Source: Cryobacterium levicorallinum (GTDB lineage: Bacteria; Actinomycetota; Actinomycetes; Actinomycetales; Microbacteriaceae). Taken from it: DNA of 64,000 bases. Positions 1 through 64,000 of the stretch are shown here, piece by piece. The stretch covers positions 370,297 to 434,296 of the forward strand of contig NZ_SOFE01000023.1 in NCBI RefSeq assembly GCF_004402405.1. Reading direction: 5' to 3'. Made by a program: the position numbers and the translations under genes. Below the pieces are notes generated by a model. It did no database searches. It saw nothing but the letters and a program-made list of their open reading frames with translations, and had not been told where the DNA came from. Position 1 is the first letter of the stretch. Each line of letters begins with the position of its first letter.

Positions 1-690
1 GCAGAGCGCTACGGTTTGTTCGAGGTGCTGGGCACTCTCCAGGGCGAACCAAGCCGCGAGGCTGGCTTCGAGGTGCGCGGCCTTGTCAGCCTGCATCTCC
101 ACGGCCAGGCCGGCCCGCCGGAGCTCTCGCAAATGCGTCGGTCGAGGGACCACCACGAGCAGCAGCCCGCCAGGTCGGAGAACGCGATGGAATTCCGCAG
201 CATTGCGGGGCGCGAAAACGTTGAGGATGACATCGACCGACGCGCCCTGCACGGGCAGCGGGGACCAGACATCTGCTACCAGCCCGTCGATGCGGTCATG
301 CGAGCGGATGGTTCGGCTCACCGCAGTGGGGGAGAGGTCCATGCCGAGCGCCCGGACGTCCTCGCCTAGGGGCAATGCCTCGCGCAGATAGTAGCCGGTA
401 CCGCAGCCTACGTCCAGAATACGTCGGGGATGCTCGGGGGAAATGACGGTGCGAATGGCGGCCTGGAGCGGCTTGTACCAGCCGGCTGCGAGGAAACTGT
501 CGCGGGCATCGAGCATGGCTGCGCTGTCGCCGATGAACTTGGGCGGGCCGGTGAGGAGGTTGATGAAACCGCGCTTGTTGACGTCAAAGGAATGCCCCGT
601 GCTGCATCCCAATCGGAGTGCGCCCGTCGGAGCGAGGGGCAGAAAGCAGTTCGGGCACCGAAGCCACTCCGATAACGTCTGGAGTGACAT
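1..690 (-). CDS. rlmA: 23S rRNA (guanine-N1)-methyltransferase, RlmA-type, 3' end cut by window
   Basis: The minus strand encodes 230 codons from an ATG at 690 and stays open to the window edge, so the C-terminus is missing. The N-terminus carries a zinc-binding pattern typical of RlmA proteins (C12, C15, C29, H33), followed by a class I SAM-binding motif LDVGCGTGY at about residues 92-100. The family methylates N1 of a guanine in 23S rRNA helix 35; some Gram-positive members (TlrB) modify the neighbouring G748 and affect tylosin sensitivity, and the sequence alone does not separate the two. It starts 33 bp after the qcrB stop on the same strand and could be the last gene of that operon. An in-frame stop about 40 bp upstream of the ATG leaves no good alternative start. 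Confidence 0.85.
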   Translation of the reverse strand, partial: MSLQTLSEWLRCPNCFLPLAPTGALRLGCSTGHSFDVNKRGFINLLTGPPKFIGDSAAMLDARDSFLAAGWYKPLQAAIRTVISPEHPRRILDVGCGTGYYLREALPLGEDVRALGMDLSPTAVSRTIRSHDRIDGLVADVWSPLPVQGASVDVILNVFAPRNAAEFHRVLRPGGLLLVVVPRPTHLRELRRAGLAVEMQADKAAHLEASLAAWFALESAQHLEQTVALC

Positions 691-723
691 CGATGCCCGA
701 TCTGTGGTGGTGCCTGAAGAGCG

Positions 724-2400
724 CTACTTATCGGTGATCGCCGACTGGTGTTCCTGGTCGGTGATCGCTGAGGGGTGGTCGCCATGAGCGCGATTCAGCT
801 CGGTCTGCGTGACCGGAGTGATCCGGTCTTCGAAGAACCAGCGGGACAGTCCGGCGCGAACTTTCTCGGCGGGGCCGATCTTGCCCTGGGCGTTGGGCCG
901 AAGCATGAGTGGCTTGAAGTCGCTGTAACTCACCAGCTTCCAGCGCTCGTACTCATCGACCGGCTGGTGCACTTCGACGAACTCGCCGCCGGGCAGTCGA
1001 ACGATGCGGCCTGACTCGTAGCCGTGCAGTACAATCTCGCGGTCCTTCTTCTGCAACGCGAGGCAGACGCGCTTGGCGATGAAGAAAGCCAGAATCGGTC
1101 CCAGCAACGTTGTGGCCTGGAGGGTGTGGATAACACCTTCCATGGTGAGGTGGAAATGCGTGGCCATGATGTCCGACGAGGCCGCCGCCCAGAGTGAGGC
1201 GTAGAACGTGACGCCGGCAGCACCGATAGCGGTGCGGGTCGGGGCGTTGCGCGGACGATCCAGTACGTGGTGCTCGCGCTTGTCCCCGGTGATCCAGGCT
1301 TCGATGAAGGGGTAGACCATGACGGTGACGATGAATAGTCCGACCACGGCCAGTACGACCACGATGTTGAGCGAGTAGGTGTGGTTCAGCCACACGACCT
1401 CCCACCCCGGGGGAATCAGGCGCATGGCGCCGTCAGCGAAACCGATATACCAGTCGGGTTGAGTACCGGCAGACACCGGTGACGGGTCATACGGACCATA
1501 ATTCCAGATCGGGTTGATCGTGAATAGGGACGCGATCAACATGACGACGCCGAAGACGATGAAGAAGAACCCACCGGCCTTGGCAGCGTACACGGGGAGC
1601 ACCGGATATCCGACCACATTCTGGTTGGTGTGTCCGGCCGCCGGGTACTGGGTGTGCTTGTGCACGACGACGAAGAGGAGGTGCATCGCGATCAACGCGA
1701 CGATGATCGCCGGCAGCAACAGGATGTGCAGCGAGTACAGCCGTCCGACTATATCGGTGCCGGGGAATTCGCCGCCGAAGAGCAAGAAGGAGGTCCAGGT
1801 TCCGATAACCGGGATGCCCTTGACCAGACCGTCGATGATGCGCAGGCCGTTACCGGAGAGCAGGTCGTCAGGGAGGGAGTAGCCGGTGAATCCTTCAGCC
1901 ATTGCGAGGATGAATAGGATGAACCCGATGACCCAGTTGAGCTCGCGCGGCTTGCGGAACGCACCGGTGAAGTAGATCCGCAGCATGTGCAGCCCGATGG
2001 CGGCGACAAACAGAAGAGCTGCCCAGTGGTGTACCTGGCGCATGAGCAGGCCGCCGCGAATGTCAAACGAAATGTCCATGGTCGACGACATCGCTACCGA
2101 CATCGGGATGCCCTTGAGCGGCGCGTAGGAACCGTCATAGACGACCTCCGCCATGGAAGCCTGGAAGAAGAAGGTCAGGAAAGACCCGGACAGCAGGATG
2201 ATAACGAAGCTGTAGAGCGCAACTTCGCCGAGGAGGAAGGACCAGTGGTCAGGGAAGATCTTGCGACCAAGTTCTTTGACCGCGCCAGAGATGCTTGTGC
2301 GCTCGTCGATGTAGTTGGCGGCCGTGGCGGTGAAGCCACCGGTCTTCTTCGCCCCGACGGTTTGATCCCCAGCAGATTCGCGGGTGTTTACGGTTGTCAT
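724..2400 (-). CDS. qcrB: Cytochrome bc1 complex cytochrome b subunit
   Basis: A 558-residue membrane protein that holds the two b hemes and the quinol sites of the actinobacterial bcc-aa3 supercomplex. Likely heme ligands are H124/H138 and H225/H240 in helices B and D. A PDWY motif at 315-318 corresponds to the Qo-site PEWY loop, and the long C-terminal extension is normal for actinobacteria. The start ATG overlaps the qcrA stop by 4 bp, so translation is probably coupled. The last 20 residues contain an imperfect duplication, PSAITDQ then QSAITDK, mirrored in the DNA by two copies of TCGGTGATCGC. The pair QcrB and CtaE identifies a respiratory chain that oxidises menaquinol and hands electrons directly to cytochrome aa3. 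Confidence 0.97.
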   Translation of the reverse strand: MTTVNTRESAGDQTVGAKKTGGFTATAANYIDERTSISGAVKELGRKIFPDHWSFLLGEVALYSFVIILLSGSFLTFFFQASMAEVVYDGSYAPLKGIPMSVAMSSTMDISFDIRGGLLMRQVHHWAALLFVAAIGLHMLRIYFTGAFRKPRELNWVIGFILFILAMAEGFTGYSLPDDLLSGNGLRIIDGLVKGIPVIGTWTSFLLFGGEFPGTDIVGRLYSLHILLLPAIIVALIAMHLLFVVVHKHTQYPAAGHTNQNVVGYPVLPVYAAKAGGFFFIVFGVVMLIASLFTINPIWNYGPYDPSPVSAGTQPDWYIGFADGAMRLIPPGWEVVWLNHTYSLNIVVVLAVVGLFIVTVMVYPFIEAWITGDKREHHVLDRPRNAPTRTAIGAAGVTFYASLWAAASSDIMATHFHLTMEGVIHTLQATTLLGPILAFFIAKRVCLALQKKDREIVLHGYESGRIVRLPGGEFVEVHQPVDEYERWKLVSYSDFKPLMLRPNAQGKIGPAEKVRAGLSRWFFEDRITPVTQTELNRAHGDHPSAITDQEHQSAITDK

Positions 2401-3470
2401 GCTCGCTCCCAGAAACTCGGGCCGACTGGTTCAGTGAAATCGCTCTGCGCGATCAGGTAGCCCTCAGCGTCCACGGCAATCGGGAGCTGGGGTAGTGCCC
2501 GCTTCGCCGGTCCGAAGATGACCTTGCAGTGGTTCTCAACGTCGAACTGCGACTGGTGACACGGGCAAAGCAGGTGATGGGTGTGCTGTTCATACAGTGC
2601 CACCGGGCATCCTACGTGGGTGCAAATCTTTGAGTACGCCACGATGCCCTGGTAGGACCAGGTCTTGCGTTCCTCTGATTCTACCAGGTCCGCTGGGTCC
2701 ATACGAATTAGGAGGACGGCTGCCTTGGCCTTTTCTTCCAGGCGACCATGCTCCATCTCGGACAGCCCTTCCGGTATGACGTGGAAGGACGATCCCAACG
2801 TGACATCCGAGGCCTTGATCGGTGTGCCGCTCGGGTCCATGGTCAGGCGGACACCCTTTTTCCACATGGTTTCGTTTAGAAGGTCGACGGGGTTCTGGTC
2901 CATCGGACCGAGCCCGCGGAACAAGACAACGGCAGGCAGCGGGAAGACGACGAGCGCGCCGATCAGGCTGTTACGAATGAGCGTGCGACGACCGAAGCCG
3001 GATTCTTCATTTGCCTGCTGAAATATCTCCACGGCGCGGGCCCGAACGGGTTCGGTTCCGCGAACCGGGTGGCGTTCGTCAACGCCTTCATGATCACTCA
3101 TGAGGGCCTTGCCCCAGTGCACAGCACCGATACCGATGGCGAGTAACGCGAGGCTGAGCCCAAGACCGATGAACAGGTTGTTCAGGCGTACGGATCCCGG
3201 ATCTTCCGGGACGATGGGAAAGGCCATGTAGGCGGCGATCGCGAAAACACTACCCACGATGGAAACGTAGAACAACGTGTAGACAGCGCGCTCCGCTTTG
3301 CGCTCTTCCTTGTGGTCAAGGTCGGTGATGCGCGGACGATGCGGTGGGAACCCCGGGTTGACCAGGGAATCCCGTGTGACGACGGCGGTGCTTGCGGCGA
3401 TTGGAGCAAGCGAGTCGCCAGGCGAGTCGGCGGCGGTTACGTCCTCCGCGCCGTTATCGTCCTTGACCAT
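2397..3470 (-). CDS. qcrA: Cytochrome bc1 complex Rieske iron-sulfur subunit
   Basis: A 357-residue protein with three predicted membrane helices (about 62-84, 96-117 and 166-184), the topology typical of actinobacterial QcrA rather than the single anchor of proteobacterial Rieske proteins. The 2Fe-2S cluster boxes are CTHVGC (C283, H285, C288) and CPCH (C302, C304, H305); C288 and C304 would form the structural disulfide. It passes electrons from quinol at the Qo site to QcrC. It lies between qcrC (94 bp upstream) and qcrB (4-bp overlap). The ATG at 3470 follows a purine-rich AAGGAGAAC-type site. Confidence 0.97.
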   Translation of the reverse strand: MVKDDNGAEDVTAADSPGDSLAPIAASTAVVTRDSLVNPGFPPHRPRITDLDHKEERKAERAVYTLFYVSIVGSVFAIAAYMAFPIVPEDPGSVRLNNLFIGLGLSLALLAIGIGAVHWGKALMSDHEGVDERHPVRGTEPVRARAVEIFQQANEESGFGRRTLIRNSLIGALVVFPLPAVVLFRGLGPMDQNPVDLLNETMWKKGVRLTMDPSGTPIKASDVTLGSSFHVIPEGLSEMEHGRLEEKAKAAVLLIRMDPADLVESEERKTWSYQGIVAYSKICTHVGCPVALYEQHTHHLLCPCHQSQFDVENHCKVIFGPAKRALPQLPIAVDAEGYLIAQSDFTEPVGPSFWERA

Positions 3471-3565
3471 TGTTCTCCTTTGTGGGCTGTGAAAATACTC
3501 TGCGCGCTCGTGCTGCGCGGCGTTCGGGTGAAACGGGGGAACTGGTCAAGACCGATTCCCGGTCA

Positions 3566-4381
3566 TCAGTTGGATTTTGCGGTGATCCACACGGTCAGGG
3601 CCACGATTGCGCCCAGCCCGAAGATCCAGATGAAGAGGCCCTCAGCCACCGGCCCCAGGGAACCGAGTGCTAAGCCGCCCGGAGACGGGTTGTCCTCGAC
3701 GTACTTGAGGTAGGTGATGATGTCGCGCTTATCTTCCGGCGTGATGTTCATGTCGTTGAAGACGGGCATGTTCTGCGGGCCGGTGATCATGGCCTCGTAG
3801 ATGTGCTGCGCCGACACGTTCTCGATCGCGGGGGCGAACTTACCCTCGGTCAGGGCGCCGCCGGCGCCGGCCACGTTGTGGCACATCGCGCAGTTGATGC
3901 GGAACAGCTCTGCGCCGTTTGCCGCATCGCCAGCAGCAGCGTCGAGCAATTCAGCCGCCGGAATTGCGGGGCCGGGAGCCAGCGAAGCAACGTAGGCCGC
4001 GAGAGCTGCGATTTGCTCAGACGTGAACTGCACCGGCTTCTTCTGTGCCTGCGGGCCCTGCATCTGCATGGGCATCCGTCCGGTGCCGACCTGGAAGTCG
4101 ACCGACGCTGCGCCGACTCCGATCAGGCTGGGGCCTTCTGTGGAACCCTGGGCGCTCAGTCCATGGCAGGTTGCACAGTTTGCGGCGAAGAGCTTTTCGC
4201 CCTCAGCGATGGTCTGCTGGGAGGAAGCATCTGTTGTCGCAACGGCGGTGCTGGTGCTGAAGGCCGCATAGGCACCTCCGGTGAACAGCAGTCCGATGGC
4301 GATGAGGGCAACGCTGGCGAGCGGGTGGCGACGTCCGGTTTTACTTGGTCGGTGTGCTCGAGTCTTTTTGATCGTGGTCAT
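3566..4381 (-). CDS. qcrC: Cytochrome bc1 complex diheme cytochrome c subunit
   Basis: A 271-residue protein with an N-terminal signal/anchor helix (about 20-40), two c-type heme motifs (CATCH at 69-73 and CAMCH at 164-168) and a C-terminal membrane helix (about 245-266). Diheme QcrC replaces soluble cytochrome c in actinobacteria and wires the bc1 complex directly to the aa3 oxidase. It sits between ctaE and qcrA in the order ctaE-qcrC-qcrA-qcrB, the usual actinobacterial operon. The gap to the ctaE stop is 37 bp. The hemes would be attached outside the membrane; no maturation genes are in view. Confidence 0.97.
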   Translation of the reverse strand: MTTIKKTRAHRPSKTGRRHPLASVALIAIGLLFTGGAYAAFSTSTAVATTDASSQQTIAEGEKLFAANCATCHGLSAQGSTEGPSLIGVGAASVDFQVGTGRMPMQMQGPQAQKKPVQFTSEQIAALAAYVASLAPGPAIPAAELLDAAAGDAANGAELFRINCAMCHNVAGAGGALTEGKFAPAIENVSAQHIYEAMITGPQNMPVFNDMNITPEDKRDIITYLKYVEDNPSPGGLALGSLGPVAEGLFIWIFGLGAIVALTVWITAKSN

Positions 4382-4418
4382 GCTGAAGTAGTCCGCTCCC
4401 GTTTCTCAGTAAGAACTT

Positions 4419-5048
4419 CTATTTAAGAACGTAGATGACCAGGAAGAGCCCGATCCAGACGACGTCGACGAAGTGCCAGTAGTACGAAACCACGATGGCG
4501 CTGGTGGCTTCCTTGTGTCCGAAGTTCTTGACCGCGAAACCGCGCCCAATAATCAGAAGGAAGGCGATCAGGCCCGCCGTCACGTGAATTCCGTGGAAGC
4601 CGGTCGTGATGTAGAAGGCTGAACCGTAGGCGTTGGAGGAGAGTGAGATTCCCTCGGACACCAGCGTGGCGTATTCGAACACCTGGCCGGTGACGAAGAT
4701 CGCGCCGAGGGCGTAGGTGAGGAAGAACCACTCGACCATGCCCCACTCGCTCGGCTTCCAGCCGGTGGACCGGGCCTGCAGCCGCTCGGCGGCAAACACC
4801 CCGAACTGGCAGGTCACCGACGAAGACACCAACACGAGTGTGTTGATCAACGCAAAGGTGAAATTGTGTTTGTCCGCCTCGAAGAGCCAGAGCTCGGATG
4901 AGGTCGAACGAAGTGTGAAGTAGATGGCGAAGAGCCCCGCGAAGAACATCACTTCGCTGCCCAACCACACAATGGTGCCCACAGCCACGCTGTTAGGCCG
5001 GTTCACAACGGGCGCACTCGCCGTCTGAGTAATTGAGGTGCTGGTCAC
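4419..5048 (-). CDS. ctaE: Cytochrome c oxidase subunit III
   Basis: About 209 residues from a GTG at 5048, giving the start VTSTSITQ and then the conserved block [18 protein letters not shown]. The reading frame stays open to a TTG at 5099, but the extra 17 residues look unrelated to the family, so I prefer the GTG. Five membrane helices fit the shorter subunit III form. Subunit III stabilises the heme-copper core of the aa3 oxidase. It is the first gene of the ctaE-qcrCAB operon; subunits I and II are not in this window. The divergent trpD upstream is the neighbour also seen in mycobacteria. Confidence 0.93.
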
Positions 5049-5153
5049 CCCTCTATTATGGCTGATATTCCCCCAAGTTTTTCTCAATCTGCCATGCAAG
5101 TGACCTTTTATGCCCGATGGAGTGGTTCTTTTCCCGGGTGGTTTCGTTGTGAA

Positions 5154-5184
5154 TTCGGGCGAGTCGGGCCCGTTCTCCTAAGAT
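5154..5184 (+). promoter_or_regulatory. Possible trpD promoter, leaderless
   Basis: TAAGAT at 5179-5184 resembles a -10 hexamer and ends 7 bp before the trpD ATG at 5192, so transcription would begin at or next to the start codon. No Shine-Dalgarno sequence is visible in the preceding bases (GATCGAAAAC). The -35 (TTCGGG at 5154-5159) is weak. Confidence 0.3.
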
Positions 5185-5191
5185 CGAAAAC

Positions 5192-6244
5192 ATGCTCGAA
5201 TCCCAGACTTGGCCAAAGATTTTAGATTCCCTCCTGTCCGGTCGGGACCTGAGCGTGGCAGACGCCGCATGGAGCATGGAACGGATCATGCTCGGCGAGG
5301 CCAGCCCCTCCCAACTCGGAGCCTTCCTGGTCGCTTTGCGGGCCAAGGGAGAGACCGTCGATGAGATCGTCGGTTTTCGGGATGCCGTGCTGGAGCATGC
5401 CATTGAACTCCCCGTCAATCCGATGGCGCTCGACATTGTCGGAACCGGCGGCGACCAGTTCGGCACGGTCAACATTTCGACCATGGCATCGATCGTCTGT
5501 GCGGCGGCCGGCGTGCCGGTTGTCAAACACGGAAACCGGGCAGCCAGCTCAGCTTCCGGGTCGTCAGACGTACTCGGTGAACTCGGCATTGACCTGTCGC
5601 GAGACGCCGCTCGGGTAGCGCAGGTCTTTGAGGAGACCGGAATTACCTTCGCTTTTGCGGCGGCCTTTCACCCGGGCTTTAGGCACGCAGCCCTCACCCG
5701 GAGCGAATTGGGCATCCCCACCGTGTTCAACTACCTCGGCCCCCTGTGCAATCCGGCCAGGCCGGAGGCATCCGCTGTCGGAGTGGCGAACCTGGATCGC
5801 GTTCCCCTCTTCGTCGGCGTGTTTCAGACCCGCGGTGCCACGGCCCTTGTCTTTCGCGGTGACGACGGGCTCGACGAGCTGACCACGACCGGGCACAGCC
5901 ACATTTGGGAGGTCTCCCGCGGCCTCGTAACCGAACATGACATTGACCCGCGTGACCTCGGCATTAAGCGGGCGCAGATCGGCGACCTGGTTGGTGGCTC
6001 CCCACGGCACAACGCCGATGTCGTGCATTCCGTGCTGGCCGGCAATCAGGGACCGATTCGGGACATCGTGCTGCTCAACGCCGCAGCCGGACTCGTCGCC
6101 TTCGATCTCGCCAACGATCCCGCTCAGGTGCAGGTTGCGATTTTGGATCGTTTTCGCAGCAAGCTGGTCGTGGCCGCCGAAGCGATTGACTCCGGTGCGG
6201 CCACGGCCAAATTGTCCGCCTGGGTAGCGGCGACCCGGATCTGA
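5192..6244 (+). CDS. trpD: Anthranilate phosphoribosyltransferase
   Basis: A 350-residue enzyme of tryptophan biosynthesis that joins anthranilate to phosphoribosyl pyrophosphate. It carries the PRPP-binding GTGGD motif (in DIVGTGGDQFGTVNIST) and the substrate loop KHGNRAASS, both close to the family consensus, and is of normal length. It stands alone, without other trp genes, and is divergent from ctaE. The next gene, glpK, converges on it 28 bp after the stop. The ATG seems to lack a Shine-Dalgarno sequence, consistent with a leaderless mRNA. Confidence 0.96.
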   Translation: MLESQTWPKILDSLLSGRDLSVADAAWSMERIMLGEASPSQLGAFLVALRAKGETVDEIVGFRDAVLEHAIELPVNPMALDIVGTGGDQFGTVNISTMASIVCAAAGVPVVKHGNRAASSASGSSDVLGELGIDLSRDAARVAQVFEETGITFAFAAAFHPGFRHAALTRSELGIPTVFNYLGPLCNPARPEASAVGVANLDRVPLFVGVFQTRGATALVFRGDDGLDELTTTGHSHIWEVSRGLVTEHDIDPRDLGIKRAQIGDLVGGSPRHNADVVHSVLAGNQGPIRDIVLLNAAAGLVAFDLANDPAQVQVAILDRFRSKLVVAAEAIDSGAATAKLSAWVAATRI

Positions 6245-6272
6245 CCCCGGCCGCCGTATACTCGGTCGCCCG

Positions 6273-7787
6273 CTACAACACGTCCTCGTCGACCCAACCG
6301 AACGTCTTGGTGACGGCCTTCTTCCAGTTGCGCAGCTGACGGTTGCGTTCCTCGTCGTTCATCTGGGGCGTCCAGCGGCTGTCCTCCTGCCAGTTGGTGC
6401 GCAGCTCGTCGAGCCCACTCCAGAACCCGACGGCGAGGCCGGCCGCGTACGCAGCGCCCAGGGCGGTCGTCTCGGCGACGACGGGGCGCACCACGGGAAC
6501 ACCGAGAATATCGGCCTGGAACTGCATGAGGGTGTTGTTGGCGATCATGCCGCCGTCGACCTTGATCTCGGTCAGGGGGACACCGGAGTCGGCATTGACC
6601 GCGTCAATCACCTCCCGAGTCTGAAATGCTGTTGCCTCGAGCGCTGCCCGGGCGATGTGCCCTTTATTGACGAACCGGGTCAGGCCGACGAGCGCGCCGC
6701 GGGCATCGGCTCGCCAGTAAGGCGCGAACAGGCCGGAGAACGCCGGCACGAAATACGCACCGCCGTTGTCGTCGACCGTTTTGGCGAGATCCTCGATCTC
6801 GGCGGCGGAACTGATCATGCCGAGGTTGTCCCGCATCCACTGCACCAGGGAACCCGTGACCGCGATTGAGCCTTCCAGGGCATAGTGCGGTGCTGCATCG
6901 CCGAGCTTGTAGCCGAGCGTCGTGAGCAGCCCGTTCTTCGAGTGCACGATCTCGGTGCCGGTATTGAAGATCAGAAAGTTGCCGGTGCCGTAGGTGTTCT
7001 TCGCCTCGCCCTGGTCGAAGGCCGCCTGACCAAAGGTTGCGGCTTGCTGGTCGCCGAGGATGCCGGCAACGGGAACTTCCCGCAGCAGGCTCGAGGTGTG
7101 GGCTGTTCCGTAGACCTCCGATGAGGAACGAATCGACGGGAGCATCGACCGGGGCACGTCGAAGATGGCGAGGATCTCGTCGTCCCACTGCAGCGTTTCG
7201 AGGTCCATGAACAGGGTGCGACTCGCGTTGGTGACGTCGGTCGCGTGCACTCCGCCGTCGACACCGCCGGTGAGATTCCACAGTACCCAGGAGTCGGTGG
7301 TGCCGAACAGGAGGTCGCCGGCATCCGCTTTCGCGCGCGCGCCCTCGACGTTTTCGAGGATCCAGACGATCTTGGTGCCGGAAAAATAGGTGGCCAGCGG
7401 CAGGCCGACCTTCTGCTTGAAGCGCTCGACACCGCCGTCCGCGGCGAGGCGGTCGACAATGGGCTGGGTGCGGGTGTCCTGCCAGACGATGGCGTTGTAC
7501 ACCGGAATACCGGTGGTCTTGTCCCAGACGACGGCTGTCTCGCGCTGGTTGGTTATGCCGATGGCCTTGATATCGTGGCGGGTCAGATTGGCCTTGGACA
7601 GCGCCTGGCCAATAACCTCGCGGGTGTTGTCCCAGATTTCCTTCGGATCGTGCTCGACCCACCCGGCCTGCGGAAGAATCTGCTCGTGCTCCAGCTGCCC
7701 GGTCGAGACAATCGATCCGGCCTTGTCGAAGATGATGGCGCGCGAACTGGTGGTTCCCTGGTCGATCGCAAGAATGTAGTCAGTCAT
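6273..7787 (-). CDS. glpK: Glycerol kinase
   Basis: A 504-residue FGGY-family kinase that phosphorylates glycerol to glycerol 3-phosphate. The N-terminal ATP motif [13 protein letters not shown] is intact, as are the [10 protein letters not shown] loop and the C-terminal DGGMIANN segment. The ATG at 7787 follows a strong AAGGAGGA ribosome site. It is preceded by glpF (93-bp gap with a hairpin), so uptake facilitator and kinase form one transcription unit. The divergent dhaKLM operon handles the alternative route through dihydroxyacetone. Confidence 0.97.
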
Positions 7788-7860
7788 GGGTCAGTGTCCT
7801 CCTTGAAATTGGTGCGAGACGTGCGGGTGGCGGCACAAACGGGCCGATTCTCACGAAGGG

Positions 7861-7882
7861 AACCGGCCCGTGTGGGCCGGTT
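7861..7882 (-). terminator. Hairpin between glpF and glpK
   Basis: AACCGGCCC, a 4-base loop and GGGCCGGTT form a perfect 9-bp stem that overlaps the last bases of the glpF stop codon. There is no T run, so it may reduce read-through into glpK or protect the 3' end of glpF mRNA rather than stop transcription. Confidence 0.45.
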
Positions 7883-8648
7883 AAGAGACGAGAAGGGGAA
7901 GAAGTGCCGTTGCGGTCCAGCCGGCGAGCAGGCCGCCGATGACCGGTCCAACTACCGGAACCCAGGAGTAGGACCAATCAGAGCTGCCCTTGCCCTTGAT
8001 AGGCAGGATGAAGTGGGCGATACGCGGTCCGAGGTCACGAGCCGGGTTGATGGCGTAGCCGGTGGGCCCGCCGAGTGAGGTGCCGATCACGATGACGAGA
8101 ATGGCCACGGGAAGGGCTCCGAGCGCTGCGAGACCGCCGGACTCACCCTGACGACCGCCGCCGAAGGCGATGACGACGAAGACCAGCACGAAGGTGCCGA
8201 TGATTTCGGTGACGAGGTTCCAACCGTACGAGCGGATGGCCGGCCCGGTGGAGAAGACACCGAGCTTGTTGGCCGGTTCGGGCTCGGCGTCGAAGTGCTG
8301 TTTGTAGGCCAGCCAGCACGCGACAGCGCCCAGGATGGCGCCGAGCATTTGGGCTCCGATGTAGGCGAGCACGGAGACGACGTTAACGGGAACACCCATG
8401 CCGAATTCCGTGGCGCCGTTGGCGACCAGTCCGAGGGTGACGGCGGGGTTCAGGTGCGCCCCCGAACGGTAGGCGACGGTGACACCGGCGAAGACCGCGA
8501 AGCCCCAACCGATGGTGACCATGAGAAACCCCCCGCCGAGGCCCTTGTTTTTGGCCAAGGCGACGTTGGCGACGACGCCCGTTCCGAGCAGAACCAGCAT
8601 TGCGGTGCCCACGACCTCCGAGATCATTACAGCTCCGATATTGTCCAC
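7881..8648 (-). CDS. glpF: Aquaglyceroporin (MIP family glycerol facilitator)
   Basis: A 255-residue channel with six membrane helices and two NPA boxes (N67-P-A and N201-P-A). The second is followed by R-D (NPARDLGPR); aspartate here is the hallmark of glycerol facilitators as opposed to water-only aquaporins. It would admit glycerol by facilitated diffusion for the kinase encoded downstream. It is divergent from dhaK across about 217 bp. The ATG at 8648 follows an AGAAAGGTTC-type site. Small polyol specificity is inferred from the second NPA region and the neighbours. Confidence 0.94.
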   Translation of the reverse strand: MDNIGAVMISEVVGTAMLVLLGTGVVANVALAKNKGLGGGFLMVTIGWGFAVFAGVTVAYRSGAHLNPAVTLGLVANGATEFGMGVPVNVVSVLAYIGAQMLGAILGAVACWLAYKQHFDAEPEPANKLGVFSTGPAIRSYGWNLVTEIIGTFVLVFVVIAFGGGRQGESGGLAALGALPVAILVIVIGTSLGGPTGYAINPARDLGPRIAHFILPIKGKGSSDWSYSWVPVVGPVIGGLLAGWTATALLPLLVS

Positions 8649-8865
8649 GAGAACCTTTCTGGTCAGGCCGGGGATGCCGAAGCTGCCCCTCTAAAGTGAG
8701 CGGATGGCATCAACATAGCGCGCGGTGTCATCGAGGGGAATAGGCTGTTCGAGTTGGCCTCGACCCTTTCCGTGCGTGATCGATGCGTGTAGGTTGATCG
8801 TGGGAAAATGCGCTTGGGGCGAAGCGTCCGATCAATCCGTGGCACCACCGAGTGAATGGCTGGTC
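8649..8865. other. Divergent intergenic region between glpF and dhaK
   Basis: These 217 bp must contain the promoters of both the glycerol (glpF-glpK) and dihydroxyacetone (dhaKLM) units. I see no convincing hexamer pair or long palindrome, and no regulator gene lies beside it. A GlpR- or carbon-catabolite-type operator could be present but cannot be picked out by eye. Confidence 0.4.
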
Positions 8866-9867
8866 ATGAAGAAGCTCATCAACGATCCGAAGAACGTCGT
8901 CAACGAAGCCGTCGCCGGGTTCGAGACGGCGCACGCCGACATCGTGCGGGTCTCGCACGATCCTATTTTCATTGTGCGAGCGGATGCACCTGTGAAGGGC
9001 AAGGTCGGAATCGTCAGCGGTGGCGGCAGCGGACACGAACCGTTGCACGGCGGATTCGTCGGTTTCGGAATGCTCGACGCAGCCGTTCCTGGGCCGGTTT
9101 TCACGTCCCCAACACCTGACCCGATCCTGGCCGCAACGCAGGCGGTCGACGGCGGAGTGGGGGTGCTGCACATCGTGAAGAACTACACCGGGGACGTGCT
9201 GAATTTCGAGACCGCAGCCGATCTCGCATCCGCTGAAGGAATTGAGGTTCGCACGGTCATCATCAATGATGACGTCGCGGTGAAGGACTCGCTCTATACC
9301 GCGGGACGCCGCGGTGTGGCCGGAACGGTGCTGGTCGAGAAGATCACCGGGGCCGCTGCTGAACGCGGCGATGACCTGGCTGCTGTCGTTGCCGTGGCCG
9401 AAAAGGTCAATTCTCGGGTACGCACGATGGGGGTGGCGTTGACGCCGTGCGTGGTGCCGCACGCCGGCGAGCCGAGCTTCGTGCTCGCTGACGACGAGAT
9501 CGAGATCGGCATCGGAATCCACGGTGAGCCCGGCCGGGAACGCATCAAGCTCGAGCCGGCCGATGCCATCGTCGACCGCCTGCTCATGCCCATTTTGGAG
9601 GACCTGCCGTTGGCCAGCGGCGACCAGGTGCTGCTGTTGGTCAACGGCATGGGCGGCACGCCGCTGGTGGAGCTATACATCGTGTTCCGGCGCGCGGTCG
9701 CAGTACTGCACGAGCGGGGCATCACTGTGTCGCGTTGCCTCGTGGGCAACTACACGACGAGCCTCGAAATGGCGGGGGCGTCGATTTCCGTGCTGCAGCT
9801 GGATGCAGAGTTGACCGCCCTCTGGGATGCACCGGTGCAGACGGCCGCGCTACGGTGGGGACGATAG
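8866..9867 (+). CDS. dhaK: Dihydroxyacetone kinase subunit DhaK
   Basis: A 333-residue protein from ATG 8866 (MKKLINDP); the frame is open upstream but the extra residues are not family-like. It has the GGGSGHEP loop near residues 52-59 and the histidine that covalently binds dihydroxyacetone as a hemiaminal, H219 in GIGIHGEPG. In PTS-type kinases DhaK binds the substrate and receives phosphate from ADP held permanently by DhaL. It is the first gene of dhaK-dhaL-dhaM, with a 12-bp gap to dhaL. Confidence 0.96.
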
Positions 9868-9879
9868 AAGGAGGCGCCG

Positions 9880-10545
9880 ATGAGCCCGGACGCAAGAACA
9901 AACTCGGACCTGGATACCGCCTGGACGGTGCGGTGGATTCGGCGCAGCGCAGAGGTGTTGGCCGCCGAGCGCGCCGCGTTGAACACGCTCGATCGTGACA
10001 TCGGCGACGGCGATCACGGCGAAAACATGGATCGTGGTTTTCAGGCGGTCCTGCCCAAACTCGATGGTCTGGCTGACGATGCGACCCCGAGTACCGTACT
10101 CAAGTTACTCGCCACCACGCTCATCTCCACCGTCGGCGGAGCCGCCGGGCCACTGTACGGCACCGCGTTTCTGAAGGCCGCCGGCGCAACTGCTGCCGTG
10201 GGCACTCTCGACGGTATGGCGCTCGTCGCCCTCCTGACGGCGGCCAGGGACGGCATCGTCCTGCGCGGCAAAGCCGGGGCGGGGGACAAAACCATGATCG
10301 ACGCCTGGAGCCCGGCCGTCGATGCGGCCCAGGCCGCGCAGTCGGCGGGCGGGAGCGCACCGGCCGTGCTGACAGCGGCAGCGGATGCCGCAGCGCGGGG
10401 CGCCCAGGACACCGAACCGCTCGTGGCGCGGAAGGGCCGAGCGAGCTACCTCGGTGAGCGCGCGATTGGTCACCGGGATCCGGGCGCACAGTCGACGGCG
10501 CTCCTGCTACGCGCCGCCGTCGACGCGACCCGGGTGACGGAGTGA
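9880..10545 (+). CDS. dhaL: Dihydroxyacetone kinase ADP-binding subunit DhaL
   Basis: A 221-residue protein with the magnesium-binding signature of DhaL (D38, D43, D45 in LDRDIGDGDHG). DhaL keeps a bound ADP that is rephosphorylated by DhaM and passes the phosphate to dihydroxyacetone on DhaK. An AGAAGGAGG ribosome site precedes the ATG. The stop codon overlaps the GTG start of dhaM by 4 bp, which points to coupled translation. Confidence 0.96.
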   Translation: MSPDARTNSDLDTAWTVRWIRRSAEVLAAERAALNTLDRDIGDGDHGENMDRGFQAVLPKLDGLADDATPSTVLKLLATTLISTVGGAAGPLYGTAFLKAAGATAAVGTLDGMALVALLTAARDGIVLRGKAGAGDKTMIDAWSPAVDAAQAAQSAGGSAPAVLTAAADAAARGAQDTEPLVARKGRASYLGERAIGHRDPGAQSTALLLRAAVDATRVTE

Positions 10546-11255
10546 GCGTGCCGGCATCCGCTGACCGGGTTGGCCTGGTTTTCGTCTCGCACAGCGCGAA
10601 GATCGCGGCGGGACTGGTTGAACTGGCCCGTCAGATGGCACCGACCGTGCGACTCGTCGCTGCCGGTGGCACCGACGAGGGCACAATCGGAACGAGCTTC
10701 GATATGATCACGACGGCACTGGCCGAGGCGGAGGGTGGCGCCGGTGTGGTGATTTTGTGCGATCTTGGCTCGGCCATTCTGACCGCGGAAATGGCCCGCG
10801 ATTTTCTCGACCAGGCGAAGCAGGATCAGGTACAGATTGTGGATGCTCCGCTCGTCGAAGGTGGGGTTGCGGCGGCGGTCGCCGCGGAAATCGGGGGAGA
10901 TCTCAAGGCCGTCGTGGCAGCCGCGCGCTATGCACTTCAGCCGGCCCACGCGGGCGAGCCTAGTGCCGATGCCGGGACCGCAGATCCAGGCGAGGCTGGG
11001 GAGATCTCCCGCACTGTGATCTTGGTGAACAGGGACGGTCTGCACGCTCGTCCGGCGGCGGAATTCGTGAGCCTCGCGAGCACCTTCGCGGTGCCCCTCA
11101 CGGTGAACGGCACGGACGCGACGAGCCTGCTCAGCATTATGTCGCTCGGGCTGGCCCGGGGGAGTCGCGTGCATCTGGCCTCGACCGACCCCGCGGCCGG
11201 GCCCGCAATCAGCGCCCTCGCGGCCCTGCTGGAATCCGGATTCGGCGAGGCCTAG
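10542..11255 (+). CDS. dhaM: PTS-dependent dihydroxyacetone kinase phosphotransferase DhaM (EIIA-HPr fusion)
   Basis: A 237-residue two-domain protein. Residues 1-130 are a mannose-type EIIA domain with active H17 (FVSHSAK). After a linker, residues 156-237 are an HPr domain with active H168 (RDGLHARPA). Escherichia coli DhaM carries an additional enzyme I-like domain; it is absent here, so general enzyme I from elsewhere must phosphorylate this HPr domain. The GTG start overlaps dhaL. The enzyme draws phosphate from phosphoenolpyruvate rather than ATP. Confidence 0.94.
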   Translation: MSVPASADRVGLVFVSHSAKIAAGLVELARQMAPTVRLVAAGGTDEGTIGTSFDMITTALAEAEGGAGVVILCDLGSAILTAEMARDFLDQAKQDQVQIVDAPLVEGGVAAAVAAEIGGDLKAVVAAARYALQPAHAGEPSADAGTADPGEAGEISRTVILVNRDGLHARPAAEFVSLASTFAVPLTVNGTDATSLLSIMSLGLARGSRVHLASTDPAAGPAISALAALLESGFGEA

Positions 11256-11320
11256 CTCGGCCTGCACGTTTCTCCTACCAGCTGCGCGCCTTTTTGTCCA
11301 ATCGGGCGTATCGTAATGGC

Positions 11321-11542
11321 ATGATTCAGGACAGGAAAACCCCACGCGGTCCGGAACAGTGGGGTGCAACCGATTTCCGGTCGTGCCCGATCTGCGGTCA
11401 TGCGATGCGTGAACACACCATCGACCACTCGTCGCGAAACACGGTGGTCAATTGTCCGGTGCCCCACCCCGGGGCCTGGGATCGTGACGCGTTCGAACCG
11501 GTTAATGAATTCGGCATGGTCATGCACCATGCGCACGCCTGA
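11321..11542 (+). CDS. Small CxxC protein, function unknown
   Basis: A 73-residue protein from ATG 11321; a TTG 27 bp upstream is also in frame but less likely. It contains CPICGHAM, then a later cysteine and several histidines (REHTIDH, VPHPGAW, MHHAHA), so metal binding is plausible. There is no membrane segment or signal peptide. It lies 65 bp after dhaM on the same strand and could be co-transcribed, but nothing ties it to dihydroxyacetone metabolism. I do not recognise the family. Confidence 0.6.
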   Translation: MIQDRKTPRGPEQWGATDFRSCPICGHAMREHTIDHSSRNTVVNCPVPHPGAWDRDAFEPVNEFGMVMHHAHA

Positions 11543-11582
11543 TCCGCAATTCTGATTGCGCGGCCAGCTCGCTGTCACTGGC

Positions 11583-11894
11583 TCAGTGCCGGCGAACGGA
11601 TGCGGGAACTTCCGTTCCATCCGCCGTCAACGGTGAGCCAGCTGGTGCGCCCCATCCGGTCACCACCGGGACCACTCCGGCTTAGACCGCGTGGTTTTCG
11701 CCATCGTCGACGGTCTCGCTCGGTGCACCACTGCGCATCTTCATGCTCATCTCGGTGAGGGGTATGCGCAGCACGACGGTCGCTGCCAGTTCGCGGCGCG
11801 TCATCGGGCGCACTTCTTCATTTCGGCCGGGCATGAACCGTTCGGAGAGAACGAGCAGCTCAACGGCGAGGAATATTTGGTCAGCACCTAGGGA
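11583..11894 (-). pseudogene. C-terminal remnant of a PNPOx-like FMN-binding protein
   Basis: Read on the minus strand from about 11894, the frame gives a stretch (LSERFMPGRNEEVRP, then RRELAATVVLRIPLTEMS) that looks like the C-terminal half of pyridoxamine 5'-phosphate oxidase-like proteins of actinobacteria. It runs into an in-frame TAA at 11682-11684, where the family normally has a tryptophan (…VWAG…), then continues in the same frame (AGVVPVVTGWG) to a stop at 11583. The N-terminal half is missing. The fragment nearly abuts a decayed MocR fragment on the other strand. Family assignment is from memory of the consensus and should be tested by search. Confidence 0.6.
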
Positions 11895-11939
11895 GCGTCG
11901 ACGCGCGTGGCCGTTCTGCTGCACGGGGGAACCCTCGCG

Positions 11940-12375
11940 GCGCCAGCGCGACCGATGGTGGAAGCGGGTCAGCAGCATCCGCTTGATGTGCTGGATCTGA
12001 TACCGGGATACCCGTCGACCGGAAGCTTGTCGGGGCGGCCTTGGACGGCCGCGTGGCGCCTGGCCGCCGCGAGACCCATTCCATAGACCGAACCACCCCT
12101 GCAGGGCACCCTGGCCCTGCGCGCGGAAATCGCCGACCACCTGGGGCATGCCAGGGGAGTGCGGTGTGAGGCCGAGGACATCGCCGTCACGGCTGGCACG
12201 AGTGAAGCACTCGCTCTTGTGGTCCTGGCGCTGCGGGAACATCTGGAGTCCGGTGCAGGAAAGGATTCCGCTCGAGCACCGCCTCTGGCTCGCGGCAATT
12301 CATGTCTTGGGAGCGAAATTTCCCGCTCCCCTCCGCTGCCCGTCGATTCATGCTCGGTTGGCTCGATCCGTTGAT
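11940..12375 (+). pseudogene. Decayed MocR-family (GntR/aminotransferase) regulator
   Basis: The plus strand gives LDLIPGYPSTGSL, then an in-frame TAG at 12084, then TLALRAEIADHLGHARGV and EDIAVTAGTSEAL, the linker and aminotransferase core expected of MocR regulators. Near 12255 the similarity moves to another frame (LEHRLWLAAIHVLGAKF) and near 12340 it returns (LPVDS). The winged-helix domain and the C-terminal half are gone, and the sequence ends where the minus-strand gene at 12386 stops. A MocR regulator divergent from a PNPOx-like gene is a familiar arrangement, so both remnants probably come from one lost locus. Confidence 0.6.
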
Positions 12376-12385
12376 ATCAAGCGGT

Positions 12386-15016
12386 TCAACTTCGGATTGC
12401 AAAGTGGTTTCGGCTCCTCAAGCCTGTGGTGGCAGCGTAATTGAATGCTCGGCCGACCAGGCGATACAGGTACCACGCGGCGACGCCGATGGCTAGTGAC
12501 GAGATCGTTCCGAACCAGGGGGCACTGGCCTCCCAAGTCGGGTAGACGACCCAGTGGGTGAGGTAGATGAACAGGGATGCGCTGGCCAGTAGTCGAACGG
12601 CCGGAACGAGGGTGCGCGGCATTCGCAGCCGTTCCACCCAGATCAGCAACAGTATTCCGGCCACCACAACTGCTTCGCGTGCTGGATCCCCGAAAAATCC
12701 GATCGTGGCGACGATCGCCGCTGACGATGCCGCCACACGCTTCCAGTTATTGTCGGCCCGGGCGATGACCCAGCCGAGCACGAGAGACCACAGCACGGTG
12801 AACGGGGTGTATCTTTCAATTCCTTCTGCCTCGATGCCGACGAGTGCGAATCGGGTCGTGACGGCTGCCGCGAACAGGGTGATCGGGAACGTCCACGGGT
12901 GCCGTCGTTCGAGGCGGTCGATCGGGCGAATTAGGAACATTGCCGCAAAGCCGAGCATGGTCCAGACGGCGGCCTCGAGAAACCAGAATTGCCATTGCTC
13001 GTTCCACTTGCCGTCGCCGGGGACGAGGTGGTTGACCAGCAGCGCTGTGGTCCAGGTGTACTTGCCGGTGAGCACGGCGACGGCCCCTATCCACAGCGTG
13101 GCCGGAATCGCGATCTGGGCTGCGCTTCTGAGCAGGCGGCGAACGCGCGTGGCCCCCGCAACGTCGGCGAGCTGAAACCTGGCCAGGTTGTATCCGGCGA
13201 CGGCGAGCAGCAGGTGTGCGCCGCCCTGCACGGTGATCAGGTCGGCATGGGTGCCGACGATCAGCACGATTGCGAGTGCGCGGAGAACGGCGGGAGTCTC
13301 GACCCGGGGAAAGCGGACCTTCCACGCTCCGACTGTCGCCGCTCCACGCTTCGCCGTTTCGCCCACGGCCGTGCTGTCAGCCTGTGGGGGAGGGCCGTCG
13401 GCCGAGGACGCGAGGTTCCGGGCCGATTGTGCTGGCCAATCCCGCGGCAACGCGCCGAGGAGGTCCTCCAGCCGCAGGGCCACCTCGACGTAGCTCAACG
13501 AATCCCCGCCGAGCCCGGCGAAAGTGTCGTCGATGGTCGCGTCTGGGCGCCCAAGGAGAACGATGAAAAGGTTACGGATCATGTCGGAGGTTGCGACCTG
13601 CCCGGGGTTCGCTGCTGTCGACGCCTTCTGGGCGTCGATCATCTGGGCATAACGGACGAGCGAGGCAAGGTCGGGCTTGCCGCTGGCTGTGCGAGGAAAC
13701 TCGCTCACCGTGTAGACGTGTATAGCGTGCGTGGGGATTCCGAGTAGCACAGCGGTGCGGGTTCGTGCCCTGACGACGTACCGGGCCGCACGGATGAATA
13801 CGAGCAAGCGTTCTCCGGTGCTTGCCGTACGGGCTTCGATTCCTTCCTCGGCGAGGAGGCGTTGGACGGAATCGAGGTCGACCCGGAGCCCATACACCTT
13901 CACGAATCGGTTTAGCCGTCCGACGACCTCGAACATGCCGTCCTCGCGGTGCCGGGCGAGATCGCCGGTGCGAAGCTCGTGGACCGTGCGCCCCAATGCG
14001 AAGTCGGCCGGTGTCTCGGCGTAGCCGAGCATGACGTTGGGGCCTTCGTAGACGAGTTCGCCGACGTCCGCTCCCGCCTCGGCATCGATGCGCAGGTGAC
14101 CTCCAGGGATGGGGCGGCCGATGCTGCCGGCGGCGTGGTCGGCGAGTTCCGCGGGGACGTACGCCATCCGCGCAGTGGCCTCTGTCTGCCCGTACATCAC
14201 GAAGAATTCGAACCCGCGACGCTCACCGAGGCGTGCGAAGCGGCGCACCGCTTCTGGGGCGAGGCGGCCGCCGGCTTGGGTGAGGTAGCGGATGCTCGCT
14301 GGCAACCGATCCGTGAAATTGCCCGCCTCGAGAAGCTCGAAGGTGTAGGGCACGCCCGCGAAAGAAGTGATCCGATGCATCCCGGCCTCGTCCCAGAACG
14401 CCGCGTCGGCCACCGATCGCTCGGTGAGGACGACGCTCGCTCCCGACACGAGGTGGCTGTTCAGGACCGAGAGGCCGTAGCAGTAATGCATCGGCAGCGT
14501 GGTTGCTGCCCGGTCTGCAGGCGTGAGACGCAGGTACGCCGCAATGGCTTGTGCGTTGCTCAGCAGGTTTTGCCGGGACAACCGAACGAGCTTCGGCGAC
14601 CCGGTGGACCCGGAGGTGCTCACCAGCATGGCTAGGTCGTCGGAGAAGCTGTGCGTGGATCCAGGCCGCATCTCCCGCAGGGCCGGGCCGTCCCCGTCGC
14701 GGACGGCAATGACGTCAGGGTCGAACCGTTCAGCCAGTGACGCGCGATGAGTCCGTGATGCTTCATCGTTACCCGGTGCGACCAGAAGCACCGGGTGGCC
14801 ACCTTCCAGAGCTGCAAGGTAGGTAACGATCGGCTCGACGGCATTTGCTGCCTCCAGCATCACGAGTCGGCGGACACGACCAAGCTCGAGACGGCGTATG
14901 GCGACCATCCTGGCTAGCTGGGCGTAGCTGAGGTCTCCACTACCGGTGACGAATGCGACGTCGTCGTCTGAGCCATTAAGGAGGGTCAGTCGTGGTGCGG
15001 GCATAGTGTGGAGCAC
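12386..15016 (-). CDS. Adenylation-carrier-membrane acyltransferase fusion protein
   Basis: An 876-residue single-chain protein from GTG 15016 (an ATG at 15004 is the alternative). Residues 1-450 are an AMP-forming acyl/aminoacyl ligase: STSGSTGSPK at about 133-142, YGQTEA at 275-280, TGDL at 350-353 and PRTASGK at 441-447. Residues 475-525 are a carrier domain with the phosphopantetheine serine S506 in GGDSLSYVE. Residues 575-860 are a polytopic domain resembling acyltransferase 3, with RALAIVLIVGTH near its start. The order suggests activation of an acyl group, loading on the carrier and transfer to a membrane or extracellular acceptor. The substrate cannot be told. A predicted iron box sits at the promoter, and no biosynthetic partner genes are adjacent. 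Confidence 0.85.
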   Translation of the reverse strand: MLHTMPAPRLTLLNGSDDDVAFVTGSGDLSYAQLARMVAIRRLELGRVRRLVMLEAANAVEPIVTYLAALEGGHPVLLVAPGNDEASRTHRASLAERFDPDVIAVRDGDGPALREMRPGSTHSFSDDLAMLVSTSGSTGSPKLVRLSRQNLLSNAQAIAAYLRLTPADRAATTLPMHYCYGLSVLNSHLVSGASVVLTERSVADAAFWDEAGMHRITSFAGVPYTFELLEAGNFTDRLPASIRYLTQAGGRLAPEAVRRFARLGERRGFEFFVMYGQTEATARMAYVPAELADHAAGSIGRPIPGGHLRIDAEAGADVGELVYEGPNVMLGYAETPADFALGRTVHELRTGDLARHREDGMFEVVGRLNRFVKVYGLRVDLDSVQRLLAEEGIEARTASTGERLLVFIRAARYVVRARTRTAVLLGIPTHAIHVYTVSEFPRTASGKPDLASLVRYAQMIDAQKASTAANPGQVATSDMIRNLFIVLLGRPDATIDDTFAGLGGDSLSYVEVALRLEDLLGALPRDWPAQSARNLASSADGPPPQADSTAVGETAKRGAATVGAWKVRFPRVETPAVLRALAIVLIVGTHADLITVQGGAHLLLAVAGYNLARFQLADVAGATRVRRLLRSAAQIAIPATLWIGAVAVLTGKYTWTTALLVNHLVPGDGKWNEQWQFWFLEAAVWTMLGFAAMFLIRPIDRLERRHPWTFPITLFAAAVTTRFALVGIEAEGIERYTPFTVLWSLVLGWVIARADNNWKRVAASSAAIVATIGFFGDPAREAVVVAGILLLIWVERLRMPRTLVPAVRLLASASLFIYLTHWVVYPTWEASAPWFGTISSLAIGVAAWYLYRLVGRAFNYAATTGLRSRNHFAIRS

Positions 15017-15048
15017 GAGAATACTTTCGAACGGTGCGCAGGGGCTGG

Positions 15049-15067
15049 TTAGGTAAGGATACCCTAC
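15049..15067. promoter_or_regulatory. Predicted DtxR/IdeR-type iron box
   Basis: TTAGGTAAGGATACCCTAC matches the actinobacterial iron-box consensus TTAGGTTAGGCTAACCTAA at 15 of 19 positions and is partly palindromic. It lies 33 bp upstream of the GTG of the fusion gene and touches the putative -10 element, so a bound iron-loaded repressor would block transcription. The regulator itself is not in the window. Confidence 0.6.
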
Positions 15068-15094
15068 ATAGTAGGAAACCGCACAGACCGCGGA
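15068..15094 (-). promoter_or_regulatory. Putative promoter of the adenylation-acyltransferase gene
   Basis: On the minus strand TACTAT (plus positions 15068-15073) is a good -10 hexamer, with a weak TTCCGC -35 about 16 bp upstream. The predicted start would fall inside the iron box, a normal repressor position. Confidence 0.4.
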
Positions 15095-15308
15095 AGTTCA
15101 GCCCACCACTGAACCCGTGTCTACAAACGGGGGCCAGGCTAAAATCGTTGACCTCCAGCTGATGCGAACTTGCATCATACTGCGCATTCCTCTCCGTAAT
15201 CGCGGACGGTATGCGTCGATGGTGGTTGCTTGGAATAATGACTCCTATCGAGTCTGACTTGACATAATGTGCATTATCAGTCACATGCCCGAGAGTGGTC
15301 GAGAGTGG
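15095..15308. other. Intergenic stretch with a small palindrome and a tandem repeat
   Basis: No gene is visible in this AT-richer segment. It holds the inverted repeat ATAATG-TG-CATTAT at 15264-15277, next to a TTGACA at 15259-15264, and two copies of the decamer GAGAGTGGTS at 15291-15310. Either could be a regulator site, but no promoter with correct spacing could be built from them. Confidence 0.4.
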
Positions 15309-15338
15309 TGTCCGGCCCGCCGAACTGCGGGCCGGACA
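15309..15338 (-). terminator. Terminator-like hairpin after the UvrA-like gene
   Basis: TGTCCGGCCCGC and GCGGGCCGGACA form a perfect 12-bp stem with a 6-base loop, about 20 bp beyond the stop of the minus-strand ABC ATPase gene. There is no strong T tract, as is common in high-GC actinobacteria. Confidence 0.6.
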
Positions 15339-15357
15339 TCACTCCGGTAACGCCGGA

Positions 15358-17742
<2,385 letters not shown>

Positions 17743-17743
17743 G

Positions 17744-18508
17744 CTATTCGCCCGTAAACCCGATCGTTTCGCCCACGTAGCGGGTGTTGCCGACCGGAAC
17801 CGGCTCAACCGCAGCGGCTACGACCTCCGCCGCGAACTCGCTGACGTTGTACAAGCGACCGGCCGCTTCCTTGCGGGCGCTGAGGGCACCGGGGTTGGAC
17901 CGCTCGAGCAGTGTCGCCGTGATGGTGCCCTCGATCATGTCGCCGGAGACCACGACAAAGCCGATGCCGGATTCCTCAAGCTGGGGGATCACCGCGCGCA
18001 GGGCATCCTCACCGGCACGCTTGCTGCGAGCCACCTGCTCATACTCCGGCATGGTCGGCGTGGTTTTGATGAAGTGCGCCTGGTGGCTGGTGACGTACAC
18101 GACGCGGGAGTCATCGCCGAGCAGCGGGACCGCTTCGTTGAGCAGGTTCACCTGGGCATCGTGGTTCAACGTCATGGCGTAGTCGGCGGGCATGCCACTC
18201 TCCATGCCGCCCGAGGCGTTCATCACCAGAATATCGAGGCCGCCGAATTCGGTGCGAATGGTCTCGAACATCGCGGCGACCGAGGCCGGGTCGGTCAGGT
18301 CGGCACCGACCGTGATGGCCGTACCGCCGGCAGCGCGAATGGCGTCGGCGAGTTTATTCGCGCGTGCCTCCTTATTGCGGTAGTTAATGACGACCCTGGC
18401 GCCGGCTTCGGCGAAGTACCCGACAGTATCGGCACCGATACCGCGGGAGGAGCCGGTGACGAGTACACGCTTGCCCTCGAGTGATCCTGCTGCAAGTGGA
18501 TTGGTCAC
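17744..18508 (-). CDS. SDR family NAD(P)-dependent oxidoreductase
   Basis: A 254-residue protein from GTG 18508, chosen because AAAAGGAG lies 6 bp upstream; an in-frame ATG at 18529 is upstream of that site. The cofactor motif TGSSRGIGADT is near the N-terminus, followed by a Rossmann fold; the NAG-type motif reads VMNASGG. The usual SDR YxxxK appears as YEQVARSKRA, with tyrosine and lysine spaced differently, so catalytic competence is uncertain. The gene is translationally adjacent to the UvrA-like ATPase. Substrate unknown. Confidence 0.85.
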   Translation of the reverse strand: MTNPLAAGSLEGKRVLVTGSSRGIGADTVGYFAEAGARVVINYRNKEARANKLADAIRAAGGTAITVGADLTDPASVAAMFETIRTEFGGLDILVMNASGGMESGMPADYAMTLNHDAQVNLLNEAVPLLGDDSRVVYVTSHQAHFIKTTPTMPEYEQVARSKRAGEDALRAVIPQLEESGIGFVVVSGDMIEGTITATLLERSNPGALSARKEAAGRLYNVSEFAAEVVAAAVEPVPVGNTRYVGETIGFTGE

Positions 18509-18525
18509 GGGGGCTCCTTTTAGTT

Positions 18526-18563
18526 TCATGCACGCCGGTAGTCATGCACGTTAGTCATTCACG
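18526..18563. repeat. Three direct repeats upstream of the SDR/UvrA-like operon
   Basis: TCATGCACG at 18526-18534 and 18542-18550 and TCATTCACG at 18555-18563 repeat in the 5' region just upstream of the ribosome site. Spacings of 16 and 13 bp do not suit a single helix face exactly. They may be operator half-sites for an unlinked regulator. Confidence 0.45.
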
Positions 18564-18700
18564 TCGAATTTAGATGAGGCGGGCATCGACTGCCACACAC
18601 TCGCCTGTCGACCATATCAAGAAGCACCGGTCGCTCCCCCGGCGTGTTGTCGGTGGCACCTGCTAGTTTCAGAGGAAATGGATTGGGGAAAGTGGCACCC

Positions 18701-19186
18701 ATGGTCGACCTGACTGATTATCTCTGGATTCTGTGGCTCGTCTTCATTCTCGTCGCCGTAACGATCGAGCTCCTGAGCCTGGAATTCACCTTCCTGATGA
18801 TTTCCATCGGCAGCCTGGGCGGCCTGGCCGCCAATCTGCTCGGTCTGGAGTGGTGGCTGCAAATCGTCGTCGCCGCCGGCCTTTCGGTGCTGCTCCTGCT
18901 CACCATCCGGCCGTTCCTGCTGCGTGCCCTGCGCAGGGGCGGCGATCCGGCCTTGAGTAATATCGACGCCCTGATCGGCATGACCGGTCGCGTCGTCGCG
19001 ACGGTAACCCAGACCAGCGGGCTCGTCAAACTGGCCAATGGTGAAACCTGGACCGCGCGCCTGGTCGGACCGGCCGGTACCACCGACAACGGATCCGTTG
19101 ATCCCGGACAGGCGATCACCGTGCACCTCATCGAAGGCTCCACCGCCGTCGTCATCTCCGCCGAAAGGACCCAGAATCATGCTTGA
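18701..19186 (+). CDS. NfeD family protein
   Basis: A 161-residue membrane protein from ATG 18701. It has two to three N-terminal membrane helices and a C-terminal soluble beta-rich domain (about 95-160) of the NfeD OB-fold type, with GMTGRVV and GEVW-like segments (NGETWTARL). It overlaps the next gene, an SPFH protein, by 8 bp, a conserved pairing in which NfeD is thought to act together with the SPFH scaffold in membrane microdomains. It is the short form without the ClpP-like protease domain. Confidence 0.88.
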   Translation: MVDLTDYLWILWLVFILVAVTIELLSLEFTFLMISIGSLGGLAANLLGLEWWLQIVVAAGLSVLLLLTIRPFLLRALRRGGDPALSNIDALIGMTGRVVATVTQTSGLVKLANGETWTARLVGPAGTTDNGSVDPGQAITVHLIEGSTAVVISAERTQNHA

Positions 19187-20228
19187 CCCCGCAGCCTTCA
19201 TCGGACAGATCTTCGTGTTCGCCCTGCTCGCCGTTTTGGCGGTGTTCGTCATCGTCATTTTGTTGCGCGCCATTCGCATCATTCCGCAGGGCAACGCCGG
19301 CGTGGTCGAGCGCCTCGGGAAGTACCACAAGACCCTGCTGCCCGGTCTGAACCTGCTCGTGCCGTTCGTCGACCGGGTGCGTCCCCTCCTCGACATTCGC
19401 GAGCAAGTCGTGTCCTTTCCTCCGCAACCGGTCATCACCGAGGACAACCTCGTCGTCTCGATCGATACCGTCGTCTATTTTCAGGTGACGGATGCCCGGG
19501 CGGCCACCTATGAGATCAACAACTACCTCGGCGCGGTCGAGCAGCTCACCACGACCACCCTGCGTAACGTCGTCGGTGGCCTGAACCTCGAAGAGGCCCT
19601 CACCAGCCGGGACAATATCAACAGCCAGCTCCGCATCGTGCTCGACGAAGCCACCGGTAAGTGGGGCATTCGTGTCGGCCGAGTTGAACTCAAGGCCATT
19701 GAACCGCCGCACTCCATTCAGGACTCGATGGAAAAGCAGATGCGCGCCGAACGTGACCGCCGTGCGCTCATCCTCACCGCTGAGGGAACCAAACAGTCCG
19801 CGATCCTCACCGCCGAGGGCGCCCGCCAGGCGGCCATTCTCGAGGCCGAGGGCGACGCCAAGGCTGCCGTCCTGCGCGCCCAGGGTGAGGCCGAAGCGAT
19901 CACGACCGTATTCAAGGCCATCCACGATGGCGACCCCGACCCCAAGCTGCTGGCGTACCAATACCTGTTGACCCTGCCTAAGCTCGCCGAGGGAAGCGCC
20001 AACAAGCTCTGGATCGTTCCGAGTGAACTCACCGAGGCGATGAAGGGAATCGGCAGCGCGTTCGGTGCTCAACAAGGCGGTGCTCAACAAGGCGGTGCTC
20101 AACACAGCGGTCCCCCACAAAACGGCGCACAACAAAACGGTGCCCAGACTGCTGGTGCGAACCCGGCGGATGCTTCCGGCGCGGCGGCACCGGCAGCATC
20201 CGCTCCCCCGGTTTCGCCGCAGGGCTAG
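19179..20228 (+). CDS. SPFH (stomatin/prohibitin) domain protein
   Basis: A 349-residue protein with an N-terminal membrane helix (about 8-28), an SPFH domain (about 30-200, beginning IPQGNAGVVERLGKY) and a coiled Ala/Glu-rich segment with the repeated motif AEG.(K/R)Q(S/A)AIL. The C-terminal 55 residues are low complexity with GAQQG repeats. It assembles membrane scaffolds and is encoded with NfeD, with which it overlaps. The start ATG follows GAAAGGAC. Confidence 0.93.
   Translation: MLDPAAFIGQIFVFALLAVLAVFVIVILLRAIRIIPQGNAGVVERLGKYHKTLLPGLNLLVPFVDRVRPLLDIREQVVSFPPQPVITEDNLVVSIDTVVYFQVTDARAATYEINNYLGAVEQLTTTTLRNVVGGLNLEEALTSRDNINSQLRIVLDEATGKWGIRVGRVELKAIEPPHSIQDSMEKQMRAERDRRALILTAEGTKQSAILTAEGARQAAILEAEGDAKAAVLRAQGEAEAITTVFKAIHDGDPDPKLLAYQYLLTLPKLAEGSANKLWIVPSELTEAMKGIGSAFGAQQGGAQQGGAQHSGPPQNGAQQNGAQTAGANPADASGAAAPAASAPPVSPQG
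20064..20108 (+). repeat. 15-bp tandem repeat in the SPFH gene
   Basis: Two perfect copies of GGTGCTCAACAAGGC and a third degenerate copy encode GAQQG repeats in the disordered tail. Because the unit is a multiple of three, copy-number change would alter tail length without frameshift. Confidence 0.85.
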
Positions 20229-20231
20229 CCG

Positions 20232-20996
20232 GTGGCCGGAAATGCCCAGTCGGTGTTTCTCAGCGGGACGCCGCCCCGGGTGTTCGCCCATCGGGGCCTG
20301 ACCCAGGCCGCCCCGGAAAACACGCTGCTAGCCTTCGTGAAGGCGCTCGCGACCGGGGCCACGCACCTCGAGACCGACGTGCAGGTGTCACTCGACGGTG
20401 TCGCGGTGCTCAGCCACGACCCCGACCTCACGCGGCTGGGTCGGGATGTGCGCATTGATCAGCTGACCATGGTCGAGCTCAAACGCATCAGTCTGGGCGA
20501 GGGCCAGGGGTTCACGTCGCTCAGCGATGCTCTGGAAGCTTTTCCGGACGCCCTGTTCAACATTGATATGAAAAGTGATGCTGCGGCGGAGCCGACCGCG
20601 CGGGCGATTCTCGATCAGCGGGCCTCTGAGCGAGTGCTCGTGACCTCGTTCACCGAACCACGGCGGCGGCACGCTCTCAGCCTTCTCCCCGGCGTGGTGT
20701 CGTCGGCGTCATCGTCACTCGTGGCCCAGGCCGTCGCCGCGACGAATCTGGGGCTGACCGCCCTGGTTCGACGCACCCTGCAGGGGTGCGTCGCTGTGCA
20801 GGTGCCCGAACGGCTCGGACCGGTGCGCATTGTCACTCCCCGATTTATCGAGATGATGCATCGGGTCGATGTCGAGGTGCATGTGTGGACCGTGAACGAT
20901 CCGATCGACATGATTCGACTCCTCGACAGCGGAGTTGACGGCCTCGTCACGGACCGTGCAGATCTGGCCGTTGCCGCCATTACTCGCCGAACCTGA
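20232..20996 (+). CDS. Glycerophosphodiester phosphodiesterase
   Basis: A 254-residue TIM-barrel enzyme from GTG 20232. The catalytic and calcium-binding residues of the family are visible: H20-R21 (FAHRG), E29 (ENT), E47/D49 (ETDV) and H62-D63 (SHDP). It hydrolyses glycerophosphodiesters to glycerol 3-phosphate and an alcohol; the lack of a signal peptide suggests a cytoplasmic enzyme. It begins 3 bp after the SPFH stop and may share that transcript. The product glycerol 3-phosphate matches GlpK's product, although the genes are not linked. Confidence 0.92.
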   Translation: MAGNAQSVFLSGTPPRVFAHRGLTQAAPENTLLAFVKALATGATHLETDVQVSLDGVAVLSHDPDLTRLGRDVRIDQLTMVELKRISLGEGQGFTSLSDALEAFPDALFNIDMKSDAAAEPTARAILDQRASERVLVTSFTEPRRRHALSLLPGVVSSASSSLVAQAVAATNLGLTALVRRTLQGCVAVQVPERLGPVRIVTPRFIEMMHRVDVEVHVWTVNDPIDMIRLLDSGVDGLVTDRADLAVAAITRRT

Positions 20997-21022
20997 GAGT
21001 TACCTTCCAGAACGGGGGGAGC

Positions 21023-21050
21023 GGGAAGGTTAACGTCCAGCTTGATGGTT
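21023..21050 (+). promoter_or_regulatory. Possible SigR/SigH-type promoter of rbpA
   Basis: GGGAAG at 21023-21028 and GTT at 21048-21050, 19 bp apart, resemble the thiol-stress sigma factor consensus GGGAAT-N18-GTT. In Streptomyces rbpA is controlled by SigR. The GGGAAG also lies in an imperfect inverted repeat (GTTACCTTCC and GGAAGGTTAAC) that could instead terminate the phosphodiesterase transcript. Confidence 0.3.
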
Positions 21051-21107
21051 TAGAACTGTGAAGGCATCGTGATCGATCTGTGATTACGAGCGAGAGGAGA
21101 CCACACT

Positions 21108-21476
21108 ATGGCTGACCGCAGTTTGCGTGGCATGAGATTGGGCGCACAAAGCCTGCAGAGCGAAGAAGGCGTCACCTTCTCCCCCCGAGTGGGCCACACC
21201 TACCGGTGTGAAACATGCGGGCGCGAGACGGTAATGATTTTCTCGGCCGAAGCCGAGGCTCCGGACGAATGGGAATGCAAGTACTGCGCACGGACGGCGA
21301 CTCGGCTCGTCGACTCCATGCCCGTAATCGTTGACCACTCCGACGAGAAAATTCCTCGGACCCACTGGGATATGTTGCTGGAGCGTCGCACTAGGGACGA
21401 ACTCGAGGAGCTGCTCGAAGAGCGCCTCTCGGTGTTGCGTCTGCGCCGTGGTGGCCAGCAGAAGATCGGTGCCTAA
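21108..21476 (+). CDS. rbpA: RNA polymerase-binding protein RbpA
   Basis: A 122-residue actinobacterial transcription factor that stabilises the open complex with the primary sigma factor. It has the N-terminal tail (RGMRLGAQSL), a zinc-type CETC...CKYC core and a C-terminal acidic helix (sigma-interacting domain, RTHWDMLLERR). It is monocistronic, preceded by GAGAGGAG, and convergent with lnt. RbpA beside lnt matches the arrangement in mycobacteria. Confidence 0.97.
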   Translation: MADRSLRGMRLGAQSLQSEEGVTFSPRVGHTYRCETCGRETVMIFSAEAEAPDEWECKYCARTATRLVDSMPVIVDHSDEKIPRTHWDMLLERRTRDELEELLEERLSVLRLRRGGQQKIGA

Positions 21477-21494
21477 CCGCTCAAAATCCCCGCT

Positions 21495-21550
21495 CGACCC
21501 CGCACCAGTGTGTTTGTACCCCCGTACTCGCACCCGTGGTGGCGGGGTCG
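21495..21550. terminator. Hairpin between convergent rbpA and lnt
   Basis: CGACCCCGCACCA and TGGTGGCGGGGTCG pair with one bulge around a loop of about 29 bases. It sits between the stop codons of two convergent genes and may end transcription from both sides. Confidence 0.4.
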
Positions 21551-21569
21551 TCGTTGGTTAACGCGGATT

Positions 21570-23093
21570 TTACCGGCGGTGTCGCCGGGCCGCGCCCAGG
21601 CAGAGCGCCAGACCGGCCAGGCCCAGACCCGACAGCAACCACTCAGTTGCCCGACCGGCCACCATCGCCGGCGTGATGGTGTCGCTGAGCGGCACCGTCT
21701 GCACCATGGCGCCCGCAGTGAACGTGGGCAGGCTGTCGAGGGTGTCACCGTTGGGTGTGATGATGGCGCTCGACCCGACCGTGGAGATGTTCACAACGGT
21801 GCGACCGGTTTGGATCGCACGCAGCCGGGCGATGGCGAGCTGCTGCACGCTTTCATCGGTGTGTCCGAAGTCGGCATTGTTGGTCTGGGCCAGAATCAGC
21901 TGCGCCCCGCTGTCGATCATCTCCTGCACGAGCTGGTCATCGGCGATGTCGAAGCAGATTGCGATGCCGGCCAGCACACCGTCGATGTTGAAGACATTGT
22001 CGCGGGTACCGATACCGTAGTCGCGTGCGATCAGATCAATCAGCTCCGGCGCGAACGGGCGCCAGAATGCTCGATCCGGCATATATTCGGCAAACGGCAC
22101 CGGATGCACCTTGTCATATACGTCGACGGCCCCGCGTCCGGCCTCCCAGAGCAGAGAACTGTTGAAATAGGTGTCTTCGGGCTGGGTGATCGTGCCCGTG
22201 ATGAGCGGAGCATCCATTTCGGTGCTGATGTAGTCGAGTACCTGCGCCGCCGCCGCCGAGCGGGTCGGGTCGATGTCGCTGGCGTTCTCCGGCCAAACCA
22301 CAAAATCCACGCTCTCGCCGATCAACGGCAGGGTGGCCGAAGTGTGGTCCTGCAGAATCTGACCGGGTGAATACTCCGCAAACAGCCCGGCGTCGGCGTT
22401 GCCCTGCACCGCGGCCAGCCGGGTCGTGCCGCTGGGCAGCGTCGGCCACGCGGGGATGGCGAGCACGAGGGCGACCGCACCGACCGCCACGGCTGCCCGC
22501 AGGGTGTGGGCCAGGTCAGGCTCCCGCAATAGTTGCACGGCGAGGGCACTTAGCCAGACCAGGATGAAACTCAGGCCGGACAGTCCCACCCAGGCGACGA
22601 GCGAGCCGAACGGACTCTCCGATTGGGAGAGCGCGACTCGGCCCCAGGCGAATCCGCCGTAGGGCCAGACCGCGCTGATCGCTTCCCTGGCCGTCCAGAG
22701 CCCGGCCACGATGACCGGAACCAGTCCGACGCGACCCCAGACGCTCGGCCAGAGGCGCGGCCCGTGCCGCAGAACGAGCGCGGTGAGGCCGAGGCCGAGG
22801 CCGAAGAACAGGCTTTGCAAGCCACCGAGCGCGAACCACGGCACGAGTCCGAGATACAGAGTGATCCAGTAGATGTGGATCAGCCAGAAGGACAGCCCGG
22901 CGACCAGCCCGACCAGCAACCCGGTACCGAGGCTTCGACCGAGCAGCGCCACGAGCATGAGCGCCACGCCGAGCGGGGCGAGAAACCACCAGTCCCGGTC
23001 CGGAAATCCGGCGTCGAGGATGGCGCCGGCACCGGCCGCCACCAGAACGGATGCCCACAGTGGCAGGCTGAACGCACTCTCGTTCCCCCCCAT
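21570..23093 (-). CDS. lnt: Apolipoprotein N-acyltransferase
   Basis: A 507-residue protein from ATG 23093. Residues 10-215 are hydrophobic helices; from 225 onward lies a nitrilase-like domain with the triad E269 (VWPEN), K328 (YDKVH) and C380 (AICFDI). Lnt adds the third acyl chain to lipoproteins, here consistent with the FKBP lipoprotein encoded nearby. The start lies 8 bp after the helY stop. It is a stand-alone Lnt, unlike the Lnt-Ppm1 fusion of mycobacteria. Confidence 0.94.
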   Translation of the reverse strand: MGGNESAFSLPLWASVLVAAGAGAILDAGFPDRDWWFLAPLGVALMLVALLGRSLGTGLLVGLVAGLSFWLIHIYWITLYLGLVPWFALGGLQSLFFGLGLGLTALVLRHGPRLWPSVWGRVGLVPVIVAGLWTAREAISAVWPYGGFAWGRVALSQSESPFGSLVAWVGLSGLSFILVWLSALAVQLLREPDLAHTLRAAVAVGAVALVLAIPAWPTLPSGTTRLAAVQGNADAGLFAEYSPGQILQDHTSATLPLIGESVDFVVWPENASDIDPTRSAAAAQVLDYISTEMDAPLITGTITQPEDTYFNSSLLWEAGRGAVDVYDKVHPVPFAEYMPDRAFWRPFAPELIDLIARDYGIGTRDNVFNIDGVLAGIAICFDIADDQLVQEMIDSGAQLILAQTNNADFGHTDESVQQLAIARLRAIQTGRTVVNISTVGSSAIITPNGDTLDSLPTFTAGAMVQTVPLSDTITPAMVAGRATEWLLSGLGLAGLALCLGAARRHRR

Positions 23094-23100
23094 GGCTGGT

Positions 23101-25578
23101 TCAGGCCACCGAGGAGTACGCGACGATGCCGCGACGGATCGAGTCCATGGCCTCGCGCGCGGTCGGCCCAACGCGACCGTTACCGGCGATACTGCGCTGG
23201 TCAACCTGCACGAGCTGGTCGAGGAGGTCGATGGTCTGTTTGGTCCAGCGCACGAAATCTCCCGCGGCCATTTCGGCTTCGTAGAGCACATCGGCGAGCG
23301 ACGCGCCGCGGGCCCATTTCCACATGGCCAGGCTAAGGCCAACCGCCAGCGGATTGCTGCCGGGCAGTTTGTTGTTGCGTTCGAGGTCGTCGATGCTGCT
23401 CCACAGGTCTTGCGTCTCGTCCAGTGCCGGTCGGAACGGCCCCTTGGGCAGGTAGCGGGCATCGATCAGCCCCTCCTCGCGGCGAGGCTCGAACACCAGA
23501 GCGCAGGCCATGGCGGCCAAACTGGCGGCATCCAGGTCCTTCCACAGGCCGCGGCGCAGGGATTCGGCGACGAGCAGGTCCCGATCGGCGTAAATGCGGC
23601 GCAGGATGCGTCCGCTTTCGCTCAACGCGATCGTTCCGCGCGCGTCGGATTCGAGGTAGCCGTAACCGAGCAGAACGTCAGTCACCCGGTCGAAAACCCG
23701 CGCGATGGCGCCGGTGCGCTGGGAGATCTGCTGGTTGAGGGCATCCGTTTGCCGCTTGAGCTTGAACCAGCGCTCAGCCCAGCGGGAGTGCGCCTCGCGG
23801 TCGGGGCAGTGGTGACAGCCGTGGGCGCGCATCTGCTTGCGCAGGCTGGCCACCTCACGCTGCCGCTTGTCGCGCTCCCCACGGAGTGAGTTGTCGGCCT
23901 TGGTACCTTCACGCTCGACCTCGGTCAGCCGTCGTCGAATGGATGAGTACTCCTCGAAATTGCCGAGGTGGCAGGTCATGCTGGTCTTGAACCCGGCCAG
24001 GGACTCGTCCTGCTGACGCACGGAGCGCGCGAGGTCGACGACAGCCCGATCGGCCTGGAACTGGGCGAAGGAGGATTCGAGGATACCTCGGGTACGGGCG
24101 ACGCCGAACTGATCGATCAGGTTGACGGCCATGTTGTAGGTCGGCTTGAAACTCGAATTCAGCGGATAGGTACGACGGGAGGCCAGCGACGCGACAGCCT
24201 GCGGGTCCAGGCCCTGGGCCCACTGGATGACGGAGTGACCGAGCGTGTCGATGCCGCGACGGCCGGCCCGCCCGGTCAGCTGGGTGTACTCCCCCGGCGT
24301 GATCGGCACCCGCGCTTCACCGTTAAACTTCTCGAGCTTGTCGAGGACCACGGTGCGCGCCGGCATATTGATGCCGAGGGCAAGGGTTTCGGTCGCGAAG
24401 ACGGCCTTGACCAACTTCTTCTGAAACAGCTCCTCAACCACCTCCTTGAACGCGGGCAGCAGGCCCGCATGGTGAGCGGCTACTCCGCGTTCGAGCCCGT
24501 CGAGCCACTCAAAGTAGCCGAGCACACCGAGGTCTTCGTCGAGCAGGGTGCGGCATCGGTCGTCGACAATCTGGCGGATTTCGTCGCGTTCGTGTTCCTG
24601 CGTCAGGCGCACACCGGAGCGGAGCACCTGACGCACCGCCTGGTCGCAACCGACCCGACTGAAGATGAAGAAGATGGCCGGCAGCAGATGTTTACTGTCG
24701 AGCATGCGCACGATGTCGCCGCGATCCATCCGGCCGGCATCGAACTGCGGGCGGTGGTTGTCATGACCGCGATACCCTCCGGAGGAACCGCCCTGCCGGC
24801 CGGAGCCACGGCCGCGCCCGCCGGCCGAACGCCCGCCGGCGTGGGACAGCCGAACGAGTTCGGGATTCACCCGATGAGTGCCGATCAAACCGGTGGAATC
24901 GAAGAGATCGAGCATGTTGTTCTTGACCAGAACGTGTTGTTCCAGGGGTACTGGGCGCTCCTCGGAGACAATAACGTCGGTTTCGCCGCGGACCGCCTGC
25001 AACCAGTCTCCGAATTCTTCCGCGTTTGACACGGTGGCGCTCAGCGAGACCATCCGCACCGGTTGCGGAAGGTGGATGATTACTTCTTCCCAGACAGCGC
25101 CGCGAAAGCGGTCGGCGAGGTAGTGCACTTCGTCCATAACGACGAACGCGAGGTCGGCCAGCAGGTCGGAGTCGGCGTAGAGCATATTGCGCAGCACCTC
25201 GGTCGTCATGACCACGATGCGCGCACCGGGGTTGACGTTGCTGTCGCCGGTGAGTAATCCGACCTGATCCGCACCGTACTCGGCGACAAACTCCTGAAAT
25301 TTCTGATTGCTGAGCGCCTTCATCGGCGCGGTATAGAACACCTTTGCGCGAGACTGCTGCATCGCGAGGTAGATCGCGAATTCGGCCACGATCGTCTTGC
25401 CGGCACCGGTCGGTGCCGCGACGAGCACGCTATTGCCCGCGTCCAGACAAGCGCAGGCCTCGCGTTGAAACGGGTCGAGGTCGAACTTGAGACCGCTTTC
25501 GAAGGCCTGCAGTTTTGGCTGGCTGGCCCGGGTGCGAGCGGCCGAGTAGCGTTCGGCCGGCGATTGCGTGTGCGTCAC
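23101..25578 (-). CDS. helY: Ski2-like DEAD/DEVH-box RNA helicase HelY
   Basis: An 825-residue superfamily 2 helicase. Visible motifs are APTGAGKT (I), DEVH (II) and LTGRAGRRGID (VI), with a C-terminal region of the Mtr4/Ski2 kind. It starts with GTG at 25578, 30 bp after tatC. A glycine/arginine-rich insert (GGRSAGGRGRGSGRQGG) between the two RecA domains, near residue 255, is low complexity and could bind RNA. The order tatA-tatC-helY-lnt is typical of actinobacteria. Its substrate is not known from sequence. Confidence 0.93.
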   Translation of the reverse strand: MTHTQSPAERYSAARTRASQPKLQAFESGLKFDLDPFQREACACLDAGNSVLVAAPTGAGKTIVAEFAIYLAMQQSRAKVFYTAPMKALSNQKFQEFVAEYGADQVGLLTGDSNVNPGARIVVMTTEVLRNMLYADSDLLADLAFVVMDEVHYLADRFRGAVWEEVIIHLPQPVRMVSLSATVSNAEEFGDWLQAVRGETDVIVSEERPVPLEQHVLVKNNMLDLFDSTGLIGTHRVNPELVRLSHAGGRSAGGRGRGSGRQGGSSGGYRGHDNHRPQFDAGRMDRGDIVRMLDSKHLLPAIFFIFSRVGCDQAVRQVLRSGVRLTQEHERDEIRQIVDDRCRTLLDEDLGVLGYFEWLDGLERGVAAHHAGLLPAFKEVVEELFQKKLVKAVFATETLALGINMPARTVVLDKLEKFNGEARVPITPGEYTQLTGRAGRRGIDTLGHSVIQWAQGLDPQAVASLASRRTYPLNSSFKPTYNMAVNLIDQFGVARTRGILESSFAQFQADRAVVDLARSVRQQDESLAGFKTSMTCHLGNFEEYSSIRRRLTEVEREGTKADNSLRGERDKRQREVASLRKQMRAHGCHHCPDREAHSRWAERWFKLKRQTDALNQQISQRTGAIARVFDRVTDVLLGYGYLESDARGTIALSESGRILRRIYADRDLLVAESLRRGLWKDLDAASLAAMACALVFEPRREEGLIDARYLPKGPFRPALDETQDLWSSIDDLERNNKLPGSNPLAVGLSLAMWKWARGASLADVLYEAEMAAGDFVRWTKQTIDLLDQLVQVDQRSIAGNGRVGPTAREAMDSIRRGIVAYSSVA

Positions 25579-25608
25579 GTGATCCTTATCAGTTACGACA
25601 GCGGGCTC

Positions 25609-26412
25609 CTAGGGTGCCCGGAGTCCAAGTTCCTTTTCGAACGCGAGCACTTTTCTGGCCGCGCGTCGATCGTGCAGCCACGCGATCCCGTAGGCGGCAA
25701 AGTACAACATGACCATGGGGATCGCCAGCAGGAACATCGACACGACATCGGCCGCGGGGGTGGCGATCGCGGTGAACAGCACGATGACCAGAATGGCGAT
25801 CCGCCAGGATTTGATGATGGATGCAGCACTGATGACACCGGCAAAGTTCAAAAGCACAATGAACACCGGCAGGACGAAGGCGATCCCGATGGCAACGACG
25901 AGCTTGAGCACGAAGTCGAAGTACCCTTGGGCGTTGATGAATGCAGAGTCCTCGGTCGGGGCGAAACTCGTCATGAGTTCGACCACGTGCGGCAGCACGA
26001 CCCAGCCGGCCGCGCATCCCGCCAGGAACAACGGGATGGCGGTGAACAGAAAACCGAAGGTGTACTTCTTCTCCGTGCGCGTCAGGCCTGGTACGAGGAA
26101 CGCGAACACCTGGTACAGCCAGACGGGGCTGGACACGATCAGGCCGACGTACAGAGAAATCTTCAGCTTGAGGTCGAAGGCGCTCGTGATGTCGGGGTAG
26201 TTGATCTGAGCGTTGCGATGTTGGGCGTTGATGATGGCGTAGATCGGTTCGCGCAGCTGGTCCCAGACGAAATCCGAGAGGAACCATCCGGCAATCGCAC
26301 CGATCAGTAGGCCAGCGGCGGCTAGGTAGAGTCGCTTACGCAACTCGACCAGATGCTGGCCGAGCGACATTTTGCCTTCAACGGGCGTACGCCGACGCGT
26401 GCGTACCGCCAC
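25609..26412 (-). CDS. tatC: Twin-arginine translocase subunit TatC
   Basis: A 267-residue protein with six membrane helices. The N-terminal cytoplasmic segment contains MSLGQHLVELRKRLY, the conserved signal-peptide receptor region. TatC recognises twin-arginine signals of folded proteins. It starts 6 bp after the tatA stop. No tatB is nearby, as usual in actinobacteria, where tatB lies elsewhere. Confidence 0.96.
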   Translation of the reverse strand: MAVRTRRRTPVEGKMSLGQHLVELRKRLYLAAAGLLIGAIAGWFLSDFVWDQLREPIYAIINAQHRNAQINYPDITSAFDLKLKISLYVGLIVSSPVWLYQVFAFLVPGLTRTEKKYTFGFLFTAIPLFLAGCAAGWVVLPHVVELMTSFAPTEDSAFINAQGYFDFVLKLVVAIGIAFVLPVFIVLLNFAGVISAASIIKSWRIAILVIVLFTAIATPAADVVSMFLLAIPMVMLYFAAYGIAWLHDRRAARKVLAFEKELGLRAP

Positions 26413-26417
26413 GGTAG

Positions 26418-26648
26418 CTAGGGCTTCGCGGCCGGGTCGGTCGGACCCGCGGACTTCGCGGTGTCATCGCCCGACTGGGTCGGTGCGTTGGGATCGGGGT
26501 CGACGCTGTCGCTCTTGATTTCGCTTTTGAAAATCTTCATCGACTGGCCGAGGCTGCGGGCGAGTCCGGGAAGTTTGGGCGCACCGAAGAGAAGCAGTAC
26601 GACAACGAGGATGATCAGGAAATGCCATCCGGTCAGGTTTTGCAGCAT
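26418..26648 (-). CDS. tatA: Twin-arginine translocase subunit TatA
   Basis: A 76-residue protein with one N-terminal helix (WHFLIILVVVLLLFG), a hinge and amphipathic helix (PKLPGLARSLGQSMKIFK), and an acidic, proline-rich tail. TatA oligomers form the conduit for folded substrates recognised by TatC. It is the first of the tat genes after a 108-residue membrane protein. Confidence 0.95.
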   Translation of the reverse strand: MLQNLTGWHFLIILVVVLLLFGAPKLPGLARSLGQSMKIFKSEIKSDSVDPDPNAPTQSGDDTAKSAGPTDPAAKP

Positions 26649-26667
26649 GAGGGTGTGTCCTCTTGTC

Positions 26668-26994
26668 TTAGCGGGTAACGTAGCGGGCGTTTCGCATCAG
26701 TTTACCCCGCACGATCCGGCCGTCGCGACGCACCTGCCGCCGATGGACGCGTTCCGCTTCGCGCTGCTCGACCTCGTGGCGCAGCGCCGCGAGATCCGTG
26801 AAGACGGCCGGTCTGAACTGCTCCGGCCTCGGGCTGACGTCCACGTTCAGTGCGGCGATCTGATCGCCCAGGGCTTCGAAGCCACGCAGCGCACCGAGGG
26901 ATTTTCGGTAGAGCCGCACACCGGACCACACCAGAAGGGCGAGGAGACCCAGCGTCAGCGCGCTCCAGATGAGCAGCCAGGACCACCAGGGCAT
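26668..26994 (-). CDS. Small membrane protein with basic tail, function unknown
   Basis: A 108-residue protein with one N-terminal membrane helix (about 5-26) followed by a charged, arginine-rich region likely to be helical and cytoplasmic (EVEQREAERVHRRQVRRDG). It lies between pafBC (3-bp gap) and tatA (19-bp gap), so it is almost certainly in the same operon. A protein of this type often stands between PafC and TatA in Micrococcales, but I know of no assigned role. Confidence 0.75.
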   Translation of the reverse strand: MPWWSWLLIWSALTLGLLALLVWSGVRLYRKSLGALRGFEALGDQIAALNVDVSPRPEQFRPAVFTDLAALRHEVEQREAERVHRRQVRRDGRIVRGKLMRNARYVTR

Positions 26995-26997
26995 CCG

Positions 26998-29127
26998 CTA
27001 CTCCTCGCTGGCTGGGGCATCGGTGTACTGCGCGACGCCGGCCGCCGCCCACTCGGCGACGACGCGGCGTGATTCGGCCGGTTCGAGAACAGTGACGATC
27101 CCGGCCAATCCCGCGACCAGTCGTTTGAGGGCGTGGGAGTGGGCGACCCGCAGGGTGGTGCGCGTATGACCCCCCGTACCGACCGGAACCGACCGTTCGG
27201 GGCGATAGTCGGCGAGCAACGGCAACGCCGCGGTTTCGAGTTCGAGTCGCACGTCCAGGTCGCCGCTGGAGGCTTGGAACAGGGTATCGGGCAACAGAAT
27301 ATCCGCGGCGTGCATGCTGCGTGCTCTGCTGGTCGTGCGCGGGTCGCTGATGCGATCGAGACGGAAGGTGCGTACCGCTTCGCGGAGATGGCACCAGCCG
27401 CGCAGGTACCAGTCGTTGTCAACAGATTCGATGCGCAGCGGATCGACGAGACGGTGTTCCTGAGCACCGCGGGCGTTTAGGTAGTCAAACTCTACCTGCA
27501 TCCCCGACGTGAGAGCTGCCTGGAGGAGCGCACGTGTCGCCCCGCCATCGCGCCGCGCGACGGCGAGTTGGGTCGGCGGAGCAGACGCCCCGCGGGTCAA
27601 TTTGGCCATCAGCGATGCAATCGCATCCGTATCAGCGTTGTCGGGTAGGGCCGAGAGATATTGCAGGCCGGCGATGAGCGCTGCAGCCTCCCGGGCCGAG
27701 AACCTGGGCGAATCGTCGATGGCGACCTGATGGGTGAGGACGATGCGGTCGTTCAGCTCGAATTCATCCCAGAGGATGTCGAAGAGATCGCCGTGCAAAT
27801 ACTGACGGGTTTCTCCGGGAATTCCGGATAAGGCGATGAGACTGACCAGGGAGCGCACACGCTCAGGGGGCAGGTCGAAATGCTCGGCGACCTCCGTGAC
27901 GGTCACCCGACCCTGCTCGATCAGGTAGGGAACCAGCGAGAGCAGGAGAGTGAGCTGGTCGCTGGCGATTCGCGACTGCGCGGCCGTCGTGGCCGGTTGC
28001 GTTTTGGATTGCGTCAGGCGGCGGCGCGGCGCCGCTCCGGCTGCCCCGACCGGCAGGTCGGGCGAATGAGCATCGCGAACAGCGAGCAATCGGCTGGTCA
28101 CGGCCGTGCGGAGTGCGGGAGGACCAACGACGAATACTTCCGGCCCGAAGGCGGCCAATTCGTCGGCTAGAACGTGCAGGTCGGTGAAATGCACGACGCG
28201 CTCCGGGCTGGACGCCGGGTCAGTTGCCGGGATTCCCGACTGACGCGCGCCGAGGCGCACTGCCGCGTCGGTGCCCGGCTGCACCAGGACGTGCGCGACG
28301 TTGCTCGCCCACAGTTCTTCCAATTCGGCCAGGGCGCGAGCACTGTCGGCGGCAGTGCCCGCGGACACGTCGTTGGCAGCATCGGTGACCGGGGACGGGA
28401 ACGCCGCCGGTACGACCTTGACCGCTCCCACGATGCGCGAAAGGAGGAAGGTGCGCGGAGCATGAGCGACTTCATCGGTCGCGTAGAGGTGCCAGCGCCC
28501 CTCATGCTGCACGAGCGCCCGGGGGACGACCACGCGACGAAGCGGTTTCCTCTTGCCCGGTTTGAGGTAGAGAAAGGCCACTACCTCGGTGCGATCCAGC
28601 GCTTTGCTGAGCGGGTCAAAGCTATGGTCCCGCGTGCGCAGCAACGGTGCGTAGCCGAGCACAGGTTCGCTCGAGTCGACGCCGAGCGAATTCAACTTAA
28701 TCAGGGCGCGACGGGATTCACCGGACAGCGATCCTTCACGCCAGACCGTGCCGGCGAGTTTGAGCAGCGACACTTCGTCGGGAGTGAAGGTCACATCGGC
28801 CGGGAGGTCGTACAGCCCTTTCGGTATGCGATAGCGCAAGTGATGGTTGCTGCCCGGATCGTCCGGCGTCTCGACCGTCTCGAGAGGAATGCCCAGTTCC
28901 CGAATGTCGTCCTTGTCGCGCTCAAATTGGCGCTCCAAACTGCCATTGGGTCCAGCGATCAGGAATCGCTGCCGATAGCCCTGAACGTTGGCGAGGATAT
29001 CCGCCTTGGTCAGCCCGGTGTCCGTCGCTACGAGCGCCAGGACCAAGCTGAACAGACGTTCCGGAGCGGTGACCGGGCGCGGTTTGGGCGCGTCGCCGCG
29101 TTCGTCTGGGTCGACCAGGGAAGGCAC
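26998..29127 (-). CDS. pafBC: PafBC-type WYL transcription regulator (natural PafB-PafC fusion)
   Basis: A 709-residue protein formed from two regulators in tandem: each half has a winged helix (about 20-75 and about 385-440) and a WYL domain (about 180-260 and about 570-630, the latter reading LRIESVDNDWYLRGW). In mycobacteria PafB and PafC form a heterodimer that activates DNA-repair genes after damage, independently of LexA; fused PafBC is known from Arthrobacter. It begins with GTG 29127 and lies downstream of the FKBP gene. The Pup-proteasome genes that normally accompany it are missing here. Confidence 0.9.
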   Translation of the reverse strand: MPSLVDPDERGDAPKPRPVTAPERLFSLVLALVATDTGLTKADILANVQGYRQRFLIAGPNGSLERQFERDKDDIRELGIPLETVETPDDPGSNHHLRYRIPKGLYDLPADVTFTPDEVSLLKLAGTVWREGSLSGESRRALIKLNSLGVDSSEPVLGYAPLLRTRDHSFDPLSKALDRTEVVAFLYLKPGKRKPLRRVVVPRALVQHEGRWHLYATDEVAHAPRTFLLSRIVGAVKVVPAAFPSPVTDAANDVSAGTAADSARALAELEELWASNVAHVLVQPGTDAAVRLGARQSGIPATDPASSPERVVHFTDLHVLADELAAFGPEVFVVGPPALRTAVTSRLLAVRDAHSPDLPVGAAGAAPRRRLTQSKTQPATTAAQSRIASDQLTLLLSLVPYLIEQGRVTVTEVAEHFDLPPERVRSLVSLIALSGIPGETRQYLHGDLFDILWDEFELNDRIVLTHQVAIDDSPRFSAREAAALIAGLQYLSALPDNADTDAIASLMAKLTRGASAPPTQLAVARRDGGATRALLQAALTSGMQVEFDYLNARGAQEHRLVDPLRIESVDNDWYLRGWCHLREAVRTFRLDRISDPRTTSRARSMHAADILLPDTLFQASSGDLDVRLELETAALPLLADYRPERSVPVGTGGHTRTTLRVAHSHALKRLVAGLAGIVTVLEPAESRRVVAEWAAAGVAQYTDAPASEE

Positions 29128-29144
29128 GAGGTCACTCCCGCCGT

Positions 29145-30092
29145 TTAGTTGATGCCGAGGATGTCGAAGACGAAGATGAGCGTGGAATCGGCCGGAACTG
29201 CGCCCGACGCGGTCTTACCGTAGGCCTGTGTGGGCGGAATGACGGCGACGATCTGCGACCCGACGGTTTGCCCGGTGAGAGCCGCTGCCATGCCGGGGAT
29301 GAGCTCAGTGGGAACGAACTCGACCGGGCTGCCGTTCGCCCAGCTGGAATCAAAGACCGTCTTCTCTTTCCAGAGCACTCCGGTGTAGTTCAAGGTGACC
29401 GTCGAATCTTCCAGGACCTTGGCCCCGGTGCCCTTCTTGAGGACCCCGATTTCAAGTTCAGTGGGCGCATCGCCGGACGGCACCACGATGCCGGGCGTAC
29501 CGTCGGCGTCCAGAACGACCGCGGGAAGACCGTTGGCGACCAGCTGGTCTGCACCGTCGGCGCGAGGCAGGAAGGCCTTCACGATGTCGACCACGAGCAC
29601 GAGGGAGTCCGTCGCCGCGACCTGGAACTGTTCGTTGCCGCCGGCTGGTCCGAAGGCGTCCTCGGGTGCGATGACGATCGCGACACGTGCCCCGACCTGG
29701 GCGCAGAGCAGACCGTCGACGAATCCAGGAAGGGTGCTCTCGTTGAGGATGATCGGGACGGCCGTTGAGCCGTCGAAAGCACTCTGCTGGATCGCAGCAC
29801 CGGTCGTACCGTTGTAGAGGTTGAACTCTGCGGTGATCTTCTGTCCGGGAACGATGTTGTCCCCCGAACCCGCAATCACCTCGGTGCGCTGGGTGGACGC
29901 TGACTTGAGGGGCGTCGGAAAAGTGACCTCCGGTGCCGAACCAAAGTCGCCGGAAACTTTCACCAGCTCGGAGGCGGCACCCGCGGAGACCGGTGCGTCA
30001 CAGGAGGCCTGGGCCGTGCCGGGGCTGGCACAGGCGGTCAATGCCGCCATCACGAGTCCGGCGGTGGCGATCAGCGCGGATGCTTTGCGCAC
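29145..30092 (-). CDS. FKBP-type peptidyl-prolyl isomerase, lipoprotein
   Basis: A 315-residue exported protein with a lipobox (LTAC, C21). It has two FKBP folds: an N-terminal one (about 80-175) and a C-terminal one (about 215-315, STVTLNYTGVLW to DSTLIFVFDILG). Only the second keeps most residues of the active pocket; the first is divergent and may be a chaperone domain. It folds exported proteins outside the membrane. It is 18 bp upstream of pafBC. A lipoprotein with Lnt encoded nearby suggests triacylation. Confidence 0.9.
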   Translation of the reverse strand: MRKASALIATAGLVMAALTACASPGTAQASCDAPVSAGAASELVKVSGDFGSAPEVTFPTPLKSASTQRTEVIAGSGDNIVPGQKITAEFNLYNGTTGAAIQQSAFDGSTAVPIILNESTLPGFVDGLLCAQVGARVAIVIAPEDAFGPAGGNEQFQVAATDSLVLVVDIVKAFLPRADGADQLVANGLPAVVLDADGTPGIVVPSGDAPTELEIGVLKKGTGAKVLEDSTVTLNYTGVLWKEKTVFDSSWANGSPVEFVPTELIPGMAAALTGQTVGSQIVAVIPPTQAYGKTASGAVPADSTLIFVFDILGIN

Positions 30093-30170
30093 AAGTCCTT
30101 CTTTCGATACGGGGTTGCTGCAGCACTGGGCGCTGCGCTGGATGCTGCGGGGTCGATCTGTGACCGGGTG

Positions 30171-30190
30171 GCGCGGCCGAGGCCTCGCGC
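30171..30190 (-). terminator. Possible hairpin between trmI and the FKBP gene
   Basis: GCGCGGCC and GGCCTCGCGC pair with one bulged base in the 129-bp gap after the trmI stop. The loop is only 2 bases and there is no T run, so the call is weak. Confidence 0.25.
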
Positions 30191-30221
30191 GTACTACAAC
30201 CGAAACGGGCCGAGCCCTATC

Positions 30222-31223
30222 CTAACCGGCGTCGAGGTCTCGAGCTTTGGAGAGGTCTGCGCTGGTCCCGGCGATCCGCACGCGTTTGCGCATGACCTTG
30301 GCACTGACATTGCGCTCACCGAGCGCCCCGGGCGTCCACGCCTCGACGTCGGCGTCACTGAAGTCGGTCTTCGACGGTCGCCGTTTCAGTTCGGGCAGAA
30401 TCGTGTCGGGAGCGAGCCGTCTGGCGGTGATGAGAAAGCCGGTGTGCCCGATCATGCGATGGTCTGGGCGAACGGCGAGTCCCTCGACGTGCCAGCCACG
30501 AATCATGGTCTCGCTGGAGTCCGGGTTGGTGTACAACCCGGTACCACGAATGGCCTCGGCCACGCGAGATAGCTGCGTCACCGTGGCAACATAGCAGAGC
30601 AGGACCCCGCCGGGCTTGAGGGCGTCGGAAACCGAGCCAAGGCACTCCCACGGTGCCAGCATGTCCAGGACGACCCGGTCAACGCTCTGCGCCGGCAGGG
30701 TCTCCGGCAGGGTTTCGGCGAGGTCACCGAGCGTGATGGTCCAGTTCTCCGGATCGTTGCCGAGGAACGTGGCGATATTGTCCCGGGCGACGTCGGCGAA
30801 TTCTTCCCGCCGTTCGAAGGAAGCGAGCCGACCGGCCGGACCGATCGCCCGCAGCAGCCAGAGCGAGAGCGCTCCCGAACCGACCCCGGCTTCAACGACA
30901 GTGGCACCGGGAAAGATATCGGCCTGGGCCAAAATCTGTGCAGCATCCTTGGGATAGATGATGGCCGCGCCGCGCGGCATGCTCATCACGAAGTCCACCA
31001 GCAGGGGGCGCAGCGCAAGATGCTCGACCCCGACGTTGTTGGTGACGACCGATCCGTCGGGCTGCCCGATGATGTCGTCGTGCGCGAGAATTCCGCGATG
31101 CGTGTGAAAGGTCAGGCCAGCCTGGAGCGAAATGGTGTTCATTCGCCCCTTCGGTCCGGTGAGTTGCACGCGGTCGCCGACGCGAAAGAGTCCACTGTTT
31201 TGGATTACCTGGTTGTTGCTCAT
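30222..31223 (-). CDS. trmI: tRNA (adenine-58-N1)-methyltransferase TrmI
   Basis: A 333-residue enzyme with an N-terminal beta domain and a C-terminal class I methyltransferase (SAM motif VVEAGVGSGALS). It methylates A58 in the T-loop of tRNA as a homotetramer, contributing to thermal stability. The ATG overlaps the HAD gene stop by 4 bp, so the two are coupled. In mycobacteria trmI lies directly upstream of the Pup-proteasome genes. Confidence 0.95.
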   Translation of the reverse strand: MSNNQVIQNSGLFRVGDRVQLTGPKGRMNTISLQAGLTFHTHRGILAHDDIIGQPDGSVVTNNVGVEHLALRPLLVDFVMSMPRGAAIIYPKDAAQILAQADIFPGATVVEAGVGSGALSLWLLRAIGPAGRLASFERREEFADVARDNIATFLGNDPENWTITLGDLAETLPETLPAQSVDRVVLDMLAPWECLGSVSDALKPGGVLLCYVATVTQLSRVAEAIRGTGLYTNPDSSETMIRGWHVEGLAVRPDHRMIGHTGFLITARRLAPDTILPELKRRPSKTDFSDADVEAWTPGALGERNVSAKVMRKRVRIAGTSADLSKARDLDAG

Positions 31224-32005
31224 GCGAGTGGTGCGCTTTCGTGTTGGGCAGCCCGGGTGGGGGCGAGAAGATGAACGGGTTCGGAAAGTTCAGCGGTGGA
31301 GAAACGATAGAGCGCTGCCAGATCATCAATCGTGCGACCGACCAGCGTCGACCAGCGGGTGTAGTCGTCGCTTTCCGGCAGGTCGATCTGGTGGGGCACA
31401 GCGATGGTGATGGTACCGGCGGCCACCGCCGAGGCGACGCCGGGAACGGAATCCTCAATGGCGATGCACCGGCGCGGATCGACGCCGAGCCGTTCGGCGG
31501 CCACGAGGTAGGGGTCAGGGTGCGGCTTGCTGTTGGCGACCATATCGCCGGCGATAACCAGGTCGAACGCGGGAAAATCGATCAGGTCGATGATCTGCCG
31601 AGCCAGGCGCTCGACCGACATAGTGACGAGCGCAGTCGGCACTGCCGCCGCCTTCAACTCCTGCAGGAGTTCACGAGAACCGGGGCGCCAAGGAATACCA
31701 TGCTCGGCCAGCTGCTGCTGCACCCGGTCAGTGAGGCGAGCGACAATGGCGTCTGGCGTGAGATCCACCCCGCGGGACTGCAGAATCGCCGCAGAGTTCC
31801 ACAGTCCGGAGCCGACCAGCAGCATGCCATCATCATGCGTCCAGACGCCGCCGAATTCAGCGACCAGCTCCGTTTCCGCACGCATCCAGTACGGTTCGGT
31901 GTCGACGATGGTCCCGTCCATGTCCCAGAGGACGGCGGCGGGAAGGGAAACGGGCGCGGAGGGCGGCACAGGAGAAACATTCACGGGATTCAAGTCTAGG
32001 GCCAC
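31220..32005 (-). CDS. HAD family hydrolase, beta-phosphoglucomutase-like
   Basis: A 261-residue protein from GTG 32005. It has the HAD motifs WDMDGTIVDTEPYW (nucleophile Asp), VTMS, and IEDSVPGVASA, with a cap domain of the phosphoglucomutase/phosphatase type. The substrate is unknown; it removes phosphate from small sugars or similar compounds. It is coupled to trmI and divergent from the PAC2 gene. The proline-rich N-terminus (VNVSPVPPSAPVS) may mean a later start. Confidence 0.85.
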   Translation of the reverse strand: MALDLNPVNVSPVPPSAPVSLPAAVLWDMDGTIVDTEPYWMRAETELVAEFGGVWTHDDGMLLVGSGLWNSAAILQSRGVDLTPDAIVARLTDRVQQQLAEHGIPWRPGSRELLQELKAAAVPTALVTMSVERLARQIIDLIDFPAFDLVIAGDMVANSKPHPDPYLVAAERLGVDPRRCIAIEDSVPGVASAVAAGTITIAVPHQIDLPESDDYTRWSTLVGRTIDDLAALYRFSTAELSEPVHLLAPTRAAQHESAPLA

Positions 32006-32063
32006 CGCCTATCCTTGACTGAGGCGCTCCACCGGGAGGCCGAAAGAATTGAGGACATACACG

Positions 32064-33020
32064 GTGACTGACGGTATTGGGTTTCTGGGCGGGCGGCTTC
32101 TCGTCGTTGCTTTCGAGGGCTGGAATGATGCCGGCGAAGCTGCGACCGGGGCAGTACGTGCACTCAAGGACCTCCTCGACGTCGAGGTCATTACCGAGGT
32201 CGATCCGGAACTGTACTTTGACTACCAGTTCAACCGACCGACCGTGTCGACCAATGAAGACGGCGTGCGTGCCATCGGATGGCCGAGCGCGATCATGTAC
32301 GGACCGACGGCCGCCGGCCCGGTAAGCGTTCCGCTGGCCGAGGACGCCGAGTTGCGGGTCAGTGGTACGAATGCCGGCAACATCTACCTGCTCATCGGTA
32401 CCGAACCGTCACGAAGTTGGAAGAGTTTTGCGGCGGAGATTCTCGACGCTGCCCTCGCCGCCGATGTCAGCGGTGTGGTGTTTCTGGGAGCGATGCTCGC
32501 CGACGTTCCGCACACCCGACCCATTTCCATCTTCGTGTCGAGCGACAACTCGAAGGTACGCGGCGAATTGCAGATCGAACGAAGCAACTACGAGGGACCC
32601 GTCGGCATTCTCAGCGTGCTGTCGGACGCCGCCGAGACGGCGGGCATTCCGACGCTGTCGATTTGGGCATCCGTTCCCCACTACGTGCACAATGCGCCGT
32701 CCCCCAAGGCGATGCTGGCCCTGATCGACAAGCTGGAAGAAGTGATCGACGTCGTGATCCCCCGTGGTGCGCTCGTCACCGAGGCGGCCGAATGGGAAAC
32801 CGGGATCGATGTGCTGGCCGGTGAGGATGAAGAGATGGCCGCCTACATCGCCCAGCTCGAGCAGGCCCGCGATACCGTCGACTCCCCCGAAGCGAGCGGC
32901 GAAGCCATCGCGCAGGAGTTCGAGAAATACCTGCGAAAACGCGGCACTGACGGACGTGATGGACGCGCTGACGGTCGACCCGACGGGCCGGGCAGCCGGC
33001 CAGAGGGCCCGCGGCAGTAG
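32064..33020 (+). CDS. PAC2 family protein (proteasome assembly chaperone-like)
   Basis: A 318-residue protein from GTG 32064, chosen because GAGGA lies 8 bp upstream; a TTG at 32049 is also in frame. It contains the PAC2 core (LLVVAFEGWNDAGEAATGA). The family resembles eukaryotic proteasome assembly chaperones and is encoded near the proteasome in actinobacteria, but the bacterial role is unproven. The basic C-terminus is rich in Arg, Gly and Asp. It is convergent with mshC, 3 bp away. Confidence 0.88.
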   Translation: MTDGIGFLGGRLLVVAFEGWNDAGEAATGAVRALKDLLDVEVITEVDPELYFDYQFNRPTVSTNEDGVRAIGWPSAIMYGPTAAGPVSVPLAEDAELRVSGTNAGNIYLLIGTEPSRSWKSFAAEILDAALAADVSGVVFLGAMLADVPHTRPISIFVSSDNSKVRGELQIERSNYEGPVGILSVLSDAAETAGIPTLSIWASVPHYVHNAPSPKAMLALIDKLEEVIDVVIPRGALVTEAAEWETGIDVLAGEDEEMAAYIAQLEQARDTVDSPEASGEAIAQEFEKYLRKRGTDGRDGRADGRPDGPGSRPEGPRQ

Positions 33021-33023
33021 GTT

Positions 33024-34298
33024 CTAGAGCTCCACGCCGAGCAGGGCATGGACGGCGCGATGGACGAGTTCAGGGGCGTCAACGGTGTCGGCTGCAGCGT
33101 GGTCGAGTATGCGCAGCGCCTCCGGCGTGTCCAGATCGTGTCGGAGAGCCAAACGAAGCGACTGCACGATTGCTGTCGCTGAACCGGACGCACCGGCGCC
33201 GAACGTGGCGCCGGCACCGAAGGCCGCCGACCAGCGGGCCAAACGCTCCACCCCTTCGTCGAGCAGAGAGGACGTCCACTCCCAGTCGGTGCGATAGTGA
33301 CGGTCGAGCAGGGCAAGACGAATGGCCCGAGGATCGATGCCCCTGGCCCGCAGGCGCGACACCAGCACGAGGTTTCCGACCGACTTGCTCATCTTCTCCC
33401 CCCGGTAGGCGACCATGCCGGTGTGGCTGTAGACGCCGGCGAGCGGATGCCCAGACAGCCCTTCCGCGTGTCCGGCGCTCATGTCGTGGTGCGGGAAGAT
33501 CAGGTCGGATCCGCCGCCCTGCACGGTGAAGTCGGTGCCGAGCTCCTTCAGGGCGATGACCGAGCACTCGATGTGCCAGCCGGGTCGCCCCGCACCGACG
33601 AGGGATTCCCAGGCAGGTTCTCCGGCCCTGGCGGCCCGCCAGAGCAGCGGATCGAGACGGTCGCGCTTGCCCAATCGGTCAGGGTCTCCCCCGCGCTCAG
33701 CGAACAGTCGGAGCATGCTCACGAGGTCGAGGTTGCTCTCCTCGCCGAGCGTCCAGCCCGTGTTCGCTTGCGCTGCTGCGATATCGAAGTAAAGATCGGC
33801 GGCGATCTGCCCGTCAGCACCGGCCACGGCATCGTCGGTCGGCACGGGGTAGGCCAGCCCGGCATCGCGAAGCGCGGCGACCGCCTCAGCGATCTCGTCA
33901 ATGACCTCGGTCACGGCGACGAAATCGTTCGGTGGAATGATGCTGAGCGCTTGCATATCGGTGCGGAACAGCTCCACCTGAGATGCGGCGAGTTCGCGCC
34001 AGTCCACGCCGGTGGCCGTCGCCCGCTCCAGGAGCGGGTCATCGACATCCGTCACATTCTGGGCATAGTGCACCCGGAAGCCGGCGTCGATCCAAACCCG
34101 CTGCAGGGTATCGAAGGCCAGGTAGGTGTTGGCGTGACCAATGTGCGTCGCGTCGTAGGGCGTGATGCCGCAGACGTACAGACGGGCCGCATCGCGTGGC
34201 TGTGCCAGCACCAGGCTGTCCGTTTTGGTGTCGTGGAGCCAGGGAGCACTGGATTCCCCGGGGACAGAGACAATTTCGGGTCGTTCCCATGCACGCAT
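33024..34298 (-). CDS. mshC: L-cysteine:1D-myo-inositol 2-amino-2-deoxy-alpha-D-glucopyranoside ligase
   Basis: A 424-residue enzyme that joins cysteine to GlcN-Ins in mycothiol biosynthesis, through a cysteinyl adenylate. It resembles cysteinyl-tRNA synthetase but lacks the tRNA-binding end. C43 in VCGITPYDATHIGHANTY is one of the zinc ligands, with further ligands in WHIECSV and FPHHDMS; HIGH (52-55) and the KMSKS loop are present. Mycothiol is the thiol buffer of actinobacteria, so the gene is a lineage marker. Confidence 0.96.
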   Translation of the reverse strand: MRAWERPEIVSVPGESSAPWLHDTKTDSLVLAQPRDAARLYVCGITPYDATHIGHANTYLAFDTLQRVWIDAGFRVHYAQNVTDVDDPLLERATATGVDWRELAASQVELFRTDMQALSIIPPNDFVAVTEVIDEIAEAVAALRDAGLAYPVPTDDAVAGADGQIAADLYFDIAAAQANTGWTLGEESNLDLVSMLRLFAERGGDPDRLGKRDRLDPLLWRAARAGEPAWESLVGAGRPGWHIECSVIALKELGTDFTVQGGGSDLIFPHHDMSAGHAEGLSGHPLAGVYSHTGMVAYRGEKMSKSVGNLVLVSRLRARGIDPRAIRLALLDRHYRTDWEWTSSLLDEGVERLARWSAAFGAGATFGAGASGSATAIVQSLRLALRHDLDTPEALRILDHAAADTVDAPELVHRAVHALLGVEL

Positions 34299-34341
34299 AC
34301 AACCAGCCTAGCTTTCAAAGGGCGGTCGCCTTGCGAGCGGG

Positions 34342-35196
34342 CTACGCGGAGATGACGTTCGTGCCGAGGAGCACGAACAGCACGATGCCGAGCACGATGC
34401 GGTAGATCACGAACGGCAGGAAGCTGCGCTTGGAGATGTAGTTCATGAAGAACGCGATCACGGCGAGGGCCACGAAGAAGGCGATGACGGTGGCCACGAG
34501 CGTTTCCAGCGGGCCGAAGATTTCGGGCGTGCAGTTGGCTGCGCCAGCCAGACACGGCTCGGCAATGGACTTATAGATCTGGAAGAAGCCGCTGCCGAGC
34601 ACCGCCGGAATGGCCAGTAGGAAGGCATAACGGGCGGCGGCAGCGCGCTCATAGCCGAGAAACAGTCCGGCCGTGATGGTTCCGCCGGAGCGCGACACCC
34701 CAGGGATGAGGGCGAGGGCCTGGGCGAATCCGAAGATGACGCCGTGACCGACCGTGATGTCCTGCAGCCTGCGCCGTTTGGCTCCGACATGATCGGCGAT
34801 TCCGAGCAGAATGCCGAAGACGATGAGCATGGTCGCGGTGATCCACAGCGACCGCAGCACGGTCTCGATCTGGTCCTGGAACAGCAGTCCGAGGATGATG
34901 ATCGGCAGCGAGCCGAGAATGATGAGCCAGCCCATGCGGGCATCCGGATCTGTGCGGGGAACGCTGCCCCCGAGCGATCTGGCCCATTGGCCGATAATGC
35001 GCACGATGTCGCGCCAGAAAAAGATCACCACGGCCGCCTCGGTGCCGATCTGGGTGATGGCGGTGAAGCGTGCCCCCGGATCTTCGCCGGTGCCCAGAAA
35101 CTGGCCGACGATGGCGATGTGCGCGCTCGAGGATACCGGGAGGAACTCGGTCAGGCCCTGGACCAGACCCAGGATGATCGCATTCAGAAAGTCCAC
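34342..35196 (-). CDS. uppP: Undecaprenyl-diphosphatase
   Basis: A 284-residue membrane protein with about eight helices. It has both signature regions: [13 protein letters not shown] near the N-terminus and [14 protein letters not shown] in the middle. It dephosphorylates undecaprenyl diphosphate so that the lipid carrier is reused in peptidoglycan synthesis; high expression is linked to bacitracin tolerance. It is 43 bp upstream of mshC on the same strand, as in mycobacteria. Confidence 0.95.
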
Positions 35197-35255
35197 ACGC
35201 TTCGCTTTCTCAGATTATTCAAGGGATGCCCGCTCCGTGTCGGATCCAGGGCTTG

Positions 35256-36623
35256 CTAGTAGCTGGAGAGCAGGTCGGTCAAAACCCGCCTGCCAAACAC
35301 TAATGCGTCGAGGGGCACTCGTTCATCCACGCCGTGGAACATGGCCGGAAAATCGAGGTAGGCCGGCAGCCGCAGCGGGGCAAACCCGTAGCCCTTAATG
35401 CCAAGCGTGCTCAGTGCCTTATTGTCCGTTCCGGCGGACAGCAGGTACGGCAGCACCGGCGCTCCGGGATCGTGGCGCTCCAGGGTGCTCACTACGGCGT
35501 CGATCAGCGGACCGCTGAACTCGGTCTCCAGGCCGATATCGCGGTGCATCGTCACGATTTCGATGTCCGCACCGACGATGTCCTGAATCTGAGCGAGCAC
35601 GAGGTCTTCCTCCCCCGGCAGCGAGCGGATGTCGATCAGCGCCTCGGCCGCATCCGGGATCACATTGTGCTTATATCCGGCGGTGAGGCCGGTCGGGTTG
35701 GCGGTCGTGCGCAGGCTGGCCTGGATGAAGCCGGAGGCGGTGCCGGTCGCCAGGGCGAGCTCGTCGGGGCCGACCCGCTGCGGATCCACGTCGAGAATGC
35801 GTGCGATCTCGCCGAGCAGCTGTTCGGTTGTGTCGGTAAGCCGAATCGGCCACTCGTGACGCCCCAGTTTTGCCACGGCCTCGGCGAGCCGGGTGATCGC
35901 GTTGTTCGGATGCATACGAGAGCCGTGCCCGGCCTCGCCGCGGGCCACCAGTTTGACCCAGATGAGGGCTTTCTCGCCGGTTTGCAGCAGGTAGGCGCGT
36001 TGGCCGCCGAGGGTGATGGAGTACCCGCCGACCTCGCTGATCGCCTCGGTCGCACCGTCGAACAGGTGCGGGTGTTCGTTCACCAGAAAATGGGAACCGA
36101 GCACACCGCCGGCCTCTTCGTCGGCGAAGAAGGCGATGACCAAGTCGCGCTCCGGCGCACCGCCGGAGCCGATCACGTCCTGCAGGGAGGCCAGAATCAT
36201 GGCGTCCATATTCTTCATATCGACCGCACCGCGCCCCCAGAGCAAGCCGTCCTTGATGACGCCGGCGAAGGGGTCGACACTCCAGTTCGCCGGGTCGGCC
36301 GGCACCACGTCGAGGTGCCCATGCACGACCAGGGCCGGGCGGGACGTATCGCGACCCTGCACCCGCGCCACCACACTGGTGCGGCCGGGTTCGGAATCGA
36401 ACAGTTCGGGCACGAGGCCCAGGGCTCGCAGCTTCTGGGCAACGTACTCGGCGGCATCCGTTTCACCGTTTGAACGACCCTCACCATAATTAGTGGTGTC
36501 GAAACGGATGAGATCGCGCGCGATTTCGGCGGTCAGATCGAGTTTCGCCGCGGCCGTTCCGGGTGACGCACCCGCTGAATCAGCGGAACTTGCGGCCGGA
36601 ATCGTGTTCGGGGAGGAAGCCAT
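35256..36623 (-). CDS. M20/M25/M40 family metallopeptidase
   Basis: A 455-residue zinc peptidase from ATG 36623 (a GTG 6 bp upstream is also possible). The metal-binding motifs are VHGHLDVVP, GAVDMKNMDA and DEEAGG, with a dimerisation domain between. The family covers dipeptidases, desuccinylases and carboxypeptidases, so the substrate is not fixed. The N-terminal 25 residues are an Ala/Ser-rich tail with no signal-peptide features. It is transcribed toward uppP, with a 59-bp gap. Confidence 0.88.
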   Translation of the reverse strand: MASSPNTIPAASSADSAGASPGTAAAKLDLTAEIARDLIRFDTTNYGEGRSNGETDAAEYVAQKLRALGLVPELFDSEPGRTSVVARVQGRDTSRPALVVHGHLDVVPADPANWSVDPFAGVIKDGLLWGRGAVDMKNMDAMILASLQDVIGSGGAPERDLVIAFFADEEAGGVLGSHFLVNEHPHLFDGATEAISEVGGYSITLGGQRAYLLQTGEKALIWVKLVARGEAGHGSRMHPNNAITRLAEAVAKLGRHEWPIRLTDTTEQLLGEIARILDVDPQRVGPDELALATGTASGFIQASLRTTANPTGLTAGYKHNVIPDAAEALIDIRSLPGEEDLVLAQIQDIVGADIEIVTMHRDIGLETEFSGPLIDAVVSTLERHDPGAPVLPYLLSAGTDNKALSTLGIKGYGFAPLRLPAYLDFPAMFHGVDERVPLDALVFGRRVLTDLLSSY

Positions 36624-36729
36624 AACCACACGCTACCCGTCGCCAACGGGTGCAGTGACACAACGGGCGTTCTAAACCGTGCTAAGTTATTACCTCGGCA
36701 GCCGGTTCATCCGGAGGCCGTTTCACCCA

Positions 36730-36814
36730 GTCCGGGTGGCGGAATTGGTAGACGCGCTGGCTTGAGGTGCCAGTGCCCGTTAAGGGCGTGTGGGTTCAAT
36801 TCCCATCTCGGACA
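36730..36814 (+). tRNA. tRNA-Leu, anticodon GAG
   Basis: An 85-base class II tRNA. The acceptor stem is GTCCGGG with CTCGGAC; the D-arm contains GGCGGAATTGGTAGACGCG; the anticodon stem CTGGC/GCCAG encloses the loop TTGAGGT with GAG at 36764-36766; a long variable arm (GTGCCCGTTAAGGGCGT) and a T-arm GTGGGTTCAATTCCCAT follow. CCA is not encoded. It decodes CTC and CTT leucine codons. It stands alone between the M20 peptidase (divergent) and an ABC permease. Confidence 0.97.
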
Positions 36815-36861
36815 CGGAGATTTCTTTCAAGAAATCAACGAGGACTGGTTGAGACAGTTCA

Positions 36862-36890
36862 CAAGGCCGGATCCCCTGGATCCGGCCTTG
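36862..36890 (+). terminator. Terminator downstream of tRNA-Leu
   Basis: CAAGGCCGGATCC and GGATCCGGCCTTG form a perfect 13-bp stem with a 3-base loop, followed by TCTCGTT. It lies 48 bp after the tRNA and can also act for the ABC permease gene on the other strand. Confidence 0.85.
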
Positions 36891-36924
36891 TCTCGTTAAG
36901 ATTCATAGCAGTGACGGGAGTCGG

Positions 36925-37797
36925 TCAGGACAGGATGTCCCTGGTCACGAATCGGCTATAGGCCAAAGCCCCGAAAACGGCCACGTAGCAAAACTGCACG
37001 ATCGCGTTCTGGCCGAACGAACCCAGGTCGAGCGGTTGCCGAAGCAGATCGGCGAAGCCGAGCCAGTAGTGGCTGAACAGCCACGGGTGCAGCCAGTCGA
37101 GCTGCGGGATGACGTCGAGTATCTGCGCGATCACCGAGACCACGATTGTTGCCGCCATGGCTCCGACGGGCACATCGGTGAGGGTGGAAAAGAACAGTCC
37201 GATCATGGACAGTCCGAGCAGCGACACCGTGACGTACGCGGCCACCAGCAGCGACCGCAACAGCGATTCAGGCACGCTGATGGTGTCGCCGGAGAGCAGC
37301 GTCACTGGCCCGACCGGGAACAGTGCCGCACCGATGAATGCGCCGGACACGGTCAGCGTCAGCGTCGCGACGAGGCAGAACAGGGCAGCGCCGGCGTATT
37401 TGACCAATAGCAGCCGTACGCGGCCGGCTGGGGCCACCAGGAGGTAGCGCAGGGTGCCAAGGCCAGCCTCCCCCGCGATGGTGTCTCCGGCGACGACTCC
37501 GATGGTTAGTGGCAGAAACAGGGGAATGGCGACCACCATGGCGGTGAAGCCGACGAACAGGCCGTTCTGGGTGACCCGGTCGAGGAACGGCGGCCCCTCC
37601 CCCGGTTCCAGCGTCGACGAGGACAGACGCACGGCCACGGCTAGCAAAATCGGGATGAGCGCCACCGCGATGAGCATGGCCCAGGTACGACGACGACGAA
37701 ACAGCACGGAGATCTCCGAGCCGAGCAGATCCCAGCCTCCCGCGCGGGCTGACAGAACGCGCTCCGGCGTCTGCGGCAGGATTTCACTGGACGACAT
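36925..37797 (-). CDS. ABC-2 type transporter permease
   Basis: About 290 residues from ATG 37797 (another ATG at 37800 adds one Met). It has six predicted membrane helices and ends RFVTRDILS, typical of ABC-2 permeases. It forms an export complex with the ATPase encoded just upstream, whose stop it overlaps. The ABC pair plus a LolA-like protein suggests envelope stress response or export of a lipid or peptide; the cargo is unknown. Confidence 0.88.
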   Translation of the reverse strand: MSSSEILPQTPERVLSARAGGWDLLGSEISVLFRRRRTWAMLIAVALIPILLAVAVRLSSSTLEPGEGPPFLDRVTQNGLFVGFTAMVVAIPLFLPLTIGVVAGDTIAGEAGLGTLRYLLVAPAGRVRLLLVKYAGAALFCLVATLTLTVSGAFIGAALFPVGPVTLLSGDTISVPESLLRSLLVAAYVTVSLLGLSMIGLFFSTLTDVPVGAMAATIVVSVIAQILDVIPQLDWLHPWLFSHYWLGFADLLRQPLDLGSFGQNAIVQFCYVAVFGALAYSRFVTRDILS

Positions 37798-38764
37798 CAA
37801 AACCCTCCCCGGTCAGTGCGACGAAACGTTCTTCCAGGCTGGGTTCCACGATGGCGAAACCACGGATGCGCACGCCACCGGCCACGAGAGCCGTCACGAT
37901 GGCCTCCGGCTGCCAGTTGGTGTCTCCGAGCGGCGCAACGACGACCGCGTCGGCGGCATCGCTCGTGGCGTGTGCTGGCCCGAGCCCGAGGTGGGTGAGC
38001 ACCCGGAGGGCGCCGGCGGCGTCCGGTGTGCGCAGGTGGACCCGTGATTCGCCCACCTGCCGCAGCTGGGCCAGGGTGCCCTGCGCGACGAGGCTGCCCG
38101 CACTCATCACGGCGGCGTGCGTGCACATCTGCTCGACTTCGGCGAGCAGATGGCTGGACACGAACACGGTCGTGCCCTCGGCGGCCAGCGAGCGCACGAG
38201 GCTGCGCACTTCACGCATGCCCTGCGGGTCGAGGCCGTTGGTGGGCTCATCGAGCACCAGCAGCTCGCGTGGGAGGATGAGGGCGTTGGCGATGCCGAGC
38301 CTTTGTTTCATGCCCAGTGAATAGGCGTGCACCTTCTTATCGGCAGCATGGGAGAGACCGACCCGTTCGAGAGCACCCTGAACTCGGGCCCGACGGGTAC
38401 CGCGTGGGGCGAACCGATCGGCGGTATCGAGGCGCCGCAGGTTTGCCGCACCGGACAGAAACGGGTAAAAGGCCGGACCTTCAACGAGGGCGCCGACGCG
38501 GGGCAGCACCTCGCGCAGTCGGGCGGGCATGGGCTGACCGAGCACGCTGATGGTGCCGCTCGTCGCCTGGGTGAGTCCGAGGAGCATGCGGATGCTCGTC
38601 GTTTTGCCCGATCCATTGGGCCCGAGAAAGCCGAAGACCGAGCCGCGCGGCACCATGAGGTCGATGCCGTTCACCGCCGTTTGCGAGCCGAATTTTTTGG
38701 TGAGCCCCCGGGTCTCGATCGCCAGGCCGTCACCCTGGCTTGCGGTTGTCACGGTGCCGGTCAT
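37784..38764 (-). CDS. ABC transporter ATP-binding protein
   Basis: A 326-residue ATPase. Walker A is LGPNGSGKTTS, the signature is YSLGMKQRLG and Walker B is LLVLDEPTNG. The C-terminal 90 residues extend beyond the nucleotide-binding core, as in DrrA/NatA-type exporters. It overlaps the permease gene by 14 bp. It starts 37 bp after the LolA-like gene, so all three are probably one operon. Confidence 0.93.
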   Translation of the reverse strand: MTGTVTTASQGDGLAIETRGLTKKFGSQTAVNGIDLMVPRGSVFGFLGPNGSGKTTSIRMLLGLTQATSGTISVLGQPMPARLREVLPRVGALVEGPAFYPFLSGAANLRRLDTADRFAPRGTRRARVQGALERVGLSHAADKKVHAYSLGMKQRLGIANALILPRELLVLDEPTNGLDPQGMREVRSLVRSLAAEGTTVFVSSHLLAEVEQMCTHAAVMSAGSLVAQGTLAQLRQVGESRVHLRTPDAAGALRVLTHLGLGPAHATSDAADAVVVAPLGDTNWQPEAIVTALVAGGVRIRGFAIVEPSLEERFVALTGEGFDVVQ

Positions 38765-38801
38765 CGTGCCGTGCGCAGGATGCCGGTCCCGGACACCGTT
38801 G

Positions 38802-39944
38802 TCACTCCGCGGCGGCCTGCAGCGCGGCGAGCGGAACCGCGCCGGCGAACACCCGCCCGTCGTTGCTCAGGAACACCGTGACGAGGGAGGTGGTCACGGC
38901 ACGGCCACCGTCGACGGCCGTGGTCAGCTGGTCAAGCAGGGGGTTGGCGCTCAGCTCGGCCGGCACGGCCGCTGCTGGCACCTCGACGATGGTGGACCAG
39001 CCGGTACCCGTCATGACGGGAACCTGACCCGCTGCCGAGCTGTGATCGCCCGGCTGGTCGCCGGTAGCGCCTTCCGTCGGAGCCGGCATGGCCTGTTCCG
39101 TCACGGTGGCCGTGGCCGGGGGCGTGAAGGCGAACAGGTCGGCGTTCGGGGCCGCGAAGTCGATGGCGGTGAAGCCGACCTGGAATGCCGGCGAGCTCTG
39201 CCCCTGGGCCAGCACGGTCACCTGAAGCGGCAGCCCGGTTTCGGAGTCAACGGCGATAGAAACGGATGCGACGAGCGTTTCGGTCGTTTTTGGCGTGAGG
39301 ACCAACTCGTACACGCTGCGCCCCGCGACTCGGGCATCGGTGCCGACCGAGACCGTCGTGCTCGGGTCGAGCTCGCCGAGGAAGCGCTCGGCGAGCTGTG
39401 CTGGCGTCGCGAGGTCGGTGGGCAGCTGTGACTGCAGTTGGGCGGACTTCGCCTGGGCGGTGGCTTCGAGGTCGAGGCTCAGGTGGGTCGCCGCGTTCGT
39501 GTTGGAGTCATACAGCCAGATGTCTCCGCCGTTGTGCACAACATCACGTTCGGCCATGCGGTCTTTGATCTGCACCCGGGACTGGCTTTCGCCGCCGACA
39601 TACACTCGAAATTCGTGCGAGCCGCTCAGCAATTCGAGGGCCGTGGTCACTCCCAAAGGAATAACGCTGTCGTTGCCTTCGGGCAGGGCTCCCGTCATGG
39701 ATTCGCTCATGCCCGCGCTGAGGTCTAGTGACGGAAGGCCCAGTTCCGCTGATTGTTCAACGGTTCCCGAGAAAGCGGACACCGTGCTGTCGTTCACCAG
39801 AAGGAGAACCTGCTCCGGTGTCTTGTCCGGCAGATCGACGGTGGCACCGGCCTGGAGCGGCACAGCAATGACGGCAGCGACAACGACTGCCGGAACGACG
39901 AACGCCGGGAGCCAGCGGAGAGAATTTCGAGACACGAGCTTCAT
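38802..39944 (-). CDS. LolA-like outer-membrane-lipoprotein-carrier fold protein, exported
   Basis: A 380-residue protein from ATG 39944 with an N-terminal signal or anchor (WLPAFVVPAVVVAAVIAVP). The middle (about 40-230) resembles the LolA/LppX-like fold used to bind lipid or report on the envelope (SAFSGTVEQSAELGLP, LTPKTTETLVASVSIAVD). The 140 C-terminal residues are Ala/Thr-rich. It is the first gene upstream of an ABC-2 exporter. Outer-membrane lipoproteins do not exist here, so the fold is probably used for a different lipid-linked cargo. Confidence 0.75.
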   Translation of the reverse strand: MKLVSRNSLRWLPAFVVPAVVVAAVIAVPLQAGATVDLPDKTPEQVLLLVNDSTVSAFSGTVEQSAELGLPSLDLSAGMSESMTGALPEGNDSVIPLGVTTALELLSGSHEFRVYVGGESQSRVQIKDRMAERDVVHNGGDIWLYDSNTNAATHLSLDLEATAQAKSAQLQSQLPTDLATPAQLAERFLGELDPSTTVSVGTDARVAGRSVYELVLTPKTTETLVASVSIAVDSETGLPLQVTVLAQGQSSPAFQVGFTAIDFAAPNADLFAFTPPATATVTEQAMPAPTEGATGDQPGDHSSAAGQVPVMTGTGWSTIVEVPAAAVPAELSANPLLDQLTTAVDGGRAVTTSLVTVFLSNDGRVFAGAVPLAALQAAAE

Positions 39945-39995
39945 ACCGCGATCGTACGCCCCGTACGCCGCACTCAACCGGTGGGGTCAGCGTAT

Positions 39996-40403
39996 TTACA
40001 GGTCCCCGGACTCGCTGCTATCGCGGGTCGGTTCGCTCCGGCTCGGTGCCTCATCGGTGATGCCGATGAATTGACTGCCGATGCCGTCGCACTCGGTGCG
40101 TCCGAGGCCGTCGGCCGGATCGGGCAGTTCATCCGCCCGGTGGTTCGAGCAGGTGATGTAGGTGAAGGTCGGCCACCACTTCTTGGGCCGCACGGCCTCG
40201 GTGTAGCCACAGATGGTGCAGGTGAGCTGCACCCAGACCGGCTTCTTTCCGGTGCGATTCGCGCGCGACTGCAGCAACCAGGCCGGCGGTTCGGCCTCCA
40301 GCCTGGCCAGCTGAGCTTCGCTTAGGCGCGACGGAATACCGTGGCGGGTGGCCATTTCCAGGGGGATATCCAGGCGCAGTGCTACTTCTCGTCGCGTAAT
40401 CAT
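39996..40403 (-). CDS. Conserved actinobacterial protein, possibly DUF5997
   Basis: A 135-residue protein with an N-terminal helix-turn-helix-like stretch (TRREVALRLDIPLEMA), a CTIC pair followed by a third cysteine (ITCSNH) that could hold a metal ion, and a charged tail. I believe it belongs to the family called DUF5997 but cannot check. It lies between the exported LolA-like protein and the divergent HAD gene. No function is assigned. Confidence 0.65.
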   Translation of the reverse strand: MITRREVALRLDIPLEMATRHGIPSRLSEAQLARLEAEPPAWLLQSRANRTGKKPVWVQLTCTICGYTEAVRPKKWWPTFTYITCSNHRADELPDPADGLGRTECDGIGSQFIGITDEAPSRSEPTRDSSESGDL

Positions 40404-40486
40404 CTCAAACTACGATAGGCGCTTTTTAGGGGCCGCGCGGAGCATCCGTTCGCAGCAGGCGCCCGTCACTATGGGAGAATGACCCA

Positions 40487-41365
40487 ATGTCAAACACTCC
40501 GTCCCCGCTGGGGCTGCTCTTGGACGTGGACGGGCCGATTGCGAGCCCGATCACCCGCACGATCAGTACGCCGAGCATTGTGACCGACCTGATCACCCTG
40601 GCCGGGGCGCACGTGCCGATCGCCTTCATTACGGGGCGGTCTGCCGATTTCATTCGCGAGCAGGTCGTCGCGCCGCTCGTGGCCGCGGGTCTGCCCGAGA
40701 ATTTTCGCATGTACGGGGTGTGTGAAAAGGGTGCTGTTTGGTTTCCGATCGGGTCAGACGGCATGGGCACAGTCGTGGTTGATCGGGCCGTCGCCCTACC
40801 GCTGGCCGTCACCGACGAAGTGCGCCAACTGGTCGCCGACTCATTCGCCGCCGAGATGTTCTTCGACGAGACCAAGCAGGCGATGATCTCGGTTGAGCAG
40901 CGCACCGATGTCAGCCGGGCGGCCTTTCAGGCTCGCCAATCCGAGTTCAATGACGCCGCTTTCGCCATTATGGTCGGGCACGGGCTCGGCGTTCGATTCG
41001 AGGATCGCGAAAGCGCCGATGCCTCGGGGCAGATTCCGTTTCGGCTGGACGCCACCATCATCTCGACCGATATCGAATCGGTCACCCTGGACAAGAACCA
41101 TGCGGCCAAGCGGGCACTCGCTTTCTTTGCCGAGAGCGGTCCGCTTCCCCGGTTGTGGCGGTCGGTGGGTGATTCGCGCAGCGACTACCGCATGGCCGAC
41201 CACCTGCACGAGGCCGGCTACGACGTGTCGCACGTCGACGTGCGCCCGGCCGATGGAATTCTCGACCGGCCGTATCCGGTCATCGTCATCGGTGATCAGA
41301 TTCACGATGAAGCCGGGGCAACTTTTCTGCGTTACTGGGTCGACAAGTTGGCGCTACCCGCCTGA
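40487..41365 (+). CDS. HAD-superfamily hydrolase
   Basis: A 292-residue protein with LLLDVDGPIASPI (motif I), ITGRS (motif II) and GDSRSDYRMAD (motif IV), arranged as in HAD subfamily IIB sugar phosphatases such as trehalose-6-phosphate phosphatase. The substrate cannot be named from sequence. GGGAG lies 10 bp before the ATG. It is convergent with the DnaJ gene, 3 bp after its stop. Confidence 0.82.
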   Translation: MSNTPSPLGLLLDVDGPIASPITRTISTPSIVTDLITLAGAHVPIAFITGRSADFIREQVVAPLVAAGLPENFRMYGVCEKGAVWFPIGSDGMGTVVVDRAVALPLAVTDEVRQLVADSFAAEMFFDETKQAMISVEQRTDVSRAAFQARQSEFNDAAFAIMVGHGLGVRFEDRESADASGQIPFRLDATIISTDIESVTLDKNHAAKRALAFFAESGPLPRLWRSVGDSRSDYRMADHLHEAGYDVSHVDVRPADGILDRPYPVIVIGDQIHDEAGATFLRYWVDKLALPA

Positions 41366-41368
41366 TCG

Positions 41369-42298
41369 TCACGCATTAACGAAGCGGATGCCATTCTGCA
41401 GCGTGCTGCGCAGCTCGAAGACCTTCTCGAAGCTGCCCCGTTCCATGCCGATCAGTCCTTCACGCACCACGCCGACCAGTCGTGACCGCGGAATGCCGAT
41501 GATCATCGGGCGGCGGCCGCGCTTCGGCAGGGACACCGCTTCGTCGAGTGCGCCGTCGGGCAGCACGATAATGAGGGCGGTGAAACGCACCTTGAGGGCA
41601 CGCGTAATCGATTTGGCGGCGTCTTCGAACTGATGGATCGGGCGGTCGTCGGGGTCGAGATCGTCACCGACCAGTTCGCCGCGGCGCAGCTGCACCGGGC
41701 CGCCCCAGTCTTCGGAGAGGATGCCGAACAGGCCGGCCGGGCCGAGGATGATGTGGTCGAGTTTGTCGGTCTGCGGGCCGGTGTCGATGTCGTGCCAGGC
41801 GGTGAATCCGATGCCGAGGTTGGCCACGAGTTGGGCGGTGGCCTCCTCGGCGAGGGCCTTGGCGAGGCAGTGGCGCACGAGACGTGGGGCGCTGCGGATC
41901 AGGGCTGGCGCGTACGGATCGTCGATGACGGTACCGCGGCCGGCCCATTCGCGCACGAGATCCAGGTATCTCAGGCGTGCCTGGCCGCCGGGGTGACCGT
42001 GCATGCGGGTTTTCAGGCTGGATTTCGTGGCCGGGCCACGGGCGGCAGGAGCGGCGTAGGCATCCGCTTCTGGATCGGTGTCACCGAAGCGACGGCGATC
42101 GTAGGCCGCCCGGTGATCGGGAGTACCGATGCGTTCCCACGCCAGCTGAACGGCATGAAACCGGGTCGCGCTGCCTCCGACGTCGGGGTGAGTTTTGCGC
42201 AGGAGGAGCCGGTAGGCACGGCGCAACTCGTCGTTGGTCGCCGTCGGGCTCACGCCGAGCACCTCGTAGGGGGTGGATGCGGCCGGGCTGTCATGCAT
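41369..42298 (-). CDS. DnaJ domain protein with NERD-like domain
   Basis: A 309-residue fusion. Residues 9-68 are a J domain with HPD at 37-39, so it can stimulate an Hsp70 ATPase. After a linker, about residues 145-230 resemble a nuclease-related domain (NERD): IGFTAWHDIDTG, DKLDHIILGPAGLFGILSEDW. It lacks the glycine/phenylalanine and zinc-finger regions of DnaJ. NERD domains are thought to bind or cut nucleic acid, but the usual catalytic acidic residues are only partly visible. A 17-bp palindrome lies 33 bp upstream of the start. Confidence 0.75.
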   Translation of the reverse strand: MHDSPAASTPYEVLGVSPTATNDELRRAYRLLLRKTHPDVGGSATRFHAVQLAWERIGTPDHRAAYDRRRFGDTDPEADAYAAPAARGPATKSSLKTRMHGHPGGQARLRYLDLVREWAGRGTVIDDPYAPALIRSAPRLVRHCLAKALAEEATAQLVANLGIGFTAWHDIDTGPQTDKLDHIILGPAGLFGILSEDWGGPVQLRRGELVGDDLDPDDRPIHQFEDAAKSITRALKVRFTALIIVLPDGALDEAVSLPKRGRRPMIIGIPRSRLVGVVREGLIGMERGSFEKVFELRSTLQNGIRFVNA

Positions 42299-42330
42299 CC
42301 TGAACGGTACCTTTCTGCGGGTGCGAGCAG

Positions 42331-42347
42331 ATCGTCTCAGAGACGAT
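42331..42347. promoter_or_regulatory. Perfect palindrome upstream of the DnaJ-NERD gene
   Basis: ATCGTCTC-A-GAGACGAT is a perfect 8+1+8 palindrome, 33 bp above the start codon on the minus strand. It does not match the HspR (HAIR) or HrcA (CIRCE) consensus, so it would be an operator for a different regulator. Confidence 0.5.
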
Positions 42348-42427
42348 GAGAGAATTTACCGTATCGCGGGAATCTGACATCCCGCCGAGGGCGCCGGTCT
42401 CACAGCAGCGAGGGTTCAGCGTGGCTG

Positions 42428-42592
42428 CTAGTCGCGCAACAAGTGGAACGGGATCGCCATAGAGAGAGACACGCATAGAATTCCGGCTACGAAGGTCAGT
42501 CCCATCAGCGACGTGACGGAGAACGCCAGACCGAACAGCCAGAGGCCGAGGACGAAGATCGCGAACGCGGCGATAAAGGCGACAATGTGCAT
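42428..42592 (-). CDS. Small membrane protein, two predicted helices
   Basis: A 54-residue protein beginning MHIVAFIAAFAIF from ATG 42592, with an AAAGGG ribosome site 7 bp upstream. It has two hydrophobic segments (about 3-23 and about 28-47) and a short tail FHLLRD. It lies between the SRAP gene (91-bp gap) and the DnaJ gene, all on the minus strand. I do not recognise it; a housekeeping membrane role or a toxin-like small protein are both possible. Confidence 0.55.
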   Translation of the reverse strand: MHIVAFIAAFAIFVLGLWLFGLAFSVTSLMGLTFVAGILCVSLSMAIPFHLLRD

Positions 42593-42683
42593 GGGAAACC
42601 CTTTCACGGCAGTGCCCGGTGTTTTCGCCCAGCAACTGGTTTGAACGTACTTATTCGAGCGTACCGGCTGGGGCCGATCGGAA

Positions 42684-43403
42684 TTACAGGGAATCGCCGA
42701 CGATCGCGTCGAGCGGCTCGATCAGTTCGGGTCCATTGCCGACGACCGGCGCTACCGCGTAGAAGTTCAGTGTTTCCACAACCTCATGGGATGCGGCGAC
42801 GGCAGCATCGACGAGCGTCTGGTCGCCGTCCGTGGCCGAATCCAGCCACTGGTCCCACCACTCCTCGGGCAGGGGAACCGGGGTGCGGTCGTGAATCTGC
42901 GTGAGAGGGCCCAGAGCATCCGTTGTCAGGATTGTGGCGGACAGCACCCACCGCGCTGGGTCGTCGTCGGCGGCCGCCGGATTCTTCCACCAGGCGTACA
43001 AGCCGGCGAAGGCGAGCGGAAGGCCGTCGTCCGAGTGGATGAAGTACGGCTTCTTCGTAGTTCCGTCGGTGTGCCACTCGTAATAGCCGGTGGCCGGCAC
43101 GAGCGCACGCCGGGAACGCACCGACGTTTTGAAGGTCGGTTTCTCGGCGGCGGTCTCGGCTCGCGCATTGAAGGTCGGGAACTTCGAGGTGGGCTCGGTG
43201 GCGAAGGCCGGAATCAGGGACCAGCGCGCCGATTCCAGCCGGCGCACGGCCGGATCGGTGCGCGCCGACTCGAGCACGATGGGGATCTGCTCCGTTGGCC
43301 GAATATTCCACGAGGGTTCCGGCAGGTTCTCTCCCTCATGCTCGACGTCGAACATGGCAGCCAGATCGGGCGCCGTATCGGTAATGATGAATCGACCACA
43401 CAT
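42684..43403 (-). CDS. SRAP domain peptidase (SOS response-associated; YedK/HMCES family)
   Basis: A 239-residue protein from ATG 43403, so that Cys2 (MCGRF) becomes the N-terminal nucleophile after Met removal. Conserved residues follow: RPTEQIP, NARAET, GYYEW (catalytic Glu) and IHDRTPV (His). The family crosslinks covalently to abasic sites in single-stranded DNA and shields them. It suits a DNA-damage setting with PafBC encoded in the same window, although no PafBC motif was found at its promoter. It is divergent from DUF3097, 59 bp away. Confidence 0.94.
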   Translation of the reverse strand: MCGRFIITDTAPDLAAMFDVEHEGENLPEPSWNIRPTEQIPIVLESARTDPAVRRLESARWSLIPAFATEPTSKFPTFNARAETAAEKPTFKTSVRSRRALVPATGYYEWHTDGTTKKPYFIHSDDGLPLAFAGLYAWWKNPAAADDDPARWVLSATILTTDALGPLTQIHDRTPVPLPEEWWDQWLDSATDGDQTLVDAAVAASHEVVETLNFYAVAPVVGNGPELIEPLDAIVGDSL

Positions 43404-43462
43404 GTCTCCAGAATACCGTTGCCTACCTAACGTATTGGTGAGCATCAGCTAGCGTCGATGCA

Positions 43463-44299
43463 ATGGACGATCGATACAGCGCAGACGTGCTCTCCCCCGG
43501 CTGGCGCGAGGCCGGTCGCATCATTATTCCGACCCAGGAAGCGACCAGGGACCTCGTGGTGGAAGAGGTTGCGACCGGGTTCTGCGGGGCCGTCATTCGG
43601 GTCGAGAAGAAGATCGTCACTCTGGAAGACCGCCACGGCAAGCTCCGCCTGTTTCCGCTCGGCTCGGGGTTTCTTATCGACGGTAAACCGGTCACACTGA
43701 TAGCTCCGACCATGGCGGCAGGCCTCGGCCGAGTGCGCACCGCCTCGGGCTCAACGGCGGTTCCGGATGCCCCGGCGCGCGTCGCGCGCGCCAGCCGGAT
43801 CTTCGTTGAGGGCCGGCACGACGCCGAACTCGTGGAGAAGGTCTGGGGTGCCGACCTGCGTATCGAGGGCGTCGTCGTCGAGTACATCGAGGGCGTAGAC
43901 AACCTGGACGAGATTCTGCGCGCGTTCCGACCGGGTGCCGGGCGCCGCGTCGGCGTGCTCGTCGACCACCTCGTGCCGGGGTCGAAGGAGAGTCGCATTG
44001 CGGAGGCTGTGGCGCGCGGGCCGTTTGCGGCGAACGTGCTGGTGGTAGGGCATCCGTTTGTCGACGTGTGGCAGTCGGTGAAACCGGCTCGCGTCGGCCT
44101 CGCCGCCTGGCCCGAGATACCGCGAAACATCGAGTGGAAGCACGGAATCTGCGCGACACTCGGCTGGCCGCACGAAGAGCAGGCTGATATTGCCAGGGCC
44201 TGGCAGCGTATCCTCGGCCAGGTGCGCACTTTTGCCGATCTGGAGCCGCAACTTCTCGGCCGGGTGGAACACCTGATCGACTTTGTGACAGCGGAATGA
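43463..44299 (+). CDS. DUF3097 family protein
   Basis: A 278-residue actinobacterial protein. After an N-terminal beta-rich domain (about 10-75), a central segment RIFVEGRHDAELVEKVWG and following EYIEGVDNLDE resembles the Toprim-like arrangement of conserved acidic residues, and GVLVDHLVPGSKE follows. No enzymatic function is established. The ATG at 43463 is near a weak ribosome site. It is divergent from SRAP and 309 bp upstream of cspA. Confidence 0.85.
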   Translation: MDDRYSADVLSPGWREAGRIIIPTQEATRDLVVEEVATGFCGAVIRVEKKIVTLEDRHGKLRLFPLGSGFLIDGKPVTLIAPTMAAGLGRVRTASGSTAVPDAPARVARASRIFVEGRHDAELVEKVWGADLRIEGVVVEYIEGVDNLDEILRAFRPGAGRRVGVLVDHLVPGSKESRIAEAVARGPFAANVLVVGHPFVDVWQSVKPARVGLAAWPEIPRNIEWKHGICATLGWPHEEQADIARAWQRILGQVRTFADLEPQLLGRVEHLIDFVTAE

Positions 44300-44440
44300 C
44301 GGTTTTGTCGTCGTTTTCGGTAATTTCGCATTCGCGGTCATTCCCAGTGGTGGACCCGGAGTTCACCCCTTTTCCGCAGCAAACGACACGCTTTCCGGTA
44401 AAAAAGGCGCTGAATTCCGAAACCATCCAGACTTGTGGGC
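44300..44440. other. Intergenic stretch upstream of the cspA promoter
   Basis: No gene is supported here. The frames that cross it are shadows. It is moderately AT-rich toward 44400 (AAAAAAGGCGC) and contains no long repeat. Confidence 0.4.
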
Positions 44441-44608
44441 TAGTGTTGGACTCGAAGTTGTAGTGCTTGCACGTCTTAAACGCATTGATCGTGATTCATC
44501 TGGATCACAGTTAGTGCGCCACATTCCTTTCGGAAGCGGACGACGAATACCGCGACGAACGGTCCCGACAGTCGGGGCCGGTCTAACACTCCTGGAGGAG
44601 TTTTACAA
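44441..44608 (+). promoter_or_regulatory. Putative cspA promoter and long 5' leader
   Basis: TAGTGT at 44441-44446 resembles a -10 hexamer; the upstream -35 is poor. If used, the transcript would have a leader of about 150 bases, as in many cold-shock mRNAs. At its end the inverted repeat ACTCCT-GG-AGGAGT (44588-44601) contains the GGAGGAG ribosome site, 8-10 bases from the ATG. Confidence 0.45.
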
Positions 44609-44812
44609 ATGGCAACAGGTACCGTGAAATGGTTCAACGCTGAAAAGGGCTTCGGCTTTATCGCACCCGACGACGGAAGCGCCGATGTTTTCGCGCACTA
44701 CTCCGCGATCGCGTCGAATGGCTACAAGTCCCTCGATGAGAACCAGAAGGTCGAGTTCGAGGTAACCCAGGGCCCCAAGGGTCCTCAGGCCGAGAACATC
44801 CGCGCCCTCTAA
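44609..44812 (+). CDS. cspA: Cold-shock protein, CspA family
   Basis: A 67-residue single cold-shock domain with the RNA-binding motifs KGFGFIA (RNP1) and DVFAHYS (RNP2). It binds single-stranded nucleic acid and melts RNA secondary structure at low temperature. It is monocistronic, has a strong GGAGGAG site inside an inverted repeat and is followed by a clear terminator. Which paralogue of the genome it is cannot be said. Confidence 0.96.
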
Positions 44813-44824
44813 ATAGAGCTTGCG

Positions 44825-44863
44825 AAGAACGCCTCCCGCTCAGGCGGGGGGCGTTCTTGTTTT
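44825..44863 (+). terminator. Intrinsic terminator of cspA
   Basis: AAGAACGCC with an inner CCCGC pairs with GCGGG and GGCGTTCTT around a TCAG loop, followed by TGTTTT. This is the strongest classical terminator on the left side of the cluster. Confidence 0.9.
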
Positions 44864-44883
44864 AATCCTCGTGGCTGACCGGT

Positions 44884-45363
44884 CTACTTCACCAGGTCCT
44901 GCCACCCATCACCGTCGACATACTCGAAGATCAGGTTGGTCTCGGTGTGGGCGACGGCCGGATGCTCCGCGAGATGTTCCAGCACAAAGTCGCGCAGGTG
45001 CGAGGCATCCGCTGCAGCCACGTGCAGCAGGTAGTCGTCGGCACCGGCCGTGTGGAAGAGCCCGATCACACCGGGCCAGTGCGGGGCTGCATTCCGAAAG
45101 TCATCGATCTGCACCCGGGCATGTTTGGCCAGCCGCACCGAGATAAGCGCCTGCAGGCTGGCGCCGAGCGCGGCCAGGTCGATATTGGCCCGGTAGCCAC
45201 GGATATGGCCGAGCTGCTGCAACCGACGCAGTCGCAGCGATACTGTGGACTCGGCCACTCCGATCTCGCTGGCCAGGGCCGCACCGGAGGCCCGAGCATT
45301 GACCGACAGGGCGCGCAGCAGTGCACGGTCGACCCGGTCAAGTTCCGGCTTCTTTGATTCCAT
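44884..45363 (-). CDS. Lrp/AsnC family transcription regulator
   Basis: A 159-residue protein with an N-terminal helix-turn-helix (VNARASGAALASEIGVAESTV) and a RAM ligand-binding domain. It is divergent from the trans-sulfuration gene across 106 bp and very likely senses an amino acid to control it, as Lrp-type regulators commonly do for a neighbouring catabolic gene. The ligand is not known. Confidence 0.9.
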   Translation of the reverse strand: MESKKPELDRVDRALLRALSVNARASGAALASEIGVAESTVSLRLRRLQQLGHIRGYRANIDLAALGASLQALISVRLAKHARVQIDDFRNAAPHWPGVIGLFHTAGADDYLLHVAAADASHLRDFVLEHLAEHPAVAHTETNLIFEYVDGDGWQDLVK

Positions 45364-45469
45364 CAGCAGACTCCCTTATTCCTAGCAAGCTTATGCGATT
45401 CGGGTTTGTTATTTGCAAGGGTCTGCATAGTCACTTGCGTTCAAGGGCAGAACCTGTTTCTGTTGGCTC

Positions 45470-46672
45470 ATGTTGCCACCGCTGTCACATATCGAAACCG
45501 TTGCCGTGCACGCCGGAATGGACGGTCTTACCGAGGCCGGAACGCACGTTCCGGGCATCGATCTGTCCACCACCAATCCGCTGCGCGGAGTGGAGTCTGG
45601 CGGGGATTCTTACGAAAACCTCGCCACCGGCGGCACGCCGGAACCCGGCGATTCCGCCGTCTACCAGCGACTGTGGCAGCCAGGCGTCGCCCGGTTCGAG
45701 AACGCACTGTCGGCCCTGGAACGAACCGCCGGCACCGTTGCCTTCGCCACCGGAATGGCGGCCCTGACCGCAACCCTTATTGCCACCGTGACGGCCGACA
45801 AACCGCACATTGTGGCGCTGCGTCCCCTGTATGGCGGTACCGATCATGTTCTCGCGAACGGGCTGCTCGGCACGACGGTCACCTGGACCGACCTGGCCGG
45901 CGTTGGTGCGGCCATCCGCTCAGATACCGGTCTGGTCATTCTGGAGTCACCGGCCAACCCGACGCTTGAGTTGACCGACATCCGGGCGGTGGCGGATGCT
46001 GCCGGTTCGGTTCCCGTGCTGGTGGACAACACCTTTGCGACGCCCGTGTTGCAGCGCCCGGTCGAGTCGGGCGCCACGCTCGTGCTGCACAGTGCGACCA
46101 AGTTTCTCGGCGGTCACGGCGATGCTATGGGCGGCACGGTGTCCGGGCCGGCCGAGTGGATGGTGCGGCTGCGACAGGTACGCGCGCTGACCGGCGGCCT
46201 GCTGCAGCCGTTCAACGCATACCTGCTGCATCGCGGGCTGCGCACCCTGCCGATTCGGGTGCGCGCCCAACAGACGAGTGCTGGCGAGATTGCTGACCGG
46301 CTCAGCGCCCATCCGGCGCTGACCCGGGTGCTCTACCCCGGGCTGCCGGGCCAGGACCCGCACGGGCTGATCGGCAGGCAGAGCGCCGGGGCCGGGTCCC
46401 TGATCGCGCTCGATCTCGGCTCCTTTGCCGCCGCTGTGCGCTTCACCGAGGCGCTGCGACTGATCACCCACGCGGTGTCACTCGGCGGGGTTGATTCGCT
46501 CGTGCAGCATCCGGCCTCGCTCACCCACCGACCGGTGGCGGCTGATGCACGACCGGGGGCCGGCATCGTGCGGCTGTCGATCGGGCTCGAGCACGTCGAC
46601 GATCTGATGGACGACATCCTCACAGCCCTGCTGGTCGCCCGCGTGCCGGTGGGAGCAGTCGCGACGGCCTAG
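45470..46672 (+). CDS. Cys/Met-metabolism PLP enzyme (cystathionine/methionine gamma-lyase type)
   Basis: A 400-residue trans-sulfuration family enzyme. The PLP-binding lysine is K211 in [12 protein letters not shown]; the cofactor phosphate region [10 protein letters not shown] and the [12 protein letters not shown] loop are also conserved. Family members split methionine, cystathionine or homocysteine, or make cystathionine, and motifs do not fix the specificity; the adjacent Lrp-type regulator favours an inducible catabolic lyase. Its 3' end overlaps the convergent helicase by 4 bp. Confidence 0.88.
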
Positions 46673-48486
46673 CTGCGACCGAGGCGGCGGCGCAGCAGAT
46701 CGATCCGCATCTGCAGCTGGGTCACGCTGGCCTGGGCGACGGCGGGCCCGCCGCAGATCCGACGCATCTCCGCGTGGATCATGCCGTGCGGTTCATTGGC
46801 GAGCTTGGACCACATGCCCACGAGGCTCGACAGCAGGGTGCGCTGTTCCTTCAGGGTTCGGTACAGGGGCGGTGGCTCGAGCGGGGCGATCTCCCCCGTC
46901 ACCGGATCCTTGCGCTTGTCGGTTGAACGTTTGGACTGCCGTGACTGGCGTTGACGCAGCAGCTCCGACACCTGTTCCGGTTCGAGCAGGCCGGGGATGC
47001 CGATGAAGTCGAATTCCTCGTCGGTGCCCGGTTCGGCAAGCTCACCGAATTCGTCGCCGTCGAACATGACCATGTCGAAAGTGGCCTGCGAGTCGAGGGC
47101 CTGCCAGGTGAAGTCGTCCAGGCCCAGGTCGTCTGACGCCTTGTCTTCCTTGTTCGCCGCGGCGACCAAGGCATCTTCGGGGTTGTACATGCCGTCGTCG
47201 CCGTCGTCACGATTGCTGCGATCGAGGGCGTGATCGCGTTCCAGCTCGAGCGCGTTGGCGAGGCTGAGCAGCCCGGGCACGTTGGGCAGAAAAATGGATG
47301 CCGTTTCGCCGCGTCGGCGCGCGCGCACGAACCGGCCGATCGCCTGGGCGAAGTACAGCGGTGTGGCCGCGCTGGTCGCATAGACACCGACGGCAAGCCG
47401 CGGCACGTCGACGCCCTCCGACACCATGCGCACGGCGACCATCCACCGACGGGTGTTCTTGGAGAACTCATCGATCCGGTCGCTGGCTTCCTTCTCGTCG
47501 GAGAGCACAATGGTGACCGGTTCACCGCAGATGTCTTCGAGGATGACGGCGTAGGCGCGTGCGGTGGTCTGGTCCGTGGCAATGACGAGGCCACCGGCAT
47601 CCGGAATGCCGCGCCGCACCTCGGTCAGTCGGGAGTTCGCGGCGCGCAGCACCGAGGGAATCCACTGCCCGCTGGGCTCGAGCGCGGTGCGCCAGGCCTG
47701 GCTGGTGATGTCCTTTGCGTTGCCCTCGCCGAGCTTGGCTTCCATCTCGTCGCCGGCCCGGGTACGCCACTTCATGTGCCCGGCGTAGACCATGAACATC
47801 ACCGGGCGCACAACACCGTCGGCGAGGGCTCGGCCGTAGCCATAGGCATAGTCGCTTTGCGACATACGGATGCCGTGTTTGTCGGGCAGATAGCTGACGA
47901 ACGGGATCGGCGAGGTGTCCGAGCGAAACGGGGTGCCGGTGAGTGAGAGGCGCCGGGTGGCCGGGCCGAAGGCCTCACGAATCGCGTCGCCCCAGCTGAG
48001 GGCATCTCCCCCGTGGTGAATCTCGTCGAGGATGACCAGGGTGCGGCTGGACTCGGTGAGCTGCTTGTGCAGGGCGGCTCGGGCAGCCACCTGGGCATAG
48101 GTGACGACGACGCCGTGATAGTGGCTGCCGTAACTGCGGTCGGCGTTCTTGAACATGGGATCGAGACGGATGCCGGCGCGCGCCGCAGCATCCGCCCACT
48201 GGTTTTTGAGATGCTCGGTCGGCGCGACAACGGTGATGCGGTCGATTGTGCGCCGGGAGCGGAGTTCAGCGGCCAGGCGCAGGGCAAACGTGGTCTTTCC
48301 CGCTCCCGGCGTTGCCGCGGCGAGAAAGTCGCGTGGCTCGTGCACGAAGTAGGCCTCGAGCGCCTCGGCCTGCCAGGCGCGCAGCTTGCCGGCGGTACCC
48401 CAGGCCGCGCGTTCGGGGAAGGACGGCGACAGGTGTTCGGCTGCACTCGTTCCCTGCGCGGGACCGAAAACCGATGGAGTATTCAC
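46669..48486 (-). CDS. DEAD/DEAH-box helicase
   Basis: A 605-residue superfamily 2 helicase with motifs TPGAGKTTF (I), DEIHHG (II), LTGTPFRSD (III), and QAIGRFVRARRRGE (VI). A C-terminal region of about 200 residues (with several acidic stretches and DKRKDPV) has no clear domain. It does not have the companion methylase of a type III restriction system. It may act in repair or RNA metabolism; an exact role cannot be assigned. Confidence 0.85.
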   Translation of the reverse strand: MNTPSVFGPAQGTSAAEHLSPSFPERAAWGTAGKLRAWQAEALEAYFVHEPRDFLAAATPGAGKTTFALRLAAELRSRRTIDRITVVAPTEHLKNQWADAAARAGIRLDPMFKNADRSYGSHYHGVVVTYAQVAARAALHKQLTESSRTLVILDEIHHGGDALSWGDAIREAFGPATRRLSLTGTPFRSDTSPIPFVSYLPDKHGIRMSQSDYAYGYGRALADGVVRPVMFMVYAGHMKWRTRAGDEMEAKLGEGNAKDITSQAWRTALEPSGQWIPSVLRAANSRLTEVRRGIPDAGGLVIATDQTTARAYAVILEDICGEPVTIVLSDEKEASDRIDEFSKNTRRWMVAVRMVSEGVDVPRLAVGVYATSAATPLYFAQAIGRFVRARRRGETASIFLPNVPGLLSLANALELERDHALDRSNRDDGDDGMYNPEDALVAAANKEDKASDDLGLDDFTWQALDSQATFDMVMFDGDEFGELAEPGTDEEFDFIGIPGLLEPEQVSELLRQRQSRQSKRSTDKRKDPVTGEIAPLEPPPLYRTLKEQRTLLSSLVGMWSKLANEPHGMIHAEMRRICGGPAVAQASVTQLQMRIDLLRRRLGRS

Positions 48487-48573
48487 TTCTCACAAATCTA
48501 CCAAAGACCACCGACGTTCGTCGCCGACGGCACCGTTTGCACCAATGGCTCAGGGTTCAGACACAATGGTTTG

Positions 48574-49362
48574 ATGACGAAGCAACAGCATCCATGGTCG
48601 CGCTACGTCGCGCTCGGCGATTCGTTCACCGAGGGCATCGGTGACCCGGAAGAGCAGAGCCCTGGTGGGCACCGGGGCTGGGCCGACCGGGTCGCCGAGG
48701 TACTGAGCGAAGGGACCGATGATTTCGCCTATGCCAACCTGGCCGTGCGCGGCAAACTCATCCGGCAGATCGCCGACGAACAGATCGAGCCAGCGCTGGC
48801 CCTGCGCCCGGACCTGATCACGATTTCGGCCGGCGGCAACGACGTCATTCGCCCCGGAACTGACCCGGATTTCATCGCGGCCCGCTGCGATGAGGTGGTT
48901 TCCGGGCTCTCCCGGGACGGCGCGACGGTCGTGCTGTTCACCGGAGCCGACGTGGGATTCTCTCCCGTGTTTCGTAGCATTCGCGGCAAGGTCGCGATCT
49001 ACAACGAGAACATCCGGGCCATTGCCACGAAGTACGACTGCATCGTGGCCGACATGTGGCAGCTCACCGAAATTCAGGATCCGCGCATGTGGGCGCCCGA
49101 CCGGCTGCATCTCAATGCCCTCGGGCACCACACCGTGGCGCGCATGGTGTTGCAGACCCTCAATGTGAAGAACTCGCTCGAGCCGAGCGAGCCGGAGCCC
49201 ATGCCCGGAACCACCTGGCGGCAGGCCCGCACCGAAGATTTTGCCTGGGCGCGGGAGTACCTCGTGCCGTGGGTGCTGCGCCGGGTGCGCCACCAGTCCT
49301 CCGGCGATCACGTACTGCCCAAACGTCCCAAAGCCGGCCCCTCCACGCTCCCCCGCGTCTGA
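48574..49362 (+). CDS. SGNH/GDSL family hydrolase
   Basis: A 262-residue protein from ATG 48574. Block I is ALGDSFTEG (catalytic S17), block III is SAGGNDVIRP and block V is DRLHLNALGHH with the Asp-His pair, so the hydrolase is intact. There is no signal peptide, so it is likely cytoplasmic; substrates of this family include acyl or acetyl esters. It is divergent from the helicase 87 bp away and convergent with the DD-carboxypeptidase. Confidence 0.88.
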   Translation: MTKQQHPWSRYVALGDSFTEGIGDPEEQSPGGHRGWADRVAEVLSEGTDDFAYANLAVRGKLIRQIADEQIEPALALRPDLITISAGGNDVIRPGTDPDFIAARCDEVVSGLSRDGATVVLFTGADVGFSPVFRSIRGKVAIYNENIRAIATKYDCIVADMWQLTEIQDPRMWAPDRLHLNALGHHTVARMVLQTLNVKNSLEPSEPEPMPGTTWRQARTEDFAWAREYLVPWVLRRVRHQSSGDHVLPKRPKAGPSTLPRV

Positions 49363-49423
49363 CCCGCATTTCGGTCCACTAGACGGAGCTGGTCATGGCC
49401 GGGCGGGTGGGCAGCCGGGCGGG

Positions 49424-50659
49424 TCAGCCGGCGGCGAGTTCGCCCGGGTGGCCCATGCGCCAGGCCGGGCCGGGATCAGTGACGCTGTCCTGCAGTTCAA
49501 GCGGCACCGTCACCGGAGATCCCGTGCCGATCGCGAACGACAACTCGCCGACGTCGTCGCCGGCCCGGCCCAGCTGCAAATCGGTCGCCGTCGCGGAACC
49601 CGAAATAGGTGAGTCTGACCAGACCAAAGCGGATGCCGCCCGCGCGGCGACGATATCGCTCACGTCACCCCACTGGGTCCTATAGCTGCCGTACACGGTG
49701 CCAGCCTCGGCCAGGACGACGTCGTGGAACCCGGGCTGCACACTCTGGATCAGCGCGGCGATCGCCGAATTGAGTTCGGAGTGGGTGTCGCCACCCAGCA
49801 TCACGCCTACGAGCGTGACCGTGTTGTCGCCGACGGTGAAATCGGTGGAAAAGAGCAGGCAGGCGCCGGCGATGTCCGTTGTACCGGTCTTGATGCCGTC
49901 GACGCCGTCGCGACCGAGCAGCTTGTTGGTGTTGGTGATGGTGCCGATGACCGGCAGCACCGCCGAGGGCAGGGCGACGATTTCGGCCAGCGCCGGGTGA
50001 CCGATGACGAGCTTGCCGATCTCAACGAGGTCGGCCGGAGTGCTCACGCTCGACGACGAGATGCCGCTCGTGTCGGCGACGCTGGTCTGGCTGAGTGAGT
50101 TGTCGGCCAGCCAGGTTTTCGCTGCCGCCAGGTAGCCGTCGGTCGAGCCGAACGCCCACACCGCGAGAGACGCCGCATAGTTGTTGGCCGAGGGCAGCAG
50201 CATCGCTTCGAAAGCCTGCCGCTGGGTCAGTTCCATTCCGGCGACCACGGGCGCAACCGACCCGTTTTCGGCGATCACCTCGTAGTAGATATCGACGTCG
50301 GCGTCGGTGAAAGTGATCGCGGGGCCGTCCTCCCCCGCGCCCAGCGGTTTGGCATCGAGGATGACGAGGGCGGTGACCATCTTGGTGATGCTCGCGATCG
50401 GCACCGTGTCCTGTTCGCCGCTCGAGGCCAGAACGCCGGGAAAACCGACTGCGCCGATCGCGCTTTCACCGAAGGTCGGCCAGACCAGAGCGGCGGCTGG
50501 TTGGGTCAGCGCCGCCGGCTGCACGATCGTGGCAGCGCTCTCCGGAACGGGAGCCAGGGTGGTGGCGCCGACATAGCCGACGCCGCCCAGCACCACGAGC
50601 AGAACGCTGGCGACGGCGAGTCGACGCCGTCGGAGGGTGACACGCCGGGAGGGAGACAT
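49424..50659 (-). CDS. D-alanyl-D-alanine carboxypeptidase (S11 family)
   Basis: A 411-residue penicillin-binding enzyme with an N-terminal membrane anchor (about 12-36). The three active-site motifs are SITK (S90, K93), SANN (S157, N159) and KTG (K257-G259). It trims the terminal D-alanine of peptidoglycan stem peptides and so limits crosslinking. It lies 43 bp after the SpoU methylase stop on the same strand. Confidence 0.93.
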   Translation of the reverse strand: MSPSRRVTLRRRRLAVASVLLVVLGGVGYVGATTLAPVPESAATIVQPAALTQPAAALVWPTFGESAIGAVGFPGVLASSGEQDTVPIASITKMVTALVILDAKPLGAGEDGPAITFTDADVDIYYEVIAENGSVAPVVAGMELTQRQAFEAMLLPSANNYAASLAVWAFGSTDGYLAAAKTWLADNSLSQTSVADTSGISSSSVSTPADLVEIGKLVIGHPALAEIVALPSAVLPVIGTITNTNKLLGRDGVDGIKTGTTDIAGACLLFSTDFTVGDNTVTLVGVMLGGDTHSELNSAIAALIQSVQPGFHDVVLAEAGTVYGSYRTQWGDVSDIVAARAASALVWSDSPISGSATATDLQLGRAGDDVGELSFAIGTGSPVTVPLELQDSVTDPGPAWRMGHPGELAAG

Positions 50660-50703
50660 CCGCTCAGCCTAACTTCTTCGTCGCGCTCAGCGGGTCGGCG
50701 CGC

Positions 50704-51513
50704 TCACGCACGCGTGCGCAGCGCGTACAGCGCGACCGCGCTCGCGGAGGCGACGTTGAGCGAGTCGACGCCGTGCAGCATCGGAATGGTCACGACCGTG
50801 TCGGCGGCTTCGAGCGCGTGCTGGCTGAGCCCGTCGCCTTCGGCACCGAGGATGATCGCGAGCCGCTCGGGCGGCGCCTCGGCAAACACGTCGAGGGAGA
50901 CCGCATTGTCGGCCAGCGCCAGCGCGGCGAGGTGAAAACCGGCGGCGTGCAGCAGCGGGGTGGCCACGCTCCATTCCGGGAGGCGGGTCCACGGCACCTG
51001 CAACACCGTGCCCATGCTCACGCGCACGCTGCGCCGGTAGAGCGGGTCGGCGCAGCGCGGGGTGATCAGCACGGCATCGGCGCCAAGCCCGGCCACGGAG
51101 CGAAAGATGGCCCCGACGTTGGTGTGGTCGACGATGTCTTCGAGGATCACGATGCGGCGGGCATGGGTGAGAAGCGCCTCGACCGGCTCGAGCACCGGCC
51201 GGTGCATCGCGGCGAGGGCACCGCGATGCAGGTTGTAGCCGGTCAGCTGTTCCAGCACGCTCGCCTCGCCGACATAAACAGGAACGTCGGGCCAATCGGC
51301 GAGCAATCGCTCGGCGTCGGGCATCCACTGTTCCTGAATAAGTAGGGAGCGCGGGCGATGGCCGGCCCGAAGAGCACGAGCAATGACCTTGGGTGACTCG
51401 GCGATATAGAGGCCGCCGGCCGGCTCCAGCACTCGTCGCAGTGCCACGTCGGTCAAACGCGAATAGTCGGCGAGACCCGGGCTGGACAGGTCGGTAATGC
51501 GGGTGATCTGCAC
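50704..51513 (-). CDS. TrmH/SpoU family RNA methyltransferase
   Basis: A 269-residue protein from GTG 51513, preceded by GAAAGG; the frame is open far upstream without family similarity. SPOUT motifs are present: NVGAIFRS, LGAEGDGLS and MLHGVDSLNVASA. It methylates a ribose 2'-OH in rRNA or tRNA; the target is not determined by sequence. It is transcribed toward the DD-carboxypeptidase. Confidence 0.9.
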   Translation of the reverse strand: MQITRITDLSSPGLADYSRLTDVALRRVLEPAGGLYIAESPKVIARALRAGHRPRSLLIQEQWMPDAERLLADWPDVPVYVGEASVLEQLTGYNLHRGALAAMHRPVLEPVEALLTHARRIVILEDIVDHTNVGAIFRSVAGLGADAVLITPRCADPLYRRSVRVSMGTVLQVPWTRLPEWSVATPLLHAAGFHLAALALADNAVSLDVFAEAPPERLAIILGAEGDGLSQHALEAADTVVTIPMLHGVDSLNVASASAVALYALRTRA

Positions 51514-51643
51514 GGAAAAGTGCCTTTCAGAAGGGGTATTGAGCTCAAGCCTGACAGGTGGGTAGTCAAACGGGAAAACAGACGAGTTTAGAATCAAGGG
51601 ACCAACATCTTTTGCTGCCCGTCTCTGCCCGAAAGGAACGCCG

Positions 51644-52567
51644 ATGACTGCCGACCCGGTCGTGCCCAGCGACACGGTCCTGGTGGACGCGCTCGAGCCC
51701 ACCGACGCCCCCGACGCCGCCGCCGCGCTCACCTCGACGGTCGCCCTCGATTCCGAGCGGGCAGTGGATGCCGTCGCCACGCTCCTACGCGGCAAGCGCG
51801 CCGCCGTGCTCACCGGTGCCGGCCTCAGCACCGATTCGGGAATTCCCGATTATCGCGGGGAAGGCGCGCCGAAGCGCACGCCGATGACCTTTCAGACCTT
51901 TGTCGCCGACGAACGATCCCGCAAACGCTATTGGGCCGGCAGTCACCTGGGCTGGAGCGTTTTTCGACGGGCCGAACCCAACCTCGGACACCGTTCTCTC
52001 GTGCAGTTGGAAAGCGCCGGCGCCATTGCCGGGGTCATCACCCAAAACGTCGACGGACTGCATACTCGGGCCGGATCGCGCCATGTCGTCGAACTGCACG
52101 GGTCCCTCGACCGGGTCATCTGCCTGGACTGCGGGCAGGCATTCGGCCGGGATAGCATCGCTGCCCGGCTGGAGGCCGACAACCCGGTTCTGCGTGATTC
52201 GGACAGCATCCGAATCGCTCCCGACGGCGATGCCGACGTCGGCAACATCGACGACTTCGTGGTGCCGGCCTGCACGGTCTGTGGCGGCATGCTCAAGCCC
52301 CGGGTGGTCTTTTTCGGTGAACTCGTGCCGACGGAAACGTTTCTGGAGGCAGCCGCTTTGATTCAGGCTGCGGATGCCCTGATCGTTGCCGGGTCGTCGC
52401 TCGCGGTGAATTCGGGCATCCGTCTGGTCGAGCAGGCCAGGCGCCGCAAACTGCCGATCATCGTAATTAACCGTGGGGTGACCAAGGGCGACGGGCGAGC
52501 CCTGCACAAGCTCGAGGCCGGAACCAGTGAAACCCTCGCCGCACTGGCCGACCGGCTGCTGGGCTGA
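51644..52567 (+). CDS. SIR2 family NAD-dependent protein deacetylase
   Basis: A 307-residue sirtuin. GAGLSTDSGIPDYRG binds NAD, TQNVDGLH and the catalytic His in VELHGSLD are conserved, and a zinc site is formed by CLDC and CTVC. The N-terminal 45 residues are unstructured and Asp/Ala-rich. It removes acyl groups from lysines, for example on acyl-CoA synthetases. It is 52 bp upstream of the histidine phosphatase gene on the same strand. Confidence 0.94.
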   Translation: MTADPVVPSDTVLVDALEPTDAPDAAAALTSTVALDSERAVDAVATLLRGKRAAVLTGAGLSTDSGIPDYRGEGAPKRTPMTFQTFVADERSRKRYWAGSHLGWSVFRRAEPNLGHRSLVQLESAGAIAGVITQNVDGLHTRAGSRHVVELHGSLDRVICLDCGQAFGRDSIAARLEADNPVLRDSDSIRIAPDGDADVGNIDDFVVPACTVCGGMLKPRVVFFGELVPTETFLEAAALIQAADALIVAGSSLAVNSGIRLVEQARRRKLPIIVINRGVTKGDGRALHKLEAGTSETLAALADRLLG

Positions 52568-52618
52568 CCGCGCTTGTGCGCGGCCCGGGGAATCACCGGT
52601 GAATCGGGGCAATCACTC

Positions 52619-53221
52619 GTGACCAGGTTCGCCATTGTGCGTCATGGCCAGACCGACTGGAATTTGAACCAGCGGATCCAGGGCCGCACCGACATTCCCC
52701 TCAACGCCACCGGGCGCGCCGAAGCCGTCTCCGCCGCTGAGCGTCTGCAGAGCAGGCAGTGGGATGCCATCGTGACCAGCCCTCTGATGCGCGCTGCGGA
52801 ATCGGCCAGAATTATTGCCGCGGAGCTCGGGTTGGAGGAACCCGAGGTGGTTCCCGCCCTGACCGAACGTCACCACGGCGCCATCGAGGGCCTCACCTTC
52901 GCCGAGCGTCAGTACCGTTTTCCTGACGGTGTGGCTGTTCCCGGACTCGAGACCCGCCGCGACGTCATTGACCGGGTGCTCGCTGCGCTATCAGCACTTG
53001 CCGCCGGGCATGCTGGCCAATCCGTTCTCGTGTTGAGTCACGGCGGCATCATCGGAACGCTGCTGCGTCACCTCACGGACGGCGACCGCCCTCGGCACGG
53101 CGAGTACATCGCCAATGGGTCCGTGCACGATTTCGCCTGGGCGGACGATCAGCTGCTGCTGACCCACTTCGATGCGTCGATGCGCGAGCCGGGCGACCGC
53201 GGCTCGTCGCCGGTGCTGTGA
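52619..53221 (+). CDS. Histidine phosphatase family protein
   Basis: A 200-residue protein from GTG 52619 (VTRFAIVRHG); an upstream ATG-free extension of 15 residues is not family-like. RHGQTDWN is the phosphohistidine motif, with the partner Glu and the second catalytic SHGGI later. The family includes phosphoglycerate mutases and phosphatases; the substrate is unknown. It is probably co-transcribed with the sirtuin gene. Confidence 0.88.
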   Translation: MTRFAIVRHGQTDWNLNQRIQGRTDIPLNATGRAEAVSAAERLQSRQWDAIVTSPLMRAAESARIIAAELGLEEPEVVPALTERHHGAIEGLTFAERQYRFPDGVAVPGLETRRDVIDRVLAALSALAAGHAGQSVLVLSHGGIIGTLLRHLTDGDRPRHGEYIANGSVHDFAWADDQLLLTHFDASMREPGDRGSSPVL

Positions 53222-53262
53222 CGCCTCCAGCTGATCTGCGGGCGCCTTTAGGGCGCTGAAAT

Positions 53263-53364
53263 TGGCACCTCGTGTTCAGTGGAATGCCTCAGCGGAGCAA
53301 GGTGCCACTTTTCGCCCCTTCGTTTTCGCCAGCGGCGAGCACCATGGGGCCAGAGTTGGCACCT
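53263..53364. repeat. Three copies of TGGCACCT between a phosphatase and an MFS gene
   Basis: TGGCACCT occurs at 53263-53270 and 53357-53364 and inverted at 53300-53307. The first and second copies could form a stem around a 29-base loop, followed by TTTT, as a terminator for the phosphatase gene. Alternatively they are operator repeats near the 3' end of the MFS gene. The 182-bp gap holds no gene. Confidence 0.4.
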
Positions 53365-53403
53365 CACCCGTGGCCACAAGCCCTGCACGCGTGACCTTCG
53401 CTG

Positions 53404-54795
53404 CTACTCAAATTTGTCGGCGTTGACCCTGGCCGCTGGAACGGCATCGCCGGTCGGGGTTCCGCGGCGAATGCTCACGCTGACCACCGCGGCGATGATG
53501 CAGAGGCCAGCGGCGCCGATCCAGGCGACCGTGTAGTGCCCGGTTTCCTCGCGCACGATCCCGGCGGCGACCGACGCGATTCCAGCGCCGATCTGGTGCG
53601 CGGCGAACACCCAGCCGAAGACGAGGGGACCGCGATCGCCGAACAGCTCCCGACAGAGCGCGATCGTCGGCGGAACGGTGGCGACCCAGTCCAGACCATA
53701 GATGACGATGAAGATCACCATGCTGGGGTGCACGGTTGCCGACAGCAGAAATGGTAGTGCGAGCAACGACAGGCCCCGAAAGGCGTAGTATCCGGCGAGC
53801 AGAATTCTCGGGTTGTACCGGTCGGTCAGCCAGCCGGAGGCGATCGTTCCGACAATGTCGAAGATTCCGACCACGGCCAGCAATCCAGCTGCGGTGGTCT
53901 CCGGCATGCCGTGGTCGTGCGCCGAGGGGATGAAATGCGTGCCGATCAGGCCATTCGTCGTCGCCCCGCAAATGGCGAATCCGGCGGCGAGAGCCCAAAA
54001 TGTGCGATGCCGGCTGGCAAATTTCAGGGCGCTGAGGGCTTCGACTGCCGGGTTTCGTTTCGGCGTCGCGACAACGTTCGACAGAGCGGATGCCGCCGGT
54101 CCTGCAGCTCCGTCGGCCCGTTCGGGCAGTTCCGGCGTGCCGTAGGGCGTGGTGCCGAGGTCGGCCGGAGAGTTGCGCATCCAGATGAGCACGATCGGCA
54201 CCACCAGGATCGCGCCGAGTGCGATCAGAAGCGACGCGCTTCGCCAACCGGTCGTGACGGCGAGCTGGGCGATGAAGGGGAGAAAGATGAGCTGGCCGGT
54301 GGCGCTTCCGGCCGTGAGCACCCCGGCGATCAAGCCGCGCCGCTTCACGAACCAGGTTTGGCTGATGACGGCCGCGAACACGAGCGCCATCGACCCCGTT
54401 CCGGTGCCGATCAGTACCCCCCAGGTGAGCATGAGGTGCCACGGTGACGTGGCGAAGGTACTGAGCGCACTTCCCGCTGCGACGATGAAGAGCGCACCCG
54501 TCGTCACTCCGCGAATGCCGAATCGCTGCATCAGGGCAGCGGCGAACGGCGCGGTCAGACCGAACAACAGCAGGTTCACCCCAACGGCTGCCGCGAGTAC
54601 CCCCCGCGACCAGGAGAATTCCTCCTCGATCGGCACCATGAGCACTCCAGGGGCCGCACGGAATCCGGCCGCACCGACGAGCGCAAGAAAGGCCACGGCG
54701 GCGATGATCCAGGCCGGGTGGATGCCGCGGGGCCACAGCAGAGAGAGACCCGACCCGCTTTCCGTGCTGGGGCGGCGCCGGCCGAATCGTGTCAT
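53404..54795 (-). CDS. Major facilitator superfamily transporter
   Basis: A 463-residue transporter with 12 predicted helices. It resembles the monocarboxylate/oxalate class (MCT/OxlT-like), with the N-terminal half beginning GFRAAPGVLMVPIEEEFSWSRG and a long central loop. Likely substrates are small organic acids, which sequence alone does not decide. It stands alone with no linked regulator. Confidence 0.85.
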   Translation of the reverse strand: MTRFGRRRPSTESGSGLSLLWPRGIHPAWIIAAVAFLALVGAAGFRAAPGVLMVPIEEEFSWSRGVLAAAVGVNLLLFGLTAPFAAALMQRFGIRGVTTGALFIVAAGSALSTFATSPWHLMLTWGVLIGTGTGSMALVFAAVISQTWFVKRRGLIAGVLTAGSATGQLIFLPFIAQLAVTTGWRSASLLIALGAILVVPIVLIWMRNSPADLGTTPYGTPELPERADGAAGPAASALSNVVATPKRNPAVEALSALKFASRHRTFWALAAGFAICGATTNGLIGTHFIPSAHDHGMPETTAAGLLAVVGIFDIVGTIASGWLTDRYNPRILLAGYYAFRGLSLLALPFLLSATVHPSMVIFIVIYGLDWVATVPPTIALCRELFGDRGPLVFGWVFAAHQIGAGIASVAAGIVREETGHYTVAWIGAAGLCIIAAVVSVSIRRGTPTGDAVPAARVNADKFE

Positions 54796-54865
54796 CGTTT
54801 GAGAATAGCGAATTCGCAGGCGACTCTCGGTCGATTCACGGCATTAGGTCACGGACCGCGAACGG

Positions 54866-55936
54866 CTATGCCGGGGGCTCGGTACCTTCCAATACCTCGA
54901 GCAGGGTTCGGGCCGAAGCGGCCCAGGTGAACCGCGCCGCCTGATCGACTGACTGGGCCGATCTGGCCGCCCACTCCCCCGGCTCGGCGAGGCGCCGAAC
55001 AGCCGTAGCAATGGAATTCGCGCTGCGAGGGTCGAAATACAGGGCGGCGACCCCGCCGATCTCCCGAAAAATGGGAATGTCGCTGACCACAACGGGGATG
55101 CCGAGGCTCATCGCCTCGACCAGCGGAATTCCAAAGCCCTCATCGAACGAGGCGGTCACCAGTGCGGTGGCCGAGCGCAACAGCCGGTGATAATCGGCAT
55201 CGCTGACCCCATCGTGAAAGACCAGGCGCGCCTGCGGGGCACGGCGGCTCAGCCGGGAACGTTCGGCTGCGGACACCCGGCTGAGCAGATGCAGCTCGTA
55301 TTCCGGCAGGTCGGCCATGGCCAGAACCAGGGTGTCGAGGTTCTTGTACGGCATGAACGAGCCCATGTAGACGAGCCGGGTGGTCTCCGGAATGCTGCGA
55401 TGACGCATCGCCCCCAGAACGGGATCGGCGGCGTTGGCCACCACCGTGACCGGTCGCCTGGTGAGCTGGTGCTCTGTGATCAGCGTCCGGGTGGTCTCGG
55501 ACACGGTCACGACGCCGTCGGCGCCGTTGAGCAGCATCCGCTGTGGCCACCAGGAGAGGTGGTACGCCCGCCAGAGCAGACGGATAAATGCAGGCAGATC
55601 ACGCGGTGGTGTGCGGTTGCGGTAATAAATGAGGTCGTGCACGGTGAGAAACAGCCGATACTTGCGGCCCCACGAGCCCATGGTCTGCATCGGACTGAAC
55701 ACCACGTCGGGCTTCAACCGGTTGACCGACAGCGCGATCAGCGGTTCGAGCAGACTGGTCGGTGCCCGCACAAGCTGCCACGGCAAGGCCGGCAGCATCG
55801 CCAGTTGCCGATGGTCGCTGATCAGCATGATGAGCGGATGCAGCCGGCCGAGTTCGGTCACCAAACCAGCGGTGTATCGGCTGATGCCGTCGTGTTGATC
55901 CAACCGGACGTAGCGGCAGTCGACCACGATTCTCAC
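54866..55936 (-). CDS. Glycosyltransferase, GT4 family
   Basis: A 356-residue glycosyltransferase. The C-terminal Rossmann half has the GT4 pattern EGFGIPLVEAM followed by GIPVVVSD. A GT-B fold without membrane helices fits a peripheral enzyme that builds an exported polysaccharide or glycolipid. It overlaps the start of the alpha/beta hydrolase stop by 4 bp, so the two are coupled. The acceptor and sugar are unknown. Confidence 0.88.
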   Translation of the reverse strand: MRIVVDCRYVRLDQHDGISRYTAGLVTELGRLHPLIMLISDHRQLAMLPALPWQLVRAPTSLLEPLIALSVNRLKPDVVFSPMQTMGSWGRKYRLFLTVHDLIYYRNRTPPRDLPAFIRLLWRAYHLSWWPQRMLLNGADGVVTVSETTRTLITEHQLTRRPVTVVANAADPVLGAMRHRSIPETTRLVYMGSFMPYKNLDTLVLAMADLPEYELHLLSRVSAAERSRLSRRAPQARLVFHDGVSDADYHRLLRSATALVTASFDEGFGIPLVEAMSLGIPVVVSDIPIFREIGGVAALYFDPRSANSIATAVRRLAEPGEWAARSAQSVDQAARFTWAASARTLLEVLEGTEPPA

Positions 55937-56895
55937 TCCGGTCGCTCCTCGGCAAGAAATTCACGAATGTAGGTGGCCGCCGGTTTCGGCGTTTCGTAGT
56001 GGATGAGGTGACCCACGTTGTCGACGACGCGCAAGGTCGCGTTCGGGAACAAGCTCTGCAGCCGATATTGCGCGGCGAGCGGCGTGATGTCGTCGCGGTC
56101 GGCCGCGATCAGCAGCGTCGGTTGCGGAATGCGTGCCGCAAATTCGCTCACGTCGTGGCTGACCGAAGCGGTGAACGCGGCCATGACCACCTGACGATTT
56201 GCGAAGGCGCTGAAGTATCGATCATGCTGGTTGTGGATCCAGCGCCGCAACGCCGGGTCCTGCGTCTTCGCCATGCTCACGCTCATGACGCGCACAATAG
56301 CCCGGTTCTGCAGCAGGGCGTAGCCCCACCGCTCCGGAAAGGAGGCTGAGGCCCAGTAGTAGAAGACGGCCAGTCGGGTCAGAATTCCACGCGGTCCGGA
56401 CAATGCCGGGGCGGCGATCGGGTTGACCAGAACGACGTCGTCGGCGGCCAGACCCTCAGCGACGGCCGCGGCGACCACGATCGATCCGAAGGAATGCCCG
56501 AGCACGACCAGACGCCCCGTGCGGGCCAGTACCTTCAGAAATTCGCGCAGCCAACGGGAGTATCCGGCCAGGGAATGGTCCCCGTCGGGGAGCGGCTCCG
56601 ACCGGCCAAATCCGGGCAGGTCCGGTGCGATGATGCGCAGGGCGGGAGCTGCGGCATCCGTTTCGACGGCCCTGGGCAATTCACCGGCACCGAGCAGCTC
56701 GGCCACGACCAGTTGCAGTCCGTGGTGATCGCCGCGAAACCCGTGCACGAGAACCAGAGTGGTCGTGGCAGCGGGGTCGCCGTATTCCCAGTACTGGGTG
56801 GCGCTGCTTCGCCCGTTGGCGCCGAGAACGCTTGCCGTGAGTTCGCGCACCGTCAGGCCAGCCAGGACTTTGTCGTAGGGAGAAGAAACGATCAC
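55933..56895 (-). CDS. Alpha/beta hydrolase
   Basis: A 320-residue protein from GTG 56895; the frame is open further but the extra residues are not conserved. The oxyanion-hole strand is LVLVHGFRG, the nucleophile elbow GHSFGS and the catalytic histidine VGHLIHYE. The family covers esterases, lipases and haloalkane dehalogenases; the exact activity is unknown. It is coupled to a glycosyltransferase and divergent from trehalose synthase. Confidence 0.85.
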   Translation of the reverse strand: MIVSSPYDKVLAGLTVRELTASVLGANGRSSATQYWEYGDPAATTTLVLVHGFRGDHHGLQLVVAELLGAGELPRAVETDAAAPALRIIAPDLPGFGRSEPLPDGDHSLAGYSRWLREFLKVLARTGRLVVLGHSFGSIVVAAAVAEGLAADDVVLVNPIAAPALSGPRGILTRLAVFYYWASASFPERWGYALLQNRAIVRVMSVSMAKTQDPALRRWIHNQHDRYFSAFANRQVVMAAFTASVSHDVSEFAARIPQPTLLIAADRDDITPLAAQYRLQSLFPNATLRVVDNVGHLIHYETPKPAATYIREFLAEERPE

Positions 56896-57013
56896 CGGCC
56901 CTAGTTTAGGCGGGAGACTTCCGCAAAGCTGGACTTGAACCGGATCGCTCGATCTAGACTCAAGCCACGACGCGCAACGAGAGAGAGCCCTTTGCGGGGA
57001 CGGAAGGACAGCC

Positions 57014-58711
57014 GTGAGTTTCACTGCACCCATTCAGTTACCCGGATTGGCCCTCGACCCGCTGTGGTATCGCCGCGCCGTCTTCTACGAGGTGATGGTT
57101 CGCTCCTTCGTGGACAGCAACGCCGATGGATCCGGCGATCTCTCCGGGCTGGTATCGAAGCTCGACTACCTGCAATGGCTCGGAATCGACGCCCTGTGGA
57201 TTCCGCCGTTCTTCAACTCTCCGCTGAAAGACGGCGGTTACGACGTGGCCGACTACCGCACGATTTTGCCGGAGTTCGGTACCCTTGAGGAATTCAAGGA
57301 TCTCGTCACCAAGGCGCACGAACGTAACATGCGCATCGTGATCGATTTTCCGCTCAACCACACCTCGGACCAGCACGAATGGTTTCAGCAGTCCCGTGAA
57401 GACCCGGACGGGCCCTACGGCGACTTCTATGTCTGGAGTGACACCGACGAGCGGTATCCCAACATTCGCATCATCTTCACCGACACCGAGGAATCGAACT
57501 GGGCATTCGACCCGGTACGTCGGCAGTTCTTTTTTCACCGCTTCTTCTCGCACCAGCCCGACCTCAACTTTGAAAACCCGGCCGTGCAGGAGGCGATCTT
57601 CGACGTCATCCGCTTCTGGCTCGACCTCGGCGTCGACGGCTTTCGACTCGACGCGATCCCCTACCTGTTCGAGTCCGAAGAGGGCAACGGTGAGGGCGAG
57701 CCGCCGACTCACGAGTTCGTCAAGCGTCTGCGGGCCATGGTCGACCGCGACTATCCTGGCCGAGTCATGATCGCCGAGGCCAACCAATGGCCCCGCGAGG
57801 TCGCCGCCTTCTTCGGCACCGAGGAAGAACCGGAATGCCACATGGCGTTCGACTTTCCGGTCATGCCACGCATTTTCTACTCTTTACGCTCCCAGCAGGC
57901 CAACGAGCTGGTGCGCGTGCTCTCCGAGACGACCGACATCCCCGAGGGCGCCGGCTGGGGCGTATTCCTGCGCAACCATGACGAGCTCACCCTCGAAATG
58001 GTCAGCGAGGAATACCGGCAGGCTATGTACGGCTGGTACGCCTACGACCCGCGGATGCGCGCCAATATCGGCATCCGCAGACGGCTCGCCCCGCTGCTCG
58101 ACAATTCGCGGGCCGAGCTGGAACTGGCCCACGCCCTGCTGTTTGCCCTGCCCGGCAGCCCCTTTCTTTACTACGGCGATGAGATCGGCATGGGCGACAA
58201 CATCTGGCTGCCCGACCGGGACAGTTCACGCACGCCCATGCAGTGGACCCCCGACCGCAATGCCGGTTTTTCGGATGCCGATCCGGGCAAGCTATTTCTG
58301 CCCATTGTGCAGTCCCTCGTCTACAACTTCACCCAGACCAACGTGGAGTCGCAGCTGGCCCAGTCCGGGTCGCTCCTGCACTGGATTCGCAATGTGATCC
58401 ACGTGCGCAAGGCACACCAGACCTTCGGACTCGGCACGATCCGCGTGCTCAACACCAACCACGAATCGGTGTTGGTGTTCACCCGCAGCTACGCCGGCTC
58501 CGGCTCGATGTTCGGCGACCAGCCCGAAACCGTGCTGTGCGTGTTCAGTTTCTCGCACAACCCGGTCGCGTTCACGATCGACGACGTCGACATGGCCGGA
58601 ACGCGGTTGTACGACCTGTTCGGTGGAGCAGTCTTTCCGAGCTTCAACGACGAGGGATCGCTCACGCTCACCCTGGGTGCGCAAAGCTTCTACTGGCTGC
58701 ACTGCGGTTGA
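57014..58711 (+). CDS. treS: Trehalose synthase (maltose alpha-D-glucosyltransferase)
   Basis: A 565-residue GH13 enzyme from GTG 57014. Catalytic residues are D213 (FRLDAIPY), E255 (IAEANQW) and D323 (RNHDELT). The length and the beginning PLWYRRAVFYEVMVRSF match actinobacterial TreS. It interconverts trehalose and maltose; in mycobacteria maltose then enters the GlgE pathway through a maltokinase. No maltokinase domain or gene follows here, but glgM and glgC lie 4-7 kb downstream. It is divergent from the alpha/beta hydrolase. Confidence 0.95.
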   Translation: MSFTAPIQLPGLALDPLWYRRAVFYEVMVRSFVDSNADGSGDLSGLVSKLDYLQWLGIDALWIPPFFNSPLKDGGYDVADYRTILPEFGTLEEFKDLVTKAHERNMRIVIDFPLNHTSDQHEWFQQSREDPDGPYGDFYVWSDTDERYPNIRIIFTDTEESNWAFDPVRRQFFFHRFFSHQPDLNFENPAVQEAIFDVIRFWLDLGVDGFRLDAIPYLFESEEGNGEGEPPTHEFVKRLRAMVDRDYPGRVMIAEANQWPREVAAFFGTEEEPECHMAFDFPVMPRIFYSLRSQQANELVRVLSETTDIPEGAGWGVFLRNHDELTLEMVSEEYRQAMYGWYAYDPRMRANIGIRRRLAPLLDNSRAELELAHALLFALPGSPFLYYGDEIGMGDNIWLPDRDSSRTPMQWTPDRNAGFSDADPGKLFLPIVQSLVYNFTQTNVESQLAQSGSLLHWIRNVIHVRKAHQTFGLGTIRVLNTNHESVLVFTRSYAGSGSMFGDQPETVLCVFSFSHNPVAFTIDDVDMAGTRLYDLFGGAVFPSFNDEGSLTLTLGAQSFYWLHCG

Positions 58712-58854
58712 CACGCAATTAAACGAATGGTACGGCAGATAAACCGATGCTGCGAACTCGGCAAAAGCTCATCCGCTGTCTTTCTTGCCGCAACCGATGG
58801 CACGTATCCTTAAGACCAGCAAGCTGTCGTCCTAGGTCTGGGGGCTGGTCGATC

Positions 58855-59535
58855 GTGCCTGAACTGTCCAGCTCAGATTGTGGCGTCGAGGACGTGGCGC
58901 TGTGCGCCAAATTTCTCGACGCGTTGCCGGTCACCGGTGCTGCGGTTTCGGTGTTTGGCGGGGCCGTTCCCGAAACGGTCGTCTGCGCCACCGATGAGCT
59001 GGCCGCTCGCCTCGATGAGCTTCAGTTCGATTTGGGCGAAGGCCCCCGGTGGGAGGCGGTGCGCACGCGCATCCCCGTGCTCGAACCTCGCGTGCGCGAG
59101 GGTGAGCATCCACTCTGGCCGGTCTTTTTCTCGGCGCTTTTGGACACCGAGGTGGAGGCGCTCTACGATTTTCCACTCACCCTCGGCGCGCTCGATGTGG
59201 GCATCGTCGAGCTCTACAGCACCACCTCCGGAGCGCTGGATCGCACCGACCGGGCGAAAGCACTGGTCCTGGCCAACCAAACCGCCTGGAACCTGTTGGA
59301 TCGGCTGCTTCGGGTCAAGGAATCCACCGCGTCAGCGACGATTACGGAGGCTTCTCCCCTGTCGAGGCGGGAAATTCATCAGGCCACCGGTATGGTGCTC
59401 GTGCAGATGAATGTCACGCCGACGGATGCGCTGCTACTCCTGCGCGGGCACGCGTTTGCGCACGGCAAGACCGTGCGCACAATCGCCGGTGACGTGGTTG
59501 CGCGGCGGTTGCAGTTCACGCCGGAAACCGAGTAA
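58855..59535 (+). CDS. GAF-ANTAR regulator 1
   Basis: A 226-residue protein from GTG 58855. Residues 15-160 form a GAF-like sensor domain (RWEAVRTRIPVLEPRV, DVGIVELYS), and the C-terminal 60 residues are a divergent ANTAR domain (SRREIHQATGMVLVQMN). ANTAR domains bind paired RNA hairpins and prevent transcription termination. The gene starts 143 bp after treS and is followed 29 bp later by a second, interrupted GAF-ANTAR gene. No hairpin target was identified. Confidence 0.82.
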   Translation: MPELSSSDCGVEDVALCAKFLDALPVTGAAVSVFGGAVPETVVCATDELAARLDELQFDLGEGPRWEAVRTRIPVLEPRVREGEHPLWPVFFSALLDTEVEALYDFPLTLGALDVGIVELYSTTSGALDRTDRAKALVLANQTAWNLLDRLLRVKESTASATITEASPLSRREIHQATGMVLVQMNVTPTDALLLLRGHAFAHGKTVRTIAGDVVARRLQFTPETE

Positions 59536-59564
59536 AAAAACAGGAAAGGTCATAGAATTAACCC

Positions 59565-60278
59565 ATGGTCACTCAGACTCGCGCCTCGATGGTGAGCGCC
59601 GCCTTCGTGAAGTTGACGGACACTCTGGTGGGCGAATATGACGTTCTCGACGTGCTGCACACCCTCGTCGAGGAATGCGTTGAGTTGCTCGACGCCTCAG
59701 CTGCCGGCCTCCTGCTGGCCGATCCGAGCGGCGAGCTGTAGGTCGTCGCCTCAACCAGCAAGGAAAGTTATCTCGTCGAAGTTTTGCAACAGCAGGCCGG
59801 GGCCGGGCCGTGCGTTGACTGTTACCTCACCGGCAAGGTCGTCACCATGGGCGATATTGCCGCTTCCGGCGATACCTACCCCGTTTTCAAGGCGGCCGCG
59901 CTGTCCCAGGGTTTCCGCTCGGTGCACGCCATTCCCATGCGGGTACGTAACCGGGCGATCGGCGCTCTCAATCTGTTCCGTACCGAGACCGGCGATGTCA
60001 CACCCGAAGACGCTGCTATCGGCCAGGCCATGGCTGACGTTGCAACGATCAGCATTCTGCAGGAACGCACCGTGCGCGAAGACGCCGTGGTCAACGAACA
60101 GCTGCAACGTGCCCTCAACAGCCGCATCGTGATTGAACAGGCGAAGGGGGTCATCGCCCAGCTCAGCACCGTCGACATGGACGAAGCCTTCAAGAGATTG
60201 CGAGCGGATGCCCGCGCCCGCAACCACACCATGCGCGAGAGCGCCGAGAATGTCATCAACCGTCGCATTCGGCTCTAA
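59565..60278 (+). pseudogene. GAF-ANTAR regulator 2, interrupted by an in-frame amber codon
   Basis: The frame from ATG 59565 (MVTQTRASMVSAAFVKL) runs into TAG at 59739-59741 after 58 codons, then continues intact to 60278 as the rest of a GAF domain (AGAGPCVDCYLTGKVV) and a canonical ANTAR domain (QLQRALNSRIVIEQAKGV). Without the stop the protein would be 237 residues. The codon is probably CAG in relatives (GELQVVAS), so a single C-to-T change explains it. Possible outcomes are a pseudogene, a sequencing error or translation restarting downstream (a TTG is at 59784). Confidence 0.8.
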
Positions 60279-60503
60279 CGAATTCCCCGCCGATAGCCGA
60301 CCCCACTCCGGGACGTAACCGCGTTGGTTGCTGGCAACAGACACTGCGGCGCCGAAGTCCAGCATTGTGCCTCGCGTACCGACCGCCTACGCCGGACGTG
60401 AGCCACCCGCAACTCCTAGGTCGATCTCAGCGCTCGCGGCCAGTTCTCTCGCCGGAGAGTGGCGCCGCGGAAGTGTGTCGGTGGTCGGCCCTAGGGTTGA
60501 AGT

Positions 60504-61190
60504 ATGAGCACCTGGAGCGATCACCTCGCCGTATTCGACCTTGAGACCACCGGCATCGACGTAGAATCCTGCCGCATCGTGTCGGCCACCGTCGCAGTCC
60601 TCGACGCGAGCGGCACCGCCATCGAGCGCATCGACTGGCTCGTCGATCCGGGCGTTGAGATTCCCGCCGGTGCCACCAACGTGCACGGCATCACGACCGA
60701 GTACGCCGTGCAACACGGTCGCGTCGCCACCGAAGCCGTCGCCGAGATTGTTGCGGCACTTCGCGCGCACCTGGCCGACGGACTGCCCATCGTCGCCTAC
60801 AACGCCCCGTACGACCTCACCCTGCTCAATCGTGAAGCCGTGCGCTATGGCATCGCCCCGCTCGTCTCCCCCAGCCCGGTGGTCGACCCCCTCGTCATTG
60901 ACAAGGCCGTCGACAAGTACCGCAAGGGGAAGCGCACCCTCGAGGTGACGAGCGCGTTCTACGGTGTCAGCCTCGATGAAGCGCACGATGCCGGAGCGGA
61001 TGCGATCGCCGCCGGCCGGGTCGCCCAGGCGATTCATCGCGCGCACCGCGTGGCCCTTCCGACCACCCTCGATGAGATGCACGCCCTGCAGGTCACTTGG
61101 TATCGCCAGCAGGCCGAAAGCTTTCAGGAATACATGCGCCGCGGCCGCGATCCCGAATTTTTGGCCGATACTGCCTGGCCCCAGCGCTAA
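60504..61190 (+). CDS. DnaQ-like 3'-5' exonuclease (DNA polymerase III epsilon-type)
   Basis: A 228-residue protein with the DEDDh exonuclease motifs: FDLETTG (D12, E14), YNAPYD and AHDAGADA (His and Asp). It is a free-standing epsilon-like exonuclease rather than part of DNA polymerase III. It may trim DNA or RNA ends. The ATG at 60504 is 225 bp after the ANTAR gene. A terminator shared with rpmE2 follows. Confidence 0.9.
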   Translation: MSTWSDHLAVFDLETTGIDVESCRIVSATVAVLDASGTAIERIDWLVDPGVEIPAGATNVHGITTEYAVQHGRVATEAVAEIVAALRAHLADGLPIVAYNAPYDLTLLNREAVRYGIAPLVSPSPVVDPLVIDKAVDKYRKGKRTLEVTSAFYGVSLDEAHDAGADAIAAGRVAQAIHRAHRVALPTTLDEMHALQVTWYRQQAESFQEYMRRGRDPEFLADTAWPQR

Positions 61191-61224
61191 CTAGGACCAG
61201 CGCTGAGCAACAAACTCTAGATAA

Positions 61225-61256
61225 AAAAAGCGACCAGCCGAGGCTGGTCGCTTTTT
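61225..61256. terminator. Bidirectional terminator between the exonuclease gene and rpmE2
   Basis: AAAAAGCGACCAGCC and GGCTGGTCGCTTTTT form a perfect 15-bp stem with a minimal loop. Both strands end in a T tract, so it can terminate the convergent transcripts. Confidence 0.93.
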
Positions 61257-61278
61257 CATTGGAACTAAAAAACAGGTG

Positions 61279-61530
61279 CTATTTGCCGAAACCCTTGTAG
61301 CGCGAGTTGAACTTCTCCACGCGTCCGGCGGAGTCCATGATGCGCTGCTTGCCCGTGTAGAACGGGTGCGACTCGGAGGAGATTTCCACGTCGATGACCG
61401 GGTACGTGGTTCCGTCTTCCCACTCGATGGTCTTCTTGCTGGAGACCGTCGAACGAGTCAGGAAGGTCGCACCGGAGGCGAGGTCGCGAAAGACCACGGG
61501 AGCGTACTCGGGGTGGATGTCAGACTTCAT
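61279..61530 (-). CDS. rpmE2: Ribosomal protein L31, type B
   Basis: An 83-residue protein from ATG 61530. The CxxC zinc motif of ordinary L31 is absent, which defines the zinc-free type B (YkrM/RpmE2). The form is often made during zinc shortage under Zur control; I could not find a clear Zur box in the 170 bp upstream. Type A L31 would be elsewhere. Confidence 0.93.
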
Positions 61531-61703
61531 GAGAATTTCCTTTTGCACTTCTGGTGAACAGACTTGTAACTGGTCACAGTGCTGTTCGAATGTTGGGCCC
61601 GCAGCCCCAGGAGGCGACAAGCTGGTTGGCCAAATGGCCAGCCATTAACTTTAGCAGAACACCGTGGCCTTGGAGCGCTGGGCGCGCGGCGAAAGCAACC
61701 GCC

Positions 61704-62486
61704 CTAGATCGCTCGTGCCGCGTAGCGTCCATCTGTCTCGGTGAGCTCAATCTTGAGACCGAAGGTCTCGCTGAGCGCCGTGGCGGTGAGCGCCGTGACG
61801 ATCGGGCCGGCGGCGACGATCTTGCCCTCCGACAACAGCAGTACGTGCGTGAATCCGAGAGGAATTTCTTCGACGTGATGGGTCACCATGATGATGGCCG
61901 GAGAGTTCGTCTCGCGGGCAAAACCACTCAGCAGTTGCAGCAAGGATTCCCGGGCACCGAGGTCCAGGCTCGCGGCGGGCTCATCGAGCAGCAGCATCTC
62001 CGGATCGGTCATGACCGAGCGGGCGATTTGCACCCGCTTCTGCTCGCCGTCACTGAGGGTGCCGAACTTGCGATCGGCGAGGTGATCGAGGTTCCATTCC
62101 TGCAGAACGCGCTGGGCACGGCGTTCATCGATGGTTTCATATTCTTCATTCCAGCGGCCGGTCACCGAGTACGCGGCCGTCATGACAACGTCGATGACCT
62201 TTTCGTTGCCGGGAACCTTGCGCGCCATGGCGGTCGAAGCGAAGCCGATACGGGGCCGCAGCTCGAAGACATCCGTTCCACCGAGGGTCTCATCGAGCAC
62301 CTCGGCCTGCCCGGTCGACGGGTGTATGAAGGCGGCGGCGATCTGCAACAGGGTGGTCTTGCCGGCACCGTTGGGGCCGAGAATCACCCAGCGTTGGTCG
62401 TCGTCGACGCTCCAATTCACTGAGTCGAGGATGGCGGTGCCACCCCGGACGACGGAGACGTCGGTGAAATGCAAAACGTTGACCAT
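61704..62486 (-). CDS. ABC transporter ATP-binding protein, orphan
   Basis: A 260-residue ATPase. Walker A is LGPNGAGKTT, the signature is LSDGEQKRV (Asp in place of the usual Gly) and Walker B is LLLDEPAASLD. No permease gene is adjacent, so it may serve a distant transporter or act outside transport. The C-terminus (TALSETFGLKIEL) is of a known lone-ATPase type. It is upstream of the terminator shared with glgM. Confidence 0.88.
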   Translation of the reverse strand: MVNVLHFTDVSVVRGGTAILDSVNWSVDDDQRWVILGPNGAGKTTLLQIAAAFIHPSTGQAEVLDETLGGTDVFELRPRIGFASTAMARKVPGNEKVIDVVMTAAYSVTGRWNEEYETIDERRAQRVLQEWNLDHLADRKFGTLSDGEQKRVQIARSVMTDPEMLLLDEPAASLDLGARESLLQLLSGFARETNSPAIIMVTHHVEEIPLGFTHVLLLSEGKIVAAGPIVTALTATALSETFGLKIELTETDGRYAARAI

Positions 62487-62534
62487 ACAACCATGTTATC
62501 GGGCGCCGCGCTTGCCGACAGACCGTGCGAACAT

Positions 62535-62567
62535 GCCTCGGCGCGTCGCAGTGGGACGCGCCGAGGC
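62535..62567 (-). terminator. Terminator after glgM
   Basis: GCCTCGGCGCGTC and GACGCGCCGAGGC form a perfect 13-bp stem around a 7-base loop, just beyond the glgM stop codon (62584). No long T run follows, as is usual in this GC range. Confidence 0.75.
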
Positions 62568-62583
62568 AGCAGATACGGCCAGC

Positions 62584-63765
62584 TCAGAGCAGGGCGGCGT
62601 AGATCTCCCGTGTGCGGGTGGCGATCTGAGCCCAGCCGAATACTTGCTCGGCACGGACCCGACCGGCGCGCCCCATCTCGGCCGCGCGAGCCGGATCGCT
62701 CACGACCTCGGTGAGGGTGCGGGCCAGGTCGGCGACGAACTGTTCGGGGTGCAGGGGCGTTCCGGTGCCGTCGGTGAGCTGCTCGATCGGCACGAGACGT
62801 CCGGTCTCGCCGTCAGCGACGACCTCGGGGATTCCACCGGTTGCGGTACCGACCACGGCGAGGCCGCAGGCCATGGCCTCAAGATTGACGATTCCGAGGG
62901 GCTCGTAAATAGACGGGCAGACGAACACCGTTCCCTGCGTCAGGACCGCGGCGAGCTCGTGCTGGGCCAGCAGCCGATTGATCCAGACCACGCCGGAGCG
63001 TTCCTGCTGCAGGGATTCGACACCGGCCGTAACCTCGGCCAGAATTCCGGGCGTGTCCGGTGCGCCCGCGCACAGCACCAATTGCACCTCCGGAGGCAGC
63101 AACTGCGCCGCACGCAACAGGTAGGGCAGGCCCTTCTGTCGAGTGATGCGCCCCACGAAGACGACGGAGGGGCGCTCGGGGTCTATTCCCAGGCCGCGCA
63201 CAAAATCGTCATCTCTGGTCGGTTTCCACCGCTCAAGATCGATGCCGTTATAGACCGTGTGCACCCGGCTGGCGTCGAGTGCGGGGTAGCTGCGCAGGAT
63301 ATCGCGACGCATGCCGTCGCTGACGGCGATCACAGCATCCGCTGCTTCAAAGGCGGTTTTCTCGATCCAGCTCGACACCCGATAGCCGCCGCCGAGCTGC
63401 TCGGCCTTCCACGGTCGCAATGGCTCCAGGCTGTGCGCCGTGACCACGTGTGGGATGCCGTGCAGCATTTGGGCGAGGTGCCCGGCCGCATTCGCGTACC
63501 AGGTGTGAGAGTGCACCAGATCGGCGCCAGCGGCGTCCTGCGCCATCTGCAGGTCGACCCCGAGGGTGCCCAAGGTCGCATTGGCGTCGGCCAATTGCGC
63601 GGGGACGTCGTAGGCGAACGTGTCGAGGTCGTCACGCGGCGCGCCGAAGCACCGAACGGACACCTCGATGTCATGTCGGAGCGCTCGCACCAGTTCGGTC
63701 ACGTGCACACCGGCTCCCCCATAGATTTCCGGGGGGTATTCCTTGGTCATCAGATCCACTCGCAT
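62584..63765 (-). CDS. glgM: Glycogen synthase / maltose-1-phosphate synthase (GlgM-like)
   Basis: A 393-residue glycosyltransferase from ATG 63765. The N-terminal start reads MRVDLMTKEYPPEIYGGAGVHV, with the C-terminal VVFVGRITRQKG region of GT-B nucleotide-sugar donors. In mycobacteria GlgM joins glucose 1-phosphate with ADP-glucose to make maltose 1-phosphate for GlgE; older annotations call it glgA. It is divergent from glgC (79 bp), whose product ADP-glucose is its donor. Confidence 0.9.
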   Translation of the reverse strand: MRVDLMTKEYPPEIYGGAGVHVTELVRALRHDIEVSVRCFGAPRDDLDTFAYDVPAQLADANATLGTLGVDLQMAQDAAGADLVHSHTWYANAAGHLAQMLHGIPHVVTAHSLEPLRPWKAEQLGGGYRVSSWIEKTAFEAADAVIAVSDGMRRDILRSYPALDASRVHTVYNGIDLERWKPTRDDDFVRGLGIDPERPSVVFVGRITRQKGLPYLLRAAQLLPPEVQLVLCAGAPDTPGILAEVTAGVESLQQERSGVVWINRLLAQHELAAVLTQGTVFVCPSIYEPLGIVNLEAMACGLAVVGTATGGIPEVVADGETGRLVPIEQLTDGTGTPLHPEQFVADLARTLTEVVSDPARAAEMGRAGRVRAEQVFGWAQIATRTREIYAALL

Positions 63766-63844
63766 GGAGCAAAGGTAGCAAAGGGCGACACGGCGCACAG
63801 CCATGTTGCGAGTCGGCTTGCCGGGGAGGCCCTACTCTGTACAC

Positions 63845-64000
63845 ATGAAGGCCAAGAAGATCTTTGGAATCGTGCTCGCGGGTGGTGAGGGAAAACGTCT
63901 GATGCCGTTGACCGAAGACCGGGCGAAGCCTGCCGTCCCCTTTGGCGGGCATTACCGCCTGGTGGATTTTGCCCTCTCCAATCTGATCAACTCGGGCGTG
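63845..64000 (+). CDS. glgC: Glucose-1-phosphate adenylyltransferase, 5' part
   Basis: 52 codons run from ATG 63845 off the window edge. The N-terminus [15 protein letters not shown], then [10 protein letters not shown] and FALSNLINS, is the standard GlgC substrate and activator region. It makes ADP-glucose for alpha-glucan synthesis and is divergent from glgM. A TACTCT hexamer ends 7 bp before the ATG, so the mRNA could be leaderless, although GGGGAGG occurs 14 bp upstream. Confidence 0.93.

Follow-up and report, generated by a model that had tools for sequence, protein, structure and literature searches.

Adenylation of an acid and formation of a thioester on a phosphopantetheine carrier are established activities of the adenylation and carrier families, and in the DltA-DltC-DltB system they stand in series with a multi-helix membrane transferase. 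The loading of the mycobactin tail by MbtM (FadD33), MbtL and MbtK also combines activation of a non-amino acyl group, carrier loading and acyl transfer; it is regulated by IdeR and serves iron acquisition. In the Pls (epsilon-poly-lysine) and PosA (delta-poly-ornithine) synthetases, adenylation and carrier domains are fused to membrane helices. On the side of iron uptake, SfuA/FbpA proteins bind Fe3+ itself and not siderophores, and systems of the SfuA type are regarded as importers of unchelated iron. It is, to our knowledge, an open question how FbpABC/SfuABC importers come by ferric iron when no dedicated siderophore serves them, and we know of no dedicated acyltransferase partner for them. 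PosA is described as a delta-poly-ornithine synthetase (PMC10522769). Acyltransferases of the AT3 family, OafA/OafB, OatA, ExoH/ExoZ, MdoC, TmaT and CmmA among them, share the PF01757 domain, with ten transmembrane helices and an R/K-x10-H motif in the first helix. Their usual acyl donor is acyl-CoA, their acceptors are mostly extracytoplasmic, in most cases envelope glycans, and members either stand alone or are fused to SGNH or racemase domains (PMC9558356). The passages of that review available to us describe no fusion to an adenylation or carrier domain, and the words NRPS, AMP-binding and siderophore are absent from its main text (PMC9558356).

The window, a stretch of 64,000 nucleotides from Cryobacterium levicorallinum, contains a gene that encodes an adenylation (A), a carrier (T) and an AT3 domain together (A-T-AT3, Table 1). 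A sequence-only reading had described the product as a single chain of 876 residues that activates an acyl group, carries it and transfers it at the membrane, with an AT3 domain in place of an MBOAT. The open reading frame agrees exactly with that description, and the three Pfam domains named beforehand as a check were all found above their curated cut-offs: AMP-binding (E 9.6e-42), PP-binding (E 1.1e-5) and Acyl_transf_3 (PF01757, E 4.2e-14, 52.8 bits against a cut-off of 31). MBOAT was not among the Pfam matches listed for the window protein. The adenylation motifs (STSGSTGSPK, YGQTE, TGD and the SGK lysine, K447), the carrier motif (GGDS506L) and the AT3 motif (R579-x10-H590, in the first helix) are intact; the core adenylation motifs together with the phosphopantetheine serine place the protein among adenylation-carrier (NRPS-like) proteins. 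The adenylation-carrier region of LgrA gave a profile match over positions 14-519, and Foldseek matches supporting the adenylation domain included EntE-EntB, PltF, MenE and MatB. An alternative ATG start lies 12 bases inside the GTG. In the host genome we found no full-length paralogue; six other matches cover the A domain alone. The protein differs from Pls and PosA, which end in a C-terminal tandem condensation-like polymerase rather than an AT3 domain and use an amino acid as substrate.

Table 1. Features of the A-T-AT3 gene and its promoter, in window positions.
Feature	Position	Strand	Basis and remarks
A-T-AT3 protein	12386..15016	-	876 aa, single chain, GTG start; ORF + Pfam
Adenylation (acyl-activating) domain, residues ~14-456	13649..14977	-	Pfam, LgrA profile match, Foldseek
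Pfam AMP-binding core, residues 125-332	14021-14644	-	Pfam
Carrier (PP-binding) domain, residues 480-521	13454..13579	-	Pfam
Phosphopantetheine serine S506 codon	13499-13501	-	motif GGDS506L
AT3 (Acyl_transf_3) membrane acyltransferase domain, residues 577-830	12527..13288	-	Pfam + model
DtxR/IdeR iron box	15049..15067		16/19 to consensus; 51 to 33 bases 5' of start codon

We aligned the window protein with 59 other actinobacterial and 9 proteobacterial sequences. Three loci matching in the A domain alone (L108-L110) were excluded from this alignment and from the promoter and linkage counts below, and two whose records carry no gene annotation (L127, L129) from the alignment; alignment A1 took in 22 of 28 loci. 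Residues E279, D352, R367, K373 and K447 of the A domain are present in all 69 sequences, as are R579 and H590 of the AT3 domain, while the carrier serine S506 is present in 68, with Leu in L128. Since motifs of all three domains are kept, the three steps appear to be under joint selection, and the activate-carry-transfer machine proposed from the sequence is thus preserved as a unit throughout the alignment. That the protein is an ordinary NRPS fragment, or a stray acyl-CoA ligase joined to the rest by chance, might be suspected from the NCBIfam search, in which the best matches are adenylation families and the best 25 of 91 all fall under their cut-offs. We nevertheless regard it as hardly credible, as the three-domain protein with its motifs is kept in 69 sequences from two phyla and the host genome (100% complete by estimate) contains no NRPS Condensation domain, with positive controls in 4 of 14 control genomes. 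The IucA/IucC domain is likewise absent from the host genome (positive controls in 2 of the 14), so that neither mark of a classical siderophore synthetase, NRPS or NIS, is found there. In this A-T-AT3 also differs from MbtM-MbtL-MbtK, which are separate soluble proteins with a GNAT-type transferase and belong to an NRPS/PKS siderophore pathway. The two outcomes named as contrary to the earlier reading, resolution to an ordinary NRPS fragment and lack of any acyltransferase match, therefore did not occur.

The adenylation pocket bears on what is activated. In alpha-amino-acid adenylation domains an Asp of the A4 motif contacts the alpha-amino group and is their hallmark. The A4 stretch of the window protein reads HYCYGLS, and the amino-group Asp of LgrA falls opposite C179 or G181, depending on which of two alignments is read by eye. 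Of the 69 sequences, 57 have Cys and 12 have Ser at position 179, all have Gly at 181, and none has an acidic residue in the A4 motif, which makes D-alanine or another alpha-amino acid an unlikely substrate. As the more likely substrate, the pocket residues suggest a carboxylic acid that has no alpha-amino group. Naming the acid by homology was tried and given up, the closest solved adenylation domains (LgrA and the oxalate-, malonyl- and succinylbenzoate-CoA ligases) being too distant.

The likeness to DltA, DltC and DltB that the sequence-only reading had drawn therefore survives for the architecture and probably fails for the function, and the idea of D-alanyl or aminoacyl transfer was dropped on account of the A4 motif. 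An enzyme that esterifies a polymer of the outer face with D-alanine or a different aminoacyl group would use activation, carrier and membrane transfer in the same order as here, and still we consider this role very improbable: apart from the A4 motif, the family is present in rhizobia, which have no teichoic acids, and the iron regulation and FbpABC linkage described below would be left unexplained. A-T-AT3 further differs from the Dlt proteins in being one chain and not three, in having AT3 and not MBOAT, and in its predicted iron regulation, and no wall genes adjoin it in the window. No dlt-type neighbours were recognised by eye beside the gene, and its lack of adjoining glycan or peptide genes within the window, which had been remarked before, was borne out by inspection of the neighbours and, for the UvrA-like one, by search. 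A regulator-like frame lies downstream (12102-12374); the residues encoded from 12105-12320 gave no Pfam match.

The AT3 assignment was examined further with structure models. An AlphaFold model of the domain (20 sequences, mean pLDDT 83, pTM 0.81) contains ten long helices, so that both marks of the family, the R/K-x10-H motif (R579/H590, in all 69 sequences) and the ten helices, are present. A fold search with this model returned no solved structure in the PDB at E <= 0.001; its sole match was a viral predicted structure, A0A345N001 (637 residues, E 6.9e-4, probability 1.00, TM 0.53). The model of the whole protein (22 sequences) had a mean pLDDT of 81 and a pTM of 0.48, and because of the latter we made no use of its domain arrangement. 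The best 50 of its 1302 fold matches are all adenylate-forming enzymes and are therefore uninformative on the AT3 domain. Among three distant relatives scanned for PF01757, two score just under the cut-off of 31 (28.8 and 30.3), and in L122 Acyl_transf_3 is not among the Pfam matches at E <= 0.01.

The promoter of the window gene had been noted to carry a predicted iron box, and indeed a site there fits the IdeR consensus TWAGGTWAGSCTWACCTWA (PMC9505556) at 16 of 19 positions. The earlier reading took this box for an oddity in a wall-modification enzyme; we take it instead as the main clue, because it is conserved and because ferric-iron ABC transporters are linked with the gene at over half of the actinobacterial loci read. 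A scan of the host genome (3.75 Mb) at three mismatches or fewer found five boxed places, and none with a reversed control pattern. The other four boxes all accompany iron-uptake genes: one precedes efeUOB (NCBIfam equivalogs above cut-off), one precedes fbpABC, and two lie in a cluster for siderophore uptake that includes an MFS gene and genes for a Peripla_BP_2 binding protein and a siderophore-interacting protein. Within reach of the five boxes, A-T-AT3 is the only biosynthetic enzyme recognised.

To see how far the box is conserved, we scanned 60 actinobacterial loci, no two of them sharing more than 97% identity, from 300 bp upstream to 45 bases inside the gene. A box of at least 15/19 is present in 45 of the 60 and one of at least 16/19 in 41. 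Clustering leaves 50 groups at 80% identity, 37 of them with at least one member boxed at the lower threshold, and 30 groups at 65%, of which 22 have such a member. Outside these promoters, 24 sites of at least 15/19 occur in 1.19 million positions, which amounts to an expectation of 0.007 for each promoter. Fifteen loci have no such box in the 300 bp upstream: of these, five score 14, one (L023) has no upstream sequence, and two (L099, L101) have their box 3.7 kb upstream, ahead of fbpA in a row fbpA-fbpB-fbpC-A-T-AT3; the remaining seven (L037, L080, L081, L100, L102, L106, L107) show no site. The gene thus has the conserved promoter box that marks members of the DtxR/IdeR regulon, and from these sites its repression by iron is predicted.

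In proteobacteria we searched for the RirA motif, TGA-N9-TCA (PMC8822346). It occurs just upstream of the gene in 7 of 11 proteobacterial plasmid loci, with 0.06 expected in each, whereas control spacings of 7, 8, 10 and 11 gave 0, 1, 0 and 0 matches. Six of the seven loci are from Rhizobiaceae and one is from a record labelled Roseateles, a betaproteobacterium, a label that is unverified. The motif is missing in Leisingera, Paracoccus and Phyllobacterium, and Rhizobium sp. 007 has the spacing of 8. The first half of the motif overlaps a -35-like TTGAC. This overlap, the relatedness of several loci and the need to estimate two of the eleven start sites, in records without annotation, make the RirA result weaker than that for IdeR. 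RirA and DtxR are unrelated proteins, and hence the tie of the gene to iron would have been acquired under each of two regulators. An Irr-like pattern was not found upstream of the six plasmid loci searched for it.

The neighbourhood of the gene points in the same direction. An FbpA-like protein is encoded within ~10 kb in 31 of 57 actinobacterial loci (tblastn, E <= 1e-10), and of three further plasmid loci two have an 'iron ABC transporter' annotated in the record and one (L123) has none, so that a ferric-iron ABC transporter of the SfuA/FbpA type is nearby in 33 of 60. This count is a lower bound because some contigs end early; L028, with fbpC alone at a contig end, was excluded from the linked loci. 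The linkage takes four arrangements. The genes are convergent in most Agromyces and Microbacterium loci, in Mycetocola and in others; FbpA lies downstream in the same direction in L092, L095, L097, L107, L122 and L125, with overlapping ends in L092 and L125; it lies upstream in the same direction in L099, L101, L102 and L089, the last with its own box before the A-T-AT3 gene; and the genes are divergent in L038, L082 and L091. By sequence, the linked binding protein of L018 belongs to the FbpABC/SfuABC systems, matching the solved ferric-binding proteins YfuA (E 5e-124) and SfuA (3e-121) over its own whole mature length, and also HitA (7e-76). NCBIfam names none of the linked binding proteins as an iron protein, giving only matches to 2-aminoethylphosphonate binding proteins, far below cut-off.

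The association also holds at the level of genomes. Within the order sample, 18 of 22 carriers of A-T-AT3 have FbpA (E <= 1e-50), against 16 of 176 non-carriers (Fisher p 7e-13, uncorrected for relatedness), G243, which matches in the A domain alone, not being counted as a carrier. In two of the four carriers outside this threshold (G307, G316) the gene does have an FbpA beside it, though a more divergent one (L089, L091). Since 10 of the 18 co-occurring genomes keep the two genes at a distance or on separate contigs, the association is more than shared DNA. On the other side, the window's own gene is unlinked: the FbpA of the host, which matches SBP_bac_6 (Pfam) and is only 36% identical to the linked clade (L018 FbpA), is on another contig. 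FbpA was not found beside any of the 11 proteobacterial relatives either.

Linkage and regulation need not mean a role in uptake. DtxR and RirA regulons can include genes other than those for uptake, and A-T-AT3 could serve an iron-sparing remodelling of the envelope, altering a lipid or glycan for another purpose and sharing with fbpABC its regulation only. The main AT3 acceptors are indeed envelope glycans (PMC9558356). The recurrence of the FbpABC linkage in four arrangements, the co-occurrence in genomes where the genes are not neighbours, and the company of iron-uptake genes at all four other host boxes nevertheless count against this explanation, which we consider improbable.

Overall, the iron link of the A-T-AT3 gene is well supported, and its predicted induction under iron shortage, together with its frequent place next to ferric-iron importers, suggests an undescribed way of iron capture. 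We give a probability of roughly one half to the reading in which A-T-AT3 is an iron-starvation-induced acyl-transfer enzyme whose Fe(III)-binding product feeds an FbpABC/SfuABC importer, the importer being its partner. The A domain, in the cytosol, would adenylate a carboxylic acid other than an alpha-amino acid, as its pocket indicates, and the motifs would have the acyl group loaded on the fused carrier through the phosphopantetheine arm of S506. The AT3 domain may then take the acyl group from the carrier, in place of acyl-CoA as donor, and, after the habit of its family, hand it on to an acceptor, either at the membrane or across it. Regulation and linkage point to a putative acyl conjugate that binds Fe(III) and, whether kept at the cell surface or released, would supply ferric ions to the FbpABC/SfuABC-type importer that adjoins the gene or shares its regulon. 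Counting against this reading, the importer itself does not call for a chelating product, since SfuA-type systems are regarded as taking up unchelated iron.

The iron regulation and the importer linkage would also fit a small diffusible siderophore, made in the cytosol by acylation of a soluble metabolite by AT3, exported by a separate protein and re-imported by FbpABC. In Microbacterium loci L031, L032 and L034 a divergent MFS gene, assigned by Pfam in L031, stands across the iron box from A-T-AT3, and these genes favour release. However, among the loci searched an MFS gene of that family is near those three only, no precursor genes were recognised by eye among the immediate neighbours, and SfuA/FbpA bind Fe3+ rather than siderophores, so we think a diffusible siderophore possible without expecting it. 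Between release and attachment, we lean slightly towards an acceptor on the outer face, on account of the absence of the MFS family near other loci, the habit of the AT3 family and the naked-iron character of SfuA. In its boldest form, to which we hold only tentatively, the iron-capture reading makes A-T-AT3 a single-gene iron trap for times of iron starvation: the one fused protein would both activate and export acyl groups, which, coated on membrane or wall or released, would form a layer that binds ferric ions and hands Fe3+ to the FbpA lipoprotein. Also conjectural is its corollary, a supply for Fbp/Sfu importers that needs no siderophore synthetase, plasmid-borne, that would operate under DtxR/IdeR in actinobacteria and under RirA in rhizobia.

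The domain families, the importer and the iron boxes are each already known, and the novel part is their combination, of which no description was found among the open-access matches listed (most subscription journals lie outside these). For it to be categorically new, the reading as a surface iron trap would have to prove right. A-T-AT3 would also be unusual as an AT3 enzyme in drawing its acyl groups from a carrier of its own, the usual donor being acyl-CoA (PMC9558356). A conserved enzyme with iron-repressor sites, linked to FbpABC/SfuABC in several gene orders, makes the question of iron supply directly testable.

The distribution of the gene is patchy, as expected of an accessory function. 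Counting the host, matches were found in 9 of 199 genomes of the family sample, 23 of 198 of the order sample (G243 in the A domain alone) and 18 of 396 of the phylum sample (G574, G589 and G718 in the A domain alone). Of three other genomes of the host genus in the family sample, one has the gene and two do not at E <= 1e-40. A pattern scan of named genomes, able to detect only close relatives, turned up 20 loci, from Cryobacterium, Agromyces, Microbacterium and Mycetocola and from two genome bins, one of Leucobacter and one unassigned within Microbacteriaceae. Among plasmids, 104 records contain a match, which in 68 spans at least 80% of the protein in one place. Most (54) are from Rhizobium, and others from Leisingera, Rhodococcus, Sinorhizobium, Mycolicibacterium and further genera. 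The plasmid loci examined here are regions of 14 of these 104 records. Where the named plasmid records annotate the match, it is called 'AMP-binding protein', 'AMP-dependent synthetase' or similar, and with such generic names A-T-AT3 is likely to be missed by searches for siderophore clusters that rely on NRPS or NIS synthetases.

In three Microbacterium loci (L031, L032 and L034), the gene for the A-T-AT3 protein, which joins adenylation, carrier and AT3 membrane acyltransferase domains, has an iron-box intergenic region in common with an MFS transporter gene. A distant relative of this transporter (23-27%) is encoded in the host genome, where its gene is divergent from the siderophore-interacting protein gene and an iron box lies between the two.

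On the Rhodococcus fascians D188 plasmid (L125), the row of A-T-AT3 and iron transporter genes is surrounded by metal-handling genes, namely a cadmium resistance transporter, a P-type ATPase and an Nramp-family transporter. On Rhizobium bangladeshense plasmid p2 (L134), AAA ATPase, YcaO-like and TfuA-like genes lie downstream of the A-T-AT3 relative; modified peptides are a known setting of YcaO-TfuA pairs. The relative on the Rhizobium sp. Pop5 plasmid (L128), immediately preceded by two IS30 transposase genes, has Leu at the position of the carrier serine, which is conserved in the other 68 sequences of the 69-sequence alignment. This is possibly a decaying gene copy or an alignment error.

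Immediately downstream of the A-T-AT3 gene in the window, a reading frame looks, as judged by eye, like what is left of a regulator of the MocR type or of an aminotransferase; a Pfam scan of its residues from 12105-12320 gave no match. The UvrA-like protein encoded directly upstream scored 670.7 against the NCBIfam UvrA model, under the cut-off of 729.8, and is perhaps a short UvrA paralogue.

Coordinates of the neighbouring and related genes
Feature	Sequence	Position	Strand
UvrA-like protein, 816 residues	window	15358-17808	minus
Reading frame	window	12102-12374	plus
MFS transporter gene	L031, L032, L034	about 8.6-9.8 kb	
Host MFS gene	L120	11842-13050	
A-T-AT3 relative	L128	4965-7574	
AAA ATPase, YcaO-like and TfuA-like genes	L134	7570-12241
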